This document shows positions 1-64,000 of a stretch of 64,000 bases of DNA, one piece after another; within the stretch, counting starts at the first letter, position 1; every line of letters begins with the position of its first letter. Made by a program: the position numbers and the translations under genes. Source of the DNA: a virus; the IMG/VR virus record IMGVR_UViG_3300044675_005482, positions 1 through 64,000 of that record; one strand, written 5' to 3'. The notes under the pieces were generated by a model. It had not been told where the DNA came from, searched no databases, and saw only the letters and a program-made list of their open reading frames with translations.

Positions 1-33
1 TGCATGTTTACATTATACACCCATACAAACACA

Positions 34-65
34 AAACCCAATCAGAGGCGGATCCGATTGGGTTT
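34..65 (-). terminator. Terminator of the leftward operon
   Basis: A perfect 10-bp inverted repeat (aaacccaatc at 34-43, gattgggttt at 56-65) encloses a 12-base loop. Read leftward, the second arm is followed by a T-rich run (ttttgtgttt), as expected of a rho-independent terminator. It lies downstream of the last leftward gene and would end the transcript begun at the promoter near 3697-3726. Confidence 0.75.
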
Positions 66-124
66 ATGTAGTATATTACTATACGTTATACTGGGAACAT
101 CTCTGCTCTACCAGCACTGCTTAA

Positions 125-146
125 TTGTAAAATAGTTATTTTACAA
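125..146. repeat. 22-bp near-continuous palindrome
   Basis: Two perfect 10-bp arms, ttgtaaaata (125-134) and tattttacaa (137-146), are separated by only two bases. It sits just past the stop of the last leftward gene and before the terminator hairpin. It could be an AT-rich hairpin that helps termination or 3' stability, or a dimeric repressor operator. No gene here tells which. Confidence 0.55.
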
Positions 147-154
147 AGTCAATA

Positions 155-352
155 CTATGCGTCGAAATTAATTACGCCTTTTGAAGCTAATGTATCATAG
201 AGACCACCACACATTTGGATTAACTGTGGTTCCATTTCTAGGATATACTTCTCAAGATCCGCAAGCTTTACGCCTTCTTGATTTACTGCTGCAAGACGAT
301 TGTCGTTATTGATCTTTTCGACCATCATCAAGACTACTTGTTCCTTTGTCAT
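155..352 (-). CDS. Small hypothetical protein (65 aa)
   Basis: The product is not recognised. It is a 65-residue, mostly helical-looking, mildly acidic protein with no membrane segment or signal peptide. A good Shine-Dalgarno sequence (agagga) lies six bases before the ATG. The start codon overlaps the stop of the preceding gene by one base (TAATG), so translation is probably coupled. It is the last gene of the leftward lysozyme/glycosyltransferase operon. Gene status is likely from position and start signal; function is unknown. Confidence 0.6.
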   Translation of the reverse strand: MTKEQVVLMMVEKINNDNRLAAVNQEGVKLADLEKYILEMEPQLIQMCGGLYDTLASKGVINFDA

Positions 353-567
353 TATATTTCCTCTTCATTGTTAGGGACGAACGAAGGGACTGGTCCCAAT
401 AAGTAACCCTTCTCATGATATTCTACCATTTTTGATGTATCTTCGCTACCCACCAATTTGTTAGATATTAAAGTTAATAAGTCATATATTCTATGAAGCA
501 TTATATATGTAACTAGGGGAAGGTTGTCTTCTAGATTGCTGCTTTCTTTATTCTGGTCTTCCTGCAT
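352..567 (-). CDS. Small hypothetical protein (71 aa)
   Basis: The product is not recognised. It is an acidic 71-residue protein with a hydrophobic amphipathic middle (about residues 18-40) between hydrophilic ends, and a C-terminal tail of Asn/Glu. Its start lies inside the end of the upstream 39-aa gene in another frame, and its stop overlaps the next start by one base, the usual compact arrangement of a phage operon. The ribosome site is weak (agagagg about 12 bases upstream), which suggests coupled translation. Confidence 0.5.
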   Translation of the reverse strand: MQEDQNKESSNLEDNLPLVTYIMLHRIYDLLTLISNKLVGSEDTSKMVEYHEKGYLLGPVPSFVPNNEEEI

Positions 568-667
568 CGAGCCAAAATACCTCTCTACCCATAGAGTCGG
601 TTATAGGAATTTCCTTAGACTCTCTTGAACACATACAAGATTCTGATGTGCACTGTTCTTCACTCAT
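548..667 (-). CDS. Small cysteine-containing protein (39 aa)
   Basis: A 39-codon frame starts at the ATG whose complement is at 665-667. It overlaps the stop of the upstream glycosyltransferase gene as ATGA and is preceded by agagagg about 10 bases upstream. The first 13 residues contain three cysteines (C6, C11, C13), a spacing that could bind a metal but fits no family I know. It ends at 548-550, overlapping the next gene by 20 bases. The stop-start overlap is the main reason to call it real. Confidence 0.45.
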   Translation of the reverse strand: MSEEQCTSESCMCSRESKEIPITDSMGREVFWLDAGRPE

Positions 668-1755
668 AAATCAATTGCCTCTCTAATTAGATGATTGCTA
701 GATGTTTCTAAGTAATTAATTATATCATTTGAGTCTTCATCTAGATAGATGCTTTTTATAATGCCGTCATTTCTTCCAGACTGCCAGTGATATACCCCGT
801 ACTCCTCCATTGTAGAGGTGTGTATTGATATTATCTTAGTATTATTTGTTGCAAGCATTGGTACTACCAGACTGCTGCCAACCATAGATATTATATATTC
901 AGCAGAGGAACATATTTTTATTTGATTATTAAAGCTATGATTTTCTAGGTAAAATATTTCAAACCCTTTAGAATGCAGGTAGTCATACAGTAATTCATAA
1001 TTATTCCACCCTCTTCCGTATACATGGTAGTTTCTAGCTAAAAAAATTTTTTTACCAGGTATAGGATCTTTAACTATTTCTTTAAAATATTCTCTTAAAG
1101 AGTCAAACCTAAACGCACTTCCGAGTTTATGATTGTATACCCATGGTATATCGTATATACAGCTTTCAAAAGATAAATATGATTTATAAAGTTTAGCTGG
1201 ACACGCAATGCTTTTCCCCCAAGGATCATTTATACCGTATTCGCAAATATAAAATAGGTACACACTTTTTGCCGATATCGTTTTATGCATGTTTTCTGGA
1301 TCATTATGTAAAATAATATAATCAATGCCATTATCTTTAAAAAAAGAACTTACGTGATGATCTACCTTTGTTGAAATTTTTTCTTGCATTGATCTTCTAG
1401 ACTGTATAAGTAAAACTTTAAAATTTTCATTATTTTTTTTAAGTTCTAATATTTTAGGAAATTGCTCTACTACAGTATGGAAAAAAGCACTGGGCTCTTG
1501 AAATAAAACAATATTTTCATCGTAATGAATATCTCCAACAACATTGTTGTTTAAAACTACTGGAACTGGAACTGGAGATTTCACATTGCTTCTGTCTGGC
1601 ACAAGGCTTATAAGCGGGTTAGAAACTTTTAAATAAAAGCCACGGTTATTTTCGACCAACTTTTCAACATTAGGAGTTTTTTCTATTTCTTTTAAAAAAT
1701 TTATTCTGGACTCTTTGTTGGCAACAGATATTCCCTTAATATTTCCCAGAGCCAT
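664..1755 (-). CDS. GT61-like glycosyltransferase (copy 1)
   Basis: A 363-residue protein resembling the GT61/DUF563 glycosyltransferases, which transfer sugars onto glycans or glycoproteins. The C-terminal half has the family layout: a strand with GKKIFLARN (234-242), ENHSFNNQIKICSSAEYI (271-288), and MVGSSLVVPM (291-300), corresponding to the usual GAGL-type nucleotide-sugar loop. The N-terminal third is divergent. Its start has a good ribosome site (gaggtgg). The gene overlaps its upstream paralog by 20 bases and shares the N-terminal MALG..KG motif, showing tandem duplication. Donor and acceptor are unknown. It could decorate virion proteins, since many proline- and Ser/Thr-rich fibres are encoded nearby, or modify host surface glycans. 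Confidence 0.7.
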   Translation of the reverse strand: MALGNIKGISVANKESRINFLKEIEKTPNVEKLVENNRGFYLKVSNPLISLVPDRSNVKSPVPVPVVLNNNVVGDIHYDENIVLFQEPSAFFHTVVEQFPKILELKKNNENFKVLLIQSRRSMQEKISTKVDHHVSSFFKDNGIDYIILHNDPENMHKTISAKSVYLFYICEYGINDPWGKSIACPAKLYKSYLSFESCIYDIPWVYNHKLGSAFRFDSLREYFKEIVKDPIPGKKIFLARNYHVYGRGWNNYELLYDYLHSKGFEIFYLENHSFNNQIKICSSAEYIISMVGSSLVVPMLATNNTKIISIHTSTMEEYGVYHWQSGRNDGIIKSIYLDEDSNDIINYLETSSNHLIREAIDL

Positions 1756-2899
1756 GAATCCACCTCAAAGTTGTTTTGTTATCAGATGTTTCAAAGTAAT
1801 CTATAATAGAATTTCCATCAGGATCGCAGTACACCGTCTTTGCGTCAATATCATATCTAGCCGATTGATTAAAGTATATTCCAAAGTCTTGGCTTTTATC
1901 TGTATGTATAATAAATAGCTGGGTGTTAGGATTACAAAACATTACATTAATAAAAGAACTGCCTACCAAAGCAACTACACACTCTGCCTGAGTCACATAT
2001 GATATTTGTTCCATCATAGAAAGGTTTTCTTGATACAAAATTTCAAAGTTTTTATTTCTCATATAATTAGTTATTAAATCTGAGTTCTCAATGCTTCTAT
2101 CCATGAACTTTTTAGTATCACGAGTAATAAATATTTTTTTGCCAGGTACCGTATCTTTTATAGCGGGTTTAAAATTTCTTTTTAAAATCTCATAAGAGTC
2201 GGCAGCAAGCAAATTGGTATAATAGAATAAAGGCAATATTTGATAGCAGTTCTTTATATGCAAATCTTTATGTCGTTGCCCATAGTTCTTGTCATTCCCT
2301 CTTAATCCAGTTGTGTTGTGATATAGGTGGCTCATTTCAATACCAAGACCTAGATCGGAGTAATAAAATACATAGCCTGAGTTAGATGAAAAATTATGAT
2401 ATGCCGCATTAGTGTTAATTGTTTTACATTCATACTTTATCTCAAAATGATCTAAAAAGTCTTTCCAGTATTTTAAACTAACTCCTGTATCTTCAGAGCT
2501 TTCTGCTGGGTCGAGTAGGAAACTTGGGAAGACACCGTCTTTTGTATTTTCATGAGATGTGAGTACAACTTTAAAATCTTCATTTTGTTCTCTAAGGGTT
2601 AAAATTAATGGCATGTTTTCTAAAACATCGTGGAAGTATTTTCTTGTTAATGGAAGAACTAAAATGTTGTCGTCTATATGGTTTTCTAATTTTTTAAAAT
2701 CGTAAATAACTCCAGGACTAGTTCCATTGTGCTTTAAGGCAAAAGAATATGCTGGATTTTTTATTTTTAGCCAAAAACCTAGATTTCCGTAGTTTCCAAA
2801 TTTTTCTACAAACGGATTCTCTTCCATAAAAGACTTTAAAAATAATTCTTTTTCTTCAGGGTCTATTATAGACATACCTTTTAATTCGCCAAGTGCCAC
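1736..2899 (-). CDS. GT61-like glycosyltransferase (copy 2)
   Basis: This 387-residue paralog of the next gene shares the GT61/DUF563 landmarks: GKKIFITRDTKKF (253-265), QENLSMMEQISYVTQAE (290-306) and LVGSSFINVMF (311-321). It has about 20 extra residues in the middle and is otherwise co-linear. It begins with GTG directly after the TAA of the upstream 68-aa gene, with aaagga as ribosome site. Two diverged copies in one operon suggest two sugar additions in sequence or two acceptors. The family call rests on motif pattern only and specificity cannot be read from the sequence. Confidence 0.7.
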   Translation of the reverse strand: MALGELKGMSIIDPEEKELFLKSFMEENPFVEKFGNYGNLGFWLKIKNPAYSFALKHNGTSPGVIYDFKKLENHIDDNILVLPLTRKYFHDVLENMPLILTLREQNEDFKVVLTSHENTKDGVFPSFLLDPAESSEDTGVSLKYWKDFLDHFEIKYECKTINTNAAYHNFSSNSGYVFYYSDLGLGIEMSHLYHNTTGLRGNDKNYGQRHKDLHIKNCYQILPLFYYTNLLAADSYEILKRNFKPAIKDTVPGKKIFITRDTKKFMDRSIENSDLITNYMRNKNFEILYQENLSMMEQISYVTQAECVVALVGSSFINVMFCNPNTQLFIIHTDKSQDFGIYFNQSARYDIDAKTVYCDPDGNSIIDYFETSDNKTTLRWIHGSGKY

Positions 2900-3106
2900 T
2901 TACATATCCTTTATTTTTTTTACCAAATTACTATAAACTTCAATTCCAATATTATTTTTATAATTGCACGATAGGCAGTAGAGATATATTTTATCTTCGT
3001 TATCCTGATTACATAGGAGAAGACCTTGATCCATTGGGCATTCAAGCAACGGAACAAGGCCTTCCCTTGATAAGGCTATGTACTTAGATACATACTGTAT
3101 CTGCAT
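2900..3106 (-). CDS. Small cysteine-rich protein (68 aa)
   Basis: A 68-residue protein of unknown function. Cysteines at about positions 23, 32, 44 and 47 (CP, C, then CLSC) look like an irregular zinc-ribbon. It lies between the lysozyme-like gene and the two GT61 genes, and its stop codon abuts the GTG start of the next gene. A small metal-binding accessory of the glycosyltransferases is possible, but that is inference from position only. Confidence 0.5.
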   Translation of the reverse strand: MQIQYVSKYIALSREGLVPLLECPMDQGLLLCNQDNEDKIYLYCLSCNYKNNIGIEVYSNLVKKIKDM

Positions 3107-3111
3107 TTATC

Positions 3112-3663
3112 CTACTTCTTTACATCAGTTGGGAATTGCAAAAGCCATTCCTTAGCCTTCGGGGTCAGACCCTTCCAGCTGGACCAATCTTCACCGCCAT
3201 TGGTCATATAGTACGTTATCTCTGCGTTTGTTACTGGGTCGAATAACTCTCTGTTACTCTTTAGGTCGAATTTCTCAAGTCTTTCAGGACCGAGATCTCC
3301 TAACATGTTAATCTGGAAAATTCCGTAGGAACTATCTCCAGTTTTCCTATTCCCGTTATATGCAAGCGGTCTTCCATTAGATTCACGCTTTGCTATTGAC
3401 CAAGCTTTCTTAAGGCCTAGTCCTTCGAATCCTACAGTCTCAAGCAATAGTTTTAGCTCTTCGTCTGTAAGCATCTCAGATGGCTTGTAAATCTCTTTAC
3501 TAAAACTATCTAAGACTTCTTGCTTTAATTGGGCTTCAGTTTTCACTAAAGGTTTTACTTCTAAGGCTTGGACTGGCTGTACAGGAAACATAAATAATGT
3601 TATCATTACTATTGTAACCACGTTATGAGCCAAGTCGCTAACCTGTTGTTTTATTTTCTCCAT
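3112..3663 (-). CDS. Exported lysozyme-like muralytic enzyme
   Basis: A 183-residue lysozyme/lytic-transglycosylase-fold protein that should cleave the glycan strand of peptidoglycan. The fold signature is AKRESNGRP (91-99, catalytic Glu94) followed by GDSSYGIFQINM (109-120), with the DWSSW motif (159-163) near the end. Residues 12-33 form a hydrophobic segment ending PVQPVQA, a Sec signal peptide or signal-anchor, so the enzyme is probably exported and could lyse cells without depending entirely on a holin. I chose the ATG at 3663 because taGAGGAGGa lies about eight bases upstream; ATGs further out sit in the promoter. It is the first gene of the leftward operon. A virion-associated role remains possible. 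Confidence 0.75.
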   Translation of the reverse strand: MEKIKQQVSDLAHNVVTIVMITLFMFPVQPVQALEVKPLVKTEAQLKQEVLDSFSKEIYKPSEMLTDEELKLLLETVGFEGLGLKKAWSIAKRESNGRPLAYNGNRKTGDSSYGIFQINMLGDLGPERLEKFDLKSNRELFDPVTNAEITYYMTNGGEDWSSWKGLTPKAKEWLLQFPTDVKK

Positions 3664-3696
3664 TGGCATTTCCTCCTCTAGAGATAACGAACTACA

Positions 3697-3726
3697 ATCA
3701 TAACATTGATTGGATAAGCCTGTCAA
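3697..3726 (-). promoter_or_regulatory. Strong leftward promoter
   Basis: Read leftward there is a perfect -35 TTGACA (complement of 3721-3726), an 18-bp spacer and -10 TATGAT (complement of 3697-3702), about 30 bases before the ribosome site of the lysozyme-like gene. It is the only good promoter seen for the operon running to the terminator at 34-65. Confidence 0.8.
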
Positions 3727-3748
3727 CCTGGTCAACTAAAAGGAAAAT

Positions 3749-4741
3749 ATGGATATTTCGTTCTCAACGCCTAAAGTAAACCTAACTAATAGCACGGGAT
3801 ACGGCTATGCAACGTGGCACATTATAGAATCTTTAAAAAAATTAGGACATAATGTTCCATTTCAAGATTATCGGGCACCAATCCAATTAAATTTTGCACA
3901 ACCATTTCAATATAAGCTACATAGAGATCAATATCAAATTAGTTATACTCCGTGGGAGTCAACAGTTGTTCCACAAAATTGGTTTCCAATGCTTGAATAC
4001 TGTGATGAAATATGGACAACATCGGACTGGTGTGCCAACGTATTTGAAGACAACGGAATGAAAAACGTAAAGGTTTATGCACACGGGATAGACTCTGTTT
4101 GGACTCCATTAAGAAGACAAGATGATGGAGTTATTAAATTCCTTCATGTTGGAGAACCAGCACCAAGAAAAGCTGGACAAATGGCTGTCAATGCCTTCAT
4201 AGAACTGTTTGGAAATAATCCAAATTATCATTTAACAATTAAGGCATATAACAATAACACAACAAGAATATTTAATAACTTTTCGGATAAAGAAATTATT
4301 GGTTTGCCAGATGCAATGTATAATAATATAACCGTTCTTCCAGATGAAATAGAAGAAGAAGATTTAATAAAACTTTATCATGACCACGACGTTTTACTGT
4401 ATCCAAGCTACGGAGAAGGTTTTGGATTTATCCCGCTTCAAGCTTTAGCAACTGGCATGCCAACAATTTGCACAGAAGCATGGGCACATTACGATAAATT
4501 TTTAGGACCACTGGCATTACGATCTACAATAGTAGATTCACCATTTTCAAATCTTCCTGGAAAAGTTTATGAGCCAAACTATAAACACCTACTTGAGCTT
4601 ATGAAAGATGTCGCTTTAAATTTTAATGCATACTCAGGTTTTTATTTTGCACAAGCCCCTAAAATACATAAAGAATACAACTGGGTCCAGTTGACTAAGA
4701 ATGCATTTGATCCAGTAATAAAAAAAATTAATAACCCCTAG
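3749..4741 (+). CDS. GT4-type glycosyltransferase
   Basis: A 330-residue GT-B fold glycosyltransferase of the GT4 (group 1) type. The N-terminal domain carries a glycine-rich TGYGYAT segment near residue 17. The C-terminal domain has HVGEPAPRKAGQMAVNAF (about 133-150) and the donor-binding YPSYGEGFGFIPLQALATGMP (about 217-237), where the Glu residues contact the nucleotide-sugar. It is transcribed divergently from the leftward operon, with an aaagga ribosome site. Phage GT4 enzymes modify phage DNA, virion proteins or host glycans; this sequence does not say which. Together with the two GT61-like genes it gives the phage at least three glycosyltransferases. Confidence 0.85.
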   Translation: MDISFSTPKVNLTNSTGYGYATWHIIESLKKLGHNVPFQDYRAPIQLNFAQPFQYKLHRDQYQISYTPWESTVVPQNWFPMLEYCDEIWTTSDWCANVFEDNGMKNVKVYAHGIDSVWTPLRRQDDGVIKFLHVGEPAPRKAGQMAVNAFIELFGNNPNYHLTIKAYNNNTTRIFNNFSDKEIIGLPDAMYNNITVLPDEIEEEDLIKLYHDHDVLLYPSYGEGFGFIPLQALATGMPTICTEAWAHYDKFLGPLALRSTIVDSPFSNLPGKVYEPNYKHLLELMKDVALNFNAYSGFYFAQAPKIHKEYNWVQLTKNAFDPVIKKINNP

Positions 4742-4767
4742 ACCGCTAACAAAAAGTTTGATACACT
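4739..4767 (+). promoter_or_regulatory. Possible promoter for the ribonucleotide reductase gene
   Basis: TAGACC (4739-4744), 17-bp spacer and TACACT (4762-4767) with an extended TGa just upstream. It matches the extended -10 style found elsewhere in the window but is weaker. About 50 bases of leader precede the start. I see no cobalamin riboswitch in it. Confidence 0.4.
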
Positions 4768-4818
4768 AGAGCTTCATTCAAAAAATTATAACCGCAAGGC
4801 GGAGAAAAGGTATTATAT

Positions 4819-6753
4819 ATGTCAAAGACTATTGCTAACCCATATGAAAATTTTATTGCGCTATCTCGATATGCGAGATGGATTCCAGAAGAGAATCGTC
4901 GTGAGACATGGGGAGAAACAGTAGACAGATACTTTTCTTTTATGTTGGATCATTTAAAAGAAAATCACAATTACATTCCAGATGAGAAGCTTGTAGCGGA
5001 ATTAAAAGACGGTGTATTCCAAAGAAACGTCATGCCATCCATGCGCTCTGTAATGACTGCAGGAGCTGCATTAGAAAGAGACAACGTGGCTGGATACAAC
5101 TGCTCATTTGTCCCTGTAGATTCACCACGCTCATTTGATGAAACAATGTATATCTTGATGTGCGGCACTGGAGTTGGATTCTCTGTTGAATACAAGTATG
5201 TTAATAAGCTTCCTTCCGTCCCAGACTCATTTGATAAGACAGATACAGTTATTGTTGTTGAAGATTCAAAGCAAGGTTGGGCTAAGGCATACCGTGAACT
5301 ACTTGCATTGCTTTGGACAGGTCACATTCCAGCAATTGATGTTTCTAAGGTTAGACCTGCTGGTGCACGTCTTAAGACAATGGGCGGACGCTCATCTGGC
5401 CCACAGCCACTTGTAAATCTTTTCGATTTTACTATCGCAAAGTTTAAAAATGCAGCTGGTCGTCAACTTAAGCCTATTGAAGCACATGACATTATGTGTA
5501 AGATTGGTGAAGTTGTTGTTGTAGGTGGAGTACGTCGCTCAGCAATGATTTCTCTGTCTAACATTAATGATATTGAAATGGCAGCAGCAAAGTCTGGTAA
5601 CTGGTGGGAGAATAATACTCAACGTGCACTTTCAAATAACTCTGTTGCTTATTCACGCAAGCCAGAGATGGAACAATTTATAGCAGAATGGAAAAACCTT
5701 TATGATTCAAAGTCAGGAGAACGAGGTATATACAATGTGGCCGCAGCTCAAGCCCAAGCAGCCAAGTATGGAAGAAGAGATCCAGATATTCACTATGGAA
5801 CTAACCCGTGCTCAGAGATTATCCTACGTCCTTACCAGTTTTGTAATCTTTCAGAAGTCGTATTACGTGAAAAAGATACAAACGAAGATGTCGCAAATAA
5901 AGTACGCCTTGCAACAATCCTTGGGACTTGGCAATCAACCCTAACAGACTTTAAGTATCTACGTAAAATTTGGAAAGACAACACAGAAGAAGAAAGACTA
6001 CTTGGAGTTTCATTAACAGGACAATTTGGACACAAGTTTTTTTCTGGAAAGCAAGGTCTGGATAAGCTAGAGGACACTCTATCTAGACTTCGTGAATATG
6101 CTCGTGAAATAAATACAGAAGAGGCTGGGAAAATTGGGATTCCTGAGTCTGCAGCTATTACATGTGTAAAGCCTTCTGGAACAGTATCTCAATTGGTCGG
6201 GGTATCTTCAGGAATGCATCCATGGCATTCACCATATTACATTAGAACAGTTCGTGGCTCAAAGGGTGATCCAATTTCTACTTTCTTAAAGGAAGTTGGA
6301 ATTCCAGTTGAAGATGACGTAATGAAGCCAAATGACACTTACGTATTTTCATTTCCAGTAAAAGCTCCAGAAGGTGCAATTGTTAGAAATGACTTAACGG
6401 CACTTGATCACCTAAACACTTGGCTTGTTTATCAACGTGCATGGTGTGAGCACAAGCCTTCAATTACAGTATCTGTAAAGGAAGAAGAATGGATGGAAGT
6501 TGGAGCTTGGGTATATAAGCATTTTGACGAAGTGTCTGGAATTTCATTCCTGCCTCATTCAGATCACACATACAAGCAAGCGCCATACCAAGAAGTTGAT
6601 AAGGCAGAGTACGATGCACTTGTTGCAAAGATGCCAAAAGATATTAGATGGGAAGATTTATCTTTCTATGAGACAGAAGATGGCACTTCTACCAACGCCA
6701 CCCTCGCTTGTACTTCAGACGGAAATTGCGAGATTGTAGATATATCAGCTTAA
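4819..6753 (+). CDS. nrdJ: Adenosylcobalamin-dependent (class II) ribonucleotide reductase
   Basis: Reduces ribonucleotides to deoxyribonucleotides for phage DNA synthesis with a thiyl radical generated from adenosylcobalamin. At 644 residues it resembles the monomeric triphosphate reductase type (Lactobacillus leichmannii enzyme, about 740). Visible residues: Cys95 (YNCSF) and Cys342 (FCNLSE) as the redox pair; NPCSEI with Asn329, thiyl Cys331 and Glu333; and a C-terminal CysX5Cys pair (631, 637) that would re-reduce the active site. Cys331 and Cys342 are 11 apart, as in the Lactobacillus enzyme. No partner subunit is needed or seen. The host must supply or import B12. Codons lean to CGT and AAG, unlike the neighbouring glycosyltransferase gene, which suggests strong expression. 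Confidence 0.93.
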   Translation: MSKTIANPYENFIALSRYARWIPEENRRETWGETVDRYFSFMLDHLKENHNYIPDEKLVAELKDGVFQRNVMPSMRSVMTAGAALERDNVAGYNCSFVPVDSPRSFDETMYILMCGTGVGFSVEYKYVNKLPSVPDSFDKTDTVIVVEDSKQGWAKAYRELLALLWTGHIPAIDVSKVRPAGARLKTMGGRSSGPQPLVNLFDFTIAKFKNAAGRQLKPIEAHDIMCKIGEVVVVGGVRRSAMISLSNINDIEMAAAKSGNWWENNTQRALSNNSVAYSRKPEMEQFIAEWKNLYDSKSGERGIYNVAAAQAQAAKYGRRDPDIHYGTNPCSEIILRPYQFCNLSEVVLREKDTNEDVANKVRLATILGTWQSTLTDFKYLRKIWKDNTEEERLLGVSLTGQFGHKFFSGKQGLDKLEDTLSRLREYAREINTEEAGKIGIPESAAITCVKPSGTVSQLVGVSSGMHPWHSPYYIRTVRGSKGDPISTFLKEVGIPVEDDVMKPNDTYVFSFPVKAPEGAIVRNDLTALDHLNTWLVYQRAWCEHKPSITVSVKEEEWMEVGAWVYKHFDEVSGISFLPHSDHTYKQAPYQEVDKAEYDALVAKMPKDIRWEDLSFYETEDGTSTNATLACTSDGNCEIVDISA

Positions 6754-6762
6754 TGGTAGAAT
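6734..6762 (+). promoter_or_regulatory. Promoter for the holin-like gene
   Basis: TTGTAG (6734-6739), 17-bp spacer, extended TGg and TAGAAT (6757-6762), overlapping the end of the reductase gene. A short hairpin (ttgggat/atcccaa, about 6771-6787) lies in the leader before the holin-like start. Confidence 0.6.
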
Positions 6763-6822
6763 ATATAGTATTGGGATAAGATCCCAAAATTCTAGGGCAC
6801 AATGTCCAAGAAGGAGAATAAG

Positions 6823-7050
6823 ATGAAAAAAGATCTTAACAAGGATGGAAAGGTTACAATGACAGAGGAAATTTTAGCAGCGCTTGGAACATATGCGAGA
6901 GCATTTCTTTCAGCAGCTATTGCTCTTTACATGACTGGCAATACAAATCCAAGAGATTTGCTGATGGGCGGAATCGCAGCCGTAGCTCCAGTAATTCTTA
7001 AGGCTCTTAGCCCAAGTAACAAAGAATTTGGCTTTAAGTCAGACAAGTAA
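6823..7050 (+). CDS. Holin-like membrane protein with an EF-hand loop
   Basis: A 75-residue protein with a hydrophilic N-terminus and two hydrophobic stretches (about residues 22-37 and 44-60) joined by a short GNTNPRD turn, then a charged C-terminus: the layout of small phage holins. I start it at the ATG at 6823 because aaggag lies seven bases before it; an ATG at 6802 would cover that site. Residues 4-15 (DLNKDGKVTMTE) fit the canonical 12-residue EF-hand calcium loop, with Asp1, Asn3, Asp5, Gly6 and Glu12. It has its own promoter and terminator and faces the lysozyme-like gene across two genes. Holin function is inferred from size and topology only. Confidence 0.55.
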   Translation: MKKDLNKDGKVTMTEEILAALGTYARAFLSAAIALYMTGNTNPRDLLMGGIAAVAPVILKALSPSNKEFGFKSDK

Positions 7051-7069
7051 TTAATCTAGATTAGGAACG

Positions 7070-7099
7070 CTCCTGTGCTAAAATTAGTACAGGAGTTTT
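7070..7099 (+). terminator. Terminator after the holin-like gene
   Basis: ctcctgt (7070-7076) pairs with acaggag (7089-7095), and the inner bases extend the stem (ctaa/ttag with one G-T pair), leaving a very small loop. Four Ts and a T-rich stretch follow. Confidence 0.75.
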
Positions 7100-7120
7100 C
7101 CTATTTAGGAGTACTAGTAA

Positions 7121-7468
7121 ATGGCAGGACAAAAGAATTTTGAAGTAGATCAAAATGCTACTTTTACATTTATTGTTGAATACAAAGACAATAATGATAC
7201 ACCCATAGACTTGACAGGTGCAAGCGCTAAAATGCAGGTTCGTGATAGTAAAGGCGGACAGAAGTTGGCATTTTCACTAACATCTCCAGGTGGTGGTATC
7301 ACTATAGATCCACTCTTAGGCAAATTAACTATTAAAATAACTCCTACTCAAACAAACAAGTTGTTTTATCCAAAGTCAGAATATGATATTATGTTAACTG
7401 ATTCAAATGCTAATAAGATAAAATTATTAGAAGGATATATGACGCTGAGTAGGAGTGTAACCATTTAA
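7121..7468 (+). CDS. Small virion protein, BppU-N-like beta domain
   Basis: A 115-residue all-beta protein. The pattern FEVDQNATFTFIVEYKD (6-22), IDLTGASAKMQVRD (28-41), then GGGITID and an MLTDS..K..LLEGYMTL ending resembles the N-terminal domain of baseplate upper proteins (BppU-like) found at the start of many fibre cassettes. It probably helps attach the fibre block to the tail. It follows a terminator directly and has an AGGAG site. Its stop overlaps the next ATG by one base. Family assignment is by pattern only. Confidence 0.55.
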   Translation: MAGQKNFEVDQNATFTFIVEYKDNNDTPIDLTGASAKMQVRDSKGGQKLAFSLTSPGGGITIDPLLGKLTIKITPTQTNKLFYPKSEYDIMLTDSNANKIKLLEGYMTLSRSVTI

Positions 7469-7935
7469 TGGCTGAAAAGGTAATAGTAAACGAAGAAGTA
7501 AATTCTGTAGTTGTAAGAGAAACAATCAATCAGATCAATGTCGCATCTCCTGGGCCACAAGGCCCAAGAGGAAAAACTATTCTTAATGGTTTAGGTTCCC
7601 CAGCAGACAACCTCGGACTAGAGGGAGATTTTTATTATGATAAAAATACCACTAGATTCTATGGTCCAAAGCTTTCAGATCTTACCTGGGCAAATGCTAC
7701 TAACTACCTGCTAAGCACAATGACATTAACCTATTCGTGGGAGATGGCTCAAGTTGCTGGACCTGTAAATGGATCATACTCTGTAATAATAAATCACAAC
7801 ATGGGCTATAACCCAAATGTTACTATCAAGTCGTCAGCTGGCGACATATTAGAAACTGGAATAGACTATAATAGTATAAATAGAATCACACTGACAATGG
7901 CACAACCTTTCGCAGGTACAGCCTACTTGTCATAA
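7468..7935 (+). CDS. Fibre-associated protein with a short collagen-like motif
   Basis: A 155-residue protein. Residues 28-36 (PGPQGPRGK) hold two collagen-type Gly-Pro-X triplets, followed by a segment of the kind found in tail fibres (GDFYYDKNTTRFYGPK, about 54-69) and a beta-rich C-terminal half (about 90-155) with SVIINHNMGYNPNVTI. It is probably a minor fibre or fibre-linking protein. The GPQGPRG motif is a plausible target for the prolyl hydroxylase-like enzymes encoded downstream, but two triplets are too few to form a triple helix alone. Confidence 0.55.
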   Translation: MAEKVIVNEEVNSVVVRETINQINVASPGPQGPRGKTILNGLGSPADNLGLEGDFYYDKNTTRFYGPKLSDLTWANATNYLLSTMTLTYSWEMAQVAGPVNGSYSVIINHNMGYNPNVTIKSSAGDILETGIDYNSINRITLTMAQPFAGTAYLS

Positions 7936-7947
7936 GGGAGAAAGAAC

Positions 7948-9417
7948 ATGGCAAGAAAATATTTAGTAAGCGTTGACCTCAATAAAAATGAGTTACAAAA
8001 CGCCCGAATTCAAAATTTAGGATCAGCACCATCATCACCAGTAGCTGGTCAAATATACTTTAACACATCAGATCATTTCCTATATTTTTATAGCGGATCT
8101 GAATGGCTTAGAGCATCAGGTGACTTTGGTGCAGGCGGACTAACAACAGACTTAACATTTGGCAATACTGCTTCAGACGGAACTTCTACATCTGTTGCAA
8201 GAGCTGACCATACACACTCAATACCAGACGTTCTAGGAACATCTGGTCAAATTAATGTAGCAAAAGCTAGCGTTTCAGGCGACGCAACAATTTCCCTTAT
8301 TGATTCTGGAGCTACAGCAGGTACATATGGCGCTTCAGATAAAACCTTAACAGCAACAGTTGATTCAAAGGGTAGAATAACAGCTATATCTGAATCAGCA
8401 ATTAGCATTGCAACATCTCAAGTAAATGATCTTCAAGAATATATTGAGGACAAGGTTGGTAACCTAGTTGTTGCTGGAGAAGGCATTGATGTAACTTATG
8501 ACGACGCATCAGGACACTTTACTATTGATGCAGAAATTGCAACTGATACAAATCGTGGTGTTGCAAGTTTTGACCCTACAGATTTTACAGTAACATCAGG
8601 CAATGTGGTTCTAAATGCAGAAAGAGTTCAAGACATTGTTGGCGGAATGGTCACATCTCCAAATACAGAGTCTGGAATTTCAGTTACATATGACGATGTA
8701 AATGGAAAGCTAGATTTTGATACAAATGACTTTACCATTACTCTTACAGGAGATGTAACAGGTTCTGGAACAGTAACAGATCTTGGAAATGTAAGTTTTG
8801 CAACTACAATTCAGCCAAACTCAGTTGCTCTTGGCACAGATACAACTGGTGATTATGTTGCTGGCATATCTGGAACCGCAAATGAGATTGTTGTTACAAA
8901 TTCTGGCGGAGAAGGATCAAGCGTAACAATTGGTCTTCCAGATGATGTAACAATTGGCGGACACCTCACAGTTAATGGAAATCTTGATGTAATAGGATCA
9001 ATTAACTCAATAAACTCAACACAGGTAAATATTTCTGATAATAAGATTAACTTGAACTCCGATATGGATGAGCAAGCTACACCAATCTTAGATGCAGGTA
9101 TTATTGTTCACCGTGGTATTGAGAATGACGCTCTTCTAACATGGAACGAAACAGCAGATCAATGGCAAATAGGACTAGATACTGGTCCGCAACATGCTAT
9201 TGCAAGAAAGTATTCTGCATTAATTGGTGACGGGTCTCTAACAAGCTACCCAGTAACACACAATTTAAATACAAGAGATGTAACAGTTGAAGTATATGAT
9301 GTTGCAAATTATGCAACTGTAGAAACTGACATTGTAAGAACTTCTGAAAATGTTGTCACTATATCATTTGCGGTGGCTCCTTCAGCAGGATCATATAAGG
9401 TAGTAATAGTAGGGTAA
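7948..9417 (+). CDS. Tail fibre protein
   Basis: A 489-residue fibre protein. The N-terminus has the AGQIYFNTSDHFLYFYSGSEW motif (about 34-54), frequent in phage fibres. The middle contains low-complexity beta repeats (LTGDVTGSGTVTDLG, then GTDTTGDYVAGISGTANEI) and a VNGNLDVIGSINS module. The C-terminus is a separate beta domain (about 420-489). The module at about 8735-9190 reappears diverged in the 9715 gene, so the two share ancestry. A strong AAGGGAG site precedes the ATG. No receptor can be inferred. Confidence 0.75.
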   Translation: MARKYLVSVDLNKNELQNARIQNLGSAPSSPVAGQIYFNTSDHFLYFYSGSEWLRASGDFGAGGLTTDLTFGNTASDGTSTSVARADHTHSIPDVLGTSGQINVAKASVSGDATISLIDSGATAGTYGASDKTLTATVDSKGRITAISESAISIATSQVNDLQEYIEDKVGNLVVAGEGIDVTYDDASGHFTIDAEIATDTNRGVASFDPTDFTVTSGNVVLNAERVQDIVGGMVTSPNTESGISVTYDDVNGKLDFDTNDFTITLTGDVTGSGTVTDLGNVSFATTIQPNSVALGTDTTGDYVAGISGTANEIVVTNSGGEGSSVTIGLPDDVTIGGHLTVNGNLDVIGSINSINSTQVNISDNKINLNSDMDEQATPILDAGIIVHRGIENDALLTWNETADQWQIGLDTGPQHAIARKYSALIGDGSLTSYPVTHNLNTRDVTVEVYDVANYATVETDIVRTSENVVTISFAVAPSAGSYKVVIVG

Positions 9418-9419
9418 TT

Positions 9420-9725
9420 GTGTCTAGAAAATTTCTAACCCCAATTACATTAGCGCTATTAGAGGAAAATCCAGCTAATCCAATTGCTGGCCAAATTTAT
9501 TATAATACCGCAGAACAAACAATCAAAGCCTACAATGGAGTTGTTTGGTATGATGTAGCTGGACCTAAAGAAATTTTGGAGCACAGTCACGGACAAGATG
9601 GCGCTGTAGATGAAGTATTATTTGCAGACTATGTAGATGAAGATAGAGTTTTTGCAAACTCTGGAAACATTAATTCAAATTTTATAGATGATTATATAGA
9701 TGGAGGTAATGCAAGTGGCAATTAG
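9420..9725 (+). CDS. Small fibre-associated protein (101 aa)
   Basis: A 101-residue acidic protein beginning with GTG. It repeats the AGQIYYNTAEQTIKAYNGVVW motif (about 23-43) of the preceding fibre gene, then has an acidic Asp/Asn-rich tail. It looks like an isolated fibre N-terminal domain, either a separate adaptor or a remnant of a duplicated fibre. It overlaps the next gene's start. Confidence 0.55.
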   Translation: MSRKFLTPITLALLEENPANPIAGQIYYNTAEQTIKAYNGVVWYDVAGPKEILEHSHGQDGAVDEVLFADYVDEDRVFANSGNINSNFIDDYIDGGNASGN

Positions 9726-12700
9726 AATTCAATTACGTAGAGATATAGCAGCAAACTGGACATCTTTTAATCCAATTCTCCGTGCAGGAGAAATTGGTGT
9801 TGAAACAGACACTCAAAGAATTAAAATTGGTGATGGCTCAGGAACATGGTCATCAAGACCTTATATCAACGTACTTCCATCAGAACTTACAGAACTATCT
9901 CAAGATGCCGTAAACCAGGCTCTAACGGCTGGAAACGGCATTACAAAGGTATACGATGACAATGCCAATACACTTACCCTATCTGTAGACACATCAGTAA
10001 TTGCTAATAAGACATATGTTGACACAGCCGTATCTAACTTAATTGATGCCGCTCCAGCACTTTTAGACACATTAAATGAATTAGCTGCAGCAATTGGAGA
10101 CGACGCCAACTTTGTAACAACAATAACAAGTAATATTGCTACTGCAAAGTCTGAAGCAATATCAACATCTAATGCATACACAGACACCAGAGAGCTTGCA
10201 GAAGTACTTGCTAGAAATGCCGCAATATTAGTAGCTATAAACGCTCTCACAACATCGGATATTGAAGAAGGATCAAATCTTTACTTTACTGCAGAAAGAG
10301 CACAGGATGCTGTAAATGATGCTTTAATTGCTGGAAATGGAATTACAAAGGTTTACGATGATAATTCAAATACAATAACATTATCTATAACAAATTCAGT
10401 AATAGCCGAAGCAGCACAAGATGCCGTTAACGATGCATTTGTAGCAGGAACTGCTCTTACAAAAACATATGATGACGTAAATAATACAATATCAATAGAT
10501 TTAGATAATACAACAGTTGCGCCTGGAACCTACGGATCTCAAACAAAAATTCCTAGCTTTACAGTTGATGCTCAAGGTAGATTAACTGAAGCATCAGAAA
10601 CAGATGTAGCAACAACACTTACAGTTAATGGAGATACTGGAACAACTGGTATATCCTTGCTCACAGAGTCTCTGCAGGTTTCTGGCGGAGAAGGAATTAA
10701 TATTGATGTAACAAATAACGAAATTACAATATCTGGTGAAGACGCTTCTGACACAAATAAAGGTATAGCATCATTTAATTCAACAGACTTTACTGTATCA
10801 TCTGGAAACGTATCTTTGAATAAAGACCCAGTCATTACACTTTCAGGAGATGTAACTGGAACTGGAACAATGACCAACCTTGGTAGCGTAAATATAACTA
10901 CTACAATAGAAAATAATTCTATTACACTTGGAACTGATACAGTCGGAAATTATGTAGCGGGAATAGCTGGAACAACAAATGAAATTGAAGTTACTGGATC
11001 TGGATCTGAAACAGCGTCTGTTCAAATAGGACTTCCTTCTGACGTAAGTATTACAAATGATTTGCATGTTGGAAATAACTTAGAAATCATGGGTAACTTA
11101 ACAGTTAATGGTACAACAACAACAATTAACTCATCAACTATTTCTGTGGACGATAAGTTTATTGAGCTTGGAGCTATTACAACACCAACAGATATTACTG
11201 CTGACGGCGGAGGTATTTCTCTTAAAGGAACTACAGATAAGCACCTTTATTGGTACAATACAACAGATGCTTGGACATCTTCAGAAAACATTGATATTCA
11301 TACTGGAAGAGCATTCATGGTTAATGAAGTTCCAGTGCTTACAGCAGACTCAGTCCTTAATATTCAAAAAGATAATTTAGGTAAAATCACACAAAAGGTT
11401 GCTGCTGATTTCTTCTCAAACCAAGTTCTAAGAAACGGTGAGATTGGATTTGAGACAGATACCCTGCAAATGAAAATTGGCGACGGAGTAAAATCTTGGG
11501 CCCAGCTAGAATATATAACAGTTACTCCAGACGGACTTCAGAATAATCTTGGAGACTATATTCCATTGTCAGATCTAGGTGTTGAAGATGGTGCAGTAAA
11601 GTTTGATAGCAACGGAAATGCTTTAATATTAAATAATATTATATTAAATTCCGATCATACTGGAGCACCACAATCAGGTACATTTAGCGGAATTACTGTA
11701 GAAAGAGGAACCTCTATTGATGCCTCTATTTTGTGGGACGAAACACAAGATAAGTGGGTAATGTCAGAAGACAATGGAAATTCAGTAAACCCAATAGCAT
11801 CAACAACATATGTTTCACAGTCTTTGGGCGGACATAATGAGTCTACAACTGGAATTCACGGAATATCAAACACCGCAGACCTTGTATATGATATTGATTT
11901 AAATTTAGCAATAACAGCATCTGAAAACATTTTAGAGGCATACACAGATACTCAGATTACAACACATAATACAGATACAACAAACGTTCATGGTATTACA
12001 GACACGGCTCAGCTAGTTACAAACGCTATTTTAAGCTCAAATATTCAAACAACAATTGATTATGTTGACTCAAGCGTTGCGGATCTTGGTATAGATGTTG
12101 CTAGTAATTTATCTCTACATGCCACCGATACAACTGGAATACATGGGATTACAGATACATCCGAATTAGCATATTTAGCAGATGTTTCAGCAGCTGCATC
12201 AACTGCAGCTTCAGAATTATCACTGCATTCTAATGACACAACAAACATTCATGGAATTGCCAATACCGCAGACCTTGCAACAAAGACATACGCTGATGCA
12301 TCATCAGCCGCAGCTTTAGTTTCAGCTAATTCATATACTGATGGAGAAATAACTCAATTAGAACAAAATGTTGCTGCCGACTTGACAACACTTCAATCAT
12401 CAATGGAAGACTATACAGATTACGGTATAGGACAAGAAGTTATTGCCAGAAATTCTGCAATTGCAACTTCTACTTCTAATCACAATAGCTCTACAACTTC
12501 AGTTCACGGTATTGCAGATACAGCAGCACTTGCTACAAAAACATATGCTGATAATGCGGTATCTACACACGAATCAGATACAACAAACATCCACGGAATT
12601 GCAAACACTGCTGATTTAGCAACTAAAACATATGCAGATTCTTCTTCTTCAACCGCCGCTGGATCAGCACAGAGCGCTGCACAAACATACGCAGACGGAG

Positions 12701-13896
12701 TGGTAGATACTCATAGACTAGATACTACAGATGTCCACGGAATATCAAATACAGCTAATTTAGTATACACATCAGATGCAAGACTTATAGATATGAGAAC
12801 CCCAGCTGATTTATCTGTAACAACTGAAAAAATAGTTAATCTTGCCGTAACCAACGATAAACTTGCGGGATCAATAGCACAATCTAAGATTACAAATCTT
12901 GAAACAGATTTAGGGTTAAAGGCACCAGCAGCAAGCCCAACATTTACTGGTTCAATAACAATGCCAGGAATAATTTCTGTTGTAGATCCTTCAGAAGCAA
13001 TTGTTTCAGTAGATTTATCTAATTTGCAAGACTTAACTGGAACAATTACTAGCCTACTTAATTTAAAATCAGATTTATCTAGCCCTACATTTACTGGAAC
13101 TCCATTAGCGCCAACAGCTACTTCTGGAACCAATACAACACAAATTGCAACAACAGAATTTGTTACCACTAGCATAAATGATTTAATTAATGCCGCACCA
13201 GGAGCGCTAGATACTCTTGACGAGCTTGCAGCAGCCTTAGGAGATGATGCAAATTTTGCAACAACAATAACATCTTCAATTGCCCTAAAAGCTCCGTTAG
13301 CATCTCCAACATTTACTGGCACTGTAATTCTTCCAAATTCAACAATTACAGAAGCTATGATAAGCGACGGATCTATTACAAATGCTAAGATTAGCGCAAG
13401 CGCAGCAATAGATCAATCAAAGATTTCAGGGTTGGCTACTTCCCTGAATTTAAAGGCAAATCTTGCCTCTCCAACATTTACTGGAACAGTAACAGTACCA
13501 ACACCAGTAAATCCAACAGATGCCGTAACTAAAGCATATGTTGACTCTGGAGCTCAAGACATAATTCCTTTAGATAATTTAAATAGTCAGTTTAACGGAG
13601 CCGAATCTCGGTTCCTGCCAAAATTCAATAACACCAAGGTAGATATAACAAACCCACTTCGACTTTTGATATCCATTAATGGTATAATTCAAATACTAGG
13701 AAATCAAGATAATCATTGGTTATCTCCGATATCGCAGGACGGGTTCTTTGTAGATTCCGACGGTTATTTGAACTTTGGTGAACCAGTACCAAAAGGATCT
13801 ACATTTGATGGAAGAGTAATGGGTGGTCCAACTACCAACTCTCTCAAAAAATCTCAGTATCCGTTTAGACCAATAGACATATTATTAGGAGCGTAA
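9715..13896 (+). CDS. Very long repeat-rich tail fibre
   Basis: A fibre of about 1393 residues. I start it at the GTG at 9715 because GGAGGT lies 6-8 bases upstream; the ATG at 9700 precedes that site. Residues 1-50 (AIRIQLRRD, AGEIGVETDTQRIKIGDG) match the N-terminal domain found in major tropism determinant and related fibres. A second, diverged copy occurs near residues 555-605 (NGEIGFETDTLQMKIGDG). Between them is the GDVTG/VNG module shared with the 7948 gene. Later come seven HGI repeats (about 705-1020) and several ASPTFTGT phage-fibre repeats (about 1080-1265). The C-terminal 110 residues are non-repetitive and the likely tip domain. The modular build implies growth by duplication. 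Confidence 0.8.
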   Translation: MAIRIQLRRDIAANWTSFNPILRAGEIGVETDTQRIKIGDGSGTWSSRPYINVLPSELTELSQDAVNQALTAGNGITKVYDDNANTLTLSVDTSVIANKTYVDTAVSNLIDAAPALLDTLNELAAAIGDDANFVTTITSNIATAKSEAISTSNAYTDTRELAEVLARNAAILVAINALTTSDIEEGSNLYFTAERAQDAVNDALIAGNGITKVYDDNSNTITLSITNSVIAEAAQDAVNDAFVAGTALTKTYDDVNNTISIDLDNTTVAPGTYGSQTKIPSFTVDAQGRLTEASETDVATTLTVNGDTGTTGISLLTESLQVSGGEGINIDVTNNEITISGEDASDTNKGIASFNSTDFTVSSGNVSLNKDPVITLSGDVTGTGTMTNLGSVNITTTIENNSITLGTDTVGNYVAGIAGTTNEIEVTGSGSETASVQIGLPSDVSITNDLHVGNNLEIMGNLTVNGTTTTINSSTISVDDKFIELGAITTPTDITADGGGISLKGTTDKHLYWYNTTDAWTSSENIDIHTGRAFMVNEVPVLTADSVLNIQKDNLGKITQKVAADFFSNQVLRNGEIGFETDTLQMKIGDGVKSWAQLEYITVTPDGLQNNLGDYIPLSDLGVEDGAVKFDSNGNALILNNIILNSDHTGAPQSGTFSGITVERGTSIDASILWDETQDKWVMSEDNGNSVNPIASTTYVSQSLGGHNESTTGIHGISNTADLVYDIDLNLAITASENILEAYTDTQITTHNTDTTNVHGITDTAQLVTNAILSSNIQTTIDYVDSSVADLGIDVASNLSLHATDTTGIHGITDTSELAYLADVSAAASTAASELSLHSNDTTNIHGIANTADLATKTYADASSAAALVSANSYTDGEITQLEQNVAADLTTLQSSMEDYTDYGIGQEVIARNSAIATSTSNHNSSTTSVHGIADTAALATKTYADNAVSTHESDTTNIHGIANTADLATKTYADSSSSTAAGSAQSAAQTYADGVVDTHRLDTTDVHGISNTANLVYTSDARLIDMRTPADLSVTTEKIVNLAVTNDKLAGSIAQSKITNLETDLGLKAPAASPTFTGSITMPGIISVVDPSEAIVSVDLSNLQDLTGTITSLLNLKSDLSSPTFTGTPLAPTATSGTNTTQIATTEFVTTSINDLINAAPGALDTLDELAAALGDDANFATTITSSIALKAPLASPTFTGTVILPNSTITEAMISDGSITNAKISASAAIDQSKISGLATSLNLKANLASPTFTGTVTVPTPVNPTDAVTKAYVDSGAQDIIPLDNLNSQFNGAESRFLPKFNNTKVDITNPLRLLISINGIIQILGNQDNHWLSPISQDGFFVDSDGYLNFGEPVPKGSTFDGRVMGGPTTNSLKKSQYPFRPIDILLGA
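11840..12780 (+). repeat. Seven coding repeats around the HGI motif
   Basis: Within the long fibre gene the pattern (D/S)TTxxHGIxxTAxL occurs seven times, several copies followed by ATKTYAD. The copies differ at many codon third positions, so they are old duplications under protein-level selection rather than recent slippage. Confidence 0.8.
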
Positions 13897-13900
13897 GCAC

Positions 13901-16900
13901 ATGGCAAGAAAAGTACTTTTGGAGACACATTACACATTTTCTCCAACCACAAAGACATTAGTAATCCCAAAGGCAATCCCAAGAGAAAGATTGCTTCTTA
14001 TAACAAACGTAACACAGAATCAGGTAATCTATAACTTCTCTGACGCATCACTCAGCGCTACATCATACGTAGCACTTGAGCAGAATGGCACAGAGACCAC
14101 AACTATTGTATTTAACTACAATACAGCATCAATGCTATCAACAGACAAGATTTCTGTAACCATTGATGACTATGAGGAGACATTTACTCCAACAGAATCA
14201 ATGTTGGATCCAACAAACAAGTTTAGAGTAACACAGCCACAAGCCCTCATTGATACAGATTTTGAATACGGTACACAGGTTTCTAAATGGGAAAATTTAT
14301 CTCTTTATAACAACAAGCCATTTGCATACGCTTCACCAACACCTATTCAGAATATTGGTTCAATTACATTTCCTACATCTTCAGCAACAGTTACAGTTGC
14401 ACTAACATCTGGAGTAGGTCCAGCAAACGGAACACCAATTACCGTTCAAGATACTTATATCACAGCAGCAAATGGAAACTATGTTGTAGAAACTGGCGGA
14501 GGAACCTCATCTTTCACATATACAGCATCAGCAAAAAATCCAAGCGCTAACATTCAGTCTATCCTAGATCCAAATAAGACAGCAATTTATACATCTCAAA
14601 TATTTACTGGAGCTAGAGTCGGATTTATTCCCGTAGTAAGCTATTCATCAAATAGAATTGATGTAACTACCACTGTAGACCACGGTCTTGCACTGGGTAA
14701 CGAAATTGTTGTAACTGGAATGACAGCTACCACAAACGCTCCAAATGGAAACTTTGTTGTAGCAACAATTCTTTCACCAACAAGATTTGCTTATTTTGCA
14801 AACGCTGTTCCAACAGGAACATTGGGTGGTCCAACAGCTATTTATGTAAGACCACAAGGAGTATTCTTGCACAGACCAGCAGACGGTGGAGTTATTTTCG
14901 GAACTCAAGCTGGATCAAACTACGGAGAAGCTTATCGTCAAACACGTCGTTACTTTAGATATCAGTCAGGTAAAGGCATTCAAATGTCTTCAGGTACAAT
15001 TCTAAAGCCATACGCAGGTATTGACTCAATTACTTCTTCAGGAACAACAGTAACTGTTGTAACAAAAGAAAAGCACTGTATCCAGCCAGGAACAATCATT
15101 AAGATTGGCGGTTGCGATCAGGCAGCATATAACGGAACATTCGTTATTAACAATATCTTAGGATATAACAGATTCTCATACACAGCACTATCTACGCCAA
15201 CAAGCGCAATTGCTACAGGAAACCCATTTGCTTCAATTGAATCTTGGTATGGATGCCAGAACAGACTAGGTTTGTTTGATAATCAGAATGGCGTGTTCTT
15301 TGAGTATGACGGAACAAAGCTTTATGCTGTCCGTAGAAACTCAACAACACAATTATCTGGTAAGGTAAACGTAACATTCGGTTCAGATGTAGTAACACAA
15401 TCTGCAGCAGAATTTCCAACATATATGAATAAGCAACTTATTCCAGGAGACTCAATTGTTATTAGAGGACAATCATACAAGGTTTCTTCAATTACAAATG
15501 ATACTACAATGAAGATTTCTCCAGCTTATAGAGGAGCAACAGCTTCATTATGTATCTATTCAAAGACAATTGATACAAGAATTCCTCAAGATCAATTCAA
15601 TATGGATAAAGCAGACGGAACAGGTCCATCACAGTACACAATGGATCTTTCAAAGATGCAGATGTTCTACATTGACTACACTTGGTACGGAGCAGGATTT
15701 ATCCGTTGGGGTGTAAGAGGTCCTAAGGGTAACATTATTTATTTACACAAGATGCAAAATAACAATGTTAATACAGAGGCATACATGCGCTCAGGTAACC
15801 TTCCAGGACGTTATTCATCAACAACAAATCCTCCGTTTACAAGCGCAACAGACACTATTCTAACAAGCTCAACATCTATTCCAGTTAATAGTACAGAATC
15901 GTTTCCAACAGCGGGAACCTTATGTATTAGAAATGGTTCACAGTACGAGTACGTAAACTATTCAGGTAAAACAGCAACATCCTTTACTGGGTTAATTCGT
16001 GCAAGACAAGGAGCTTCTGGTGTCGTAATGACAATCGGCGCAGGAAACAATATCGGAACTATTTCCGATGGCCTAGTACTTGCAAAACTTCAAGTCGGTA
16101 TGAGAGCAATTAGCTCAGAGCTTCCAGATGAAGCATTTATTTCAGCAATTAATTATGACACAGGTGTTGTTACATTAAGTCAGCCAACAGTAACAGCAAA
16201 CCCTACAGTTAGCTTCCCTGCAATGGGTTCAGATGTTCCACTACAGTTCACTCTCGATCCATTCTCACCAACTTGTGTGGAACTAGCATTCCCATCATTT
16301 GCAGCAACAATTTCACACTGGGGAACATCTGTAATTATGGATGGTCGCTACGACGAAGATAAGTCTCTTATCTTTACTTATGGACAAAGAACTGCAACAT
16401 CAATTCCTGCTGGACAAACAAGAGCACTTCTTTCAATTCGATGTGCACCTTCTGCAGATAATGGTATCGCAGCATCATTTGGTGCTCGTGAAGTAGTCAA
16501 TAGAATGCAGCTAGCACTTAGAGCGCTAGATGTTACAGCATCAGCTGGTACAGGTACACCAACAATCCTTGTAACTGCAACTCTTAATGGATTACCTTCA
16601 AGCGCAACTACATGGACAAATGCAATTGGTAACGTAACAACCCTTGTCAACTCATCACTTGCACAGATTGCAGATTACTCTGGTACATCTACCACAATTA
16701 CTGGCGGAGAAGTAACTGGCGGATTCTTCTCTCAGGGAACAAACTCTGTTGATCTTTCAACTCTTCGTGACCTAGGAAACTCAATTCTTGGTGGAGGAGG
16801 AACAGTTTCTAACGCTGGAATTTTCCCAGACGGACCAGATGTGCTTACAATTTCTGTAACAAATCTTGGTTCATCAACAGCAAGCGTGTTCTCTCGTCTA

Positions 16901-16924
16901 TCATGGACAGAAGCATCAGCATAA
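13901..16924 (+). CDS. Large virion structural protein
   Basis: A 1007-residue protein with no enzymatic motif. After an N-terminal region (to about 110), the segment LIDTDFEYGTQVSKWENL (about 118-135) is a signature I associate with virion structural proteins of large marine phages. Three copies of a beta module with the pattern HxLxxGxxIxVxG...NGxFVVxxIL..xxFxY follow (about 150-215, 250-305 and 370-430). Codons here favour CGT, AAG and C-ending codons, unlike neighbouring fibre genes, suggesting high expression, so this may be an abundant virion component. Attachment position on the virion is unknown. Confidence 0.6.
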   Translation: MARKVLLETHYTFSPTTKTLVIPKAIPRERLLLITNVTQNQVIYNFSDASLSATSYVALEQNGTETTTIVFNYNTASMLSTDKISVTIDDYEETFTPTESMLDPTNKFRVTQPQALIDTDFEYGTQVSKWENLSLYNNKPFAYASPTPIQNIGSITFPTSSATVTVALTSGVGPANGTPITVQDTYITAANGNYVVETGGGTSSFTYTASAKNPSANIQSILDPNKTAIYTSQIFTGARVGFIPVVSYSSNRIDVTTTVDHGLALGNEIVVTGMTATTNAPNGNFVVATILSPTRFAYFANAVPTGTLGGPTAIYVRPQGVFLHRPADGGVIFGTQAGSNYGEAYRQTRRYFRYQSGKGIQMSSGTILKPYAGIDSITSSGTTVTVVTKEKHCIQPGTIIKIGGCDQAAYNGTFVINNILGYNRFSYTALSTPTSAIATGNPFASIESWYGCQNRLGLFDNQNGVFFEYDGTKLYAVRRNSTTQLSGKVNVTFGSDVVTQSAAEFPTYMNKQLIPGDSIVIRGQSYKVSSITNDTTMKISPAYRGATASLCIYSKTIDTRIPQDQFNMDKADGTGPSQYTMDLSKMQMFYIDYTWYGAGFIRWGVRGPKGNIIYLHKMQNNNVNTEAYMRSGNLPGRYSSTTNPPFTSATDTILTSSTSIPVNSTESFPTAGTLCIRNGSQYEYVNYSGKTATSFTGLIRARQGASGVVMTIGAGNNIGTISDGLVLAKLQVGMRAISSELPDEAFISAINYDTGVVTLSQPTVTANPTVSFPAMGSDVPLQFTLDPFSPTCVELAFPSFAATISHWGTSVIMDGRYDEDKSLIFTYGQRTATSIPAGQTRALLSIRCAPSADNGIAASFGAREVVNRMQLALRALDVTASAGTGTPTILVTATLNGLPSSATTWTNAIGNVTTLVNSSLAQIADYSGTSTTITGGEVTGGFFSQGTNSVDLSTLRDLGNSILGGGGTVSNAGIFPDGPDVLTISVTNLGSSTASVFSRLSWTEASA

Positions 16925-16946
16925 TAGAAAATAAGGGGGACACAAA

Positions 16947-17450
16947 ATGTCTATACAAAAAGTAAAAATACCTTATAACGCTGAATTGTCTGTTAAAACA
17001 TTATCAGTTTCTGACGAAGTTGGTTTTAATGGTAACGTAACATTAGGTGGCAACATAAAGCTTACTGGGTCTCTAGATACGTCTAGCGGCTCAGTAAGCT
17101 TCACCGATGGAGTTCAGAGTAAACAAGGTGTCCCGTCTATAACAAAGATTAATCAAGTATATAATAACTACACTTTATCTGCTTCAGATTTAAGAGATTC
17201 TATAATCGAAATGAGTTTAAAAACTGCTGGAACAGTAACTATACCAGCAGACTCACCAGCATTGACTTTTCCAATAGGAACAACAATAGATATTATCCAA
17301 GCTAATAGCGGACAGATAACAATAGTTCCTGGAACTGGAGTAATTCTTAATGGAACCCCAGGATTTAAAATAAGATCACAGTGGTCTATTGTAACAATTT
17401 TAAAACGAGATGCGAATACCTGGTTGGTATTTGGCGACTTAACTGCGTAG
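16947..17450 (+). CDS. Short tail fibre-like protein
   Basis: A 167-residue beta-rich protein. The N-terminal 60 residues contain a VSDEVGFNGNVTLGGNIKLTG module like the VNGNL modules of the larger fibres. The C-terminal region, with IDIIQANSGQITIVPGTGV and the ending NTWLVFGDLTA, is a common phage fibre tip domain. A strong AAGGGGG ribosome site precedes it. It probably forms a short trimeric fibre; receptor unknown. Confidence 0.6.
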   Translation: MSIQKVKIPYNAELSVKTLSVSDEVGFNGNVTLGGNIKLTGSLDTSSGSVSFTDGVQSKQGVPSITKINQVYNNYTLSASDLRDSIIEMSLKTAGTVTIPADSPALTFPIGTTIDIIQANSGQITIVPGTGVILNGTPGFKIRSQWSIVTILKRDANTWLVFGDLTA

Positions 17451-17459
17451 GAGAACTAA

Positions 17460-19310
17460 ATGGGTAAAAAAGTTGGAATTCAAGCATCAGCCGCTGGAGA
17501 TTTTGAAGCGCCATTAGCGCCTCTTAATCCCGTAGCAACAGATGTTGGAACTAACAGACTTTTTAATAATGGAGCTGCTACAGTATCTTTTTCTATTGAC
17601 CCATTAAGTACAGTACCTACTGCCTTTGTAGTAACATCTAGCCCAGGAAACTTTACTGGAGAAGGATCAGCATCACCAATTACGGTTTCTGGATTACAAA
17701 GTAATGTAAATTACACATTTAAAGTAACTGCAAGCAATGCCAATGGAAACTCAGTAGAATCAGTTGCATCTAATCAAATATTGGTAACAACTGTTCCAGG
17801 TGTTCCAAGAACACCAAGCGCATCTTCTTCAACAGCAGATCAGGACACAGTGACATGGACTGCACCAGCAAATGATGGCGGAAAACCAATTGCAAGTTAT
17901 ACAGTTAGCTCAAGTGATACTTCTGCTCAATTACCAAAATCTATATTTAAGCAGATGTCTGGCGGTTCAGGACAAACAACTATTAACGTTGACGACAATG
18001 TTGGATTAGTAGTAGGCAATAAGGTTACTGGAATAGGAATTGGTACAAATGCAGCAATTCAAGCTATCAATGGAACAACAATAACATTAACTGTTGCAAA
18101 TTCTGGAAATGTTCCATTACAAGATGGTAAGTTTACAGATCATGCTGATACTCAAACAGGACCTATTTATTTAAATGCCACATCTCCATTAGTAATTTCA
18201 GAATTAGGTGGAACATCTCAGTCATATAACATTGTTGCTATTAATGCTAATGGAACTTCCGTTCCAGCAATTACATCACAAGTAACTACATTCTTTTCCC
18301 CACCACGCTTCTTTGGGCCACCAGCATTCTTTACGCCACCACAATTCTTTACGCCACCACAATTCTTTAGTCCTCCAAGCTTCTTTTCACCACCAAGCTT
18401 CTTTTCACCACCAGGATTCTTCTCTCCACCACGCTTCTTTTCACCACCAGGATTCTTCTCTCCACCACGCTTCTTCGGTCCTCCATTCTTCTTTGGGCCC
18501 CCAGTATTCTTTGGACCTCCAGTATTCTTTTCCCCACCTAGATTTTTCTCCCCACCAGGTTTCTTTTCACCACCAGTTTTCTTTGGTCCTCCACGATTCT
18601 TCGGCCCTCCAGGATTCTTCGGCCCTCCAGCATTCTTTACACCTCCACGCTTCTTCGGCCCCCCAGGATTCTTTGGCCCACCAGGGTTCTTCTCACCACC
18701 AAGATTCTTCTCACCACCTAGATTCTTCGGCCCACCAGGGTTCTTCTCACCACCAAGATTCTTCTCACCACCTAGATTTTGCATTCAAGAGGACACACCA
18801 GTTCTTACAAAAGACGGGTACAAAAAGGCAAAGGATATTTCTATTGGAGATACTCTATCAACACTTACTTTTGATGAAATAACACATGGAGCAGATAACT
18901 GTGCCTATGGGGTAGTTACAGTAGAGTGTTCAGAAATAGTAAACTCATGGTCTGTTGATGAATTAAAAAATTATAAGACGCTAGACTCCAAGGTTACTAA
19001 TATTTTAACTGAAACTCATTACAAAACTGTTGTTATTAATGACGATCAGACAAAAAGATTCTCTTTTAAAGAAGATGTTTTAATTCACAGAGACAATAAA
19101 TATGTTATTGTAACGGTTGAAAACCTTTCTGTAGGAGATTCGCTAGTTATTTATTCAGAAGGCTCTATTAGTTTAGTTCCAATAACTAGTTTAACATCTA
19201 TAAAAGAAAAAACAAATACAATTCTTTTCTATAGAGAGCCATACGGCATGATTGTTGCTGGAGGTATGCTTGCATACAATGGATGTCCAGTCCATATGTT
19301 GACTAACTAG
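17460..19310 (+). CDS. Fn3 / FFxPP-repeat / Hint autoprocessing protein
   Basis: A 616-residue three-part protein. Residues about 15-275 are fibronectin-III-like, the second domain broken by a glycine-rich insertion. Residues 278-439 are 27 uninterrupted FFxPPx hexapeptides (x mostly Ser, Gly or Thr). Residues 441-616 form a Hint (intein-like) domain: block A begins at Cys441 with CIQEDTPVLTKDG and KAKDISIGD; block B is TETH (517-520); the final block is MIVAGGMLAYNG with Asn607. The penultimate His of true inteins is Tyr606 and only nine residues follow Asn607, so N-terminal cleavage or transfer at Phe440/Cys441 seems likelier than splicing. Next to it is an operon of five prolyl-hydroxylase-like genes, making the 54 repeat prolines an obvious candidate substrate. 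That link is inference. Confidence 0.8.
   Translation: MGKKVGIQASAAGDFEAPLAPLNPVATDVGTNRLFNNGAATVSFSIDPLSTVPTAFVVTSSPGNFTGEGSASPITVSGLQSNVNYTFKVTASNANGNSVESVASNQILVTTVPGVPRTPSASSSTADQDTVTWTAPANDGGKPIASYTVSSSDTSAQLPKSIFKQMSGGSGQTTINVDDNVGLVVGNKVTGIGIGTNAAIQAINGTTITLTVANSGNVPLQDGKFTDHADTQTGPIYLNATSPLVISELGGTSQSYNIVAINANGTSVPAITSQVTTFFSPPRFFGPPAFFTPPQFFTPPQFFSPPSFFSPPSFFSPPGFFSPPRFFSPPGFFSPPRFFGPPFFFGPPVFFGPPVFFSPPRFFSPPGFFSPPVFFGPPRFFGPPGFFGPPAFFTPPRFFGPPGFFGPPGFFSPPRFFSPPRFFGPPGFFSPPRFFSPPRFCIQEDTPVLTKDGYKKAKDISIGDTLSTLTFDEITHGADNCAYGVVTVECSEIVNSWSVDELKNYKTLDSKVTNILTETHYKTVVINDDQTKRFSFKEDVLIHRDNKYVIVTVENLSVGDSLVIYSEGSISLVPITSLTSIKEKTNTILFYREPYGMIVAGGMLAYNGCPVHMLTN
18291..18776 (+). repeat. 27 x 18-bp coding tandem repeat (FFxPPx)
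   Basis: An exact multiple of 18 bp (486 bp) encodes 27 consecutive FFxPPx hexapeptides. Position 3 is Ser 14 times, Gly 10 times and Thr 3 times; position 6 varies (Arg, Gly, Val, Ala, Gln, Ser, Phe). Synonymous changes among copies show long maintenance of the peptide, while some neighbouring copies are nearly identical in DNA, which implies continuing expansion or contraction. Confidence 0.95.
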
Positions 19311-19327
19311 ATATTAAATGCTAAAGT
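19299..19327 (+). promoter_or_regulatory. Leaderless promoter of the 2OG-dioxygenase operon
   Basis: TTGACT (19299-19304), 17-bp spacer, extended TGc and TAAAGT (19322-19327). The ATG begins seven bases after the -10, exactly where transcription should start, and no ribosome site is present. The operon therefore has its own promoter, inside the end of the Hint gene, and probably starts with a leaderless mRNA. Confidence 0.7.
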
Positions 19328-19333
19328 AGTAAC

Positions 19334-19948
19334 ATGAATAAAATAGAAATATTCCCAGGAATATGGAAATTCGAGAATGTCTTTGACAAGTCATTTGATA
19401 TAGTAAATAAAATTGAAAAAGCTGTATCAAAAGGAGAATGCTCTTGGGCTAAAGCTCAAGTTGGTTTGGAAGAAACAGACACAGAATATAGAGACTGCTA
19501 CGACTTTAAGCTAAGCGACCTTGGAAAAGACCATAAAGTTTATAAGCATGTTTATGAATCTCAAAAGCCATACGTAGATGCATATTGTGATTACTACCAA
19601 ATAAAAATGGGATTTTGGGAATGGACCAATGTTGTTAAATATGGGCCAGGTCAATATTTTAAAGAGCATGCCGATCATGGCTGGTCTTATGTATCTACAG
19701 TTTCATTAGTATCTTATCCAAACGATGACTATGTTGGAGGAGAATTAGCTTTTCCAAAATTAAAAATATTTGAAAAGCCAAAGGCTGGGGATCTTTATAT
19801 ATTCCCATCTACTTATTTGTTTTCTCACGTAGCAATGCCAGTAAGGTCTGGCACTAAGTATTCATTTGTAACAATGCTAGATTATAATGATGATACTCAT
19901 ACTGTAGAGTATGAAGAATATATAGACAGAAAGTATGGTATTAAATAA
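19334..19948 (+). CDS. Prolyl-4-hydroxylase-like 2OG-Fe(II) dioxygenase 1
   Basis: A 204-residue double-stranded beta-helix dioxygenase of the prolyl-4-hydroxylase type, expected to use Fe(II), 2-oxoglutarate and O2 to hydroxylate a side chain. All catalytic residues are present: HxD (His112, Asp114), distal His165, and Lys175 in SGTKYS for 2-oxoglutarate. The core YVGGELAFP (133-141) and KAGDLYIFPS (150-159) fit the family. First gene of the operon. It is most like the next gene (shared KYGP, DHG.SY, SHxAMPV motifs), so the two are recent paralogs. The substrate is not shown by sequence; the adjacent proline-rich repeat protein is the best candidate. Confidence 0.88.
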   Translation: MNKIEIFPGIWKFENVFDKSFDIVNKIEKAVSKGECSWAKAQVGLEETDTEYRDCYDFKLSDLGKDHKVYKHVYESQKPYVDAYCDYYQIKMGFWEWTNVVKYGPGQYFKEHADHGWSYVSTVSLVSYPNDDYVGGELAFPKLKIFEKPKAGDLYIFPSTYLFSHVAMPVRSGTKYSFVTMLDYNDDTHTVEYEEYIDRKYGIK

Positions 19949-20646
19949 TGTTTTCTCCAAATGCGGAATATCTACATTACGGAATTGTTGTTTATAGAGA
20001 TGTTTTTACAAAAGAAATGGACCTTGTAAACAGGCTGGAAAAATCTTTAAGTAAAAGCGAAGGAAAATATCAGTGGAATCAATCTCAAACTGGGTATGCA
20101 CATACAGACCTTAAGTACAGAGATGCCCATGATTTTAAAATTAAAAGAAATGACGACGATAGCCTAATGCTATCAATGCAATATGTAAGCAAAGAAGACA
20201 GAAAAGAGGCCGAGCTTGAGCTAGAAAAAATTTGGGAAGACTCATATACTGCACAACTAAAGCCAGTAGAAGAATACCGAAATGCTTTTGGTCTTGCTCC
20301 ATTAAACTATTGGGAATCATTTAACTTTGTTAAGTATGGCCCAAACCAGCATTTCCAAGTTCATTCAGATCACGGATATTCATATATTTGTGTTCTTTCT
20401 TCAGTCGGATATATTAATGATGATTATGAAGGCGGAGAACTCTTCTTTGATAAGTTTAACTTAAAAATTAAGCCTAAGGCTGGAGACTTGTATCTTTTCC
20501 CATCGTCATATATATATTCGCACTCTGCAATGCCAGTAACTAGCGGAACAAAATATTCTATAGTAACAATGCTTGATTATCTTGAGGCCCCACATACTCC
20601 AGATTATCGTGAAATTGAAAAAAGATATACTGAAGGTTATGTATAA
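19948..20646 (+). CDS. Prolyl-4-hydroxylase-like 2OG-Fe(II) dioxygenase 2
   Basis: A 232-residue paralog of dioxygenase 1 with complete active-site residues: His139, Asp141, distal His192 and Lys202 (TSGTKYS). It differs by an insertion of about 25 acidic and charged residues (about 75-100) before the core. Its ATG overlaps the stop of dioxygenase 1 by one base (TAATG). Keeping two close copies with intact catalytic sites suggests different substrate residues or sequence contexts rather than redundancy. Confidence 0.88.
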   Translation: MFSPNAEYLHYGIVVYRDVFTKEMDLVNRLEKSLSKSEGKYQWNQSQTGYAHTDLKYRDAHDFKIKRNDDDSLMLSMQYVSKEDRKEAELELEKIWEDSYTAQLKPVEEYRNAFGLAPLNYWESFNFVKYGPNQHFQVHSDHGYSYICVLSSVGYINDDYEGGELFFDKFNLKIKPKAGDLYLFPSSYIYSHSAMPVTSGTKYSIVTMLDYLEAPHTPDYREIEKRYTEGYV

Positions 20647-21358
20647 AATACAGGCATACAGAGCAGCTGAAAATTACGCTACCTTAGCCCCTCTTGGGGT
20701 TAAGAGAGATTGGATGGAGCAAACACATGAAAGACATGCTTATACCTGTTTTCCAGTAACTCTTACAAATGGGATGGGCTGGAGTCTTTCTTTCCCAGAA
20801 GATATAACATTTGTATGGGATGGCAAATCTGATTCATCTAAAGATCATGTTAAAATTTTAGCTGGGCATAAATATTGTTATACAGAAAGAGCTAATGCAA
20901 CTATTAGCTTTAAAACTGGATTAACATTTAGAACAGAGGACAACGTTAGCTTACTAGGCATGCCAGCACCAAACTATTTTATTGATGGTGCTCAACCATT
21001 TACTACCGTAATTAGCACTTCATTTTTTACAGCAGAGTTTCCAGTAGCATGGAGAATTACAAAACCATATACCCCAATAACAATTCCAGCAGGATACCCA
21101 GTAATATCACTATTGCCAATATCTCTTAAAAACTTACAGGATTCAGAAATAGATATAGTCCCAATTAAGGATATGCCAAGATCCCCATATGCTGATCAAT
21201 ATAATCAAACAGACCATATTAAGTTTGTATCAAAAGTAGCTGAAGAAGGAAAATGGACTAATTTTTACCGTGATGCAGTGGACTATATGGGAAATAAATT
21301 AGGACAGCATGAAGTTAAAAGCTTAAAGCTTAAAGTTAATGGAGGAGATAATGCCTAA
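20639..21358 (+). CDS. Uncharacterised beta-rich protein, paralog A
   Basis: A 239-residue protein with no function I can name with confidence; it faintly resembles DUF6065-type proteins. It has GMGWSLSFPEDITFVWDG (about 46-63) and a later PAGYPVISLLPIS motif. Both have counterparts in the next gene (GYTLLTPTDIMFV and PKGTPYAQIIPIK), so the two are paralogs, probably of a jelly-roll or cupin-like fold. I start it at the ATG at 20639, seven bases before the upstream stop, after gaagg. Its place inside a run of dioxygenases suggests the same pathway. Confidence 0.6.
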   Translation: MYKIQAYRAAENYATLAPLGVKRDWMEQTHERHAYTCFPVTLTNGMGWSLSFPEDITFVWDGKSDSSKDHVKILAGHKYCYTERANATISFKTGLTFRTEDNVSLLGMPAPNYFIDGAQPFTTVISTSFFTAEFPVAWRITKPYTPITIPAGYPVISLLPISLKNLQDSEIDIVPIKDMPRSPYADQYNQTDHIKFVSKVAEEGKWTNFYRDAVDYMGNKLGQHEVKSLKLKVNGGDNA

Positions 21359-22091
21359 AATTAAATTTGGGTCTGCAAGGCCATACAATAATCAAGAAGA
21401 ATTTAAAGAGTTGGCTCCAGCTCCTATTAAAAAATTTATGCCAGAATGGTGGAATAAGGCAACAAAATACTGGCTTGGTGACGATGGAGAATACATTCCA
21501 GCTCAATATCCTCATCAAGAGCCAGAAGAAAGATCACTTGGTTTTAAATCATGCCCAGCATTATTAGATGTGTTTAGTACTGGATACACACTGCTTACTC
21601 CTACCGACATAATGTTTGTTCAATATGAAGGCGAACCTTATATGAAAATTGATGAGCAGTTTAAAGATTTTTGTGATGCAAGGCATGCAATGCCACAATT
21701 TGTTAATCCAGCAGGATACCATGCAAAACATTTTCATTGGTGGCCAAATTGGGGAATAGAATTGCCTACTGGATATAGCGCATTAATTACAAGCCCGTTA
21801 AATAGGTTCGATTTACCTTTTTTAACCGTGGCTGGTATAATTGACAGTGATAGGTATCCTATGCCAGGATTAACTCCATTTTTCCTAAAAGAAGGATTTT
21901 CTGGACTAGTCCCAAAGGGAACTCCGTATGCACAGATTATTCCAATTAAAAGAGAAGACTGGGAGTCGGAGCACATTTATTATACAACACAACAGATGTA
22001 TGATAGGCATGAAGAAACAACAAAAAAATATAGAGTCGCTTTCGGCGGCATTTATAAAATGAAAACGTGGATAAAAAAGAATTATAACTAG
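21351..22091 (+). CDS. Uncharacterised beta-rich protein, paralog B
   Basis: A 246-residue paralog of the preceding protein. Distinctive segments are FMPEWWNKA (about 28-36), GYTLLTPTDIMFV (about 75-87), YHAKHFHWWPNWG (about 123-135), TSPLNRFDLPF and KGTPYAQIIPIKREDWE. The HxxHFHWWP cluster could bind metal, but no full 2OG-dioxygenase facial triad is evident. The chosen ATG at 21351 is preceded by ggaggag; it overlaps the upstream gene by eight bases. Function is unknown; a role in the neighbouring hydroxylation pathway is inference from position. Confidence 0.6.
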   Translation: MPKIKFGSARPYNNQEEFKELAPAPIKKFMPEWWNKATKYWLGDDGEYIPAQYPHQEPEERSLGFKSCPALLDVFSTGYTLLTPTDIMFVQYEGEPYMKIDEQFKDFCDARHAMPQFVNPAGYHAKHFHWWPNWGIELPTGYSALITSPLNRFDLPFLTVAGIIDSDRYPMPGLTPFFLKEGFSGLVPKGTPYAQIIPIKREDWESEHIYYTTQQMYDRHEETTKKYRVAFGGIYKMKTWIKKNYN

Positions 22092-22100
22092 GAGATAAAA

Positions 22101-22826
22101 ATGGCATTTGAAAGTACAATTAGCGCAGACAATATACAAAACTATGACGCTTTAATAGAAGGCAAAAACGTAAGAACTGCTAGAAAGTCTATTACGCCGT
22201 CTGGATATTTTGGTGAGGGTCCAGAAATGATTGGCGAAATTGAAAACTTTCTTACAGAAGAAGAATGCGACTTCCTCGAAGACTTTGCTAGAAACAATAA
22301 GATTTGGGATGTTACAGAATCTCATTACAATGAAAATGGAACAATAATCTATGATCACCGTCCATGGGAAAATAGAGTTGCAACTCTTAACACATTAGAG
22401 AAAGCAAATCCAGAAGTAGTTAAAATGCTACGTGAAATTATTGCAAGACTTAAGCCAGAAATTGAAAAGTTTTTTAATGTGGCTGAAGCAGAACCAACAA
22501 ACCCAGCAATTGTAAGATGGCCAGTTGGCACTTTTCAGTTTCCGCATGCAGACAAAGAGCTGCATGAGGGTCCAGATGCTGGAACGGAAAATGATTTTCC
22601 ATGGTATGACCTAGGAACCATATTTTATTTAAACGATGATTTTGAAGGTGGAGAGCTTCATTTCCCTAGACAGCAAATTGCATTTAAGCCAAAAAGACGT
22701 GCAGTATACTTTTTCCCAGGAGACAAGAACTACATTCATGGAGTAGACAAAGTAACGGCTGGAACAAGATATACATCACCATGGTTTTGGACAATTAGAC
22801 AACTAACAAAGGAAAACAATGCTTAA
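22101..22826 (+). CDS. Prolyl-4-hydroxylase-like 2OG-Fe(II) dioxygenase 3
   Basis: A 241-residue P4H-type dioxygenase with intact residues His149, Asp151, distal His213 and Arg223 (AGTRYTS). Core motifs are FYLNDDFEGGELHFP (175-189) and FKPKRRAVYFFPGD (195-208). The N-terminal helical part contains the common IENFLTEEECDFLEDF segment (47-62) of this family, lacking in copies 1 and 2, so it belongs to a different subgroup. Ribosome site aggagat precedes the ATG. Its end overlaps the next gene by eight bases. Confidence 0.9.
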   Translation: MAFESTISADNIQNYDALIEGKNVRTARKSITPSGYFGEGPEMIGEIENFLTEEECDFLEDFARNNKIWDVTESHYNENGTIIYDHRPWENRVATLNTLEKANPEVVKMLREIIARLKPEIEKFFNVAEAEPTNPAIVRWPVGTFQFPHADKELHEGPDAGTENDFPWYDLGTIFYLNDDFEGGELHFPRQQIAFKPKRRAVYFFPGDKNYIHGVDKVTAGTRYTSPWFWTIRQLTKENNA

Positions 22827-23559
22827 TCCAGAATTAATAGAAAAGTATCCTGGCATCAAGGAGTGGAAAGATGACGTATACACAATAGAAAATTTTATAA
22901 CGGAACAAGAATCTGAAGCTATGATTAAATATTTAGAATCTTTAGTTAGCAGTGGCAGATTAAAATGGAATCAGATTTCTTTTTACGACTCATTTGCTAT
23001 GGGGTTTTGGGACTCAGATCCAACTCTACCAGAATTTGGATTGCCAGAAGATTACTTTAACAGATTAAAATTTAGATTTAAAAAAGCTGGAGAAGATATT
23101 TTTGGTCATAAGTTTGCAGAGATTAGCTATCATGCACAGAAGTGGATAGAAGGAGCATTTGCTGACTTCCATTCAGATAATTCTAAAGATGGAAAGCCAA
23201 CAGCATTTGAAAGAAGTCGATATGCTGGATTCTTGTATTTAAATGATGATTTTGAGGGTGGAATATTAAACTTTCAACACTATGACATTGCAATAAAACC
23301 TCAAGTTGGACTTATAGCAATATTTAAAGGCGGTCATGGAAACGAGCATGAGGTTACTCAAGTTAAAAATATTAAACGTGAAAGATACACCATAGGTTCA
23401 TTTTGGGATGATGCTAGAATGGAATATACAGATGAGCAAAGACAACGCTGGGCAGATGAACTAGCTGAAACTAGAAAAGAACAAGACGTCCAATATGATG
23501 AGTGGGCTAAAGATAAAGAAATTGGCAATGTTCCAGTTTATAAAGGAAAAGGTGAATAA
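22819..23559 (+). CDS. Prolyl-4-hydroxylase-like 2OG-Fe(II) dioxygenase 4
   Basis: A 246-residue member with ENFITEQESEAMIKYLESL (24-42), His118 and Asp120 of the HxD motif, LYLNDDFEGGILNF (139-152), distal His177 and a basic RERY (187-190). It lacks the GGEL glutamate (GGIL instead) and has an Arg-rich, charged C-terminal tail of about 45 residues absent from its siblings. The spacing from distal His to the basic residue is two longer than in the others. It may be the most specialised copy. Confidence 0.85.
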   Translation: MLNPELIEKYPGIKEWKDDVYTIENFITEQESEAMIKYLESLVSSGRLKWNQISFYDSFAMGFWDSDPTLPEFGLPEDYFNRLKFRFKKAGEDIFGHKFAEISYHAQKWIEGAFADFHSDNSKDGKPTAFERSRYAGFLYLNDDFEGGILNFQHYDIAIKPQVGLIAIFKGGHGNEHEVTQVKNIKRERYTIGSFWDDARMEYTDEQRQRWADELAETRKEQDVQYDEWAKDKEIGNVPVYKGKGE

Positions 23560-24224
23560 TGTATATATATGCTAAGGATATAGAAAAAGATGTTGAAATA
23601 CTAGAAGGAAAAATATTCATCTTCAAAGATGCAATTAGTAATACCAGTTTAATTCACGAAGAGCTAGACAGCATAGATGAAAATTACGAAGACGAGACTA
23701 GCCCAAGACAAATTGGTCCATGGATTGAATGGAAATCAAATGATGATGACACAGTGTATGGAAAGCAAAAGGTTGGACTATTTACTTTTAGCAAAGAAGT
23801 ATCGAAGATGTCATTTGGAGACAAGATGGCCAAAGACCTTTGTGACACTGTGTTAAAGTGTGCAACAGGTTTATCTGAGGCATATTTTAAAACATTAAAT
23901 ATAGAAGAAGTACCACACCTTCCAGAAAGATTTGAAATAAAAGTTTACGATACTGGCACCGACATGGGAGCCCATTATGATAGACATCCATTTCCAAACA
24001 ACGAAACAATTTTGTCTGCAGTAATTTATCTAAATGATGATTACGAGGGCGGAGAGCTTCATTTCCACAACCAAGATATTACAATTAAGCCAGAAGCTGG
24101 AACGGTTATATTTTTCCCATCTACTGAAGATTTTACACACTCTTCAAAGAAAATAGAGTCTGGTAAAAAACATGCAATCCCGCTATTCTTTTACAAAAAT
24201 CCAGAAAATCCACAAAATAATTAG
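23559..24224 (+). CDS. Prolyl-4-hydroxylase-like 2OG-Fe(II) dioxygenase 5
   Basis: A 221-residue P4H-type dioxygenase with His139, Asp141, distal His194 and Lys204 (SGKKHA). YLNDDYEGGELHFH (157-170) and IKPEAGTVIFFPS (176-188) form the core. The N-terminal half is acidic. The ATG overlaps the upstream stop by one base, as with the rest of the operon. It is the last dioxygenase; the following LamG protein may be in the same transcript. Confidence 0.9.
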   Translation: MYIYAKDIEKDVEILEGKIFIFKDAISNTSLIHEELDSIDENYEDETSPRQIGPWIEWKSNDDDTVYGKQKVGLFTFSKEVSKMSFGDKMAKDLCDTVLKCATGLSEAYFKTLNIEEVPHLPERFEIKVYDTGTDMGAHYDRHPFPNNETILSAVIYLNDDYEGGELHFHNQDITIKPEAGTVIFFPSTEDFTHSSKKIESGKKHAIPLFFYKNPENPQNN

Positions 24225-24232
24225 GGGGACGT

Positions 24233-25972
24233 ATGTCTTATCAATTAAAGGTTATACAAGATAACCCAATAGGGTTTTGGCCTTTAGACGAATCTTCTGG
24301 GACTATTGCCGCAGATAGATCTGGTTGTGGAAACAATGGCGCTTATGTTGGTACCATGATTTCAAATATGCTTCCCTTAATTCCTGGAGGACAATCAGGT
24401 ACAAAAATAACAAACACCTCTTATGTTACTTTACCAATATTAAACAATTACTATGGCGCTACAACAACTGCTGGAATGGCCACAAAGTACACAAGCGATA
24501 ATGATTTTACGCTAGAGCTGTGGATATCTCCACAAATTTATTCAACGTCTATTACCCCATTACTTGCAGATGTGACAAATAATATAGGGTTATTTTGGGA
24601 AAACGGAGACATAGTATTTAAGGTAGATTCTCAAGAGGTAAGGTGTCCAGTAACATATTCTAAAAAGTCACTCCACCTCGTTGGTCTATATACAACAAAT
24701 TCAATATCTATTTATATAGACGGAGTACTTGCAAGCTCTAAATCAATTGTGGACTTTAAATTTACAAATACAAACTTTTCTTTAAATATAGGACCAACAA
24801 CGATATCTTCAGATTCGTTTATAGTAGATGCACCAGCAGTATACAGATATTCTTTGCCATATAAATCAATATTAAAGCACCATGTAGATGGCAGCTTTTC
24901 AGGATCAGCAATACAAGTTGTTTTCCCAGACGAAGGAGTTTTATTTTCTGGCACAGACGCATACATTAAATCTCAATTTGAATATACATACCCAATAAAA
25001 AAACAATGGGAAGACCTGGTTGATGAAAACACTTATTACGATCCAATAAATAAATATATATCTTTCTATCCATCTACTGGGCCAAAGACATTTGTTTATG
25101 AGGACTCATTTTTATTACCTTCACAAATTGGAATTGCTACATCTAAAATTGAATGGAGAAACGATTTAGGTATATCTGTTGAGTCAAGCTCAGATGGGAC
25201 TACGTACACTGCTTGTGTAAATGGGGAGCCACTACCTCAATATAAAGTTGGATCTTTTTCTTCATCTGGAACCGTATACTTTAGAATAACAATGACAACT
25301 GCAGATTCAAGTAAGTTCTTGCCAAGATTATCATTTTTTTCTATTACATTTTATTCCGATAGAACTCTGTATGCTGACAACTATGGAGATTCAATTTCTT
25401 CTGCATCTAACTATAATTTAGGGGCACTAAACTACCCAGTACTTTCAAGAAACTACATGGGCGGGATAAGGCCAGAAAATGGAACTGGATTTGATATTAA
25501 TACCCTGTCATCAATAAAGTCATTAGAGATGATATATACACCAATAGCAACAGGCGTTGCAAATACCTTGATCCATGTCCCAGATTCTCCAATATCAGAA
25601 TTAAGTTGGACATCTGCTGGAGTAATTACTAAAACCAATATAAGCAAAATTTATATTAACAATGTCGACATTTCTGCACAAGCTAATATATCCAATTATT
25701 TGGTTGCTGGACAGCCACATCACATTGTAGTAGTCTTTACAAGCCCAGTGTCTACTAAAATAAAGATAAACTACAAGACTTCTGGTGGAAGCAATAACCT
25801 ATATAAGAATATTGCTCTATATCAAAAAGAAATAACTCAAGCTATATGCGCTGAGCATTATAATCTTTATACTGGAAGGCCATCAGCAAGCATATCTGAA
25901 AGCGTCATAACCCTGACAGATCCTGCAGTAAGTTATTATAATAACGACTGGGTTGTTATCCAGTCAGTATAA
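24233..25972 (+). CDS. LamG/concanavalin-like adhesin
   Basis: A 579-residue probable receptor-binding or tail surface protein. Residues about 1-210 are a laminin-G/concanavalin A-like lectin domain: the opening IGFWPLDESSGTIAADRSG, FTLELWISP (about 97-105), and SIYIDGVLASS (about 160-170). The C-terminal half holds a second beta-sandwich region with PENGTGFDINTLSSIKSLEM. AGGGGGAC is the ribosome site. Placement right after the dioxygenases makes it another possible substrate. Ligand unknown. Confidence 0.7.
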   Translation: MSYQLKVIQDNPIGFWPLDESSGTIAADRSGCGNNGAYVGTMISNMLPLIPGGQSGTKITNTSYVTLPILNNYYGATTTAGMATKYTSDNDFTLELWISPQIYSTSITPLLADVTNNIGLFWENGDIVFKVDSQEVRCPVTYSKKSLHLVGLYTTNSISIYIDGVLASSKSIVDFKFTNTNFSLNIGPTTISSDSFIVDAPAVYRYSLPYKSILKHHVDGSFSGSAIQVVFPDEGVLFSGTDAYIKSQFEYTYPIKKQWEDLVDENTYYDPINKYISFYPSTGPKTFVYEDSFLLPSQIGIATSKIEWRNDLGISVESSSDGTTYTACVNGEPLPQYKVGSFSSSGTVYFRITMTTADSSKFLPRLSFFSITFYSDRTLYADNYGDSISSASNYNLGALNYPVLSRNYMGGIRPENGTGFDINTLSSIKSLEMIYTPIATGVANTLIHVPDSPISELSWTSAGVITKTNISKIYINNVDISAQANISNYLVAGQPHHIVVVFTSPVSTKIKINYKTSGGSNNLYKNIALYQKEITQAICAEHYNLYTGRPSASISESVITLTDPAVSYYNNDWVVIQSV

Positions 25973-25985
25973 TTTGAACATTGTC

Positions 25986-26013
25986 CTGACAAAATCTGGA
26001 CTTATGCTATAAA
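25986..26013 (+). promoter_or_regulatory. Promoter for the head gene block
   Basis: CTGACA (25986-25991), 16-bp spacer, extended TGc and TATAAA (26008-26013), just after the LamG gene. The first ATG is about 20 bases downstream. Confidence 0.65.
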
Positions 26014-26033
26014 GAATGGTAAAATGTTAGTCT

Positions 26034-26375
26034 ATGGATATCAAAAAGCTAAATCATAAAGTATTAGATGAAGAGTCAACTCTTGGAATATATGTCTGGG
26101 AGATGCCCGACGGAAGATGGATTGGAGACGACGATGGCAACTTTCTTTCGATCACGTCAAAAAAAGGCAATAGATCCAGAATCGATGCTTTGGCTAGAGA
26201 AGTACGCACATTCGGTATATACGAAGGTGGGCCTAAATTTCTTTCCGCTAGGCGGAAAATCAGCGACGAAGAGTTTGAGCATCAGAAGCAAAGACTCGAT
26301 TGGGGATTAGTTCCAGATCCACTGGATATTGGAAACTATAAAGATGAAATGAAAAAACTAAGAGGTGGAAGATAA
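26034..26375 (+). CDS. Small protein upstream of portal (113 aa)
   Basis: A 113-residue charged protein that I cannot assign. The first 45 residues look beta-rich (LGIYVWEMPDGRWIGDDDGN), the rest helical and basic/acidic. It starts the head operon and overlaps the portal start by one base (TAATG). In this place many phages carry a terminase subunit or a portal-associated factor; the protein has no ATPase or nuclease motif, so it is not the large terminase. Confidence 0.6.
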   Translation: MDIKKLNHKVLDEESTLGIYVWEMPDGRWIGDDDGNFLSITSKKGNRSRIDALAREVRTFGIYEGGPKFLSARRKISDEEFEHQKQRLDWGLVPDPLDIGNYKDEMKKLRGGR

Positions 26376-27961
26376 TGCAATTTATTGAAGATGAAGATGG
26401 ATCAGATAACACAGTTAGCATTTCTAATGTTGCAGACTGGATGAAATTTACTGCACCGTCAGCAGTTGCAGATACAGACCCTTTTAATGTAGACGGAGAT
26501 GACCTAAAAAAGATTAACGGTCTTGGATCAACTTTCCGTAGAAAAATGGGTAGAGATATCCAAAAAAGATTTATTGGACAAGAAGGAACTGGAACACAGC
26601 AGAACCTATTAGCACAAGCCGTCACTGGCTATGCAATGTTTGACCTAATTGAGCCACCGTACAACCTTGAGTATCTTTCAAAAATTTATGAAGTATCGCC
26701 ATACAACTATTCAGCAATTAATGCCAAGGTCTCTAACATTGTTGGTCTTGGATATTCATTTATTGAAACAAGCAAAACAAATGACGCCTTAGACACCATA
26801 ACAGATGAAAAGCAGTTAGAGCGAGCAAGAAAAAAGATTAATAGAATTAAGCAGGATCTAGAAGAATGGCTAGAGTCAGTAAACGAAGAAGAAACATTTA
26901 CTGAGACATTAATAAAGGCCTATGTAGACCTAGAAGCAACTGGCAATGGATATATTGAAATTGGTAGAACAGTAGCTGGAAATATTGGATACATTGGACA
27001 TATTCCAGCAAAGACAATGAGAGTACGCAGATTACGTGATGGCTTTATTCAATTGCTTTACGGAAAGGCTGTTTACTTCCGCAACTTTGGAGACACCGAA
27101 ACAGAGAATCCTATTGCTGGTCAAGAAGATCGTCCAAATGAAGTTATTCATTTAAAGAAGTACACTCCTACAAATAATTATTATGGAATTCCAGACATTA
27201 TTGCAGCACAAAATGCAATGGCTGGAAACGAGTTTGCTGGCAAGTATAACCTAGACTACTTTGAAAACAAGGCGGTACCAAGATATATTATTACAGTAAA
27301 AGGAGCAAAGCTTTCAACAGAGTCAGAAAGAAAATTACTTGAATTTTTCCAGGTAGGTCTAAAGGGCAAGAATCATAGATCTCTATATATTCCGCTACCT
27401 CCAGATTCACCAGACTCAAAGGTTGAATTTAAGATGGAGCCAGTTGAGGCTGGAGTTCAAGAAGGCTCATTTAATACATACAGACTTTCCAACAGAGACG
27501 AAATCCTCCTTGCCCATAGAGTCCCAATTAATAAAGTTGGAACCCCAGCTGGAGTTAATTTAGCGGTTGCTAGAGATGCTGATAAAACATTTAGAGAGCA
27601 AGTCTGTGGACCAGCTCAAAATAATTTAGCCAAGAAATTAAATAAAATTATTGAAGAAAAGACAGATGCACTTCTTCTTAAATTTAATGAGTTGACCTTG
27701 ACTGACGAAGATACTCAATCTAAAATTGATGAGAGATATTTGCGTATGCAGGTAATTACTCCTAATGAGGTTAGAATTAGAAAGGGTATGATTCCTATTG
27801 AAGGTGGAGACCAGGTAGTGGATTTAAAGGCTGATGCAGCCGCTGAACAATCTGCCCAAGCTGGTAAAACTAGAGCCAGAGATTCCGAAAGATCCGCCGC
27901 TTCCCCAGATAAATCTGGCGAAGGCAGAAATGCAAAAGGCGACGGACGTCAGGTAGGATAA
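26375..27961 (+). CDS. Portal protein, PBSX type
   Basis: A 528-residue portal that forms the dodecameric DNA entry ring at one capsid vertex. Typical segments: FDLIEPPYNLEYLSKIYEVS (about 89-108), YYGIPDIIAAQNAM (about 269-282), YFENKAVPRYIITVKGA (about 293-309), and NRDEILLAHRVPINKVG (about 375-391), the last two hallmarks of the PBSX/Xkd-type family. The C-terminal 40 residues are disordered (Ala, Ser, Gly, Arg). It is followed by a protease/scaffold and the capsid gene, the standard order. Confidence 0.9.
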   Translation: MQFIEDEDGSDNTVSISNVADWMKFTAPSAVADTDPFNVDGDDLKKINGLGSTFRRKMGRDIQKRFIGQEGTGTQQNLLAQAVTGYAMFDLIEPPYNLEYLSKIYEVSPYNYSAINAKVSNIVGLGYSFIETSKTNDALDTITDEKQLERARKKINRIKQDLEEWLESVNEEETFTETLIKAYVDLEATGNGYIEIGRTVAGNIGYIGHIPAKTMRVRRLRDGFIQLLYGKAVYFRNFGDTETENPIAGQEDRPNEVIHLKKYTPTNNYYGIPDIIAAQNAMAGNEFAGKYNLDYFENKAVPRYIITVKGAKLSTESERKLLEFFQVGLKGKNHRSLYIPLPPDSPDSKVEFKMEPVEAGVQEGSFNTYRLSNRDEILLAHRVPINKVGTPAGVNLAVARDADKTFREQVCGPAQNNLAKKLNKIIEEKTDALLLKFNELTLTDEDTQSKIDERYLRMQVITPNEVRIRKGMIPIEGGDQVVDLKADAAAEQSAQAGKTRARDSERSAASPDKSGEGRNAKGDGRQVG

Positions 27962-27979
27962 ACTTTACTCGACCACTAT

Positions 27980-28008
27980 TTGCGTTAGGTCATATAACAG
28001 TATAAAAT
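27980..28008 (+). promoter_or_regulatory. Promoter of the protease/scaffold-capsid unit
   Basis: TTGCGT (27980-27985), 17-bp spacer and TAAAAT (28003-28008). Only seven bases separate the -10 from the ATG at 28016 and no ribosome site is present, so the message is probably leaderless or nearly so. An overlapping TATAAA at 28001 would place the start slightly earlier. Confidence 0.55.
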
Positions 28009-28015
28009 AAAGCAT

Positions 28016-29341
28016 ATGAATATCGAAAAATCATATTGGTCATCCAATGGAGAAAATATCCATCTTTCCGTTCCTTTCACAAAGGTTAACAGAGAGAAGA
28101 GAACAGTATCGGGTTTTGCAACATTAGACAATGTTGATCAAACAGGAGATGTCGTTACATCAGAAGCAAGCATGAAAGCATTTGAAAGCTTCCGTGGAAA
28201 TCTTCGTGAGATGCACACACCACTTGCAGTTGGTAAGGTAGTTTCTTTTAAGCCAGAAACTTACTATGATCCAGCATCAAAAGAATTTTACAGCGGAGTC
28301 TATGTAGATGCATACATCTCTAAGGGCGCACAAGATACATGGGAAAAAGTTCTAGACGGAACTCTATCTGGTTTTTCAATTGGCGGAAAGATTAATGAGT
28401 CAGATAATGAAGTTAACAAGTCAACAGGTAAGTCTGTAAGATTTATCAAGGACTACGATCTATTAGAGCTTTCAATTGTTGATTCACCAGCAAACGAGCT
28501 TTGCAACATTTTGTCAATTTCAAAGGTTAATGGACAATTAGTCTTTAAGGGAATTGCAGCAGACGTAGTTACAGAAAATATTTTTTATTGTGAAGAAAGT
28601 GATTCTGTTTTTATCTCAACAGAAAAAACTTATACATCTCCAGTTACTGGAAAGAACACCGAACTAATCGGCTGGGTAGAAAGTAACGATGTTAATAAAT
28701 CAAAAGAGATAGATAAGATTCTTGATTCATTTAAGCAATCAAGATTGTCGTTGCCTGATACACAAACAATTGCAAAACAGGCAAACGCAGAAGGAGGTAA
28801 TGAAGTGTCAGAAAACACAGAAAACGTAGTTGCAGAAGATGCAGTAGCACCAGAAGCAGCCGTAGAAGAAACATCAGTTGTTGCTGAAGAAGCACCAGCT
28901 GAGGCTCCTGCAGAAGATGCAGTAGCAGACGCTCCTGCCGAAACTCTGGAAAAAGCAGCCGACGTATCAGAAGTTGAGGTTGATGAACCTGATTTTGCAA
29001 AGATGCTAGGCGACATTAAAAACTTTTTCTCAGAAACTGTAAACAAGTCAGCAGAACTAAGTGCTGCTCAGGTTTCAGCAATCAAGGATTCAGTAGAGTC
29101 CCTAACAAAGAGTGTTGAAACAAAGATTACAGAATTGGCAGAACAAAACGCAACGCTTTCAAAGGCAGTTGCAGATATCAACAGCACACTCAACGGAGTT
29201 GAGAAGCGTGTTGACGCAGTTGAATCAGATACTGCAATTAAGAAGTCCAGTGACCTTGGCGGGTCTCAGGAAGTTTTACAAAAATCAAAATCAACTTGGA
29301 ACGGTTCTTTCCTCGGTTCCGTACACGAATTAATCAAATAA
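28016..29341 (+). CDS. Prohead protease fused to scaffold domain
   Basis: A 441-residue protein of the XkdF/prohead serine protease kind. Residues 1-190 are the protease: REMHTPLAVGKV (His67 as catalytic candidate), DGTLSGFSIGG (Ser121 the nucleophile candidate), and DLLELSIVDSPANE. Residues 264-325 are an Ala/Glu-rich disordered linker and 330-441 a coiled-coil scaffold. Such enzymes assemble the procapsid core and then degrade it. A strong internal ribosome site at 28791-28798 suggests the scaffold is also made alone. There is no ribosome site at the main start. Confidence 0.85.
   Translation: MNIEKSYWSSNGENIHLSVPFTKVNREKRTVSGFATLDNVDQTGDVVTSEASMKAFESFRGNLREMHTPLAVGKVVSFKPETYYDPASKEFYSGVYVDAYISKGAQDTWEKVLDGTLSGFSIGGKINESDNEVNKSTGKSVRFIKDYDLLELSIVDSPANELCNILSISKVNGQLVFKGIAADVVTENIFYCEESDSVFISTEKTYTSPVTGKNTELIGWVESNDVNKSKEIDKILDSFKQSRLSLPDTQTIAKQANAEGGNEVSENTENVVAEDAVAPEAAVEETSVVAEEAPAEAPAEDAVADAPAETLEKAADVSEVEVDEPDFAKMLGDIKNFFSETVNKSAELSAAQVSAIKDSVESLTKSVETKITELAEQNATLSKAVADINSTLNGVEKRVDAVESDTAIKKSSDLGGSQEVLQKSKSTWNGSFLGSVHELIK
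28805..29341 (+). CDS. Internal in-frame scaffolding protein
   Basis: Inside the protease gene, AAGGAGGT (28791-28798) precedes a GTG (28805) by six bases, in the same frame. Translation would give a 178-residue protein with the acidic Ala/Glu-rich linker and the coiled-coil part but no protease. This nested arrangement is known for the lambda C/Nu3 protease and scaffold. It is the strongest ribosome site in the gene. An ATG at 28799 is out of frame. Confidence 0.65.
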   Translation: MSENTENVVAEDAVAPEAAVEETSVVAEEAPAEAPAEDAVADAPAETLEKAADVSEVEVDEPDFAKMLGDIKNFFSETVNKSAELSAAQVSAIKDSVESLTKSVETKITELAEQNATLSKAVADINSTLNGVEKRVDAVESDTAIKKSSDLGGSQEVLQKSKSTWNGSFLGSVHELIK

Positions 29342-29355
29342 GGTAGGTGAAATAA

Positions 29356-30405
29356 ATGAGTAATGAATTATTAGAAAAGGCAGCAGCAGCTGGAACTACA
29401 GCTACTGGTACTTTTGCTTCCGCAACTGGCGGAACAGGAGTGCACCGTGCATCAGAAAATGGTAACGGTGGTTTGCTAAACCCAGAACAATCAGCTAGAT
29501 TTCTAGATTATATGTTCGATGCTACCGTAATTGGTAAGGTCGCCCGTACAGTCCGAATGAAGGCAGATACAACAGAGATTGATCGTATGTCAGTAGGCGA
29601 GAAGCTTATGAAGCTTGCGTCAGAAGGCGAAGATACTTCTGCAAATTCAGCAGTAACTTTCTCAAAGATCTCTCTAACAACAAAGAAGCTTCGTTTAGAT
29701 TGGGAGCTTTCAACAGAATCTCTAGAAGACAACATCGAGGGTGCAGATCTTGAAGATCACATTGCACGTTTGATGGCAACACAGGCAGGTAACGATATCG
29801 AAGATGTAATTCTTAACGGAAATACAGCACTATCTTCAGACAATCTTTACAAGTCATTTGATGGTGCAGTTAAGAAGGCTAAGGCTAACGGTCACGTTGT
29901 CGATGCTGCAGGTGCGGGAATTTCTCGTGCAGTATTTAACTCAGCACTTAAGGCACTTCCACGTAAGTACAAGCAACGTCGTACAGACCTTCGCTTCCTT
30001 TCAGGATCAAACTTGATCCAGGATTACCTATACTCAACATCACAAAACATCCAGAATGTTAACCCACAGGATATCGCTTCAGGCATCATCCGTGGAGATG
30101 TTGCTCCTCTAGGTGGCCCAGCAGGATACGTAGCTCCATACGCTTTCGGTATTCCAATCGTTGAAGTTCCACTTCTTAAGGAGACACAGACTGGTGATTA
30201 TTCACTAGCAGCTGGAGACCACGGAGACATCCACTTAACATTCCCAAATAACGTTGTTATTGGTGTTAAGCGTGACGTAACTGTTTATCGTTTCTTCTGG
30301 CCAAAGAAGGACTCAATCGAATACACAATGTTTACTCGTGTTGGCGTTCAAATCGAACAAGCTGACGCATGGGTAGTCGTTAAGAACGTTAAGGTCGCTT
30401 CCTAA
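29356..30405 (+). CDS. Major capsid protein, HK97 fold
   Basis: A 349-residue capsid subunit. Order and content fit the HK97 fold: a flexible N-terminal arm (1-45), GLLNPEQSARFLDYMF (39-54), the E-loop area, a long spine helix around LEDHIARLMATQAGNDIEDVILNG (131-154) and a C-terminal domain ending in PKKDSIEYTMFTRVGVQIEQAD. Codon choice (CGT, AAG, CCA) is among the most biased in the window, fitting very high expression. It follows the protease/scaffold and ends in a terminator. Confidence 0.88.
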   Translation: MSNELLEKAAAAGTTATGTFASATGGTGVHRASENGNGGLLNPEQSARFLDYMFDATVIGKVARTVRMKADTTEIDRMSVGEKLMKLASEGEDTSANSAVTFSKISLTTKKLRLDWELSTESLEDNIEGADLEDHIARLMATQAGNDIEDVILNGNTALSSDNLYKSFDGAVKKAKANGHVVDAAGAGISRAVFNSALKALPRKYKQRRTDLRFLSGSNLIQDYLYSTSQNIQNVNPQDIASGIIRGDVAPLGGPAGYVAPYAFGIPIVEVPLLKETQTGDYSLAAGDHGDIHLTFPNNVVIGVKRDVTVYRFFWPKKDSIEYTMFTRVGVQIEQADAWVVVKNVKVAS

Positions 30406-30428
30406 TTAGGAAATAGGCTTGCAAGAAA

Positions 30429-30460
30429 GGCCCCCAATTAATTTTGGGGGCTTTTCATTT
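30429..30460 (+). terminator. Terminator after the capsid gene
   Basis: gcccccaa (30430-30437) pairs with ttgggggc (30444-30451), with a six-base loop, followed by ttttcatttt. The T-tract overlaps the -35 of the next promoter. Confidence 0.85.
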
Positions 30461-30480
30461 TAATTTAATAATGCTATAAT
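30452..30480 (+). promoter_or_regulatory. Promoter for the connector operon
   Basis: TTTTCA (30452-30457), 17-bp spacer, extended TGc and a perfect TATAAT (30475-30480). A good ribosome site (aaaggag) then precedes the next ATG. Confidence 0.7.
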
Positions 30481-30507
30481 TGCTTTACCTAGAAAAAGGA
30501 GATCTAC

Positions 30508-30909
30508 ATGTCATTTGATACATTAAAAGTATCTGAATTAAAAAAGGTCGCTGAAGATTTCGGCGTGGATACAAACGGTCTAAAGAACAAAGCAGACGTA
30601 ATAGCGGCACTATCAGAAGAAGGCGTTAGTTGGTCTGTATACGAGAAGACAACCCAGAGCCTAAAAGATATAGCAGAAGAAGATAAGATTGAAGTATTGC
30701 CTAAGTTTGATCCAAATAAGGCGCAAGCACCAGACACAGTCTTGGTTAGAATGGATAGAGCAAACTTTAGATACGATATTATGGGATACACTTTTACCAA
30801 GGACCACCCATTTGTTGCTATGAATGAAAAAGATGCACAAAACATCTTTGATGTTGAAGAAGGATTTAGAGTAGCAACTCCAAAAGAAGTACAGGAATTT
30901 TATAGCTAA
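30508..30909 (+). CDS. SAP/HeH-domain virion protein (133 aa)
   Basis: A 133-residue two-part protein. Residues 5-38 (LKVSELKKVAEDFGVD, then KNKADVIAAL) match the small helix-extension-helix folds of the SAP/HeH group, often nucleic acid-binding. Residues 70-133 form a separate beta-containing domain with DHPFVAMNEKDAQNIFD and RVATPKEVQEFY. Located between capsid and head-tail connector, it may be a head completion or internal head protein. Function is not established by sequence. Confidence 0.6.
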   Translation: MSFDTLKVSELKKVAEDFGVDTNGLKNKADVIAALSEEGVSWSVYEKTTQSLKDIAEEDKIEVLPKFDPNKAQAPDTVLVRMDRANFRYDIMGYTFTKDHPFVAMNEKDAQNIFDVEEGFRVATPKEVQEFYS

Positions 30910-30931
30910 GCAATAACTGGGGGTAAGATCA

Positions 30932-31915
30932 ATGGCAGAAATATTAGTAGGGACAAACTCACCAATATCACACCAAGTATTTTGGTATGGTGATGTAGTA
31001 GATGCAGACAATCTTCCAACTGTTAGAATATATGACACTACAGAAGACCCAGCCATATCGCCTCCAATAAGCCCTCTTACTCTTTTGCAAACTATTACTT
31101 CCGTTAAAGATGAGACAAACATCGGATTATACAATGTTTACTTGCCATTAACATTAGTCAATAGAAATAGAACTTTAAAGCTAGAGTGGAATTATTCTGT
31201 AGGCGGAATTAATGCAACCAAGACACACGATCTATTTGTAGTAACTCCGTACACAGACCTAGCACAGGCTTTCCAGTCTATTGGTTTAAGTTCTGATCCT
31301 TCAGACCCAATGTACAAAACGTTTAAAGAATTAAAGGCAGCAGAAAGATATGCTCGCAAAAAGATAGAAAACTATACGGGACAATCATTTTCTTTATACG
31401 ATGATATTCAAATTGTATATGGTGCTGGCTCGGACATATTGCCATTGTCATATAAGCTAAACGATTTACACGAGCTTTATGTAAATGATATCCTTTTGTA
31501 TGATTCTTTAAATGAAATTAATAACTGGGGATACAATGTTCAGATTTCTGAAACTGGATACGGCATAAGAGTTAATCGTGCCAATATGCTAGACAACACA
31601 GTATATGTTGCCAATGGAATGGTTCCGCCATCAATTAATGATTATGGTAGTGGAGTATTTAGAGACGGCGTAAAGTATAAGGTTGCTGGTAGATTTGGAT
31701 GGGATAAAGTTCCAGACGAAGTAGAACTAGCTTGTATTGAATTAATGAAGGACTTCTTCTCTACCGACAAAGAATGGAGAAATAAATACATAAAGTCAAT
31801 TCAGACATTTGATTGGAATTTTGATTACAATTCACTTGCATTTAGTGGCACTGGTAACCTACATGTAGACCAGCTTTTGTCTGAATACGTTATAACCAAG
31901 TCGGTAATAATATAA
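30932..31915 (+). CDS. Head-tail connector with N-terminal Ig-like domain
   Basis: A 327-residue protein. The C-terminal two thirds resemble gp6-like head-tail adaptors: helix LKAAERYARKKIENYTGQSF (about 132-151), beta domain, then VPDEVELACIELMKDFF (about 269-285). The N-terminal 110 residues form an extra Ig-like beta domain resembling the fibre-cassette protein at 7121. The fusion is unusual because adaptors are normally about 100-150 residues. It should sit below the portal. Confidence 0.65.
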   Translation: MAEILVGTNSPISHQVFWYGDVVDADNLPTVRIYDTTEDPAISPPISPLTLLQTITSVKDETNIGLYNVYLPLTLVNRNRTLKLEWNYSVGGINATKTHDLFVVTPYTDLAQAFQSIGLSSDPSDPMYKTFKELKAAERYARKKIENYTGQSFSLYDDIQIVYGAGSDILPLSYKLNDLHELYVNDILLYDSLNEINNWGYNVQISETGYGIRVNRANMLDNTVYVANGMVPPSINDYGSGVFRDGVKYKVAGRFGWDKVPDEVELACIELMKDFFSTDKEWRNKYIKSIQTFDWNFDYNSLAFSGTGNLHVDQLLSEYVITKSVII

Positions 31916-32344
31916 ATGAACAATTTAATAGATTCATTAATGTCAATGAAGTTGGACGTATATCGACAAATTGACTCACAAGATCCAAATACTGGAGCTA
32001 TTGTAAAGGAATGGATTTTTTATAAAACCATCAGCTGCCATGCAAAAGGGGTTATAAGTAATACAGCTACAGCAAGAGGCAGCGATAGACAGACATTTGA
32101 TAATAGATATAGAAACGAACAGGTAGTCCAATTAAGAACTGCTGAAAGATTAACGGCTAGAGAAAAAATAACTAATATCCGTGATTCAGAAAACAAGGTA
32201 ATTTGGACAGAGATCGATTACCCAAACGATACTCCAACTGTATTTGAAATAATTGGAACAACTCCTATAACAGATCCATTCGGCAAAACCGTAGGATTTA
32301 ATTCATCTGTAAAGAGATCGGAGAACCAGCAAATTGGATTCTAG
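31916..32344 (+). CDS. Head closure protein
   Basis: A 142-residue small beta-barrel protein with the typical start MSMKLDVYRQ and middle TAERLTAREKITN (about 77-89), similar in size and layout to head-closure (SPP1 gp16/HK97-type) proteins that plug the connector. It begins directly after the preceding stop codon. Assignment is largely positional: connector, closure, tail completion, tube. Confidence 0.6.
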   Translation: MNNLIDSLMSMKLDVYRQIDSQDPNTGAIVKEWIFYKTISCHAKGVISNTATARGSDRQTFDNRYRNEQVVQLRTAERLTAREKITNIRDSENKVIWTEIDYPNDTPTVFEIIGTTPITDPFGKTVGFNSSVKRSENQQIGF

Positions 32345-33119
32345 TCAAATGTTAATTCAGGCATCCAGCGGTCTAGAAAGACTGATGGTTGGAAACCGTG
32401 ATAAGGCTATATTTAAAGATAGCACAGTCGCACAGGTGTCTGCATTTGTATACTATGAGGCTAGCGTAATATCCAAGTTAACAAAAAATAAAGCATTTCA
32501 AAATAAATTTAGTAAGTTAATCTTTGATCAAATAAACAAAGATTTTCCAGCATATATAGATTCACAAGCAAGAGTAAAGCCTAAATCACTTCACCATGTT
32601 TATGAATGGAAAAAGGCTGGACAACCAACTGCAAGACTATTTAAATTAAATAGGTTATCTCAAAATGGACTTTCATTTTCTTTTAATTATGAATTTTTAC
32701 CGTCTAGAAGTGCAGTGCCAACTAAGATGACTGGGAAAAAGCATGTGTTTGCAAACAAGGCTTCTGTTATGGAAAAAGGAGAGCCCATAATAATTGCTCC
32801 AAGGTCATCTGAGAGGCTTGTGTTCAATATGGATGGTGTAACCGTATTTATGCCAATAGGGGCCTCAGTGACCGTTAGAAGGCCTGGTGGAAGCTCTGTA
32901 AAGAACTTCTTTGACTTACAGTATTCAAGATATTTTAGTGGGCAATTAGTTAATGAATCTATTAAAAAATCTGGCTTTCAAAAAATGTTTAGTGGCTCAA
33001 TGGCAAAGGCTTTAAAGCTTCCAGGAAATATTAAAAGAATTCAATATTCATTTTCTAGTAATTCTATAAGGTCACAGGCAGACACGTCTTTGACTCAGGC
33101 ATTTGGAGGCTCACTATGA
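32334..33119 (+). CDS. Neck/tail-completion protein
   Basis: A 261-residue protein without catalytic motifs, basic in the C-terminal half, with a central VFANKASVMEKGEPIIIAP segment. By place it corresponds to the HK97 gp10/minor tail class that joins head and tail. I use the TTG at 32334 (GGAG about 10 bases upstream); the first ATG is five codons later. It overlaps both neighbours by a few bases. Confidence 0.5.
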   Translation: MDSSQMLIQASSGLERLMVGNRDKAIFKDSTVAQVSAFVYYEASVISKLTKNKAFQNKFSKLIFDQINKDFPAYIDSQARVKPKSLHHVYEWKKAGQPTARLFKLNRLSQNGLSFSFNYEFLPSRSAVPTKMTGKKHVFANKASVMEKGEPIIIAPRSSERLVFNMDGVTVFMPIGASVTVRRPGGSSVKNFFDLQYSRYFSGQLVNESIKKSGFQKMFSGSMAKALKLPGNIKRIQYSFSSNSIRSQADTSLTQAFGGSL

Positions 33120-33628
33120 CAGTAGATTATAAATTAGATGCGGCGGTTGAGCTAAGAAAGTACCTTTGGGATCAATTGCTAACAATAGGAATATTAGAGG
33201 ATAGAGACTATTATTCAGATAATATAGGAAAAGAAATTGTTCCTATTATTCCAGTACAACAGGCTCCAGAGCTAAATCAATTTTTAAGCGGAAAGACTCA
33301 TATAGTCTATGACAAGATAGGCATGTCATATGAAGACAACTGGGCAATATGTTGTGAGCAAATATTGTTTACAATTTATTCTACAGATGTCTCACAGGTT
33401 AATCAAATTAGAAACTTTATGACTGACCTATTTAGAAGAATGGACGAATCAGCTAAAGACGTAAATCTTTGGCCTGGGGTATCTGACAAGTTTAAGTTCT
33501 ACAGCATCTTTATATCTGAGATATCTCCAACAACTCCATCAGATGAGTTAAAGGGCTTCCTTTCAGCCGACGTCATTCTTGAGGTCAAGTACGCAAGAAT
33601 ATCTGACATTAATGGTCGATTTGTATAG
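33116..33628 (+). CDS. Tail terminator protein
   Basis: A 170-residue protein in the tail-terminator slot, immediately before the tube protein gene. ICCEQILFTIYSTDVSQVNQIRNF (about 78-101) resembles the strand-helix part of tail-terminator/completion proteins. It overlaps the upstream stop as ATGA. Assigned mainly from order and size. Confidence 0.55.
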   Translation: MTVDYKLDAAVELRKYLWDQLLTIGILEDRDYYSDNIGKEIVPIIPVQQAPELNQFLSGKTHIVYDKIGMSYEDNWAICCEQILFTIYSTDVSQVNQIRNFMTDLFRRMDESAKDVNLWPGVSDKFKFYSIFISEISPTTPSDELKGFLSADVILEVKYARISDINGRFV

Positions 33629-33631
33629 AGT

Positions 33632-33660
33632 TTGCCTTTGGGCGCATTATACACTAGAAT
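33632..33660 (+). promoter_or_regulatory. Promoter of the tail tube gene
   Basis: TTGCCT (33632-33637), 17-bp spacer and TAGAAT (33655-33660). A leader of about 60 bases with an AT-rich tract leads to a strong ribosome site (ataggaggt) before the tube gene. Confidence 0.65.
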
Positions 33661-33728
33661 TAGACAAGAGGAACGGCCTAGCCAGCCAAAACAATTTAAT
33701 ATTATTTTTTTAATAGGAGGTAGAAACA

Positions 33729-34391
33729 ATGTCATTTAACAATGCGAAAAATATCCTTGTAGGAGCATCACCACTTTTCATTTCTGAAAAGGACTCAACA
33801 CAGTCAGGTTATGTAGTACAGGAGCCAGGAACAGCTGCAGCAGCAGCATATGTATCTGGTCAGTCATACACAAAGACTTTAAATGATCTTAATGGTACAA
33901 AGTATCGTAACGTAGGTTATACAAATAACGGTCTTCAGATCACATACAACCCAACATACGATTCAGTAACAGTAGATCAGCTTCTTGATACAGCTAAGCT
34001 GTTCAAGTCTGCAATGGAAGTTATGATTGCAACTGAAATGTCAGAAGGTACTCTAGAGAACATCCTAGTTGTATTTGGACAAAAGGCAGACACATTAGCA
34101 ACAACTGGTACAGGACTAACTAAGGTAGATACACTAGGTCTTGAAGCAGGTGCACTTGGTAATGAGCCAACAGAGCGCCAGCTAATTGCAGTAGGTGCAG
34201 CTCCAACTGCAGATGCTACACAAACAGAGCGTATTTACTATGCACGTCGAGTATTGTCTGTACAACAGTCACAGTTCTCACTTGCACGTAATACACCAAC
34301 AACATTCCCAGTAACCTTCCGTCTTCTTCCAGACGCAGCTTACACAGGAGCAGAATACGGTAAGATTATTGACCGAGTTCTAACAGTTTAA
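33729..34391 (+). CDS. Major tail tube protein
   Basis: A 220-residue protein that should polymerise as hexameric rings into the tail tube. The place (after tail terminator, before G/GT and tape measure), the strong own promoter and terminator, and CGT/AAG-biased codons all fit the most abundant tail protein. NILVGASPLFIS (8-19) at the start and SLARNTPTTFPVTFRLLPD near the end are typical of siphovirus tube proteins. Confidence 0.82.
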   Translation: MSFNNAKNILVGASPLFISEKDSTQSGYVVQEPGTAAAAAYVSGQSYTKTLNDLNGTKYRNVGYTNNGLQITYNPTYDSVTVDQLLDTAKLFKSAMEVMIATEMSEGTLENILVVFGQKADTLATTGTGLTKVDTLGLEAGALGNEPTERQLIAVGAAPTADATQTERIYYARRVLSVQQSQFSLARNTPTTFPVTFRLLPDAAYTGAEYGKIIDRVLTV

Positions 34392-34406
34392 TTTATTAAG
34401 CTTAGG

Positions 34407-34440
34407 AAGGCCTCCAGTAAAATGGGGGCCTTTCTGTTTG
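34407..34440 (+). terminator. Terminator after the tail tube gene
   Basis: aaggcctcca (34407-34416) pairs with tgggggcctt (34423-34432) with one G-T pair and a six-base loop, followed by tctgtttg. The tail overlaps the -35 of the next promoter. Confidence 0.85.
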
Positions 34441-34466
34441 TAGTGGTAATATCTATATGTTATAAT
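34438..34466 (+). promoter_or_regulatory. Promoter of the tail chaperone/tape measure operon
   Basis: TTGTAG (34438-34443), 17-bp spacer, extended TGt and TATAAT (34461-34466), about 30 bases before the TTG start of the chaperone. Confidence 0.7.
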
Positions 34467-34495
34467 AATTGAGACTAGATCCTAGGAGGATTAAA

Positions 34496-34828
34496 TTGGC
34501 AACAACAGTATATGACGTAGAAGAAATTACTCTACAAAATGGTGCTACAGCTAAGCTGAAGCCACTATCAATTAAAGAACTTAGAAAGTTTATGGTCGCC
34601 ATTCAAAGAACTGGCGAAGCAACTACAGAAGATGAAACATTAGATATTCTAATTGATGCTTGTGCAGTAGCACTTGAAAAACAACTACCAGAGTTGGTAG
34701 CAAATAGAGATTTACTAGAAGATGCATTAGACGTACCAACAATAAATCGCATACTTGAAGTATGTGGTGGTATTAAGTTGGACGACCCAAACCTACTAGC
34801 GGCAGCGGTTCTGGCTGGTCAGAACTAG
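34496..34828 (+). CDS. Tail assembly chaperone, short form (G-like)
   Basis: A 110-residue acidic helical protein corresponding to lambda gpG, which holds the tape measure during tail assembly. The start is a TTG at 34496 with AGGAGG six bases upstream; an ATG at 34469 is too close to the promoter to be used. The motif LKPLSIKELRKFM (about 19-31) is typical. A -1 slippery site lies 11 codons before the stop, giving the longer form. Confidence 0.8.
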   Translation: MATTVYDVEEITLQNGATAKLKPLSIKELRKFMVAIQRTGEATTEDETLDILIDACAVALEKQLPELVANRDLLEDALDVPTINRILEVCGGIKLDDPNLLAAAVLAGQN

Positions 34829-35157
34829 ACTTAGCCGCTTTAGAAGGGGAAGTTTTTCTTTTAGGACACTGGAAGAATTACGAAGAACTAGAAGAAAACA
34901 TTTCAATGCCAGAGTTAATACAAACATTGAAATCAATAAAGCAGAAAGAGTCGGAAGAAAGAAAGTTTCTAGCAGGAATGCAAGGAATAGATCTAGATAT
35001 CGATGAAAATAAAAAAGAAGGTCCTACCTTTGAAGACGTTAGAAGAAAAGCTTTAGGTATACAAGCAGATTCATCTGATGTGGTTTCATTACAAGGACAA
35101 ATAGCTGCAGAAGCAGGATTTGGAATTGGTGCAGGGCTAGGATATTCTAAGGAGTAA
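34496..35157 (+). CDS. Tail assembly chaperone, -1 frameshifted long form (GT-like)
   Basis: A -1 shift at 34786-34792 fuses the first 99 codons to a frame running to 35157, making about 220 residues. The extension starts PTSGSGSGWSELDLAALEG and continues with GHWKNYEELEENISMPELI, a T-type domain that would bind the tape measure. The downstream frame has no good start of its own before an internal Met at 34906, which agrees with frameshift expression. The two products are made from one start in most siphoviruses. Confidence 0.78.
34786..34792 (+). other. -1 ribosomal frameshift slippery heptamer
   Basis: CCCAAAC is read C CCA AAC in the zero frame, a canonical X XXY YYZ site. Downstream, agcggc (34798-34803) can pair with gccgct (34834-34839), and a G/C-rich stretch between could form a stimulatory hairpin. 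The site is inside the overlap between the two frames. Confidence 0.8.
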
Positions 35158-35160
35158 TAG

Positions 35161-38100
35161 ATGGCTGAAGAACAAGTAAGAACCAGAATTACCGCAGATG
35201 CGGATTTTTCTGGTCTTATTGCAGATGTTCACAAAGTAACAGCGTCACTATCCAAGTTACAGGAAAAGATTGCATCATCAAACAAAATGTTTGCAAACCA
35301 AATTGCTGTAATGAATCGATCATTTTCCGATACTTTAAGAAGCACTGGACAGTTCTCCACACACTTTGTAAGCTTAAATTCTGATGTAGAAAAGTTTGGA
35401 AAGCAATTAGATTCTGGACAGCTTAAGCTTAATCAATACTACAAGACAATGCAGGGTCACACAAGAACTTCTGGTGGTCTCATAAGAGAACTTGCAAAAC
35501 AGCAAGTAGCATTACAAAACTCAATTATTCAACCCCTTGGCAGAAATGCTCAGGGGTTGATGCAATTTAACGTACAAGTACCAAGAGGATTAAACGAGGT
35601 AAAAAATAAGGCTGCTCTTGCTAGACAAGAATTGCAGATTATGAATAAAGTTGTTCAACAGGGAGCTGGTCAATTAATCAACTGGGGTAAAAATACTCAG
35701 TGGGCTGGTCGTCAGTTAACTGTAGGACTTACGCTTCCTCTAGCAGCATTTGGTAAAGCCGCAGCAGATGCTTTTAGAACTGCAGATCAAGAACTAACAA
35801 GACTTACAAAGGTTTACGGAGACACTGCTGGATCTACGGCAGAAGAATTGGGAAGAGTAAGAAAAGAAGTTGAAGATACAGCAAAGGCTTTATCACAAAA
35901 CTTAGGAGCATCTTATAGAGAAACACTGGCTCTAGGTGCTGATATTGCAGCAACTGGACAGACTGGCCAACAACTTATCGCATCTATTGAAGAAACTACA
36001 AGACTAGCAGTGCTTGGAGAAGTAGACAGAGGCGAAGCAATGAAAGCTACGCTTGCAATTCAGTCAGCATTTAAGCAAAACACAGAAGAGCTCACAGAAT
36101 CAATTAACTTTCTTAACGCAGTTGAAAACCAAACATCAACAAGCCTTGCAGATTTAGTAGAAGCAATTCCTAAAGCTGGACCAGTAATTCAAGGACTTGG
36201 TGGAAGCGTTCAAGATTTAGCTCTTTACCTAACAGCAATGCGTGAAGGTGGAATTAACGCATCAGAAGGTGCAAATGCATTGAAATCAGGTTTAGCGTCT
36301 TTAATTAACCCAACAAAGGTTGCAGTCGGACAGTTTAAAGAATTCGGAATAGACCTTCTTGGTATTGTTAACGAAAATGCTGGAAGCACAACGGACATGC
36401 TACTTGCACTACAAGCAGCACTTGACAACCTAGATCCATTAAAGAAACAGCAAGCAATTGAAAACCTATTCGGCAAGTTCCAGTTCGCAAGAATGAACGC
36501 TTTGTTTGAGAATCTAGGAAAGCAAGGTAGCCAGACTCTTCAAGTCCTAGATTTAATGAAAGCAAGCACAGATGAGCTCGGAGCATTAGCAGATCGAGAA
36601 TTAACAGCCGTAACTGAATCCGCATCTGGTAGATACAACCGTGCAGTAGAAGGATTAAAGGCGCAACTTGCTGGAATTGGAGAAGCTTTTCTTAATATTA
36701 ATACAACATTAATTAATGTTGTAACTAAGGTTTTAGAGTTTGTACAAAATATGCCAAAGCCATTAAAGCAAGTGCTAACATTATTTGGCGGATTAACAGC
36801 AGTAGCTGGTCCACTTATTATGTTAACTGGTGTACTTGCTAACTTCTTTGGATACATAATCAAGGGCGTATTCCACATGAAGGCCCTTCTTAAAGGCGGA
36901 GAAGGATGGAAATATTTAACTCCAGAAATTTTAGCAGCTGAAAAAGCTGGAAGCTTAATAGAACAAACACTTTATAGCGACGCTAAAGCAGCAGGCGTTT
37001 TACAACTAGCATTAAGAAATCTTATTGATGAATTTTCAGTACTAGAAGCAAAGGCTGCTTCGGGATCTATTTCTGTTGCACCAGCAGTCAGAACAATGGC
37101 TGGAAACATGGTTCAAGAAGCAGGTGCAGGAGCAAGAATGGTTGATAAGAACCATCCTCTTGTTGGACCAGCATACTCTAGAGCAAGTTCTCATATGAAT
37201 CCTAGAGGAACAATGTCTGAGACAGAAAGATTAAATCAGACATTCTTTGGAATGGTTCCTGGATCAATTCCTGTAAATCAAAAGATTGGCGCTAATCCAC
37301 AAATTTATGCGGAGTCAGATCTTCCAAATATTCCAGGCTTAACTAGAATTAACGGAGCATCAACTGGTATAGTTGCTTCAGAAGCAGGCAAGTGGCATGC
37401 AATGATGGCGACACTTGGAATGCAATCACAACAAGAAATTGCTGAGTTAAAGAAATCAATTGCTGCAACTGGAGTTGCAAGCCAACAGTTCATGTCAATA
37501 TTCGATGATGTTTTGCCAGCAGTTTCTGGAATAACAAGAAATGCTGCAATTGAATCACGAGCTATTATCGCTCAATTAGAAGCAGGCGCAATGAATGTTC
37601 AGCAGGCTAGAGCAGAGATTATTGCTTTAAATGCTAGAACAGAAGCTTTGATTGCAGAAACAACAATGGCTCAGGCTCGTGGAATGGGTAGAACATTAAA
37701 CCCAACAATGATTCCTACATTAGATCAGCCAGTAGTTAATGCTACTGGAAAGTCTAATATGCGTGAATTGTTTAAAAAGAGTAAGACAAAAGACTTTATT
37801 GATAAGATTGCACGTAGCCTAGGAGTAAGAACTTCTGGAGCAGGATATAATATTGAAACAACTATTCCAAAAAGATTTGCTAAAGGTGGAGTTGTATACA
37901 GAGCAGAAGGAAGCGATGGTCCAGAGTTTAAGCCAATGGGAACTGATACTGTTCCAGCAATGCTTACTCCTGGAGAGTTTGTTGTTAAAGCAGATGCAGT
38001 AACTCCAGAAACATTACCTTATCTTAAGGCACTAAATGATTCTGGTGCAGGCAAAGACTTTATGCCCGCAGCAATGATGTGGCAAGGCACCGATGCAAAT

Positions 38101-41100
38101 CAAGCACTGGCTGGTAATAGACCTTCAATTAATTTAACTGGAGAATTTTTAGCCAACGATATGAGGCAACTGCACTCCAGAGGCTTGCATCCAATGGCTT
38201 TGCTATACGATCAAGGAGTAAGACTTGGTTACGATAAAGTTCAATTGCAGAAAGCTTTAAACGCAGCATACAATGAGCTTACATCTACATTTGCAGCAAA
38301 GGGATCTACAAAAATAAATTCAAGATACTTTGAAGTTGCTGCTAATAATATTGCTATGAAGCATTTAAAAACTGTCACTAGATATAGTCCAGCTATGAAG
38401 AGACAGGCTAGAATGGCAGAAGAGCTAATGTTTATTGGACATCAAAGAGATGCAAGAGGCAAGGGCGAACTTAAGGGTTCAAGAAGATCAGTTGGTTTTG
38501 ATGGACAAAAAATTCCTAAGCATCTAACTGGAACTTCAAGTGGTTTTTCTGGTGGACAAAATGCAGCACACTTTGCTTTAGCTCAAGAGCTTTACGATAC
38601 ACCAGCAGATAATTTATATAAAGGTCCATTGGGTAGCGGAAGTACTTTGACCAAAGTATTTGGTGCAGAAAGAGGACACATAGGTCCTAAAGTTTCTCCA
38701 TCAAGATGGAATGTACTTCTTGAAACTGTAAGAAGAAAGTCTAGATTTGCTCCAATAGCACCAGATGAAAGATCTATTGCCCTAACAAATAAATGGAGAC
38801 GTGGATACTCAAAGGGTGGAATGGTTTACATGGCAGGCGGTGGACTTGTTCCAAAGACACAGTATCTTGCAAAGGGAGACACTGTAAAAAATGCATTCCA
38901 AACTGGATTCCAGTCTGGTAAAACAGGTCCAGAAGGCGGACCTTCAGAAATGGGTAACACAGCAGCATTTGGTACTGGTATGGCATTACAGATGGGTGGA
39001 ATGTATACTGGCGGAAGCATGGGAACTGGAATGATGGCAGCAGGCACAGCAATGCAGATGCTACCTATGTTGCAGATGTTAAAGCCAGCATTAGGACAAC
39101 TTAAAAATATTACAGGAATGGTTACACTATTTGGCAAGGTTGCTGGAAATGCATTTAGAATTGCTGGAATGGCTGTTAAGTTCTTTACTGGTCCAATTGG
39201 AATAGCCTCATTAGCATTAGGCGCATTATTTATGGCGTACAGAAAAATAACAAGCATAATTAAAGAAAATAGAAGAGAGCAAGCATTACTTAATGGAATG
39301 ACTGCAAAGGGTGCAAAAGAAGCAGGCATATCTTACGAGACAATGACTGATAAGTTAAAGCGTGTTAATGCTGAGCTTAAGCTTCAAAGAGAAAAGGGAC
39401 TGCTTTCGTATGAGGCAACAACTAGCTCTGGAGTATCTGGCTTAACATTAACAATTGCAGAATTAAAAGAATTAAAGAAGACCGCAAAAGAAACAATGCC
39501 AGAGTTACTGGGAACATTTAATAGCATAGATTCATCTAAGGTTAATGATTTAGCTGCAAACTTGAAAGCCCAGTTTGTTGCTGGAGGAATGAGTGTACAA
39601 GATGCAACCAATAAGATTTATGCATTAATTGAAGCATCGAATAAAGCAGGCCAAGGCTTTGACGCAATAGCTCAAAAGGGTTTCCAGCAAATTATAGATA
39701 AGTCTTCAGCAGCAGCCTTTACTGTAAAAGCACTTGCTACAAATATAAGAGAGCTAGAAGCGGGAACAAGCGATGTAGATTCTGCAGCATTTGCCGCAAA
39801 TGTTGACTCTGTAATAGGATCACTAGATGCAGCCGTTCAATCATTAGTTGGAACTAAAGATGCAACAGGAGAAAAGATAACACAGACTCAGGCGCTAGCA
39901 ATGCAGTATCAGAAGCTTGTTGAGTTAGGCGTAAAAGATAATGAAATTGGGGAAATTGGTTTAAAGAATTTAAAGAAAGAAAGACCAGAGCTAGCATCTA
40001 TTCTTAAAGCTACAGATACAATAGGCGGAATGTATGCAAAATGGAGATTAACTTTAGCTGGCATTCAGGTTGATTTAAGAAATATTAATTCTGAAACAGC
40101 AATTGGTATGGCTATGTATCAAGATGCCCTTAACTTGGCTGGAGATCAAATTGAGTCTGGGCAAGTTGCTTCAAGGTCTTTAGGTAAAGCTGCAGCAGCT
40201 TCAAATAAATTAAAGAACGAAATTAAAACTGGACAAGATCTAATCAAAAAGGCATCTGATTCAGAAGCTGGAATGAATAGAAAACAAATTAAAGCAATCA
40301 ATGACAAAATTGCTGCAATTAAAAAAGAGGCAGATGCTAAAAGAAAAGCAATGTCTGATTCATTAGAAGCAGAAAATATAGAATTAGAGCTACAAAAACT
40401 TCAACTAGAAGCTCAATCTGCCTTAGCTCGTGGAGACAGAGATGCATATGCTCAAGCTCAGCTAAGCATACAGCAGTTAGTCAATGAGCGTCATGCCACA
40501 GAATCTTTAAATAAAGTCAAAGAAAATGAAGACAAGGCTGTTGAAGCGCAACAAAAGTTGCTCGATGCCGACGCAGAAAAGAAAGCTAGACAGCAAGAAG
40601 CTATAGCTGGTGCAGGAAAGAGCGTAGAGAATAAAGCAGAAGTTCAAAAACAAATAGATGACATAATGAACACACTAACCGCACTTGCACAAAGACAAAG
40701 AACCAACGACCTTGTTAAAGATAAAAACAAAAGAGAGACAGAAGACAAGGCTATTAAGGGCGACTTTAATAAGGTTTTAGAGTTGCTTGAAAAATCATCT
40801 AATGCGGTTCAAAATGAATTTACTTCTTATGTGGATCCTAAGACTGATAAAAGAGTAGTAGGTAAAGAGTATAAGTTCCCTAAGCAAGGAACCGTTACAA
40901 TGGGTGGAGCAGATTCTGCATTCCAGTCTTTAGTAGATGAAGTAACTTCTCAAGGCCAAACAAACTATGCTAAAATGGTAAAAGATCTTGGAGGAGGAGC
41001 AACACTTAAAGACATAGTAAAAGCAATGGGCGGAAGCGTTGCTGCAACTAAAACTCTTACCACTGCAGATGTTTTGGCAGCTACTGGCGATAAAGACATT

Positions 41101-41601
41101 AACTCTGCAAAAAAGGGAAAGGCAGCTGGAGCAAATAAGGGAGATCTTACCGATGATGCAAGAGAAGATATTATTGATAAGTTTAAATTAGAAGAAGGCG
41201 ATACTTTTACTTATGATGGAAGAACCTATGTAGTTAAAAGAGGAGAGTCTGGCTGGATGCGCTCTAGGGCAGTAAAGAGAGCTGGCGGAGGAAGATTTGT
41301 ACCTGGACAAACATATACTGTAAATGATGGCATGAAGACAGAGGGTATTAGATTTGATATGCCTGGAACAGTTTATCCTAACATTAACACTGCTCCAAGA
41401 TATAATATTCCTACAAGTGGAATTAATGGAATGAGAGGCGGTGCAAATAATGCATCTTCTTCAAATTGTGTGTATAATATTAATATTGAATTAAATGGAA
41501 CCAATGTCACAGCAGACGATGTAATGAGAAAGTTTGAGCAAAAGATGCAACTTGTTGGTGCAAAAGAGGGAAGAAATAAAACCTATGGAGGTAACGTATG
41601 A
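35161..41601 (+). CDS. Tail tape measure protein
   Basis: A 2146-residue protein that sets tail length; by the usual about 1.5 angstrom per residue the tail would be near 300 nm. The N-terminal part (about 190-510) matches the TP901-type tape measure domain, with QELTRLTKVYGDTA and LPKAG-type helices. Hydrophobic, probably membrane-active, segments lie at about 533-570 and 1330-1360. Two glycine-rich linkers carry the common motif GTDTVPAMLTPGEFVV (near 924-939) and YSKGGMVYMAGGG (near 1217-1229). The C-terminal part is coiled coil (about 1640-1830). Its ATG follows the GT stop by a few bases. Confidence 0.92.
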   Translation: MAEEQVRTRITADADFSGLIADVHKVTASLSKLQEKIASSNKMFANQIAVMNRSFSDTLRSTGQFSTHFVSLNSDVEKFGKQLDSGQLKLNQYYKTMQGHTRTSGGLIRELAKQQVALQNSIIQPLGRNAQGLMQFNVQVPRGLNEVKNKAALARQELQIMNKVVQQGAGQLINWGKNTQWAGRQLTVGLTLPLAAFGKAAADAFRTADQELTRLTKVYGDTAGSTAEELGRVRKEVEDTAKALSQNLGASYRETLALGADIAATGQTGQQLIASIEETTRLAVLGEVDRGEAMKATLAIQSAFKQNTEELTESINFLNAVENQTSTSLADLVEAIPKAGPVIQGLGGSVQDLALYLTAMREGGINASEGANALKSGLASLINPTKVAVGQFKEFGIDLLGIVNENAGSTTDMLLALQAALDNLDPLKKQQAIENLFGKFQFARMNALFENLGKQGSQTLQVLDLMKASTDELGALADRELTAVTESASGRYNRAVEGLKAQLAGIGEAFLNINTTLINVVTKVLEFVQNMPKPLKQVLTLFGGLTAVAGPLIMLTGVLANFFGYIIKGVFHMKALLKGGEGWKYLTPEILAAEKAGSLIEQTLYSDAKAAGVLQLALRNLIDEFSVLEAKAASGSISVAPAVRTMAGNMVQEAGAGARMVDKNHPLVGPAYSRASSHMNPRGTMSETERLNQTFFGMVPGSIPVNQKIGANPQIYAESDLPNIPGLTRINGASTGIVASEAGKWHAMMATLGMQSQQEIAELKKSIAATGVASQQFMSIFDDVLPAVSGITRNAAIESRAIIAQLEAGAMNVQQARAEIIALNARTEALIAETTMAQARGMGRTLNPTMIPTLDQPVVNATGKSNMRELFKKSKTKDFIDKIARSLGVRTSGAGYNIETTIPKRFAKGGVVYRAEGSDGPEFKPMGTDTVPAMLTPGEFVVKADAVTPETLPYLKALNDSGAGKDFMPAAMMWQGTDANQALAGNRPSINLTGEFLANDMRQLHSRGLHPMALLYDQGVRLGYDKVQLQKALNAAYNELTSTFAAKGSTKINSRYFEVAANNIAMKHLKTVTRYSPAMKRQARMAEELMFIGHQRDARGKGELKGSRRSVGFDGQKIPKHLTGTSSGFSGGQNAAHFALAQELYDTPADNLYKGPLGSGSTLTKVFGAERGHIGPKVSPSRWNVLLETVRRKSRFAPIAPDERSIALTNKWRRGYSKGGMVYMAGGGLVPKTQYLAKGDTVKNAFQTGFQSGKTGPEGGPSEMGNTAAFGTGMALQMGGMYTGGSMGTGMMAAGTAMQMLPMLQMLKPALGQLKNITGMVTLFGKVAGNAFRIAGMAVKFFTGPIGIASLALGALFMAYRKITSIIKENRREQALLNGMTAKGAKEAGISYETMTDKLKRVNAELKLQREKGLLSYEATTSSGVSGLTLTIAELKELKKTAKETMPELLGTFNSIDSSKVNDLAANLKAQFVAGGMSVQDATNKIYALIEASNKAGQGFDAIAQKGFQQIIDKSSAAAFTVKALATNIRELEAGTSDVDSAAFAANVDSVIGSLDAAVQSLVGTKDATGEKITQTQALAMQYQKLVELGVKDNEIGEIGLKNLKKERPELASILKATDTIGGMYAKWRLTLAGIQVDLRNINSETAIGMAMYQDALNLAGDQIESGQVASRSLGKAAAASNKLKNEIKTGQDLIKKASDSEAGMNRKQIKAINDKIAAIKKEADAKRKAMSDSLEAENIELELQKLQLEAQSALARGDRDAYAQAQLSIQQLVNERHATESLNKVKENEDKAVEAQQKLLDADAEKKARQQEAIAGAGKSVENKAEVQKQIDDIMNTLTALAQRQRTNDLVKDKNKRETEDKAIKGDFNKVLELLEKSSNAVQNEFTSYVDPKTDKRVVGKEYKFPKQGTVTMGGADSAFQSLVDEVTSQGQTNYAKMVKDLGGGATLKDIVKAMGGSVAATKTLTTADVLAATGDKDINSAKKGKAAGANKGDLTDDAREDIIDKFKLEEGDTFTYDGRTYVVKRGESGWMRSRAVKRAGGGRFVPGQTYTVNDGMKTEGIRFDMPGTVYPNINTAPRYNIPTSGINGMRGGANNASSSNCVYNINIELNGTNVTADDVMRKFEQKMQLVGAKEGRNKTYGGNV

Positions 41602-42071
41602 CTATAGAGTATTTACCTAGAGGTTCAATTCTTAGCATAGAGGCCAAGGATCTTCTTGCAACCCCAGCTGGAACAACATTAATTTGGAACAAAGTTACAG
41701 AACATAATAGAAGCGAATTGTCAGTGTCTGTTGAGCGTATTGAAAGATCAAGCAGAACCTCAAATGGAACATTGCGTAAAAACTTTATAGCCGATAAGAG
41801 AAAGTTTTCAACATCTTGGACCATGCTTCCTTCATACAGAACTTTAACTGTAGACGGAGCTTGGGGAGCTGAAGACATCAGATCTTTTTATCTATCAGAT
41901 GCTGGTAAAGGTGCATTTAACATTAAAATAAATTTAGCAAAAACAGGCACTGATCAAACATCTTCTGGGTTTGAGTTGGCTACAGTTGTAATTAGCTCAT
42001 GCAGTTTTACTGTAGTTAAAAGAGGACTTCAACCATACTGGAATGTTTCACTGGATATGGATGAGGTCTAA
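41598..42071 (+). CDS. Distal tail-tip protein (157 aa)
   Basis: A 157-residue protein placed directly after the tape measure (ATGA overlap), where distal tail proteins lie. RSELSVSVERIERSSRTSNG (about 38-57) and the ending WNVSLDMDEV recall minor tail proteins of actinophages. Probably a tail-tip ring protein; the call is positional. Confidence 0.55.
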   Translation: MTIEYLPRGSILSIEAKDLLATPAGTTLIWNKVTEHNRSELSVSVERIERSSRTSNGTLRKNFIADKRKFSTSWTMLPSYRTLTVDGAWGAEDIRSFYLSDAGKGAFNIKINLAKTGTDQTSSGFELATVVISSCSFTVVKRGLQPYWNVSLDMDEV

Positions 42072-43960
42072 TGATATCAGCATCCACAGAAGCCAAGACG
42101 GTACTTGAGCAAAGTACAACACTAAATACAAAAATTGGCTGTACTCTAGAATACAACATGAACAGTCTAGTAGACAACATTGTTGTTTCTGGACTAGACA
42201 TAACAGCTTCAGACGGAAGCAAACCATTTAAAAAACTTTTCCCAGTAGACTCTATTATTAAAGCATACAGACCAATTGGTGCTGGTATTAAATATGCAAT
42301 ATCTGGTGACGTAGCTCTTAACAGCTATAGAAATCCAAAATCAATATCCTATCCTATTGCTTATAGAACGTATTATCCAGGTGCAGATACAAAATACAAA
42401 TACTATATAACAGGTAAATCAACTGCGCTTAATGTTATTATTAATTATCCAAAAACAATATTGGCTAATAAAATAGTTGCTAGATTTGAGATATCACATT
42501 CAACGCCATCAACATGGACAATGTCTATAAATGAAGCACAAATAGCAACTGGCACGTCAGCAGACATAAAGGCCTTTGCATCTGGAGTATATGATTCTGG
42601 AACATTAACTTTACATTACAACGGAACATCTTGGTCAACAACAGAGCCTTCAGTTCCAGCCGCACCAGTTAGCTTAACTAGCGTTAGGTTACAGGCTCCA
42701 GGAGTTTCAAATAAATATATTGGTTTAATTGAACTTTCTCCTAGATGGGTTGTAGATGTATCAGACAGAATATCAAACTTTTCAATTTCTAAAGAGTCTT
42801 CTAGCGGGGCAGACGACATATTCCCAGTAGGTAAAGTAACTGCTAACTCAATATCAATGGGATTAATATCGTATGAAGATCAGAGAAAGGTTCAAACATT
42901 TGACAAAACCGATACGTTTGACGCATCAAAAATTTATTTGTATAAGCAAATTGAAGTAAAGCCTTTTGTTAAAATATACCACAGCGCAGGAACACTTACA
43001 GATTCAGATGGCCAATACGAAAAAATTAAACAGGGTCTATTTTACTTAGACACATGGTCAACAAGTGAGTTTGGGGAAATAGATCTTAGTGCATTAGACT
43101 CAGCTAAAATTTTACAGGAAACTCTTTGCCCATCATTATTATGTGAAGGGTACTCTGTTCCTGGAATTATAAGAAGGCTTTTAGATTCAGTTGGTTTTAC
43201 CAATTACAATATTAATTTACTTTCTACAGAATCATCTCCTCTAACACCAAGATTTTGGTGGTCTGATGACAATAAGACGATGTGGCAAGCAATTCAAGAA
43301 ATTTGTAGAGACGCTCAAATAACAGCTGTTTTTGATGAAAACAATATTTTGCAATTTTACACAAGGGACTATATCTTTAATTCCGCAAGACCAGTTGATT
43401 GGTCATTTAGATATAGTTCAAGTGGATTAAATCTACCTAACATAATGTCTTTAAGCAAAACAGAATTACCGTCAGCAAATCAAATTAAAGTTTTGTGGAA
43501 TAGTGTTACAACAAACGAATACTCAGGCTCAGCACAACCACTATGGCAATCTTCTAAGGGATGGATGAGTGCACTTTCGCTAGATCAAAACTTACTTACT
43601 TCTGACACACAGGGATCTTATATTAAGCTAAGCGCTATAACCGTTAATGAATATGAAGCTGGAAAAGTTATTGAAGAGTATAGCGGGTATCTAGTAATTG
43701 ATTCTGAAATTATAGAATATGACGGTGTAGAATATGAGTATACAACAGAAACTGGACAAAAATTTCAAGTTGTAGTTCAAAGTGATTCTGATGTTTTAAA
43801 GTTTTTAGGACTAGGCGCAGTCGGTTCAGACAAGTATGTAAGAACTGGAAGAGTTAGAATTAAAACAAGAGGTGCATTTGGAACAACTGTTGAAAATCAT
43901 TATGCAGCAGCACAAAATATAATTGATTCTTGGGAAGGATACGAAGTTAAATGGGTGTAA
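42071..43960 (+). CDS. Tail-tip hub/minor tail protein
   Basis: A 629-residue protein. The region about 350-460 (LLDSVGFTNYNINLLS, then FWWSDDNKTMWQAIQEIC) resembles the hub domain of minor tail proteins, including the ICRDAQITAVFDENNILQFY segment. N-terminal residues 1-220 are beta-rich. It probably forms the central hub through which the tape measure and DNA leave. No peptidoglycan hydrolase motif is visible. It overlaps the next gene by 10 bases. Confidence 0.6.
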   Translation: MISASTEAKTVLEQSTTLNTKIGCTLEYNMNSLVDNIVVSGLDITASDGSKPFKKLFPVDSIIKAYRPIGAGIKYAISGDVALNSYRNPKSISYPIAYRTYYPGADTKYKYYITGKSTALNVIINYPKTILANKIVARFEISHSTPSTWTMSINEAQIATGTSADIKAFASGVYDSGTLTLHYNGTSWSTTEPSVPAAPVSLTSVRLQAPGVSNKYIGLIELSPRWVVDVSDRISNFSISKESSSGADDIFPVGKVTANSISMGLISYEDQRKVQTFDKTDTFDASKIYLYKQIEVKPFVKIYHSAGTLTDSDGQYEKIKQGLFYLDTWSTSEFGEIDLSALDSAKILQETLCPSLLCEGYSVPGIIRRLLDSVGFTNYNINLLSTESSPLTPRFWWSDDNKTMWQAIQEICRDAQITAVFDENNILQFYTRDYIFNSARPVDWSFRYSSSGLNLPNIMSLSKTELPSANQIKVLWNSVTTNEYSGSAQPLWQSSKGWMSALSLDQNLLTSDTQGSYIKLSAITVNEYEAGKVIEEYSGYLVIDSEIIEYDGVEYEYTTETGQKFQVVVQSDSDVLKFLGLGAVGSDKYVRTGRVRIKTRGAFGTTVENHYAAAQNIIDSWEGYEVKWV

Positions 43961-45750
43961 ACACAACTACTCTTGAAGGAATTATGGCTGCATCTTGGGG
44001 CAGATTTTATGATGTTGATAGAACGCCAACCGCACCAACACCAGCACAACTTGCAATTCCATGGATATCTGCAGTTCCAACCTCACCAACAGAAGCTACA
44101 ATTATTATTATGACTCCTTCAGTAACACCAGGGAGTTATCGTGGAGACATTACTCGTGGAAGTTCTTTTAGCGGACCAGACAGAACCTTCAATGATGCTG
44201 ATGGAATATTTACAGTTACTGGATTAACTCCAGGAGAAACATACAGAATAAGAGCTGCTTGCCATGCATCAAATCCAGCAATATACGGTGCATATGCATA
44301 TGAAAGTTTTACTATGCCAAAACCTGCAACAGTTGCAAGCGTTGGAACAACAATTGCTGGAGTAAATATTCCGAATAACACACCAGCGCCTACTGTATCA
44401 CCAACAGACACTGGAGCGCAAAACAACACAGTAGAAGTGCCAGACGGTAATCCAACTGTCCCTGCCCCTACTGGAAGCTATAATGCTGTTGTTGGAAATA
44501 GACAAGTCACCAGATCTTTGTTTAAAGTTACTAATAACTCAAAGGTTAAAGACATATATTCAATTGCAATGAAGGATTTAAATATAAGTAAGACATCCAC
44601 GCACTACGCATTTGGAGCAGGATTATTTTTTCAAAGCAGCGTAACTAATACAGAGGCCGAAGGAGGATTCGGTATATTTGTAGACAATAGCGGAATGAAT
44701 GGATATTTCTTAATGATGCAAACAACTACAAATACATCAGTGCATGGTGAAAAAGAAGTAAAAATACTAAAGGTTGTAAATGGGTCAAAGACAGTTTTAG
44801 CAGACAGCCAAAGTTCTGCAACTAAAAGTGTTAACGGAGTTGTTGGGGCAAAAAATTATAAGGTAGACATTAAGGTAAAAGTAACTCCAACCACTGTAGT
44901 TTTAGATGTATATATTAATAACTTTAAAATATCAGCAGTAGACAGCAATGCATCTGGAACAACAGATCCAAAGAAGCTAGTTCTTCCAGTTACATCTAAA
45001 ATTGCAATGCTTTCATCAGTAGGAACAGCAAGCTTTGATTATGTATACGCAATCCCAATTGATGAAAATCAGTATAATACTGGAGTTATGCAAAATGTAT
45101 ATAACGGACAGTTTGCATCAACATCCCTTAACTTTCTTTACGGAGAAAAAGTTTTAAGCAATTTTAACAAAACAGAATTGCCTGGAGGAAAACTAGAGGA
45201 GTTTGGAACAGTAGCAAGAGAACTTAGAAAAGTTTCTGTAAAGTACCCAGAAAGACCTGGATATCCTCTTTATCCAACTTTAGGAATTAATAAATATGTA
45301 CAGGTGCTTGGCAGCAGGCTCTCCTCATTTGGAGCTGAAATTTATTTAATAAATAATGCTGGAACCTATGTGCCTGTAGATGATGGACAAACTTATTCAT
45401 TTAGCGTTCTAGGAAACTATGTTGTAACAACTGGACAGCATGAATACACAGATTCATCAATAAATGAATTTAGTACACCAGAGCCAGCAATATTTGAGTC
45501 ATTGTGGATTCAAAATGAGAGTGATGCAAAAAAGCTTTCAGAGTGGATAAAGACACAATGGTCAAAGCAGCAGCTTGTTATTAATATGCAGGTTGCTTCT
45601 AATCCTTTAATTAGCGTCGGAGACGTTATATCAATTAATTACCCAGACAATAATTTAGACGGGACAAAGAAGTTTATTGTAACAAACGTAAGCAACGCAT
45701 TTGATCAAGGCTTAGAAACATCTATAACGGCTAGATCTATATATACATAG
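43951..45750 (+). CDS. Minor tail protein with Fn3 and lectin-like domains
   Basis: A 599-residue protein with an Fn3-like domain (about 40-115, ending GLTPGETYRIRAACHAS), a Pro/Thr-rich linker (about 130-170) and a concanavalin-like beta-sandwich (about 175-370) containing YAFGAGLFFQSSV and GYFLMMQTTTN. A C-terminal domain (about 390-599) ends with SVGDVISINYPDNNLDG. It is likely a tail-tip accessory that binds glycans or positions fibres. Confidence 0.6.
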   Translation: MGVNTTTLEGIMAASWGRFYDVDRTPTAPTPAQLAIPWISAVPTSPTEATIIIMTPSVTPGSYRGDITRGSSFSGPDRTFNDADGIFTVTGLTPGETYRIRAACHASNPAIYGAYAYESFTMPKPATVASVGTTIAGVNIPNNTPAPTVSPTDTGAQNNTVEVPDGNPTVPAPTGSYNAVVGNRQVTRSLFKVTNNSKVKDIYSIAMKDLNISKTSTHYAFGAGLFFQSSVTNTEAEGGFGIFVDNSGMNGYFLMMQTTTNTSVHGEKEVKILKVVNGSKTVLADSQSSATKSVNGVVGAKNYKVDIKVKVTPTTVVLDVYINNFKISAVDSNASGTTDPKKLVLPVTSKIAMLSSVGTASFDYVYAIPIDENQYNTGVMQNVYNGQFASTSLNFLYGEKVLSNFNKTELPGGKLEEFGTVARELRKVSVKYPERPGYPLYPTLGINKYVQVLGSRLSSFGAEIYLINNAGTYVPVDDGQTYSFSVLGNYVVTTGQHEYTDSSINEFSTPEPAIFESLWIQNESDAKKLSEWIKTQWSKQQLVINMQVASNPLISVGDVISINYPDNNLDGTKKFIVTNVSNAFDQGLETSITARSIYT

Positions 45751-45754
45751 GAAA

Positions 45755-45763
45755 TGGTATAAT
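45755..45763 (+). promoter_or_regulatory. Extended -10 directly before an ATG
   Basis: TGgTATAAT (TATAAT at 45758-45763) is followed by exactly six bases and the ATG at 45770, where transcription would start. No -35 and no ribosome site are clear. It fits the leaderless pattern seen elsewhere in the window. Confidence 0.5.
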
Positions 45764-45769
45764 GATAAA

Positions 45770-46168
45770 ATGGTAAGTAAAAGAATATCGACCACTGGTG
45801 TTGGCACTACAGCACCAATAACCCTTTATTCCAATTCCCCAGAAAATACTGACCTAGCCCCAAATTTTAAAGTCATTATTCCTGGCAATGTAATTGGCCC
45901 AATGTTCTCATCTTCAGCGGACCTAGAAGCTACGGAGCTTGAGGGTGAAGTACAGGTTGAGGTAGAGACAGAAGGGGATGAAACTGTTGTTGAAGGCGGA
46001 AACTCTGTATCAACATTTGCTGTACCAAACTCTAGCGATATAAGTATTCTGTCAAATTCAGTTGTATATGATGCTAGTGGCCAGCCAAGCGTTACTGCAG
46101 TATTTAAGATTAAAAATTCTAGTGGAAAAACACTAAAAGGAATAAATGTGAGGGTACAATCATTATGA
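45770..46168 (+). CDS. Minor virion protein (132 aa)
   Basis: A 132-residue protein with no family I recognise. The middle (about 47-80) is a run of Glu-rich residues, flanked by beta-rich ends; the C-terminal half has FKIKNSSGKTLKGINV, a small beta-sandwich-like pattern. No ribosome site; translation is probably leaderless. It overlaps the next start by four bases (ATGA), in the tail fibre operon. Confidence 0.5.
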   Translation: MVSKRISTTGVGTTAPITLYSNSPENTDLAPNFKVIIPGNVIGPMFSSSADLEATELEGEVQVEVETEGDETVVEGGNSVSTFAVPNSSDISILSNSVVYDASGQPSVTAVFKIKNSSGKTLKGINVRVQSL

Positions 46169-47076
46169 TAACTAAATTTGGAAAAAGATTCTTAACTAGC
46201 TATATTGCTGGCAACGTCGGCTTTGCTCAAAAGGATATCGCTTTGGGTATTGGAACAACAGAGCCTAATGGCAAGGGTAAAGATACAAGACTAGATTTTG
46301 AATTTTATAGATTGCCAGCAACACTAGGAAGCATTGATATTTCACAAACTGGCGTTGATCCAGAAAATGAGCCAATCTTTTCATATACAGCAATTTATAA
46401 AGCTACAATTCCACAAGATATTGCTGGAGTAATATCAGAAGTTGGTTTGTATCCAGGAGCAAGAACCTCAAATAATAACTTCGATAGTAAGTTTCTAACA
46501 GATTTTGAAAATAATTTATTGTGGTCAGATGGATCTAACAATCCTGTATTAAGACCAAATGAAGTTTCTCCAGAATTTACAGCGAGAATTGGCGAGAACA
46601 TGGTTCAATATAATGTGGTTGCTAGCTCTACAAAAGAATATACAAACGCATTAGTCCTATATGATATATCTGGATACAGCGTAAATGATACACTTTCAAT
46701 TGCATATAAAAAGAATGATAACAACTTGTCTAAGATAAGAGTCAAACTTTACAGTTCAGATACTGCTTACTGCTGGGTTGATTTTACTCCATTGACTGGA
46801 ACTGGTGACAGAATTCAATCAACAACATTAAACAATCTTTTTTCAAACGTTACTGCAACGGCTCCAGACTTAACAGCAATTACTAAGATAGGTGTTGAAG
46901 TTACAGCTGGATCTGGCGGCAACACAGAGGTTCACTTTGACGGAATCAGAATCAATGACGAGGATACCTTTGACCCTTCATATGGAATGATTAGCAGATC
47001 TTTGTTATCGACACCTTTAGTAAAGCCATCTGGTAGACCAGTAGATATAGAATACAAACTGGTATTAGGATTCTAA
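46165..47076 (+). CDS. Minor tail protein (303 aa)
   Basis: A 303-residue beta-rich protein. The N-terminal region (KFGKRFLTSYIAGNV, then AIYKATIPQDIAGVISEVGLY) is typical of phage tail collar/fibre-base proteins in which GVISEVGLY recurs. The C-terminal half resembles a carbohydrate-binding beta-sandwich (about 135-265). Probably joins the tail tip to the two large fibres that follow. Confidence 0.55.
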   Translation: MITKFGKRFLTSYIAGNVGFAQKDIALGIGTTEPNGKGKDTRLDFEFYRLPATLGSIDISQTGVDPENEPIFSYTAIYKATIPQDIAGVISEVGLYPGARTSNNNFDSKFLTDFENNLLWSDGSNNPVLRPNEVSPEFTARIGENMVQYNVVASSTKEYTNALVLYDISGYSVNDTLSIAYKKNDNNLSKIRVKLYSSDTAYCWVDFTPLTGTGDRIQSTTLNNLFSNVTATAPDLTAITKIGVEVTAGSGGNTEVHFDGIRINDEDTFDPSYGMISRSLLSTPLVKPSGRPVDIEYKLVLGF

Positions 47077-49011
47077 ATGACAGATACTTTAAACGCTGGA
47101 GGCAAGATTGTACCTAAAGATCTTGCTGTTGCTACGCAACCAGATGTAGATAAAAATTTTTTTACAGCATCCGTAAAGGGTTTAAAGCTTTCTAAAACTT
47201 ATGCAATTCAGTTTCAATGGGTAGAGTCAGATGGCAAGTTAAGCGATTGGTCTACCTCTTATGTTTTTACAACATCAAATGAATCTGCTCCTGCAGTTCC
47301 ATCATCAACAGTTCCTTCAACTGGAAGCGGTGGAATTCCAGTTACTCTTTCTACTTTCCCAACAAACGCCAAGAGAGTAGACGTTTATGTAATAGGTGGA
47401 ATATTTGGCATAGGTAAAGTTGCTTATTCATTTTCAACAGCTGGAACAAATATTATTTCTGCGCCAGGCGGAACTTATGTTGTTGAACTAAGATCAGTAT
47501 CCCCAACTGGAGTCACAAGTACAGTTGGAGAAAGCTTTACAATTACTGTTGCAGATATTGGTGGCGAAGTAATTGCAGCACCAACTAACCCTAATGGATT
47601 TACTGCTTCAAGAATCCTTGCTGGCGTACAGCTAAGCTGGGCTGGAACATATGCTAACGGAACATTTACGGGATTTGAAGCAATTAAAGTTTTTGCTGGA
47701 ACCTCAACAAGTGCAACACCTGGAACATATATTGAGGTTGGAGTTTTAACTGGCAACAATGTAAAAAATACAATTACAATTCCAGTAGATGGAACATATG
47801 TTAAATATGGTCAAGCAACTTATCTTCATGCAGCCGCAGTAAATAAAAATGGAACTGTTGGAACAATACAGGCAAACGTTGCTTCAGTTGCACTTGGGCC
47901 AGGAAAAGCAACAGATGCAGACATTAATGATGGCGCAGTTGTTATTTCTAAATTGGCATCAGATGTTCTTACAGTTGGAAACTTAAAAGCTGGAGACATT
48001 AATGCTACATCTTATATTCGTGCTGGGTCAAAGGCAGTTGATGGAACTGGAGCAAGAGTAGAAATTTCTAGCTCAACAATATCACAAAGCGGATCAAATG
48101 TTTTACCTGGATTTTATATTTATGGATCAACAGGCACTCCAGTACTTTCTGCGCCACTTGGCGGAGGATTATCTATTACAGGTTCTGGAACATTTACTGG
48201 AAATATTAGCGGAGCAAGCGGAGAATTTACAGGAGACCTTGGAGCAAGTGGCGGTAACTTTACAGTAAGAAGCGGAATCATGACAGCGCTTGCTGGCTCA
48301 ATTGGCGGATGGGTAATTAATAGCCAAGCATTAAAAAATTCAGCAGTAACGTTCCCAAACATTATGCTTGACCCAAGCAACGCTAAAATTGAATTAAGAC
48401 AAACGGCATCTAATTCAAGCGATACTGGAAATTCTATAAAAATGGACACATCTTCTGGATTAAGAATTGGAACTAGCGGATCTCCTAAATTTACAGTAGA
48501 TATGGCTGGCAACATGGTTGCACAAGATGCAACGCTATATGGAAAAATTATTACAACTGGAACAAGCCCAGTCGGGGCTTCTGGTACATTAACCATAGAT
48601 TCTGGATTTATTGATCATACAAGCTATTTGTATATTAGATCAGGGTCATTTGCTGCAATAAGCGCAAATGGTTTATTTCAAGCAAGTGCCGCTGACGGTA
48701 CAGACGCATCTAACCTATATCTTTATCCAAACGAAGTAATTATTGGAACTGGTGGCGCTACTGGAGATGTACAATTAAGAATGGGAGCGGTTGGAACCCC
48801 ATCTGGATTTACTGGGTGGTATGCAAACGGAATAGATATAAATCTTGAGCCAACAGGTAACAATGGTACTATTGGCAGAACAGTTACATTATTTGCTGGT
48901 CAGCTTAGGGCTGGCAGAGCTTTGCATACAGGTGCGGCAACTTCATCTGCTGGAATTGAAGCAGTAGTGTTTGGTTCAAATGTTGGCGACCTTTACTTTA
49001 GTACGGCGTGA
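47077..49011 (+). CDS. Fn3-containing tail fibre
   Basis: A 644-residue fibre. Fn3-like domains lie at about 25-85 and 165-270 (SRILAGVQLSWAGT). A linker with DADINDGAVVISKLASDVLTVG (about 287-308) is a signature of phage tail fibre or tip attachment proteins. The second half is a glycine-rich repeat stalk (GSGTFTGNISGASGEFTGDLGASGG, about 370-393, shown here only in outline) and a knob. The start follows the upstream stop without gap. Confidence 0.68.
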   Translation: MTDTLNAGGKIVPKDLAVATQPDVDKNFFTASVKGLKLSKTYAIQFQWVESDGKLSDWSTSYVFTTSNESAPAVPSSTVPSTGSGGIPVTLSTFPTNAKRVDVYVIGGIFGIGKVAYSFSTAGTNIISAPGGTYVVELRSVSPTGVTSTVGESFTITVADIGGEVIAAPTNPNGFTASRILAGVQLSWAGTYANGTFTGFEAIKVFAGTSTSATPGTYIEVGVLTGNNVKNTITIPVDGTYVKYGQATYLHAAAVNKNGTVGTIQANVASVALGPGKATDADINDGAVVISKLASDVLTVGNLKAGDINATSYIRAGSKAVDGTGARVEISSSTISQSGSNVLPGFYIYGSTGTPVLSAPLGGGLSITGSGTFTGNISGASGEFTGDLGASGGNFTVRSGIMTALAGSIGGWVINSQALKNSAVTFPNIMLDPSNAKIELRQTASNSSDTGNSIKMDTSSGLRIGTSGSPKFTVDMAGNMVAQDATLYGKIITTGTSPVGASGTLTIDSGFIDHTSYLYIRSGSFAAISANGLFQASAADGTDASNLYLYPNEVIIGTGGATGDVQLRMGAVGTPSGFTGWYANGIDINLEPTGNNGTIGRTVTLFAGQLRAGRALHTGAATSSAGIEAVVFGSNVGDLYFSTA

Positions 49012-49016
49012 TATAA

Positions 49017-52000
49017 ATGGCTACCTGGCAAAAAAAATCTACAGGATGGGTTGAAATACTTTCTATATTTAGAAAGACAAGCACTAGTGCATGGACAGAG
49101 ATACAAAACGTTTGGAGAAAAACTTCTACTGGCTGGGTAAAGGTTTTTACAAGAACTAATCTGCCTGGAATAACAACATTCCCTAGAGTACGAGATGTCA
49201 ATGGAAATAACATTGATAACAACATATACATTGCAAACGTAGGCGATACTCTGTACGGGTATAGAGGAGTTTGGTCCAATACTCCAACCTCATATGAAGA
49301 TAGATGGGCTTGGAGTTCATTTGCAGGAGGACCGTATTCTTTATTTAGTCCTTCACAAATAAATACTACATTACCTACAACTGTTTCCTGGGATGATAGA
49401 TATATTGTATATCAGGTAAGAGCTACTAATGCTTCTGGTACTTCGGAATGGGTTTCAAGTGCTAACGAAGCACATTTAATTAAATATCCTCCTTTTATAT
49501 CCAGCGCAACAATAACAAAAAATGGCGTAGATGTTGGCGGAACAGCAAAGCTAAAGCCAGGAGACGCTTTAGTTGGAGCATGGGTTGAAGATACAGCAAC
49601 AGATACAATTTCTAGTAGCTATGCTTATGAATGGACTTACTCTAATGGAACAGCAGCTGCAAATGATAATGGAACAAAATTTTATACAATATCAGCTGCC
49701 GATGTTGGAAAGTCTTTAATTTTTAAAGTTACAGGAACTAATACTGGTGGTACAGATTTTGCTTCAAGCACACCAACTGCAGTAATAGAAGAAGCTTTAG
49801 CCGTATACAGCTTCAGCTTTGGAAACACATTATATGTTGGTACAAATGGATACATCGGTGTTGATTCTGGATCTTCAAGCACTGGAGTTCCAGCAACAGG
49901 AAGAAATTTAAATATTATGGGCGGTAAAGATTGGCAGATGAGCACAATCTATTACTGGTCAAATGCAGATACATATGCAGTTAGATATGACGGTTATGAA
50001 TATCAAAAGGGTGGACAAGAAGCTTTTAGAGTAACATACCAAGCTAAATTTTATACCAATCAAAACTACGTAGACTATAAAATTATTAGATGGGGATCAA
50101 GCTTAACAATGTCTCCGACTGCTTTTGGTATGTACGCAAATGGCTCATTAGTTGCTAACACATATTCGGGACCATTTGTTTATAGTCCTGGAGTTACAAT
50201 GCGTGTTTATTATGATGGAAGTATTCCAACAGCTTATGTTGGATTTACAGAGATTCCAGCAGCAGTACCAAATGATGCAATGCTAAATGCTGGTGCAGTA
50301 TCATCTGGATCTGCAGATGATGGTTATTTAACTTTATCTACTGCAGCAAATCAATATAATCCACCAACATTAACATCTGTAAGTGCATCTTCCACTGGTA
50401 CTTCTATTTCTGCAACATTTACAACTGGAGCTGATTATAACGGACATAATTATGTAATTAGGACTGGATCACACTTTGGAACTCTTATAAATAGTGGAAG
50501 CTCATTTAGCGGTGCTTTTGCGTATGATAACCTTTCTGGAGGAACTACATATTATGTTACGCTTACACCATTTAACTCTCAATCACAAACTGGCTCATCA
50601 TCTCAATTTAGTGTAACAACCTCAAGTAATCCTGGAGCATTTAGCGTTAACAGCGGAAGTAAATTTAAGCCACCAACGTCATTTGGAACTAGAACAGTTA
50701 CTGTTGGATGGTCAACATCACTAAATGGCCCCAATTATGAAGTTCAATTAGAAGGTAGTAGTGATGGATCTACGTGGGCAATATGTACTGGAAGATGGCC
50801 AGGAAACACAGTAGATACAACATTAAGTTTAGCTGGATCTCCTTACTTTACAACAACTTCAATAACAATAACAAATGTTCAATATTTTAAATTTTACCGT
50901 GCTACTGCAAGAGCAAGAAATTCAAGTTTTGATTCTGCTTCTGCAGCATACTCAAATGGCGGAACTTCTACAAGCCTTCAATACTATCAGTTAGCTGGAG
51001 AAAATCCAGGAACTCCAGGAATTGGAACAATAACTTTAGGTAAAACTTCTGCATCAATACCATGGACATTTCCAACAAATACTGGATCCAACTTTATTGA
51101 TTGGGTACAGTTTTCGTTAGATAACTCTACATTTAATAATGATTTTACTACACCATATGCATTTACTGGTTTAACAGCAGGAACAGCATATACGTTATAT
51201 TATAGATCATTAAACTATGATGGGCTTTTTTCTTCTACTCTAACAAGCTCATTCACAACACTTGCACTTCAACCACCAAATACTCCAGCCGCACCAACTG
51301 CTGGAACAACCAACAATACAAGTATTGCATGGAGCTGGTCTGCTCCAACAGTAGACTCAACACACTTAGCAGCTACTGGATATGAATATGCTCATACACA
51401 GTCTGCATCAACACCAACAAGTGGTTGGACGGCAACAACGGCTACATCTGTTACCATAACAGGGCTTTCTCAAAATACAACATATCATATGCATATTAGA
51501 GCAACAAACGCTGACGGAACTAGCGGATCAAGTAGTGCTTCTAAGACAACCACAAATGTAGTTGCAACAAGCTATACTGTTACTTATAGTGGAAATGGAA
51601 ATACTGGAGGTACTGCTCCAACTGCACATTCAACTACAAGCTCATTAACAATTAAGGCCCTGCCTTCACCAGCCTTTACAAGAACAAACTGTACGCTTGG
51701 ATCGGGATGGAATACGGCTGCAAATGGAAGCGGAACAAATATTGCAGCTGGAGACACATATACACCTACAGCAAATATTACTCTGTATGCAAAATGGACT
51801 GCAAATTCTGTATCAGCAGCAGCTCCAGCAAACTTTACATTCGTTGGAAATATTAACAACAACACTCAAAAGCAGTGGAGCTGGAGTGCTCAAACATCTG
51901 TTACAGGTGGAACGGCAAATGGCTACAGGTGGCAGCTAACAACAACAAACCCAAACGTTGCTGGATGGAACGGGGTATTTACAGAAGGTACTCAAACGGC

Positions 52001-52121
52001 AACATCCCGTACTATTTCTGTTGCAAATGCTTCTTCAAACCCTAGATGGATGAGAGTATGTGTAAATATAACAGACGGCCTTGGGGCTGCAAAAAATGGA
52101 TCATTTACTCTATGGAAATAG
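49017..52121 (+). CDS. Large Fn3/InlB-B-repeat adhesin
   Basis: A 1034-residue surface adhesin. It opens with tandem W-containing repeats (WQKKSTGWVEIL, WRKTSTGWVKVF, residues 4-40). Next come Ig-like domains (about 45-260), a carbohydrate-binding-like beta-sandwich (about 270-420), at least three Fn3 domains (about 450-835) and one InlB-B/Listeria-Bacteroides-type repeat (about 850-930, YTVTYSGNGNTGGTAP to ITLYAKW). It ends with a short beta domain. Probably the host-recognition fibre and the last of the large tail genes. Confidence 0.7.
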   Translation: MATWQKKSTGWVEILSIFRKTSTSAWTEIQNVWRKTSTGWVKVFTRTNLPGITTFPRVRDVNGNNIDNNIYIANVGDTLYGYRGVWSNTPTSYEDRWAWSSFAGGPYSLFSPSQINTTLPTTVSWDDRYIVYQVRATNASGTSEWVSSANEAHLIKYPPFISSATITKNGVDVGGTAKLKPGDALVGAWVEDTATDTISSSYAYEWTYSNGTAAANDNGTKFYTISAADVGKSLIFKVTGTNTGGTDFASSTPTAVIEEALAVYSFSFGNTLYVGTNGYIGVDSGSSSTGVPATGRNLNIMGGKDWQMSTIYYWSNADTYAVRYDGYEYQKGGQEAFRVTYQAKFYTNQNYVDYKIIRWGSSLTMSPTAFGMYANGSLVANTYSGPFVYSPGVTMRVYYDGSIPTAYVGFTEIPAAVPNDAMLNAGAVSSGSADDGYLTLSTAANQYNPPTLTSVSASSTGTSISATFTTGADYNGHNYVIRTGSHFGTLINSGSSFSGAFAYDNLSGGTTYYVTLTPFNSQSQTGSSSQFSVTTSSNPGAFSVNSGSKFKPPTSFGTRTVTVGWSTSLNGPNYEVQLEGSSDGSTWAICTGRWPGNTVDTTLSLAGSPYFTTTSITITNVQYFKFYRATARARNSSFDSASAAYSNGGTSTSLQYYQLAGENPGTPGIGTITLGKTSASIPWTFPTNTGSNFIDWVQFSLDNSTFNNDFTTPYAFTGLTAGTAYTLYYRSLNYDGLFSSTLTSSFTTLALQPPNTPAAPTAGTTNNTSIAWSWSAPTVDSTHLAATGYEYAHTQSASTPTSGWTATTATSVTITGLSQNTTYHMHIRATNADGTSGSSSASKTTTNVVATSYTVTYSGNGNTGGTAPTAHSTTSSLTIKALPSPAFTRTNCTLGSGWNTAANGSGTNIAAGDTYTPTANITLYAKWTANSVSAAAPANFTFVGNINNNTQKQWSWSAQTSVTGGTANGYRWQLTTTNPNVAGWNGVFTEGTQTATSRTISVANASSNPRWMRVCVNITDGLGAAKNGSFTLWK

Positions 52122-52138
52122 TATAATCATATGAGATA

Positions 52139-52147
52139 TGTTATAAT
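52139..52147 (+). promoter_or_regulatory. Extended -10 directly before an ATG
   Basis: TGtTATAAT (TATAAT at 52142-52147) lies exactly six bases before the ATG at 52154. A second TATAAT is 20 bases upstream (52122-52127). No ribosome site is seen, so a leaderless transcript is likely. Confidence 0.55.
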
Positions 52148-52153
52148 TACAAT

Positions 52154-52375
52154 ATGAGAGACTTTACGCATATATCTAATGAAGATAAAATAAGCATTAT
52201 AAACGGAAGAATTAGAAATTTAGAATGGAATCTTTATAATTTAGAGGCTGGACTAGTAGAAGAAAATGCTAGAGAAAATATAATATCTGAAAATGTTACT
52301 AATATAACTAATGAAATATTAGAGACTAAAAGATGTATAGAGGCTTTAGAGGTAGAGCTAAATAGCTTAATCTAG
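52154..52375 (+). CDS. Small coiled-coil protein, copy 1
   Basis: A 73-residue helical, acidic protein with heptad-like spacing. It aligns with the next gene along its full length (ISNEDKISIINGRIRNLEWN versus LTKEEKINIINSHKRSLLYS), so they are tandem paralogs. Function is unknown; located after the adhesin, they may be fibre trimerisation or chaperone proteins. The start has no ribosome site and is predicted leaderless. Confidence 0.55.
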   Translation: MRDFTHISNEDKISIINGRIRNLEWNLYNLEAGLVEENARENIISENVTNITNEILETKRCIEALEVELNSLI

Positions 52376-52378
52376 GTA

Positions 52379-52407
52379 TTGCCTAAAATTTACTAAAATG
52401 CTATAAT
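52379..52407 (+). promoter_or_regulatory. Promoter before coiled-coil copy 2
   Basis: TTGCCT (52379-52384), 17-bp spacer, extended TGc and a perfect TATAAT (52402-52407). A strong GAAGGAGG site then precedes the ATG at 52423. Confidence 0.75.
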
Positions 52408-52422
52408 AAAGAAGGAGGAAAG

Positions 52423-52650
52423 ATGACAACATTAACAAAAGAAGAAAAGATTAATATAATCAATTCTCATAAAAGAAGTCTTTTGTATTCTCAATATAAT
52501 CTAGAAGTAGATCTTATACAAGAAAATGCAAAGACCACAGTAGATCCAGAAAATTTGGCTGTAATTAATAACCAGATTGCTGAATCTCAAAAGCAGATAG
52601 ATGCTCTAACTGCTGAGGCAACTAGACTTACAAACTTAACAGAAGCATAG
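52423..52650 (+). CDS. Small coiled-coil protein, copy 2
   Basis: A 75-residue paralog of the preceding gene, predicted to be all alpha and coiled-coil, with a perfect promoter and a strong ribosome site. The copies differ most at the C-terminus. Unequal start signals (leaderless versus GAAGGAGG) imply the second is made in greater amount. Function unknown. Confidence 0.6.
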   Translation: MTTLTKEEKINIINSHKRSLLYSQYNLEVDLIQENAKTTVDPENLAVINNQIAESQKQIDALTAEATRLTNLTEA

Positions 52651-52656
52651 GATACA

Positions 52657-52854
52657 ATGACAAACAGCAATCCAGAAAAATTTGAATTAGTCATAACTGC
52701 CTTGCAGCAAAGAATAGGTGAACTTGTCTCAAACTATGAGACTCAAATTGCTATTCTTCGTGCAGACCTTACTCAATTAGTAAAAGAAAAGGAATCAAAA
52801 GATGGGGCTATTCAAGAGTACTCAGACTCCCTTAATAATCTCACAGCCAACTAA
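52657..52854 (+). CDS. Small coiled-coil protein, third in the row (65 aa)
   Basis: A 65-residue helical protein with heptads (LQQRIGELVSNYETQIAILR) followed by a lysine/glutamate-rich stretch. It is not clearly related in sequence to the two preceding small proteins but has the same size and character. It overlaps the next gene by 53 bases in a different frame. Function unknown. Confidence 0.55.
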   Translation: MTNSNPEKFELVITALQQRIGELVSNYETQIAILRADLTQLVKEKESKDGAIQEYSDSLNNLTAN

Positions 52855-53200
52855 TTTCCCATCTGGCATAGCAGTTAAAACAGACAAGAATACATATTGG
52901 ATTAAAGATTCTAAAAGGTATAAGTTAATATCTGACCGTGCTGCAAACTCATGGTCATTTACAACTGTTAATGCCACAGAAGAAGCTTTATCTAGCACAA
53001 AGCTTGTTGGCAAGCTAGGATTTAGAGATGGAACCTTGATAAAAAACATCTCAGATGGTAAAATGTATTTAGTATCACAGAATAAACTAAGACACATTTC
53101 TGACCCAGATCTATTTTTAAAATATGGTTTAGACAGATCAAAGGTTATAGAAGTATCTGATGCAGAAATTAAGTCACATGATTTAGGAGAAAATTTATAA
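52802..53200 (+). CDS. Beta-rich virion-associated protein (132 aa)
   Basis: A 132-residue protein. YWIKDSKRYKLISD (about 32-45), DGKMYLVSQNKLRHISDP (about 86-103) and KVIEVSDAEIKSH form a repeated blade-like pattern known from actinophage and bacterial surface proteins that report on a displayed value (VYLIENGKRR type). It starts at the ATG at 52802, inside the previous gene, after aaaggaa. Its stop overlaps the next ATG by one base. Probably a minor fibre or adsorption component. Confidence 0.55.
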   Translation: MGLFKSTQTPLIISQPTNFPSGIAVKTDKNTYWIKDSKRYKLISDRAANSWSFTTVNATEEALSSTKLVGKLGFRDGTLIKNISDGKMYLVSQNKLRHISDPDLFLKYGLDRSKVIEVSDAEIKSHDLGENL

Positions 53201-53622
53201 TGGCATTTAATGATGGAGAGCCTTTAGACGCTGCAAAGCTTGGGGCATTAGAGCTACAGATTAATAATCTAAGCGCTAATATACCAAAGATTGGTGCATC
53301 TACTACAAATGTTACTGTAAATAATCAGACAGTCCAGCAAGCAAATATTCCACAAATAGTAGGAAATGCATTTGGAGAACCATGGGCATTAAAATTAGGA
53401 CACAATACTAAAGACTTTCAGTTTCCAGGAACTGGATTAAATAGCATTCCTAAGGCAGTGATTCTTACTACAAGACACGGTGGGTCTAAGAATGTTTGGA
53501 CTCCAGCGGTAGGTACAAAAACTGGAAGCATAACACAATCTGGTTTTACGGCACACGTATTCTTGCCAAGTGGTTGTACTCCACACAATATCTATATCAG
53601 CTATATGGCAATCTGCTACTAG
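53200..53622 (+). CDS. Last gene of the structural block (140 aa)
   Basis: A 140-residue protein with a helical N-terminus (LDAAKLGALELQINNLSANI) typical of trimeric fibre bases, and a beta-rich C-terminal half ending HNIYISYMAICY. It looks like a small fibre tip. The TTGACA of the next promoter begins one base after its stop codon, closing the structural region. Confidence 0.55.
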   Translation: MAFNDGEPLDAAKLGALELQINNLSANIPKIGASTTNVTVNNQTVQQANIPQIVGNAFGEPWALKLGHNTKDFQFPGTGLNSIPKAVILTTRHGGSKNVWTPAVGTKTGSITQSGFTAHVFLPSGCTPHNIYISYMAICY

Positions 53623-53650
53623 TTGACAACACAAGTTAATATGTTACACT
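53623..53650 (+). promoter_or_regulatory. Strong promoter of the replication block
   Basis: Perfect TTGACA (53623-53628), 16-bp spacer, TACACT (53645-53650) directly after the last structural gene. The -10 lies in a palindrome and a terminator hairpin follows within about 40 bases, so this promoter is probably tightly controlled. Confidence 0.75.
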
Positions 53651-53663
53651 TACGGTGTAACAT
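53641..53663. promoter_or_regulatory. Operator-like palindrome over the -10
   Basis: Perfect 9-bp arms atgttacac (53641-53649) and gtgtaacat (53655-53663) surround ttacg. The arms cover the -10 hexamer and the predicted start site, the classic place for a repressor dimer. The repressor gene is not recognised in this window. Confidence 0.65.
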
Positions 53664-53664
53664 C

Positions 53665-53689
53665 AAAGTCACGCACCCGTGACTTTTTT
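53665..53689 (+). terminator. Terminator between late and replication blocks
   Basis: aaagtcacg (53665-53673) pairs perfectly with cgtgacttt (53678-53686), with a cacc loop and a TTTTTT run. It would end late transcripts, but it also lies downstream of the strong promoter at 53623, so transcripts from there need antitermination or partial read-through. Confidence 0.85.
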
Positions 53690-53705
53690 CGTATAAAGGC
53701 GAACA

Positions 53706-54506
53706 ATGAGCAACGATTTAAAGTGGATGCTTTCATCCGACCAGCAGTTTCCGTATCAAGACGACAAGATGATTGCCCTATGGTTTAAGGTAATGAAATG
53801 GTTCAAGCCAGACGTTGTAGACTATCTTGGCGATACAGATGACCAAGCTTGCTACAGCAAGTATACAGAAGGAAGATCGGCTGAGTTTTTAAACTATCAC
53901 AAGACAGAAAGCGGAGACCTCATTGTTCCAATGATGCGTCACGAAGCAAAGGGTGCAAGAGATTTCTATGCAAAGACAAGAGACATGCTTCCAGATGCTC
54001 AATTATTTTCTGCTTTAGGTAATCACGACATTAGAGTATTTAATTATGTAGATGCAAAGCTTCCAGAGTATATTAGCGAAGTAACTCCAGAATCTTTGTG
54101 GAGCCTTGACTCTTTAGGATACGAATACATTTATTACAATGAACTTCCTAAGCGCCGCTTTGGAGACATACATGTACACCATGGACTTTCTGTTTCAGCA
54201 ACTGGTGCTGTTAGAAAAGACATGGAAGATTTACAGGTTTCATTAATTCGTGGCCACTCACACAGAATTGCTTCGCATATGGTAACATATGAACTTAGAA
54301 ATAATGGAGAGGGAGAAACTCTGCGTGGCTATGAAATTGGACATATGTGTGATGAAAAGAGTGATGGCATGAAGTATAGCCAGCATCATGACTGGCAAAA
54401 GGGGTTTGCAGTTGCACATATTGTAAACGACTATCCACACATTCAAATGATTCACGTATCCCCAGACTACTCATGCGTAGTGGATGGAAAGGTGTTTACT
54501 TTATAA
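53706..54506 (+). CDS. Calcineurin-like metallophosphoesterase
   Basis: A 266-residue phosphoesterase with dinuclear metal-site motifs: SSDQQ (10-14), LGDTDD (41-46), GNHD (105-108), HVHHG (156-160) and RGHSHR (182-187). The first motif lacks the usual DxH histidine (Asp12-Gln-Gln), which could alter one metal ligand. In phage replication modules such enzymes act on nucleic acids, nucleotides or phosphorylated proteins; this sequence does not tell. It heads the replication cluster behind the regulated promoter. RBS aaaggcg. Confidence 0.85.
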   Translation: MSNDLKWMLSSDQQFPYQDDKMIALWFKVMKWFKPDVVDYLGDTDDQACYSKYTEGRSAEFLNYHKTESGDLIVPMMRHEAKGARDFYAKTRDMLPDAQLFSALGNHDIRVFNYVDAKLPEYISEVTPESLWSLDSLGYEYIYYNELPKRRFGDIHVHHGLSVSATGAVRKDMEDLQVSLIRGHSHRIASHMVTYELRNNGEGETLRGYEIGHMCDEKSDGMKYSQHHDWQKGFAVAHIVNDYPHIQMIHVSPDYSCVVDGKVFTL

Positions 54507-54691
54507 TGTGGTGCCAAAAATGTAATGGCAGGGTTTTTGTAGATAGAGTATTTTCACAAAAATTACATATGGAGCTATTCTGCATAATGTGTGGAAAGCG
54601 TTGGATGATTAATAAGGAAACGAGTGCTTTCGGTAAATGGCTAGATCAAAAAGAAACGGCAAATCAAAAAGCTTACGGTATTTCTTCCTAA
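54506..54691 (+). CDS. Small zinc-ribbon protein (61 aa)
   Basis: A 61-residue protein starting at the TAATG overlap with the phosphoesterase stop. Two CxxC knuckles, WCQKC (2-6) and FCIMCGKRW (about 25-33), form a typical zinc ribbon. Small zinc ribbons in phage early regions often bind nucleic acid or RNA polymerase, but no specific role can be stated. It overlaps the next gene by 55 bases. Confidence 0.6.
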   Translation: MWCQKCNGRVFVDRVFSQKLHMELFCIMCGKRWMINKETSAFGKWLDQKETANQKAYGISS

Positions 54692-55116
54692 ACGATAAGA
54701 TACATAAGGTATTAAAGCTTTCAAGGTCTAAAGACGAATTGGTTGCTTGGTGCTATCCAGACAAAAAAAGATATATGTACTCCTATTCTCAAGTTAAAAA
54801 GCATATGGAGAATGCATACGATCTAACTGAAGTTGGATCAATGCTGGGCAAGCACAGAGTAACCATACTTGATTATATACTTGAAGGAAAGATCGTTGCC
54901 CCACAGAAAGTTTATCCAATAGGCAATCCAGAAAGCACATGGTCAAAGTATATGTTTAATCAAAAAGACATATACGGATTACATGAGTTTATTTTAGATT
55001 CAGGGCATGCTTCAAACATGCCTTCTAAAATAGAATTAACAGCGCTTCTCAAACACAACATTATATTGTATACTAAGACCGAATCGGGATTCGTACCAGT
55101 ATGGAAGGCGGAGTAG
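54637..55116 (+). CDS. HTH DNA-binding protein
   Basis: A 159-residue basic protein. Residues 63-90 (LTEVGSMLGKHRVTILDYILEG) form a MerR/excisionase-like helix-turn-helix, followed by a wing (YMFNQKDIYGLHEFI). The N-terminus is lysine/arginine-rich. It may be the regulator of this region, for example of the palindrome at 53641-53663, but that is speculative; MerR-type HTHs in actinophages are often small accessory replication or excision proteins. Confidence 0.6.
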   Translation: MARSKRNGKSKSLRYFFLNDKIHKVLKLSRSKDELVAWCYPDKKRYMYSYSQVKKHMENAYDLTEVGSMLGKHRVTILDYILEGKIVAPQKVYPIGNPESTWSKYMFNQKDIYGLHEFILDSGHASNMPSKIELTALLKHNIILYTKTESGFVPVWKAE

Positions 55117-55229
55117 TGGAAAAGGGAAGAACTGTTAACTGTGAGCTTTGTGGAAGAGACATAGAAGTTCGTTGGGGAATATTTGCTAACGAAACATTAT
55201 CAAGACATAAGAAGGCGGAACATAAATGA
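55101..55229 (+). CDS. C2H2-type mini zinc finger (42 aa)
   Basis: A 42-codon frame beginning at ATG 55101 (or GTG 55116) reads through CELCGRDIEVRWGIF and ends SRHKKAEHK, giving Cys-X2-Cys-X18-His-X4-His. It overlaps the preceding gene by 16 bases and the following ATG as ATGA. The zinc-finger ligands make a coding role likely despite the short length. Probable nucleic-acid-binding accessory of the replication cluster. Confidence 0.6.
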   Translation: MEGGVVEKGRTVNCELCGRDIEVRWGIFANETLSRHKKAEHK

Positions 55230-55429
55230 CAACGAAGGTAAAAGTAGACCTGTCTTTTACAAGAAATCTTGGGAACTATGAAAGCATTAAAATTGGAATA
55301 GGTATTGAAGATGATGTACGACAAGGTGAGAATGTTGATGCTGCAACAGAACGTGTATACAAATTTGTTGAAGATAAGCTAATCCAAAAAACTCGTGAGG
55401 TAGAAGAGGAGCTTAAGGGTGGCAAATGA
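55226..55429 (+). CDS. Small hypothetical protein (67 aa)
   Basis: A 67-residue protein with a beta strand pair (VKVDLSFTRN, IKIGIGIED) and a long C-terminal helix (ERVYKFVEDKLIQKTREVEE). It is of a type common in actinophage replication operons without known function. Overlaps both neighbours (ATGA at 55226). Confidence 0.55.
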   Translation: MTTKVKVDLSFTRNLGNYESIKIGIGIEDDVRQGENVDAATERVYKFVEDKLIQKTREVEEELKGGK

Positions 55430-55742
55430 TAGATCTCCATATATCTTAATGTCAATGTATCAGGCACTATATAAAGAAAGATATGGCACTGAGCCACGAA
55501 TGAATAAGTTTCGTGAGAAGTGGGCTATGCAAGATGTTATTGATAGTGTAGGATTAGATCGTGCAAAAGAGATACTGTCGTACTACTTTACACTGCCAAA
55601 GGGTGGCCACCCACTCCAATTCTTTCTGTATAACTTTGATAGAATAGATGCAGCTATTTCAGAGGCTGAAAAAGATAAAGAACGTCGTCGTTTGTTATTA
55701 GAGGAAACGAAAAATTTAGTTGAAAGAGGCGGCATAGAGTGA
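55419..55742 (+). CDS. Replication accessory protein, possible helicase loader
   Basis: A 107-residue, alpha-helical, basic protein starting with GTG (gaGGAG upstream). It precedes the DnaB-type helicase and overlaps it as GTGA. Its helical content (GLDRAKEILSYYFTLP, then ISEAEKDKERRRLLLEE) and place suggest a helicase loader or partner, but no sequence signature proves it. Confidence 0.45.
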   Translation: MANDRSPYILMSMYQALYKERYGTEPRMNKFREKWAMQDVIDSVGLDRAKEILSYYFTLPKGGHPLQFFLYNFDRIDAAISEAEKDKERRRLLLEETKNLVERGGIE

Positions 55743-56986
55743 ATACAGAAGCAACATTAATTTCTGCTGTATGTAAGAATAAAGATATTAGCACATTGCT
55801 GGCAGATAACGTAGACGAACTCTTTACATCGCATAGAGACATCTGGGAAGGTTTAAAATCTTATTACTATAAGTTTAAAGCTGTACCAGAAGCTGGTGTG
55901 CTGCTTGAAAAGTTTAAAGATTTTGAGATTGACCCAAACGCAAAAGCTGAGACTGGATACTATTTAGACAAACTAAAGAACGAGTATCTAACTAATAGGC
56001 TAAAGAATATTATTCTTAAGAGCGGCTCAATGCTTAAAGAAGATGCAGCATCTAGAGTTCTTGAGCAAATGCAAGTTCAGTTATCTTCTCTTAGCAAATT
56101 TACTAGCAATGTTAGAGATTTAGATGTTACTGATATTGAAAATGCTACAAAGCACTTTGAGGCGGTAAAGCTTAGGTCTGCTGAAATGGGTGGATCTCCA
56201 GGAATTAAAACTGGGTTTGAAGCTATTGATTTAGCATACCCAACTGGTATGGCTCCTGGACACCTTATAGTTGCTATTGGTTGGCCAGGCCGTGGTAAGA
56301 CATGGTTTACATCCTACCTCGCATGCAAGGCTTGGGAACAGGGATTCAAGCCAATGATTGTTTCACTTGAAATGTCACCAGAAAATATGCGTGACCGTAT
56401 ATTTACAATGTTAGGCTCTGGACTATTTCGTGCAAGTGATTTGTCAAAGGGTGACATTAACATTGACGATTTCCGTTCTTGGGGTAAAAAAAGATTTGAT
56501 GAAAAGAATGGATTCGTTCTTGTATCAAATGAGGGAATGGCAGAAGTTACTCCTGCAACTATTCAGGGTAAGATTGATCAGCACAAACCAGACTTAGTTA
56601 TTTTAGATTATCATCAGCTGTTTTCAGATAATAAAAAATCTATGGGTGCTACAGAGCGTAACATGAATATCTCTCGTGAGTTTAAAATGTTAGCAATGAG
56701 CAATAACATTCCTATTATTGATATTACTGCAGCAACTATGGACGATGTATCAGATCAGGATAATCCTCCGATGCTATCTCAGGTTGCTTGGTCTAAGGCT
56801 ATTGAATACGATGCTGATATGGCTATTGCAATTCATAAATATACTGGAACAAATATGGTTGAGGTGGTTTCAAGAAAGAATCGTCACGGCCAAGAGTTTG
56901 GCATGTATCTAGATTGGGATATCAACCGTGGTATTGTCAAAGAGATTTACGAAAATCCTTTTGCGAATGACGCACAAAAGAATTAA
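55739..56986 (+). CDS. dnaB: DnaB-type replicative helicase
   Basis: A 415-residue RecA-fold hexameric helicase that unwinds DNA 5' to 3' at the fork. The N-terminal domain (1-120) resembles DnaB-N. Walker A is GWPGRGKT (181-188), followed by MIVSLEMSPENMRDRI, and Walker B by LVILDYHQLF (about 284-293). The GTG start overlaps the upstream stop. It sits upstream of the primase, with which it should form a primosome. Confidence 0.9.
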   Translation: MNTEATLISAVCKNKDISTLLADNVDELFTSHRDIWEGLKSYYYKFKAVPEAGVLLEKFKDFEIDPNAKAETGYYLDKLKNEYLTNRLKNIILKSGSMLKEDAASRVLEQMQVQLSSLSKFTSNVRDLDVTDIENATKHFEAVKLRSAEMGGSPGIKTGFEAIDLAYPTGMAPGHLIVAIGWPGRGKTWFTSYLACKAWEQGFKPMIVSLEMSPENMRDRIFTMLGSGLFRASDLSKGDINIDDFRSWGKKRFDEKNGFVLVSNEGMAEVTPATIQGKIDQHKPDLVILDYHQLFSDNKKSMGATERNMNISREFKMLAMSNNIPIIDITAATMDDVSDQDNPPMLSQVAWSKAIEYDADMAIAIHKYTGTNMVEVVSRKNRHGQEFGMYLDWDINRGIVKEIYENPFANDAQKN

Positions 56987-57269
56987 AAGATTTCAGGTTG
57001 ATGTCGAGTTTGGTGATAATGCACAGATTATAAGCTTAAGGCCTCAGTACGAAAATTTGTTAGTGCACGACATGAGGTCAAAGGGATACGTTAGGGTACT
57101 TGACATAGACCCAGCGTTTTCGGTAGAATTTACAGGTGAAACATGGAAGTTCTTAATGACTCTTCATGGCGTATACGTAGGAAAGAAGAAGGCATGGCAA
57201 TCGGAGGGTATAATACAAAGCAAGTTGATACCACGCAATATTCCCCAGCACACATTAAGTCAATATTAA
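56967..57269 (+). CDS. Small protein between helicase and primase (100 aa)
   Basis: A 100-residue basic protein that I cannot assign. I start it at the ATG at 56967 (inside the helicase end); there is also an upstream ATG at 56928 in frame. ENLLVHDMRSKGYVRVLDIDPAF (about 27-49, outlined) is beta-alpha. It overlaps the primase gene by 127 bases in another frame, which is unusually long; the true primase start may be further downstream. Confidence 0.45.
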   Translation: MTHKRIKRFQVDVEFGDNAQIISLRPQYENLLVHDMRSKGYVRVLDIDPAFSVEFTGETWKFLMTLHGVYVGKKKAWQSEGIIQSKLIPRNIPQHTLSQY

Positions 57270-58192
57270 AATCAATTGGCTTAGAGATAGTTGGAGAAAC
57301 CAACAACGATTTCCTATGCTACTGCCCATTTCATTCAAATAGACATACATCAAGCTTTAGCGTAAGTCGTGAGAAAGGCGCTTTTATTTGTTTTAATCCA
57401 GCATGTGGAGAAGCTGGAACCTTATTAGATTTAGTTAAAAGAACAATGCAGAAGAATGATTTTGAGTCTATGAGGTTTATATCCTCAAAAGAAACAGAGG
57501 CATTAGAAAACTTTGATGAGCTACTTAATGATGCAGTATCAGACAAGCCTGTATTTGAAGAGTTTCCTTATGAAACCTTAGTTAAATTAAATGATGATTT
57601 GGTTACTGAATGGAAAGCCCAAAGGTACTTTGAGTCCAGAGGAATTACTATGGAGTCTGGAAAGTATTTTAATTTAGGGTATTCAAAAAATATGGACATG
57701 GTTACAGTGCCAGTTCACAGTCCAGACGGAATGCCAATTGGTATTGTAGGAAGATCAATAGAAGGAAAGTCATTTAAAAACAGCACAAACTTACCTAAAA
57801 GCAAAACTCTTTTTAATATTCACCGTGCTAAAAAGATTGGCGGAAATGTAATAGTTGTGGAGTCTAGCTTTGATGCAATCCGTGTGCATCAGGCTGGCTT
57901 CCCAAACGTTGTTGCTACCCTTGGTGGCTTTTTGTCAACAGAGCAACAGCATTTACTAAACAGATATTTTAATAAGATATTAATAATGACAGACTCAGAT
58001 TTAGCTGGCAGGCAATTAGGCTTAAGCATAGCTAATAAATTAAAGATGAAAGACCTCTTGTGGGCTTCTTACGAATATGGTAAGATATATCCACATGATG
58101 CAAAAGATGTGGGCGATATGACTGATGAAGAGATTAAAGCCTGTATTAAAAACGCTGTATCCGATATAGAATACAGATCCTGGAACTCGTGA
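57143..58192 (+). CDS. DNA primase (CHC2 and TOPRIM)
   Basis: A 349-residue primase. A CHC2-type zinc-binding domain includes CYCPFH (59-64) and CFNPAC (83-88), with Cys61, His64, Cys83 and Cys88 as ligands. The TOPRIM domain shows VVESSFDA (238-245) and MTDSDLAG (282-289), with Glu240, Asp284 and Asp286 in the expected places. It lacks the C-terminal helicase-binding domain of full DnaG. The ATG at 57194 is another possible start, which would shorten the overlap with the previous gene. Confidence 0.85.
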   Translation: MEVLNDSSWRIRRKEEGMAIGGYNTKQVDTTQYSPAHIKSILKSIGLEIVGETNNDFLCYCPFHSNRHTSSFSVSREKGAFICFNPACGEAGTLLDLVKRTMQKNDFESMRFISSKETEALENFDELLNDAVSDKPVFEEFPYETLVKLNDDLVTEWKAQRYFESRGITMESGKYFNLGYSKNMDMVTVPVHSPDGMPIGIVGRSIEGKSFKNSTNLPKSKTLFNIHRAKKIGGNVIVVESSFDAIRVHQAGFPNVVATLGGFLSTEQQHLLNRYFNKILIMTDSDLAGRQLGLSIANKLKMKDLLWASYEYGKIYPHDAKDVGDMTDEEIKACIKNAVSDIEYRSWNS

Positions 58193-58198
58193 TATAAT
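58190..58198 (+). promoter_or_regulatory. Extended -10 promoter of the SSB-like gene
   Basis: TGaTATAAT (TATAAT at 58193-58198) at the end of the primase gene, without a clear -35. A small hairpin (gatgg/ccatc) and an AAGGAG ribosome site follow before the ATG at 58245. Confidence 0.55.
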
Positions 58199-58244
58199 AC
58201 AAATACAGATGGATTTACACCATCAATTACACAAGGAGATATAA

Positions 58245-58916
58245 ATGAGTATAGTAAAAGGTCTAAAAGACTTAAACAAGGCACTAGATAAGCCAACATA
58301 CAGTGGCGGAGATGAAAACAAAGGTCGCTGGCTAAAGATTGAAGATGGCGAAAGCGTAAAGATCCGTTTCTTGCAGGAACTAGATCCAGATTCACCAACA
58401 TATAATGACAAGCTTGGTTGCGGATTTATCGCATTAGAGCACACAAACCCAAAGGATTACCGTCGTAAGGCTCTAGACACAATGGAGACCGAAGGCCGTG
58501 ACTGGGCAAACGAACAGCATCGTAAGGATCCAAAGGCTGGCTGGAAGGCAAAGACACGCCTTTACATCAACGTATTAGTAGATGACGGCAAGGAAGAACC
58601 ATACGTTGCAATCCTTTCACAAGGCACAAGTGGAAAAACAATCACACCTACTCTTATTGAGTATGCTGGCGAAATTGGAAGCATTACTAATCTGATGTGG
58701 CGCATTAAGCGTAATGGGCTTAAGACAGATACAAGTTACACAATCATTCCACTCGCAAAGGATGAGACCCCATTTGATTTCTCAGGTCTAGAATTGTTTG
58801 ATCTTGAGAAGACAGCAGTCAGACACGTTCCATATGCAGAGCAGGAAGCTTTTTATATGGGCGAAGGCGGAAGCGCAGAAGAGTCTTCTTCTACAAGCAG
58901 CAGCCTAGACTGGTAA
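58245..58916 (+). CDS. Single-stranded DNA-binding protein (phage type)
   Basis: A 223-residue protein whose layout resembles phage SSBs of the gp2.5/gp32 class: an OB-fold core (about 25-180, with GRWLKIEDGESVKIRFLQE) and a flexible serine- and glutamate-rich tail ending SSSLDW, an aromatic end typical of SSB tails that bind partner proteins. Own promoter, CGT/AAG codon bias and a terminator indicate high expression. Homology with a named family is not certain. Confidence 0.7.
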   Translation: MSIVKGLKDLNKALDKPTYSGGDENKGRWLKIEDGESVKIRFLQELDPDSPTYNDKLGCGFIALEHTNPKDYRRKALDTMETEGRDWANEQHRKDPKAGWKAKTRLYINVLVDDGKEEPYVAILSQGTSGKTITPTLIEYAGEIGSITNLMWRIKRNGLKTDTSYTIIPLAKDETPFDFSGLELFDLEKTAVRHVPYAEQEAFYMGEGGSAEESSSTSSSLDW

Positions 58917-58924
58917 CATTAAAT

Positions 58925-58954
58925 AATAGGGCCAGTCTATTGACTGGCCCTATT
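58925..58954 (+). terminator. Terminator hairpin overlapping the next promoter
   Basis: aatagggccagtc (58925-58937) pairs perfectly with gactggccctatt (58942-58954) around a four-base loop, followed by gtattt. It has 13-bp arms, the longest hairpin in the window, and the next promoter's -35 TTGACT begins inside its loop. The weak T-tract leaves open whether it terminates fully. Confidence 0.8.
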
Positions 58955-58968
58955 GTATTTAGTAGAAT
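58940..58968 (+). promoter_or_regulatory. Leaderless promoter of the polymerase operon
   Basis: TTGACT (58940-58945), 17-bp spacer and TAGAAT (58963-58968), then six bases and the ATG at 58975. The -35 falls within the terminator hairpin. No ribosome site is present, so the first gene is probably translated from a leaderless mRNA. Confidence 0.7.
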
Positions 58969-58974
58969 AGCAAC

Positions 58975-59181
58975 ATGATATCATACGAAATACCAGATCC
59001 ATTTACTACATTTGTTACTAAAAAGTATCAAAACTATACTGGAATGGCTTATGATTTCTTTGCCAGAGAATGGCATTTAAAGTGTGCTTGTTGCAAAGAG
59101 GATCTATATGCACCAAACAAAAAGCTTATGACAAAGATTAGACTTTATCATACTAGAAACGAATGCACAGGCGGATATTAA
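58975..59181 (+). CDS. Small zinc-binding protein (68 aa)
   Basis: A 68-residue protein starting at a leaderless promoter. CACCKEDL (37-44), then LYHTRNEC (about 57-64) give cysteine/histidine ligands that could bind one zinc. It is translated just upstream of DnaE with a TAATG overlap. Function unknown; a polymerase-associated role is a guess from operon position. Confidence 0.55.
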   Translation: MISYEIPDPFTTFVTKKYQNYTGMAYDFFAREWHLKCACCKEDLYAPNKKLMTKIRLYHTRNECTGGY

Positions 59182-62100
59182 TGAGTTTTACGCACTTACA
59201 CGTTCACTCCTATTATTCATTAATGGATGGACTTAACTCACCTAAAGAATTATGTCAGGCAGCGCTAGATGCTGGACAAACTGCAATTGCAATCACAGAC
59301 CATGGTACTCTCTCGTCACACAGAGATATGCAGATTGCTGCAAAGGAAATTGGCATTAAGCCGATTCTTGGTGTTGAAGCGTACATTTCTCCAACAGATA
59401 GGTTTGACAAGTCTTCTAAAACAGACAAGAGTATTCAAGCCTATAACCATATTATTTTGCTAGCTAAAAATAAGACTGGGTTGGAGAATATTAATATCCT
59501 GCAAGAGCTTGCCTGGAACGAAGGCTTTTATCATAAGCCACGTATTGACAGAGAGGTATTAAAAGAATATGCTGAAGGTATTATTGTATTGTCTGGATGC
59601 CTTAATGGGCTTATCTCTAAGTGCATCGAAAGGAGCGAGTTTTCTGAGGCTAAACTTATTCTCAAAGACTTTAAGAAAACTTTCGGTGAAGATTTTTATA
59701 TTGAGGTTCAATCTCACAACCCGAAAGAGGTTAACGAAAAACTCTTAGAGTTGGCGGACGAGCTAAAGATTAAGGCGGTGGCAACAGGAGATGCTCACTT
59801 TGCTAAAGAAGAAGATAGAATTCTAGAAGAAGCCCTGCTCATTTTATCTACATCTCCAAAGGCAGACAAAGACACAGATTTTGATATGTCTAGAAACATG
59901 AAGAACATGTTAGATAGATTTAACTATCTTTATCCTGATCGTAGAATTTCATTCCAAGATATGAATCTATTTATCCAGAGTCGCTCTGAAATTGAGGCTG
60001 ACTTTAATAAGGCTGGAATTACTCGTAAGGATATTTACGATAATACAATAGAGATTACTAATAAAATTGGAGACTATGAATTCCATAGCGGACTAGACCT
60101 TCTACCAGTCCCAAAAACAGATGCTGATGAAAGACTAAGGTCCCTATCTGAAAAGGGCTTAGAGAGCCTTCAGAAGGCTTCAGACCCAATTTATATAGAG
60201 CGCCTAGAAGAAGAGCTCTCAGTAATTGCATCTAAAAACTTTGCATCTTACTTCCTTGTTGTAGCCGATATGATTAACTGGGCAAAAGAAAATGGCATTA
60301 AGGTTGGTCCAGGTCGTGGCTCTGCTGCTGGATCCTTAGTTTGTTATGCATTAGGAATTACAGATGTAGATCCAATTGAATATAACCTTTTGTTTTTCCG
60401 ATTTATTAATCCAGAGCGAAATGACTTTCCAGATATTGATACAGACTTTGAAGACCGTCGACGTAAAGAAGTTAAAGACTATTTAAAGAAAAGATTTAAG
60501 CATGTTGCTTCTATCTCTACATATACTTATTTTAAGGATAAGGGTGTAGTTAGAGATGCTGCTCGTGTATTTATGGTTCCGCTTCAAGAAGTTAACCGTG
60601 CAATGAAATCAATTGACACCTTTGAAGACTTTATGGAGTCTCCAAATACAAAAGAATTTAGAATGAAATACCCAGAAGTTGTTTGGCTTGCAGAGCGTTT
60701 ACGTGGACGCATTCGTTCTGTTGGAGTTCACGCTGCTGGAGTTGTGGTGGCAAAAGATGATCTTAGAAAGTATGCTCCAGTAGAATCTCGTGCAGATGCT
60801 AATGACGATGTATCTGGACGTATCCCAGTTGTTGCATATGATATGGATACAGTTGCAGATATCGGACTTATTAAGCTTGATGCACTTGGACTTAAGACTT
60901 TGTCTGTTATATCAGATACTTTGTCATCAATTAAAAAGAGAACTGGCAAAGATATTAATCTTTCTAGTCTTAAGTTAGACGATCCAAAAGTCTACAAGAT
61001 GCTAAGCGATGGTTATACCAAGGGAGTTTTCCAGGCAGAAGCAACCCCATACACCAATTTGCTTATCAAGATGGGTGTGGATAAGTTTGAAGACCTTGTT
61101 GCATCAAACGCTTTGGTAAGACCAGGAGCTATGAACACGGTTGGAGCAGCTTACATTGACAGAAAAAATGGTAAAGAGGCTGTTGATTTTAGCCATTTGA
61201 TTATGAAAGAGTTTACCGAAAACACATATGGTGTTATTATATATCAAGAGCAGGTTATGCAAGCCTGTGTGTATTTAGGTGGCATGTCTTGGTCAGAGGC
61301 TGATAAGGTCCGCAAGATTATTGGAAAGAAAAAGGATGCAAAAGAGTTCGACCAGTTCAAAGATCAATTTATTGATGGGGCTTCAAAACACATTACTAAG
61401 AAAAAAGCAGAGCAGCTATGGCACGACTTTGAAGCTCATGCTGGATATTCTTTCAACCGTTCTCACGCTGTTGCTTATTCTATGCTTAGCTATTATACTG
61501 CTTGGCTTAAGTCCTATTATCCTCTTGAGTTCATGTTTTCAGTTCTTAAAAACGAAAACGATAAAGATGCGAGAACAGAATATTTAATTGAGTCTAAGAG
61601 ACTAGGCATTAAAGTAAAGCTTCCACATGTAAATGAGTCTGAGATGTACTTCTCTTTAAAAAATGACTCGATTGTTTTTGGTTTAGCTGAGATTAAATTT
61701 ATTTCAGACAACATTGCAAATAAAATAATAGAAAAGAGGCCATATAAAAACTATGATGACTTTATTGAAAAATCATCGCAAAAAGGTAGCGGTATTAACA
61801 GCAGGGCTGTCTCTGCTCTTAATGCCATCGGTGGTGCGGCGTTTGATGATAATCCAAGACAAGGTAACGAAAAAGACAACTACTACGAATACCTAGGCAT
61901 ACCAACATTTAATTTGGACCTACCTCCAAGAATTAAATCTCAAGCACGACCTATTTCTGAATTTGATGATCTAGGTTCGTTTGTAATGTTTGGAATGGTA
62001 AAGGCAATTAAAAGAGGAACTGGCTGGGCCAGAGTAGAGCTTGTTGATGAAACAGGATCTATTGGACTATTCCATACAGAGCAAACACAAATTGAGACTG

Positions 62101-62447
62101 GGCAAATGTACTTCATCCTTGTTGGAGATAATCGTATTGCCAGATACATTAAGGTTGGAGACATTGATCCCAAGTCCGACGATTTGTTTGTAGACTACCT
62201 GTATCGTAAGGAATATGATTTAGAAGAAGATGAATATATAGTTGTTAACTTTACTCCATACAAAACAAAAGCTGGCAAAATGATGAGCCACATAGTTTTG
62301 TCTAATGCAGATAAAGAATTAACTAGAGTAATTGTTTTTCCAACTATGTACAAAATGTCTTTAGCAAAGATGCGTGAAGGAATGAAGTGTAAGCTGGTTC
62401 TGTCAAAACTTGACGACGGAACTTTAAATGTTAAGGAGATACTATAA
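59181..62447 (+). CDS. dnaE: DNA polymerase III alpha subunit
   Basis: A 1088-residue C-family replicative polymerase. I start it at the ATG at 59181 (TAATG overlap); an in-frame ATG at 59163 adds six residues. The PHP domain opens with THLHVHSYYSLMDG (4-17), retaining HxHxH. The palm has GPGRGSAAGS (about 380-389) and FPDIDTDFEDRRR with Asp418 and Asp420 as catalytic acids. An OB domain lies near the end (about 930-1010). At 1088 it is nearly bacterial length. No beta-clamp gene is visible in the window. Confidence 0.93.
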   Translation: MSFTHLHVHSYYSLMDGLNSPKELCQAALDAGQTAIAITDHGTLSSHRDMQIAAKEIGIKPILGVEAYISPTDRFDKSSKTDKSIQAYNHIILLAKNKTGLENINILQELAWNEGFYHKPRIDREVLKEYAEGIIVLSGCLNGLISKCIERSEFSEAKLILKDFKKTFGEDFYIEVQSHNPKEVNEKLLELADELKIKAVATGDAHFAKEEDRILEEALLILSTSPKADKDTDFDMSRNMKNMLDRFNYLYPDRRISFQDMNLFIQSRSEIEADFNKAGITRKDIYDNTIEITNKIGDYEFHSGLDLLPVPKTDADERLRSLSEKGLESLQKASDPIYIERLEEELSVIASKNFASYFLVVADMINWAKENGIKVGPGRGSAAGSLVCYALGITDVDPIEYNLLFFRFINPERNDFPDIDTDFEDRRRKEVKDYLKKRFKHVASISTYTYFKDKGVVRDAARVFMVPLQEVNRAMKSIDTFEDFMESPNTKEFRMKYPEVVWLAERLRGRIRSVGVHAAGVVVAKDDLRKYAPVESRADANDDVSGRIPVVAYDMDTVADIGLIKLDALGLKTLSVISDTLSSIKKRTGKDINLSSLKLDDPKVYKMLSDGYTKGVFQAEATPYTNLLIKMGVDKFEDLVASNALVRPGAMNTVGAAYIDRKNGKEAVDFSHLIMKEFTENTYGVIIYQEQVMQACVYLGGMSWSEADKVRKIIGKKKDAKEFDQFKDQFIDGASKHITKKKAEQLWHDFEAHAGYSFNRSHAVAYSMLSYYTAWLKSYYPLEFMFSVLKNENDKDARTEYLIESKRLGIKVKLPHVNESEMYFSLKNDSIVFGLAEIKFISDNIANKIIEKRPYKNYDDFIEKSSQKGSGINSRAVSALNAIGGAAFDDNPRQGNEKDNYYEYLGIPTFNLDLPPRIKSQARPISEFDDLGSFVMFGMVKAIKRGTGWARVELVDETGSIGLFHTEQTQIETGQMYFILVGDNRIARYIKVGDIDPKSDDLFVDYLYRKEYDLEEDEYIVVNFTPYKTKAGKMMSHIVLSNADKELTRVIVFPTMYKMSLAKMREGMKCKLVLSKLDDGTLNVKEIL

Positions 62448-62647
62448 TGTCAAGCGAAGAAGAAGTTATTGCCTCGCTCAGCACAAATAAGATATTGGTG
62501 GCAATCCTAGAGTCTTTGGGTAAAGTTTCAGTACCAACCCTGACATTTTTAGATGCTTCTAATGAGGATAAAGAATTAGTTATTGACTATGACGAGGAAG
62601 GCCCGTCATTTGTTTTTAGTGTAAAGGCAAAGCAAAATAATGGATAA
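62447..62647 (+). CDS. Small acidic protein (66 aa)
   Basis: A 66-residue acidic protein between DnaE and the MazG-like gene, overlapping both by a few bases. VIASLSTNKILVAILESLGKV (about 7-27) is helical, followed by beta-like VPTLTFLDA and VIDYDEEGPSFVFSV. Small proteins with this look are frequent next to phage replication genes; no function is known to me. Confidence 0.55.
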   Translation: MSSEEEVIASLSTNKILVAILESLGKVSVPTLTFLDASNEDKELVIDYDEEGPSFVFSVKAKQNNG

Positions 62648-62984
62648 CAGTTTAGTTACAGACTATGGATTAGATGCACTCTCTGCAGTACTTCATGAGA
62701 CCGCTATTGAAAAAGGTTTCTGGGATGGAGATTACAGTAATGACAAAATTGGAAACAAGTTAGCACTTGTTCATTCTGAAGTTACTGAAGTGCTTGAAGC
62801 AATTAGAAAGTCTAAGGGCAGCGAACATATTGTAGAAGAAATTGCAGATATTTTAATTAGAACATTAGATGTATACGCAGCAATGAGAAATGAAAATGTA
62901 GTTGTAGATAGTCTAGATGAAATTCTAAATAAAAAGATTAATATAAATAAAGATAGGCCAAGGCTTCACGGAAACCTATTTTAA
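62640..62984 (+). CDS. MazG-like nucleotide pyrophosphohydrolase
   Basis: A 114-residue all-alpha NTP pyrophosphohydrolase. Metal-binding acids appear in LVHSEVTEVLEAIRK (about 43-57) and IVEEIADILIRTLDVYAAM (about 64-82), the EExxE...ExxD pattern of MazG-like enzymes. It would hydrolyse (d)NTPs or (p)ppGpp-like alarmones, adjusting the nucleotide pool for phage DNA synthesis. Its neighbours DnaE and RecA agree with this. Confidence 0.8.
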   Translation: MDNSLVTDYGLDALSAVLHETAIEKGFWDGDYSNDKIGNKLALVHSEVTEVLEAIRKSKGSEHIVEEIADILIRTLDVYAAMRNENVVVDSLDEILNKKININKDRPRLHGNLF

Positions 62985-62985
62985 A

Positions 62986-62994
62986 TGGTATACT
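62986..62994 (+). promoter_or_regulatory. Extended -10 before recA
   Basis: TGgTATACT (TATACT at 62989-62994) without a convincing -35, about 20 bases before the ATG. An aaaagg ribosome site follows. Confidence 0.45.
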
Positions 62995-63014
62995 AGGAGA
63001 AAGAAAAGGTTAAT

Positions 63015-64000
63015 ATGAAAATAGATATCGATAGTGTACTATCAAAATTAGATCCAAAAACAAGACAAAGAGTTCAATCAGCACAAGATGTAAAAGTAGA
63101 AAAGCAATTAACGCCAAGCATTGGTTTAAACATGGCGCTCAGAGGAGGACTTGGTTACGGTAGACAAGTTCTTGTATGGGGAAATAAGTCTGCTGGAAAG
63201 TCTTCTTTTTGCTTACAAATGATAGCCCTTGCACAAAAAGAAGGAAAGACTTGTGCATGGATTGATGCTGAGGCATCTTATGATCAGTCTTGGGCAGAAG
63301 CTTTAGGAGTTGATTCTTCTAAACTAATTTATTCACCAGCAAAAACTGTTAATGACATGGTAGATGTTGCTACAAAACTTATGGATGCAGGCGTAGACAT
63401 GATCGTTGTAGACTCAATATCTGCTTTGCTACCAGCCATCTACTTTGAAAAAGATGGAAATGAAATGAAAGATTTGCAAGACACTAAGCAAATCGGCGCT
63501 GAAGCAAAGGATATGACTCACGCAGTCAAAATGTTAAACTATGCAAACAAAAACACATTACTTGTTCTCATCTCACAACAACGAAATCAATTTGGATCTA
63601 TGCATGCTTCGCACATCCCCACAGGTGGCATGGCAGTCAAGTTCTTTTCTTCCACTGTCATTAAGCTCTGGTCGTCTGAGGCTGAAGCGAATGCTATTAA
63701 GGCTGGGATTAAAGTTGGCGACAAGATCATTGAGCAAAGAGTCGGAAGGCCAGTTAATTGGATTATTGATTACAACAAACTCGGCCCCCCAAATCTATCA
63801 GGACAATACGACTTTTACTACCAAGGGGAATCTCTTGGTGTAGATTATGTTGGAGAAACTTTAGATGTTGCTGAAATGGTTGGAGCAATTGAAAAGGGCG
63901 GAGCTTGGTATACTGTCAATGGAGAAAGACTTCAAGGACGTGCAAAAGCTGTTCAATATCTTCGTGATAATCCTGAAGTAGTTTTAAAACTACAGGAGGA
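63015..64000 (+). CDS. recA: RecA recombinase (cut by the window end)
   Basis: An open frame of at least 328 codons running off the window. Walker A is GNKSAGKSS (56-64), Walker B is MIVVDSISALLP (about 128-139), and the L2 region carries LVLISQQRNQFGS. It should catalyse strand exchange for phage recombination, repair and late replication. The N-terminal part is shorter than that of bacterial RecA. The C-terminus is outside the window. Ribosome site aaaagg precedes the ATG. Confidence 0.9.
   Translation, partial: MKIDIDSVLSKLDPKTRQRVQSAQDVKVEKQLTPSIGLNMALRGGLGYGRQVLVWGNKSAGKSSFCLQMIALAQKEGKTCAWIDAEASYDQSWAEALGVDSSKLIYSPAKTVNDMVDVATKLMDAGVDMIVVDSISALLPAIYFEKDGNEMKDLQDTKQIGAEAKDMTHAVKMLNYANKNTLLVLISQQRNQFGSMHASHIPTGGMAVKFFSSTVIKLWSSEAEANAIKAGIKVGDKIIEQRVGRPVNWIIDYNKLGPPNLSGQYDFYYQGESLGVDYVGETLDVAEMVGAIEKGGAWYTVNGERLQGRAKAVQYLRDNPEVVLKLQE

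Follow-up and report, generated by a model that had tools for sequence, protein, structure and literature searches.

The window analysed here, a stretch of 64,000 nucleotides, comprises bases 1–64000 of the IMG/VR virus record IMGVR_UViG_3300044675_005482, whose full length is 113,997 bases. On its plus strand, an ORF at 6823–7050, with its ATG at 6823 and a stop codon ending at 7050, translates into a 75 aa protein (MKKDLNKDGKVTMTEEILAALGTYARAFLSAAIALYMTGNTNPRDLLMGGIAAVAPVILKALSPSNKEFGFKSDK), predicted from the translation and an AlphaFold2 model to be a two-helix membrane protein with an N-terminal EF-hand-like loop. A ribonucleotide reductase gene (4819–6753, plus strand; phrog_367, 8e-189) is its immediate upstream neighbour, and a candidate lysozyme-like endolysin of the SLT_3 type with an N-terminal signal-peptide-like segment (Pfam SLT_3, 1.1e-11) is encoded on the minus strand at 3112–3669. 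The record carries a WhiB gene, which indicates an actinobacterial host, and its source appears to be a lake (freshwater) phage. An in-frame ATG is also found at 6802, but given that none of the upstream stretches of the other loci listed has a Met at this place, 6823 is the likely start. A dual-start antiholin arrangement was rejected on the same grounds.

An extended −10-like promoter element (TGGTAGAAT; 6754–6762, plus strand) was detected by pattern search and recurs in the leaders of related loci, the leaders compared being those listed for 70 of 124 distinct loci; as the site at 6754 was not picked up by a scan for consensus promoters, this promoter is offered as a reading and not as a result. 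Two tandem RNA hairpins (6771–6812, plus strand; fold z −3.6) are predicted just upstream of the ribosome-binding site AAGGAG, read from the sequence at 6811–6816 on the same strand. In hairpin 2, pairing at each of the four consensus pairs is preserved by two-sided changes across 29 leaders. Compensatory changes observed in the leader of loop-bearing loci (6754–6822 in the window) include TTGGG/CCCAA to TTCGG/CCGAA and GGGC/GCCC to GAGC/GCTC. Directly after the gene lies a strong intrinsic terminator (7069–7096, plus strand) with a 12-pair stem and a T run, and a terminator-like hairpin is present in every loop-bearing locus that extends far enough (156 of 156), as against 8 of 114 loop-less loci. 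The only Rfam match, to the PyrG_leader family, is located on the terminator; it was below threshold and was discarded.

The ORF, its coordinates and its residues agree with the preliminary description of this locus, as do the two membrane segments beside the loop, which the model places at residues 13–37 (helix 1; 6859–6933, plus strand) and 43–62 (helix 2; 6949–7008, plus strand). Helix 1 is continuous with the exiting helix of the loop and contains an invariant Arg26, while helix 2 contains an invariant Pro56 (alignments A1 and A2). Hydropathy agrees with a small protein (75 aa) with two TM helices. The model was built from 26 alignment rows and has a mean pLDDT of 73; the loop itself was modelled as coil, with a mean pLDDT of 51 over residues 1–10 and no confident EF loop. 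Among the 107 loop-bearing proteins, the mean net charge is +1.3 on the N-terminal side, −0.3 in the turn and +2.1 on the C-terminal side, a bias that favours an N-in/C-in topology. Helix 1 is 38% Gly/Ala and 29% polar. We obtained no usable family match for the 75 aa protein family in Pfam, PHROG or NCBIfam, and the holin models of these three databases did not match it. Matches to PTS IIC proteins in NCBIfam and the PDB were set aside, as only a membrane-helix stretch is in common, and no significant PDB fold match was found for the AlphaFold2 model.

The 12-residue EF-hand-like loop (DLNKDGKVTMTE) occupies residues 4–15 (6832–6867, plus strand). It reads D-L-N-K-D-G-K-V-T-M-T-E, in which D1, N3, D5, G6, V8, T9 and E12 fit the EF-hand arrangement, with oxygen ligands at positions 1, 3, 5 and 12 and a glycine at position 6. 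The preliminary description had stated that the loop fits the canonical EF-hand exactly. This holds for the ligand residues, but not for position 13, the Pfam score or the incoming helix. The PROSITE pattern PS00018, which we take to require a hydrophobic residue at position 13, has 0 matches in the window, since this position is E in the window protein; the 137 sequences tabulated all have Q, E or K there. Likewise, the Pfam EF-hand_5 score is 12 bits, short of the gathering cut-off of 25.9, and no incoming E-helix is present in the model, where only three residues precede the loop and the first helix begins at residue 13. For these three reasons we describe the loop as EF-hand-like and not as a formal EF-hand member. 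Weak matches to the Pfam EF-hand and Dockerin_1 profiles were detected in the family. Prokaryotic EF-hand-like loops include DxDxDG calcium loops, among them the dockerin repeats. The phage loop shares with them the ligand spacing D1-N3-D5-G6-(V/I)8-T9-E12, but differs in being unpaired, in being joined to a membrane helix, in its non-hydrophobic position 13 and in lacking an incoming helix.

Considering the shortness of the motif and its Pfam score under the cut-off, the loop could be regarded as a chance run of residues. However, the strict pattern D-x-N-x-D-G-x-V-T-x-x-E occurs once in the six frames of the window, at residues 4–15, compared with a mean of 0.0 when the 217 open fragments of at least 60 aa were shuffled 200 times, and it arises in only 1 per 100,000 shuffles of the 75 aa protein itself. 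The codons argue in the same direction. Across 138 distinct loop-bearing gene sequences, pN/pS is 0.003 at positions 1, 3, 5, 6 and 12, whereas the remaining seven loop positions give 0.24, helix 1 gives 0.25 and helix 2 gives 0.20. Positions 1, 6 and 12 are invariant, and the sole changes at positions 3 and 5 occur in one sequence, in which N3 has become D and D5 has become N, so that both residues are still ligands. Loop-bearing rows were sorted by a pattern that fixes parts of the key positions, but this sorting hides almost nothing, as only one (L136) of 139 long-enough rows failed it. The codons at the five key positions vary freely (pS 0.70), and near-frozen ligand residues combined with free synonymous change point to selection on the ligands and not to a DNA-level constraint. 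Chance is thus refuted by shuffles and codon data and retains only a negligible probability. Judged by its codons, the loop is a selected ligand site, and it is very probably a metal site.

Scanning IMG/VR with the window protein yielded 321 relatives, and all of the best 80 of these 321 carry the loop. The pool was assembled from six viral scans and one genome scan, each contributing at most its best 80 (loci L001–L465), and includes the window's own copy, the record of Actinomycetia phage DSL-LC01 and one MAG contig; the best-80 rule biases it towards near relatives. It comprises 273 loci distinct in the gene plus 300 bases, encoding 171 distinct proteins, 107 of them with the loop. The MAG contig is the single cellular homologue from a scan of 84,980 species genomes. 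In the phage collection we detected one homologue, that of DSL-LC01, which is 49% identical and lacks the loop. With this homologue as the query, many loop-less proteins of the MEQAKALAASWARSFLAAALALYMAGVTDPK type were recovered, making up 54 of the 161 loci pooled by then. The idea that the loop characterises the family as a whole was rejected, as relatives outside one clade do not have it.

In a core-only tree of 43 proteins, based on only 57 columns and with many forks open, all loop-bearing proteins fall in one group (support 100/99) together with four loop-less rows, one (L136) beside L102 and L109 and three (L238–L240) near L212 and L218. Because these loop-less rows nest inside the group, an exclusive clade of loop-bearing proteins was rejected by the AU test (p 0.003; 57 columns). 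All four lie directly after the same reductase, each with a cleanly shortened or altered start. Three changes suffice, so the simplest history is readable as one gain and two losses. Conservation among homologues, which the preliminary description had proposed as a check on the loop, is thus found throughout one clade but not in the wider family, and within that clade the loop was apparently lost twice. As the core was retained in two sublineages after loss of the loop, the loop is not essential; read from this phylogeny, it is a late add-on to the family core, useful but dispensable.

For the genomic neighbourhood, 260 loci remained after merging by gene plus 100 bases, 148 of them loop-bearing and 112 loop-less, and muralytic neighbours were found as relatives of five query enzymes. 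Such a relative is present in 90 of the 112 loop-less and 140 of the 148 loop-bearing loci. Among the loop-less loci, a CHAP enzyme occurs in 31, with the ORF end lying 1–38 bases past the mechanically called gene start, that is, in overlap; VanY-PG_binding occurs in 19, at 53–712 bp downstream, SLT_3 in 41, at 689–1053 bp downstream, the SLT_3 type of the window in 4 and the DSL-LC01 type in 1, some loci having two enzymes. The loop-bearing loci are uniform: the reductase is upstream in 146 of 148, the SLT_3 enzyme lies on the other strand in 140 of 148 at a median of 2.4 kb, and the same tail-type genes follow downstream in 139 of 148, the next gene being tail-fibre-assembly-like. A signal-peptide-like start was seen in all eight N-termini listed for the SLT_3 proteins of the loop clade (140 sequences in all), and in none of the N-termini listed for the CHAP enzymes. 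A Foldseek search against BFVD gave A0A6J5T8U2 as the best match (E 3e-3, 44% identity) and a second match at E 0.043, both named "Holin" in the database annotation.

The association of three unrelated endolysin types with one small two-TM family supports a holin-type role, and the holin-like character proposed in the preliminary description is borne out by the two-helix model, the loop-less relatives beside CHAP, VanY and SLT_3 endolysins and the Foldseek matches. Judging from these neighbours, we consider a role in lysis probable. The closest known systems are the class II holins and pinholins, such as S68 of phage 21, gp4 of mycobacteriophage Ms6 and gp11 of D29, as described in PMC9671378. 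The window protein resembles these in having two membrane helices joined by a short turn within fewer than 91 aa, in its N-in/C-in charge bias, in the Gly/Ala and polar content of helix 1 and in the candidate exported endolysin of the same genome. The gene adjoins the endolysin, as in class II holins, in the loop-less relatives, whereas in the loop clade some 2.4 kb separate it from the enzyme, which is encoded on the opposite strand. The window protein further differs from these systems in its N-terminal Ca2+-type loop and in lacking a conserved dual start and a sequence match to holin models.

A second family with a comparable layout was identified by scanning IMG/VR for DxDxDG motifs no more than about 10 codons from a start codon that has a ribosome site; the scan returned at least 120 stretches. 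Among the matches listed, 54 were in frame, 36 of these encoded proteins of no more than 150 aa and 6 of those had a predicted TM segment; five of these six belong to one family. The three members scanned match phrog_27150, a family of unknown function. The family was examined in nine annotated phages: the Roseobacter phages CRP-1, CRP-9, CRP-345, CRP-810 and CRP-207, Limnohabitans phage DC31, Pelagibacter phage HTVC008M, Methylophilales phage Melnitz-3 and Sinorhizobium phage phiM12. The loop is N-terminal or near-N-terminal in all nine. These proteins share with the 75 aa family a single EF-hand-like loop ahead of two hydrophobic segments, but they contain a charged stretch between the loop and the first TM segment and are annotated as hypothetical. 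Only 16 loop columns align in an hhalign comparison of the two families, and PHROGs scans of the window protein and 22 members of alignment A1 gave no match to phrog_27150; homology outside the loop was rejected, the TM regions being unrelated. The claim that such loops are uncommon in small phage membrane proteins is thus only partly right. The recurrence of the loop in unrelated proteins argues for a loop function.

For five of the nine phrog_27150 genes, an annotated endolysin, peptidase, spanin or holin is encoded no more than two genes away. The gene directly precedes a putative endolysin in CRP-9 and CRP-1, a spanin and an endolysin in CRP-345 and a GTA_holin_3TM protein and a GH108 enzyme in CRP-810, and lies two genes before an L-Ala-D-Glu peptidase in DC31. 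In CRP-207 it adjoins a gene named lysozyme; this "putative lysozyme" (L591:3292–3873) reads as a TM plus coiled-coil protein, and its annotation may be wrong. In the other three phages (phiM12, Melnitz-3 and HTVC008M), the adjoining gene is large or tape-measure-like and lies among T4-like baseplate genes, which argues against a role in lysis only.

Taken as a whole, the best explanation, to which we give an even chance, would be a holin-type protein with an added Ca2+ loop that makes lysis switch-like. The protein would be a small two-helix component of the lysis module, acting as a holin or as a co-holin beside a second one, and in one freshwater actinobacteriophage lineage it would have acquired a single EF-hand-type Ca2+ loop leading into, and capping, helix 1. 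By the positive-inside rule, we infer that both ends of the protein face the cytosol, so that in a healthy cell the loop would face low Ca2+ and be empty. Leakage of the membrane, or an outward movement of helix 1, would bring the loop into contact with outside Ca2+, which it would bind, and the filled loop might rigidify or pair the helices, turning a small first lesion into sharp, committed lysis. The exported endolysin of the same lineage would need only the loss of membrane potential, as with pinholins. The calcium tuning of lysis is the more tentative part of this scheme, a proposal that we hold at somewhat less than an even chance.

Other readings of the same data have to be weighed against a calcium-switched holin. 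The loop could be a permanently filled structural Ca2+ site or a helix cap that stabilizes the start of helix 1 and senses nothing. In the model it runs directly into helix 1, and T9-x-x-E12 is a spacing also found in helix capping; a mere cap, however, would not need D1, N3 and D5 to be frozen, and the loop-less relatives have the same helix without the loop, so we regard this reading as rather unlikely. The tail-fibre-assembly-like gene next downstream in 139 of the 148 loop-bearing loci, along with the position of the second family's gene by a tape-measure-like or large gene in T4-like phages, would suit a virion- or entry-associated membrane protein with no part in lysis, the proximity of lysozymes then reflecting tail or baseplate modules. 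Against this, three unrelated endolysin types adjoin loop-less members, the structural matches are named Holin, and the gene's own promoter-like element and terminator separate it from the tail genes, which makes the virion-associated reading improbable.

The same genome also holds a second holin candidate. At record positions 87317–87496, an ORF encodes a 59 aa TM protein and is followed by a 96 aa two-TM protein (87499–87789). The latter has a match to phrog_26427, a family labelled nuclease (3.7e-27), and a weak one to the holin family phrog_443 (E 0.037). This protein has two hydrophobic segments like the 75 aa protein, but lacks the N-terminal loop and ends instead in a C-terminal half-loop, LDDGKLTIDEIN, which resembles the second half of an EF loop (pair at L597:3317–3789, record 87317–87789). 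An hhalign comparison of the two families covers 48 columns (E 9e-4, probability 23%). The 96 aa protein has 258 relatives in IMG/VR; among the best 80 of these, the 59 aa neighbour is present in 79 loci and a CHAP enzyme follows directly in 22. ORFs related to an Ala/Glu-rich protein of 837 aa, which has a signal-like start and is encoded just before the pair (L597:810–3323, record 84810–87323), occur in 60 of the same 80 loci. Given that this second two-TM candidate adjoins CHAP in 22 of the 80 loci, the main holin may be a protein other than the 75 aa one. The phage could carry a pair of holin-like proteins, with the 75 aa one perhaps secondary or a co-holin. It could then be a regulator (antiholin or co-holin) tuned by its loop, with the 59/96 aa pair as the main hole-former. 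Beyond the CHAP neighbours, this would be in line with the conservation of the 96 aa protein in the same contigs, eight of which hold both proteins (the loop being present in all eight), with the EF two-TM gene of Roseobacter phage CRP-810 lying directly before a GTA_holin_3TM gene, and with the two holin-like proteins reported for mycobacteriophages Girr and NormanBulbieJr in PMC13056207. On the other hand, it is the family member itself that overlaps or lies next to the endolysin in the loop-less relatives, and in the window's own record no CHAP-like protein was recognised directly downstream of the 96 aa gene when the ORF list was inspected by eye. On balance, we regard this regulatory reading as rather unlikely.

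It is a long-standing question what triggers a holin at its set time, and to our knowledge calcium is not among the known triggers. If a calcium-switched holin is the right reading, then phages infecting unrelated hosts (Actinobacteria, Alpha- and Betaproteobacteria) might independently have made calcium-latched holins or co-holins by means of an N-terminal loop, with Ca2+ entering through the first lesions to make lysis cooperative and irreversible and with outside calcium setting its timing and sharpness; this wider idea is speculative, and we consider it unlikely. Two unrelated families share the design of a calcium-type loop before a two-helix hairpin, and the phages concerned infect very abundant freshwater and marine bacteria. 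The natural loop-less orthologues at the same locus offer ready-made pairs for asking whether calcium sets lysis timing. No description of EF-hand holins was found in the literature searches, as judged by titles and the beginnings of abstracts, with a term-level check of the full texts of PMC10202952, PMC6802176, PMC9671378, PMC5795418, PMC8528129 and PMC11288001.

Several other small proteins were noted. A 54 aa single-TM protein ending in DRDKDGIVQEGTKWER is encoded elsewhere in the record (L597:15247–15408; record 99247–99411), and motifs similar to its end (DGDGDGLVQDGT) occur in L522 and L534. Tiny proteins of the form MDGLDFDGDGKIDEYF...CEHVWGD...CLKCGKIK, which combine a DxDxDG loop with a Cys/His ribbon-like part, are encoded in L559, L560, L584, L520 and L574. 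In L471 and L571, a basic protein of 63 aa (MLKNRKKADLDKDGKISSYEMKRGM) has an N-terminal EF-like loop and no TM segment. Within the window, positions 17460–19310 encode a 616 aa protein that contains a long series of PPxFF repeats.
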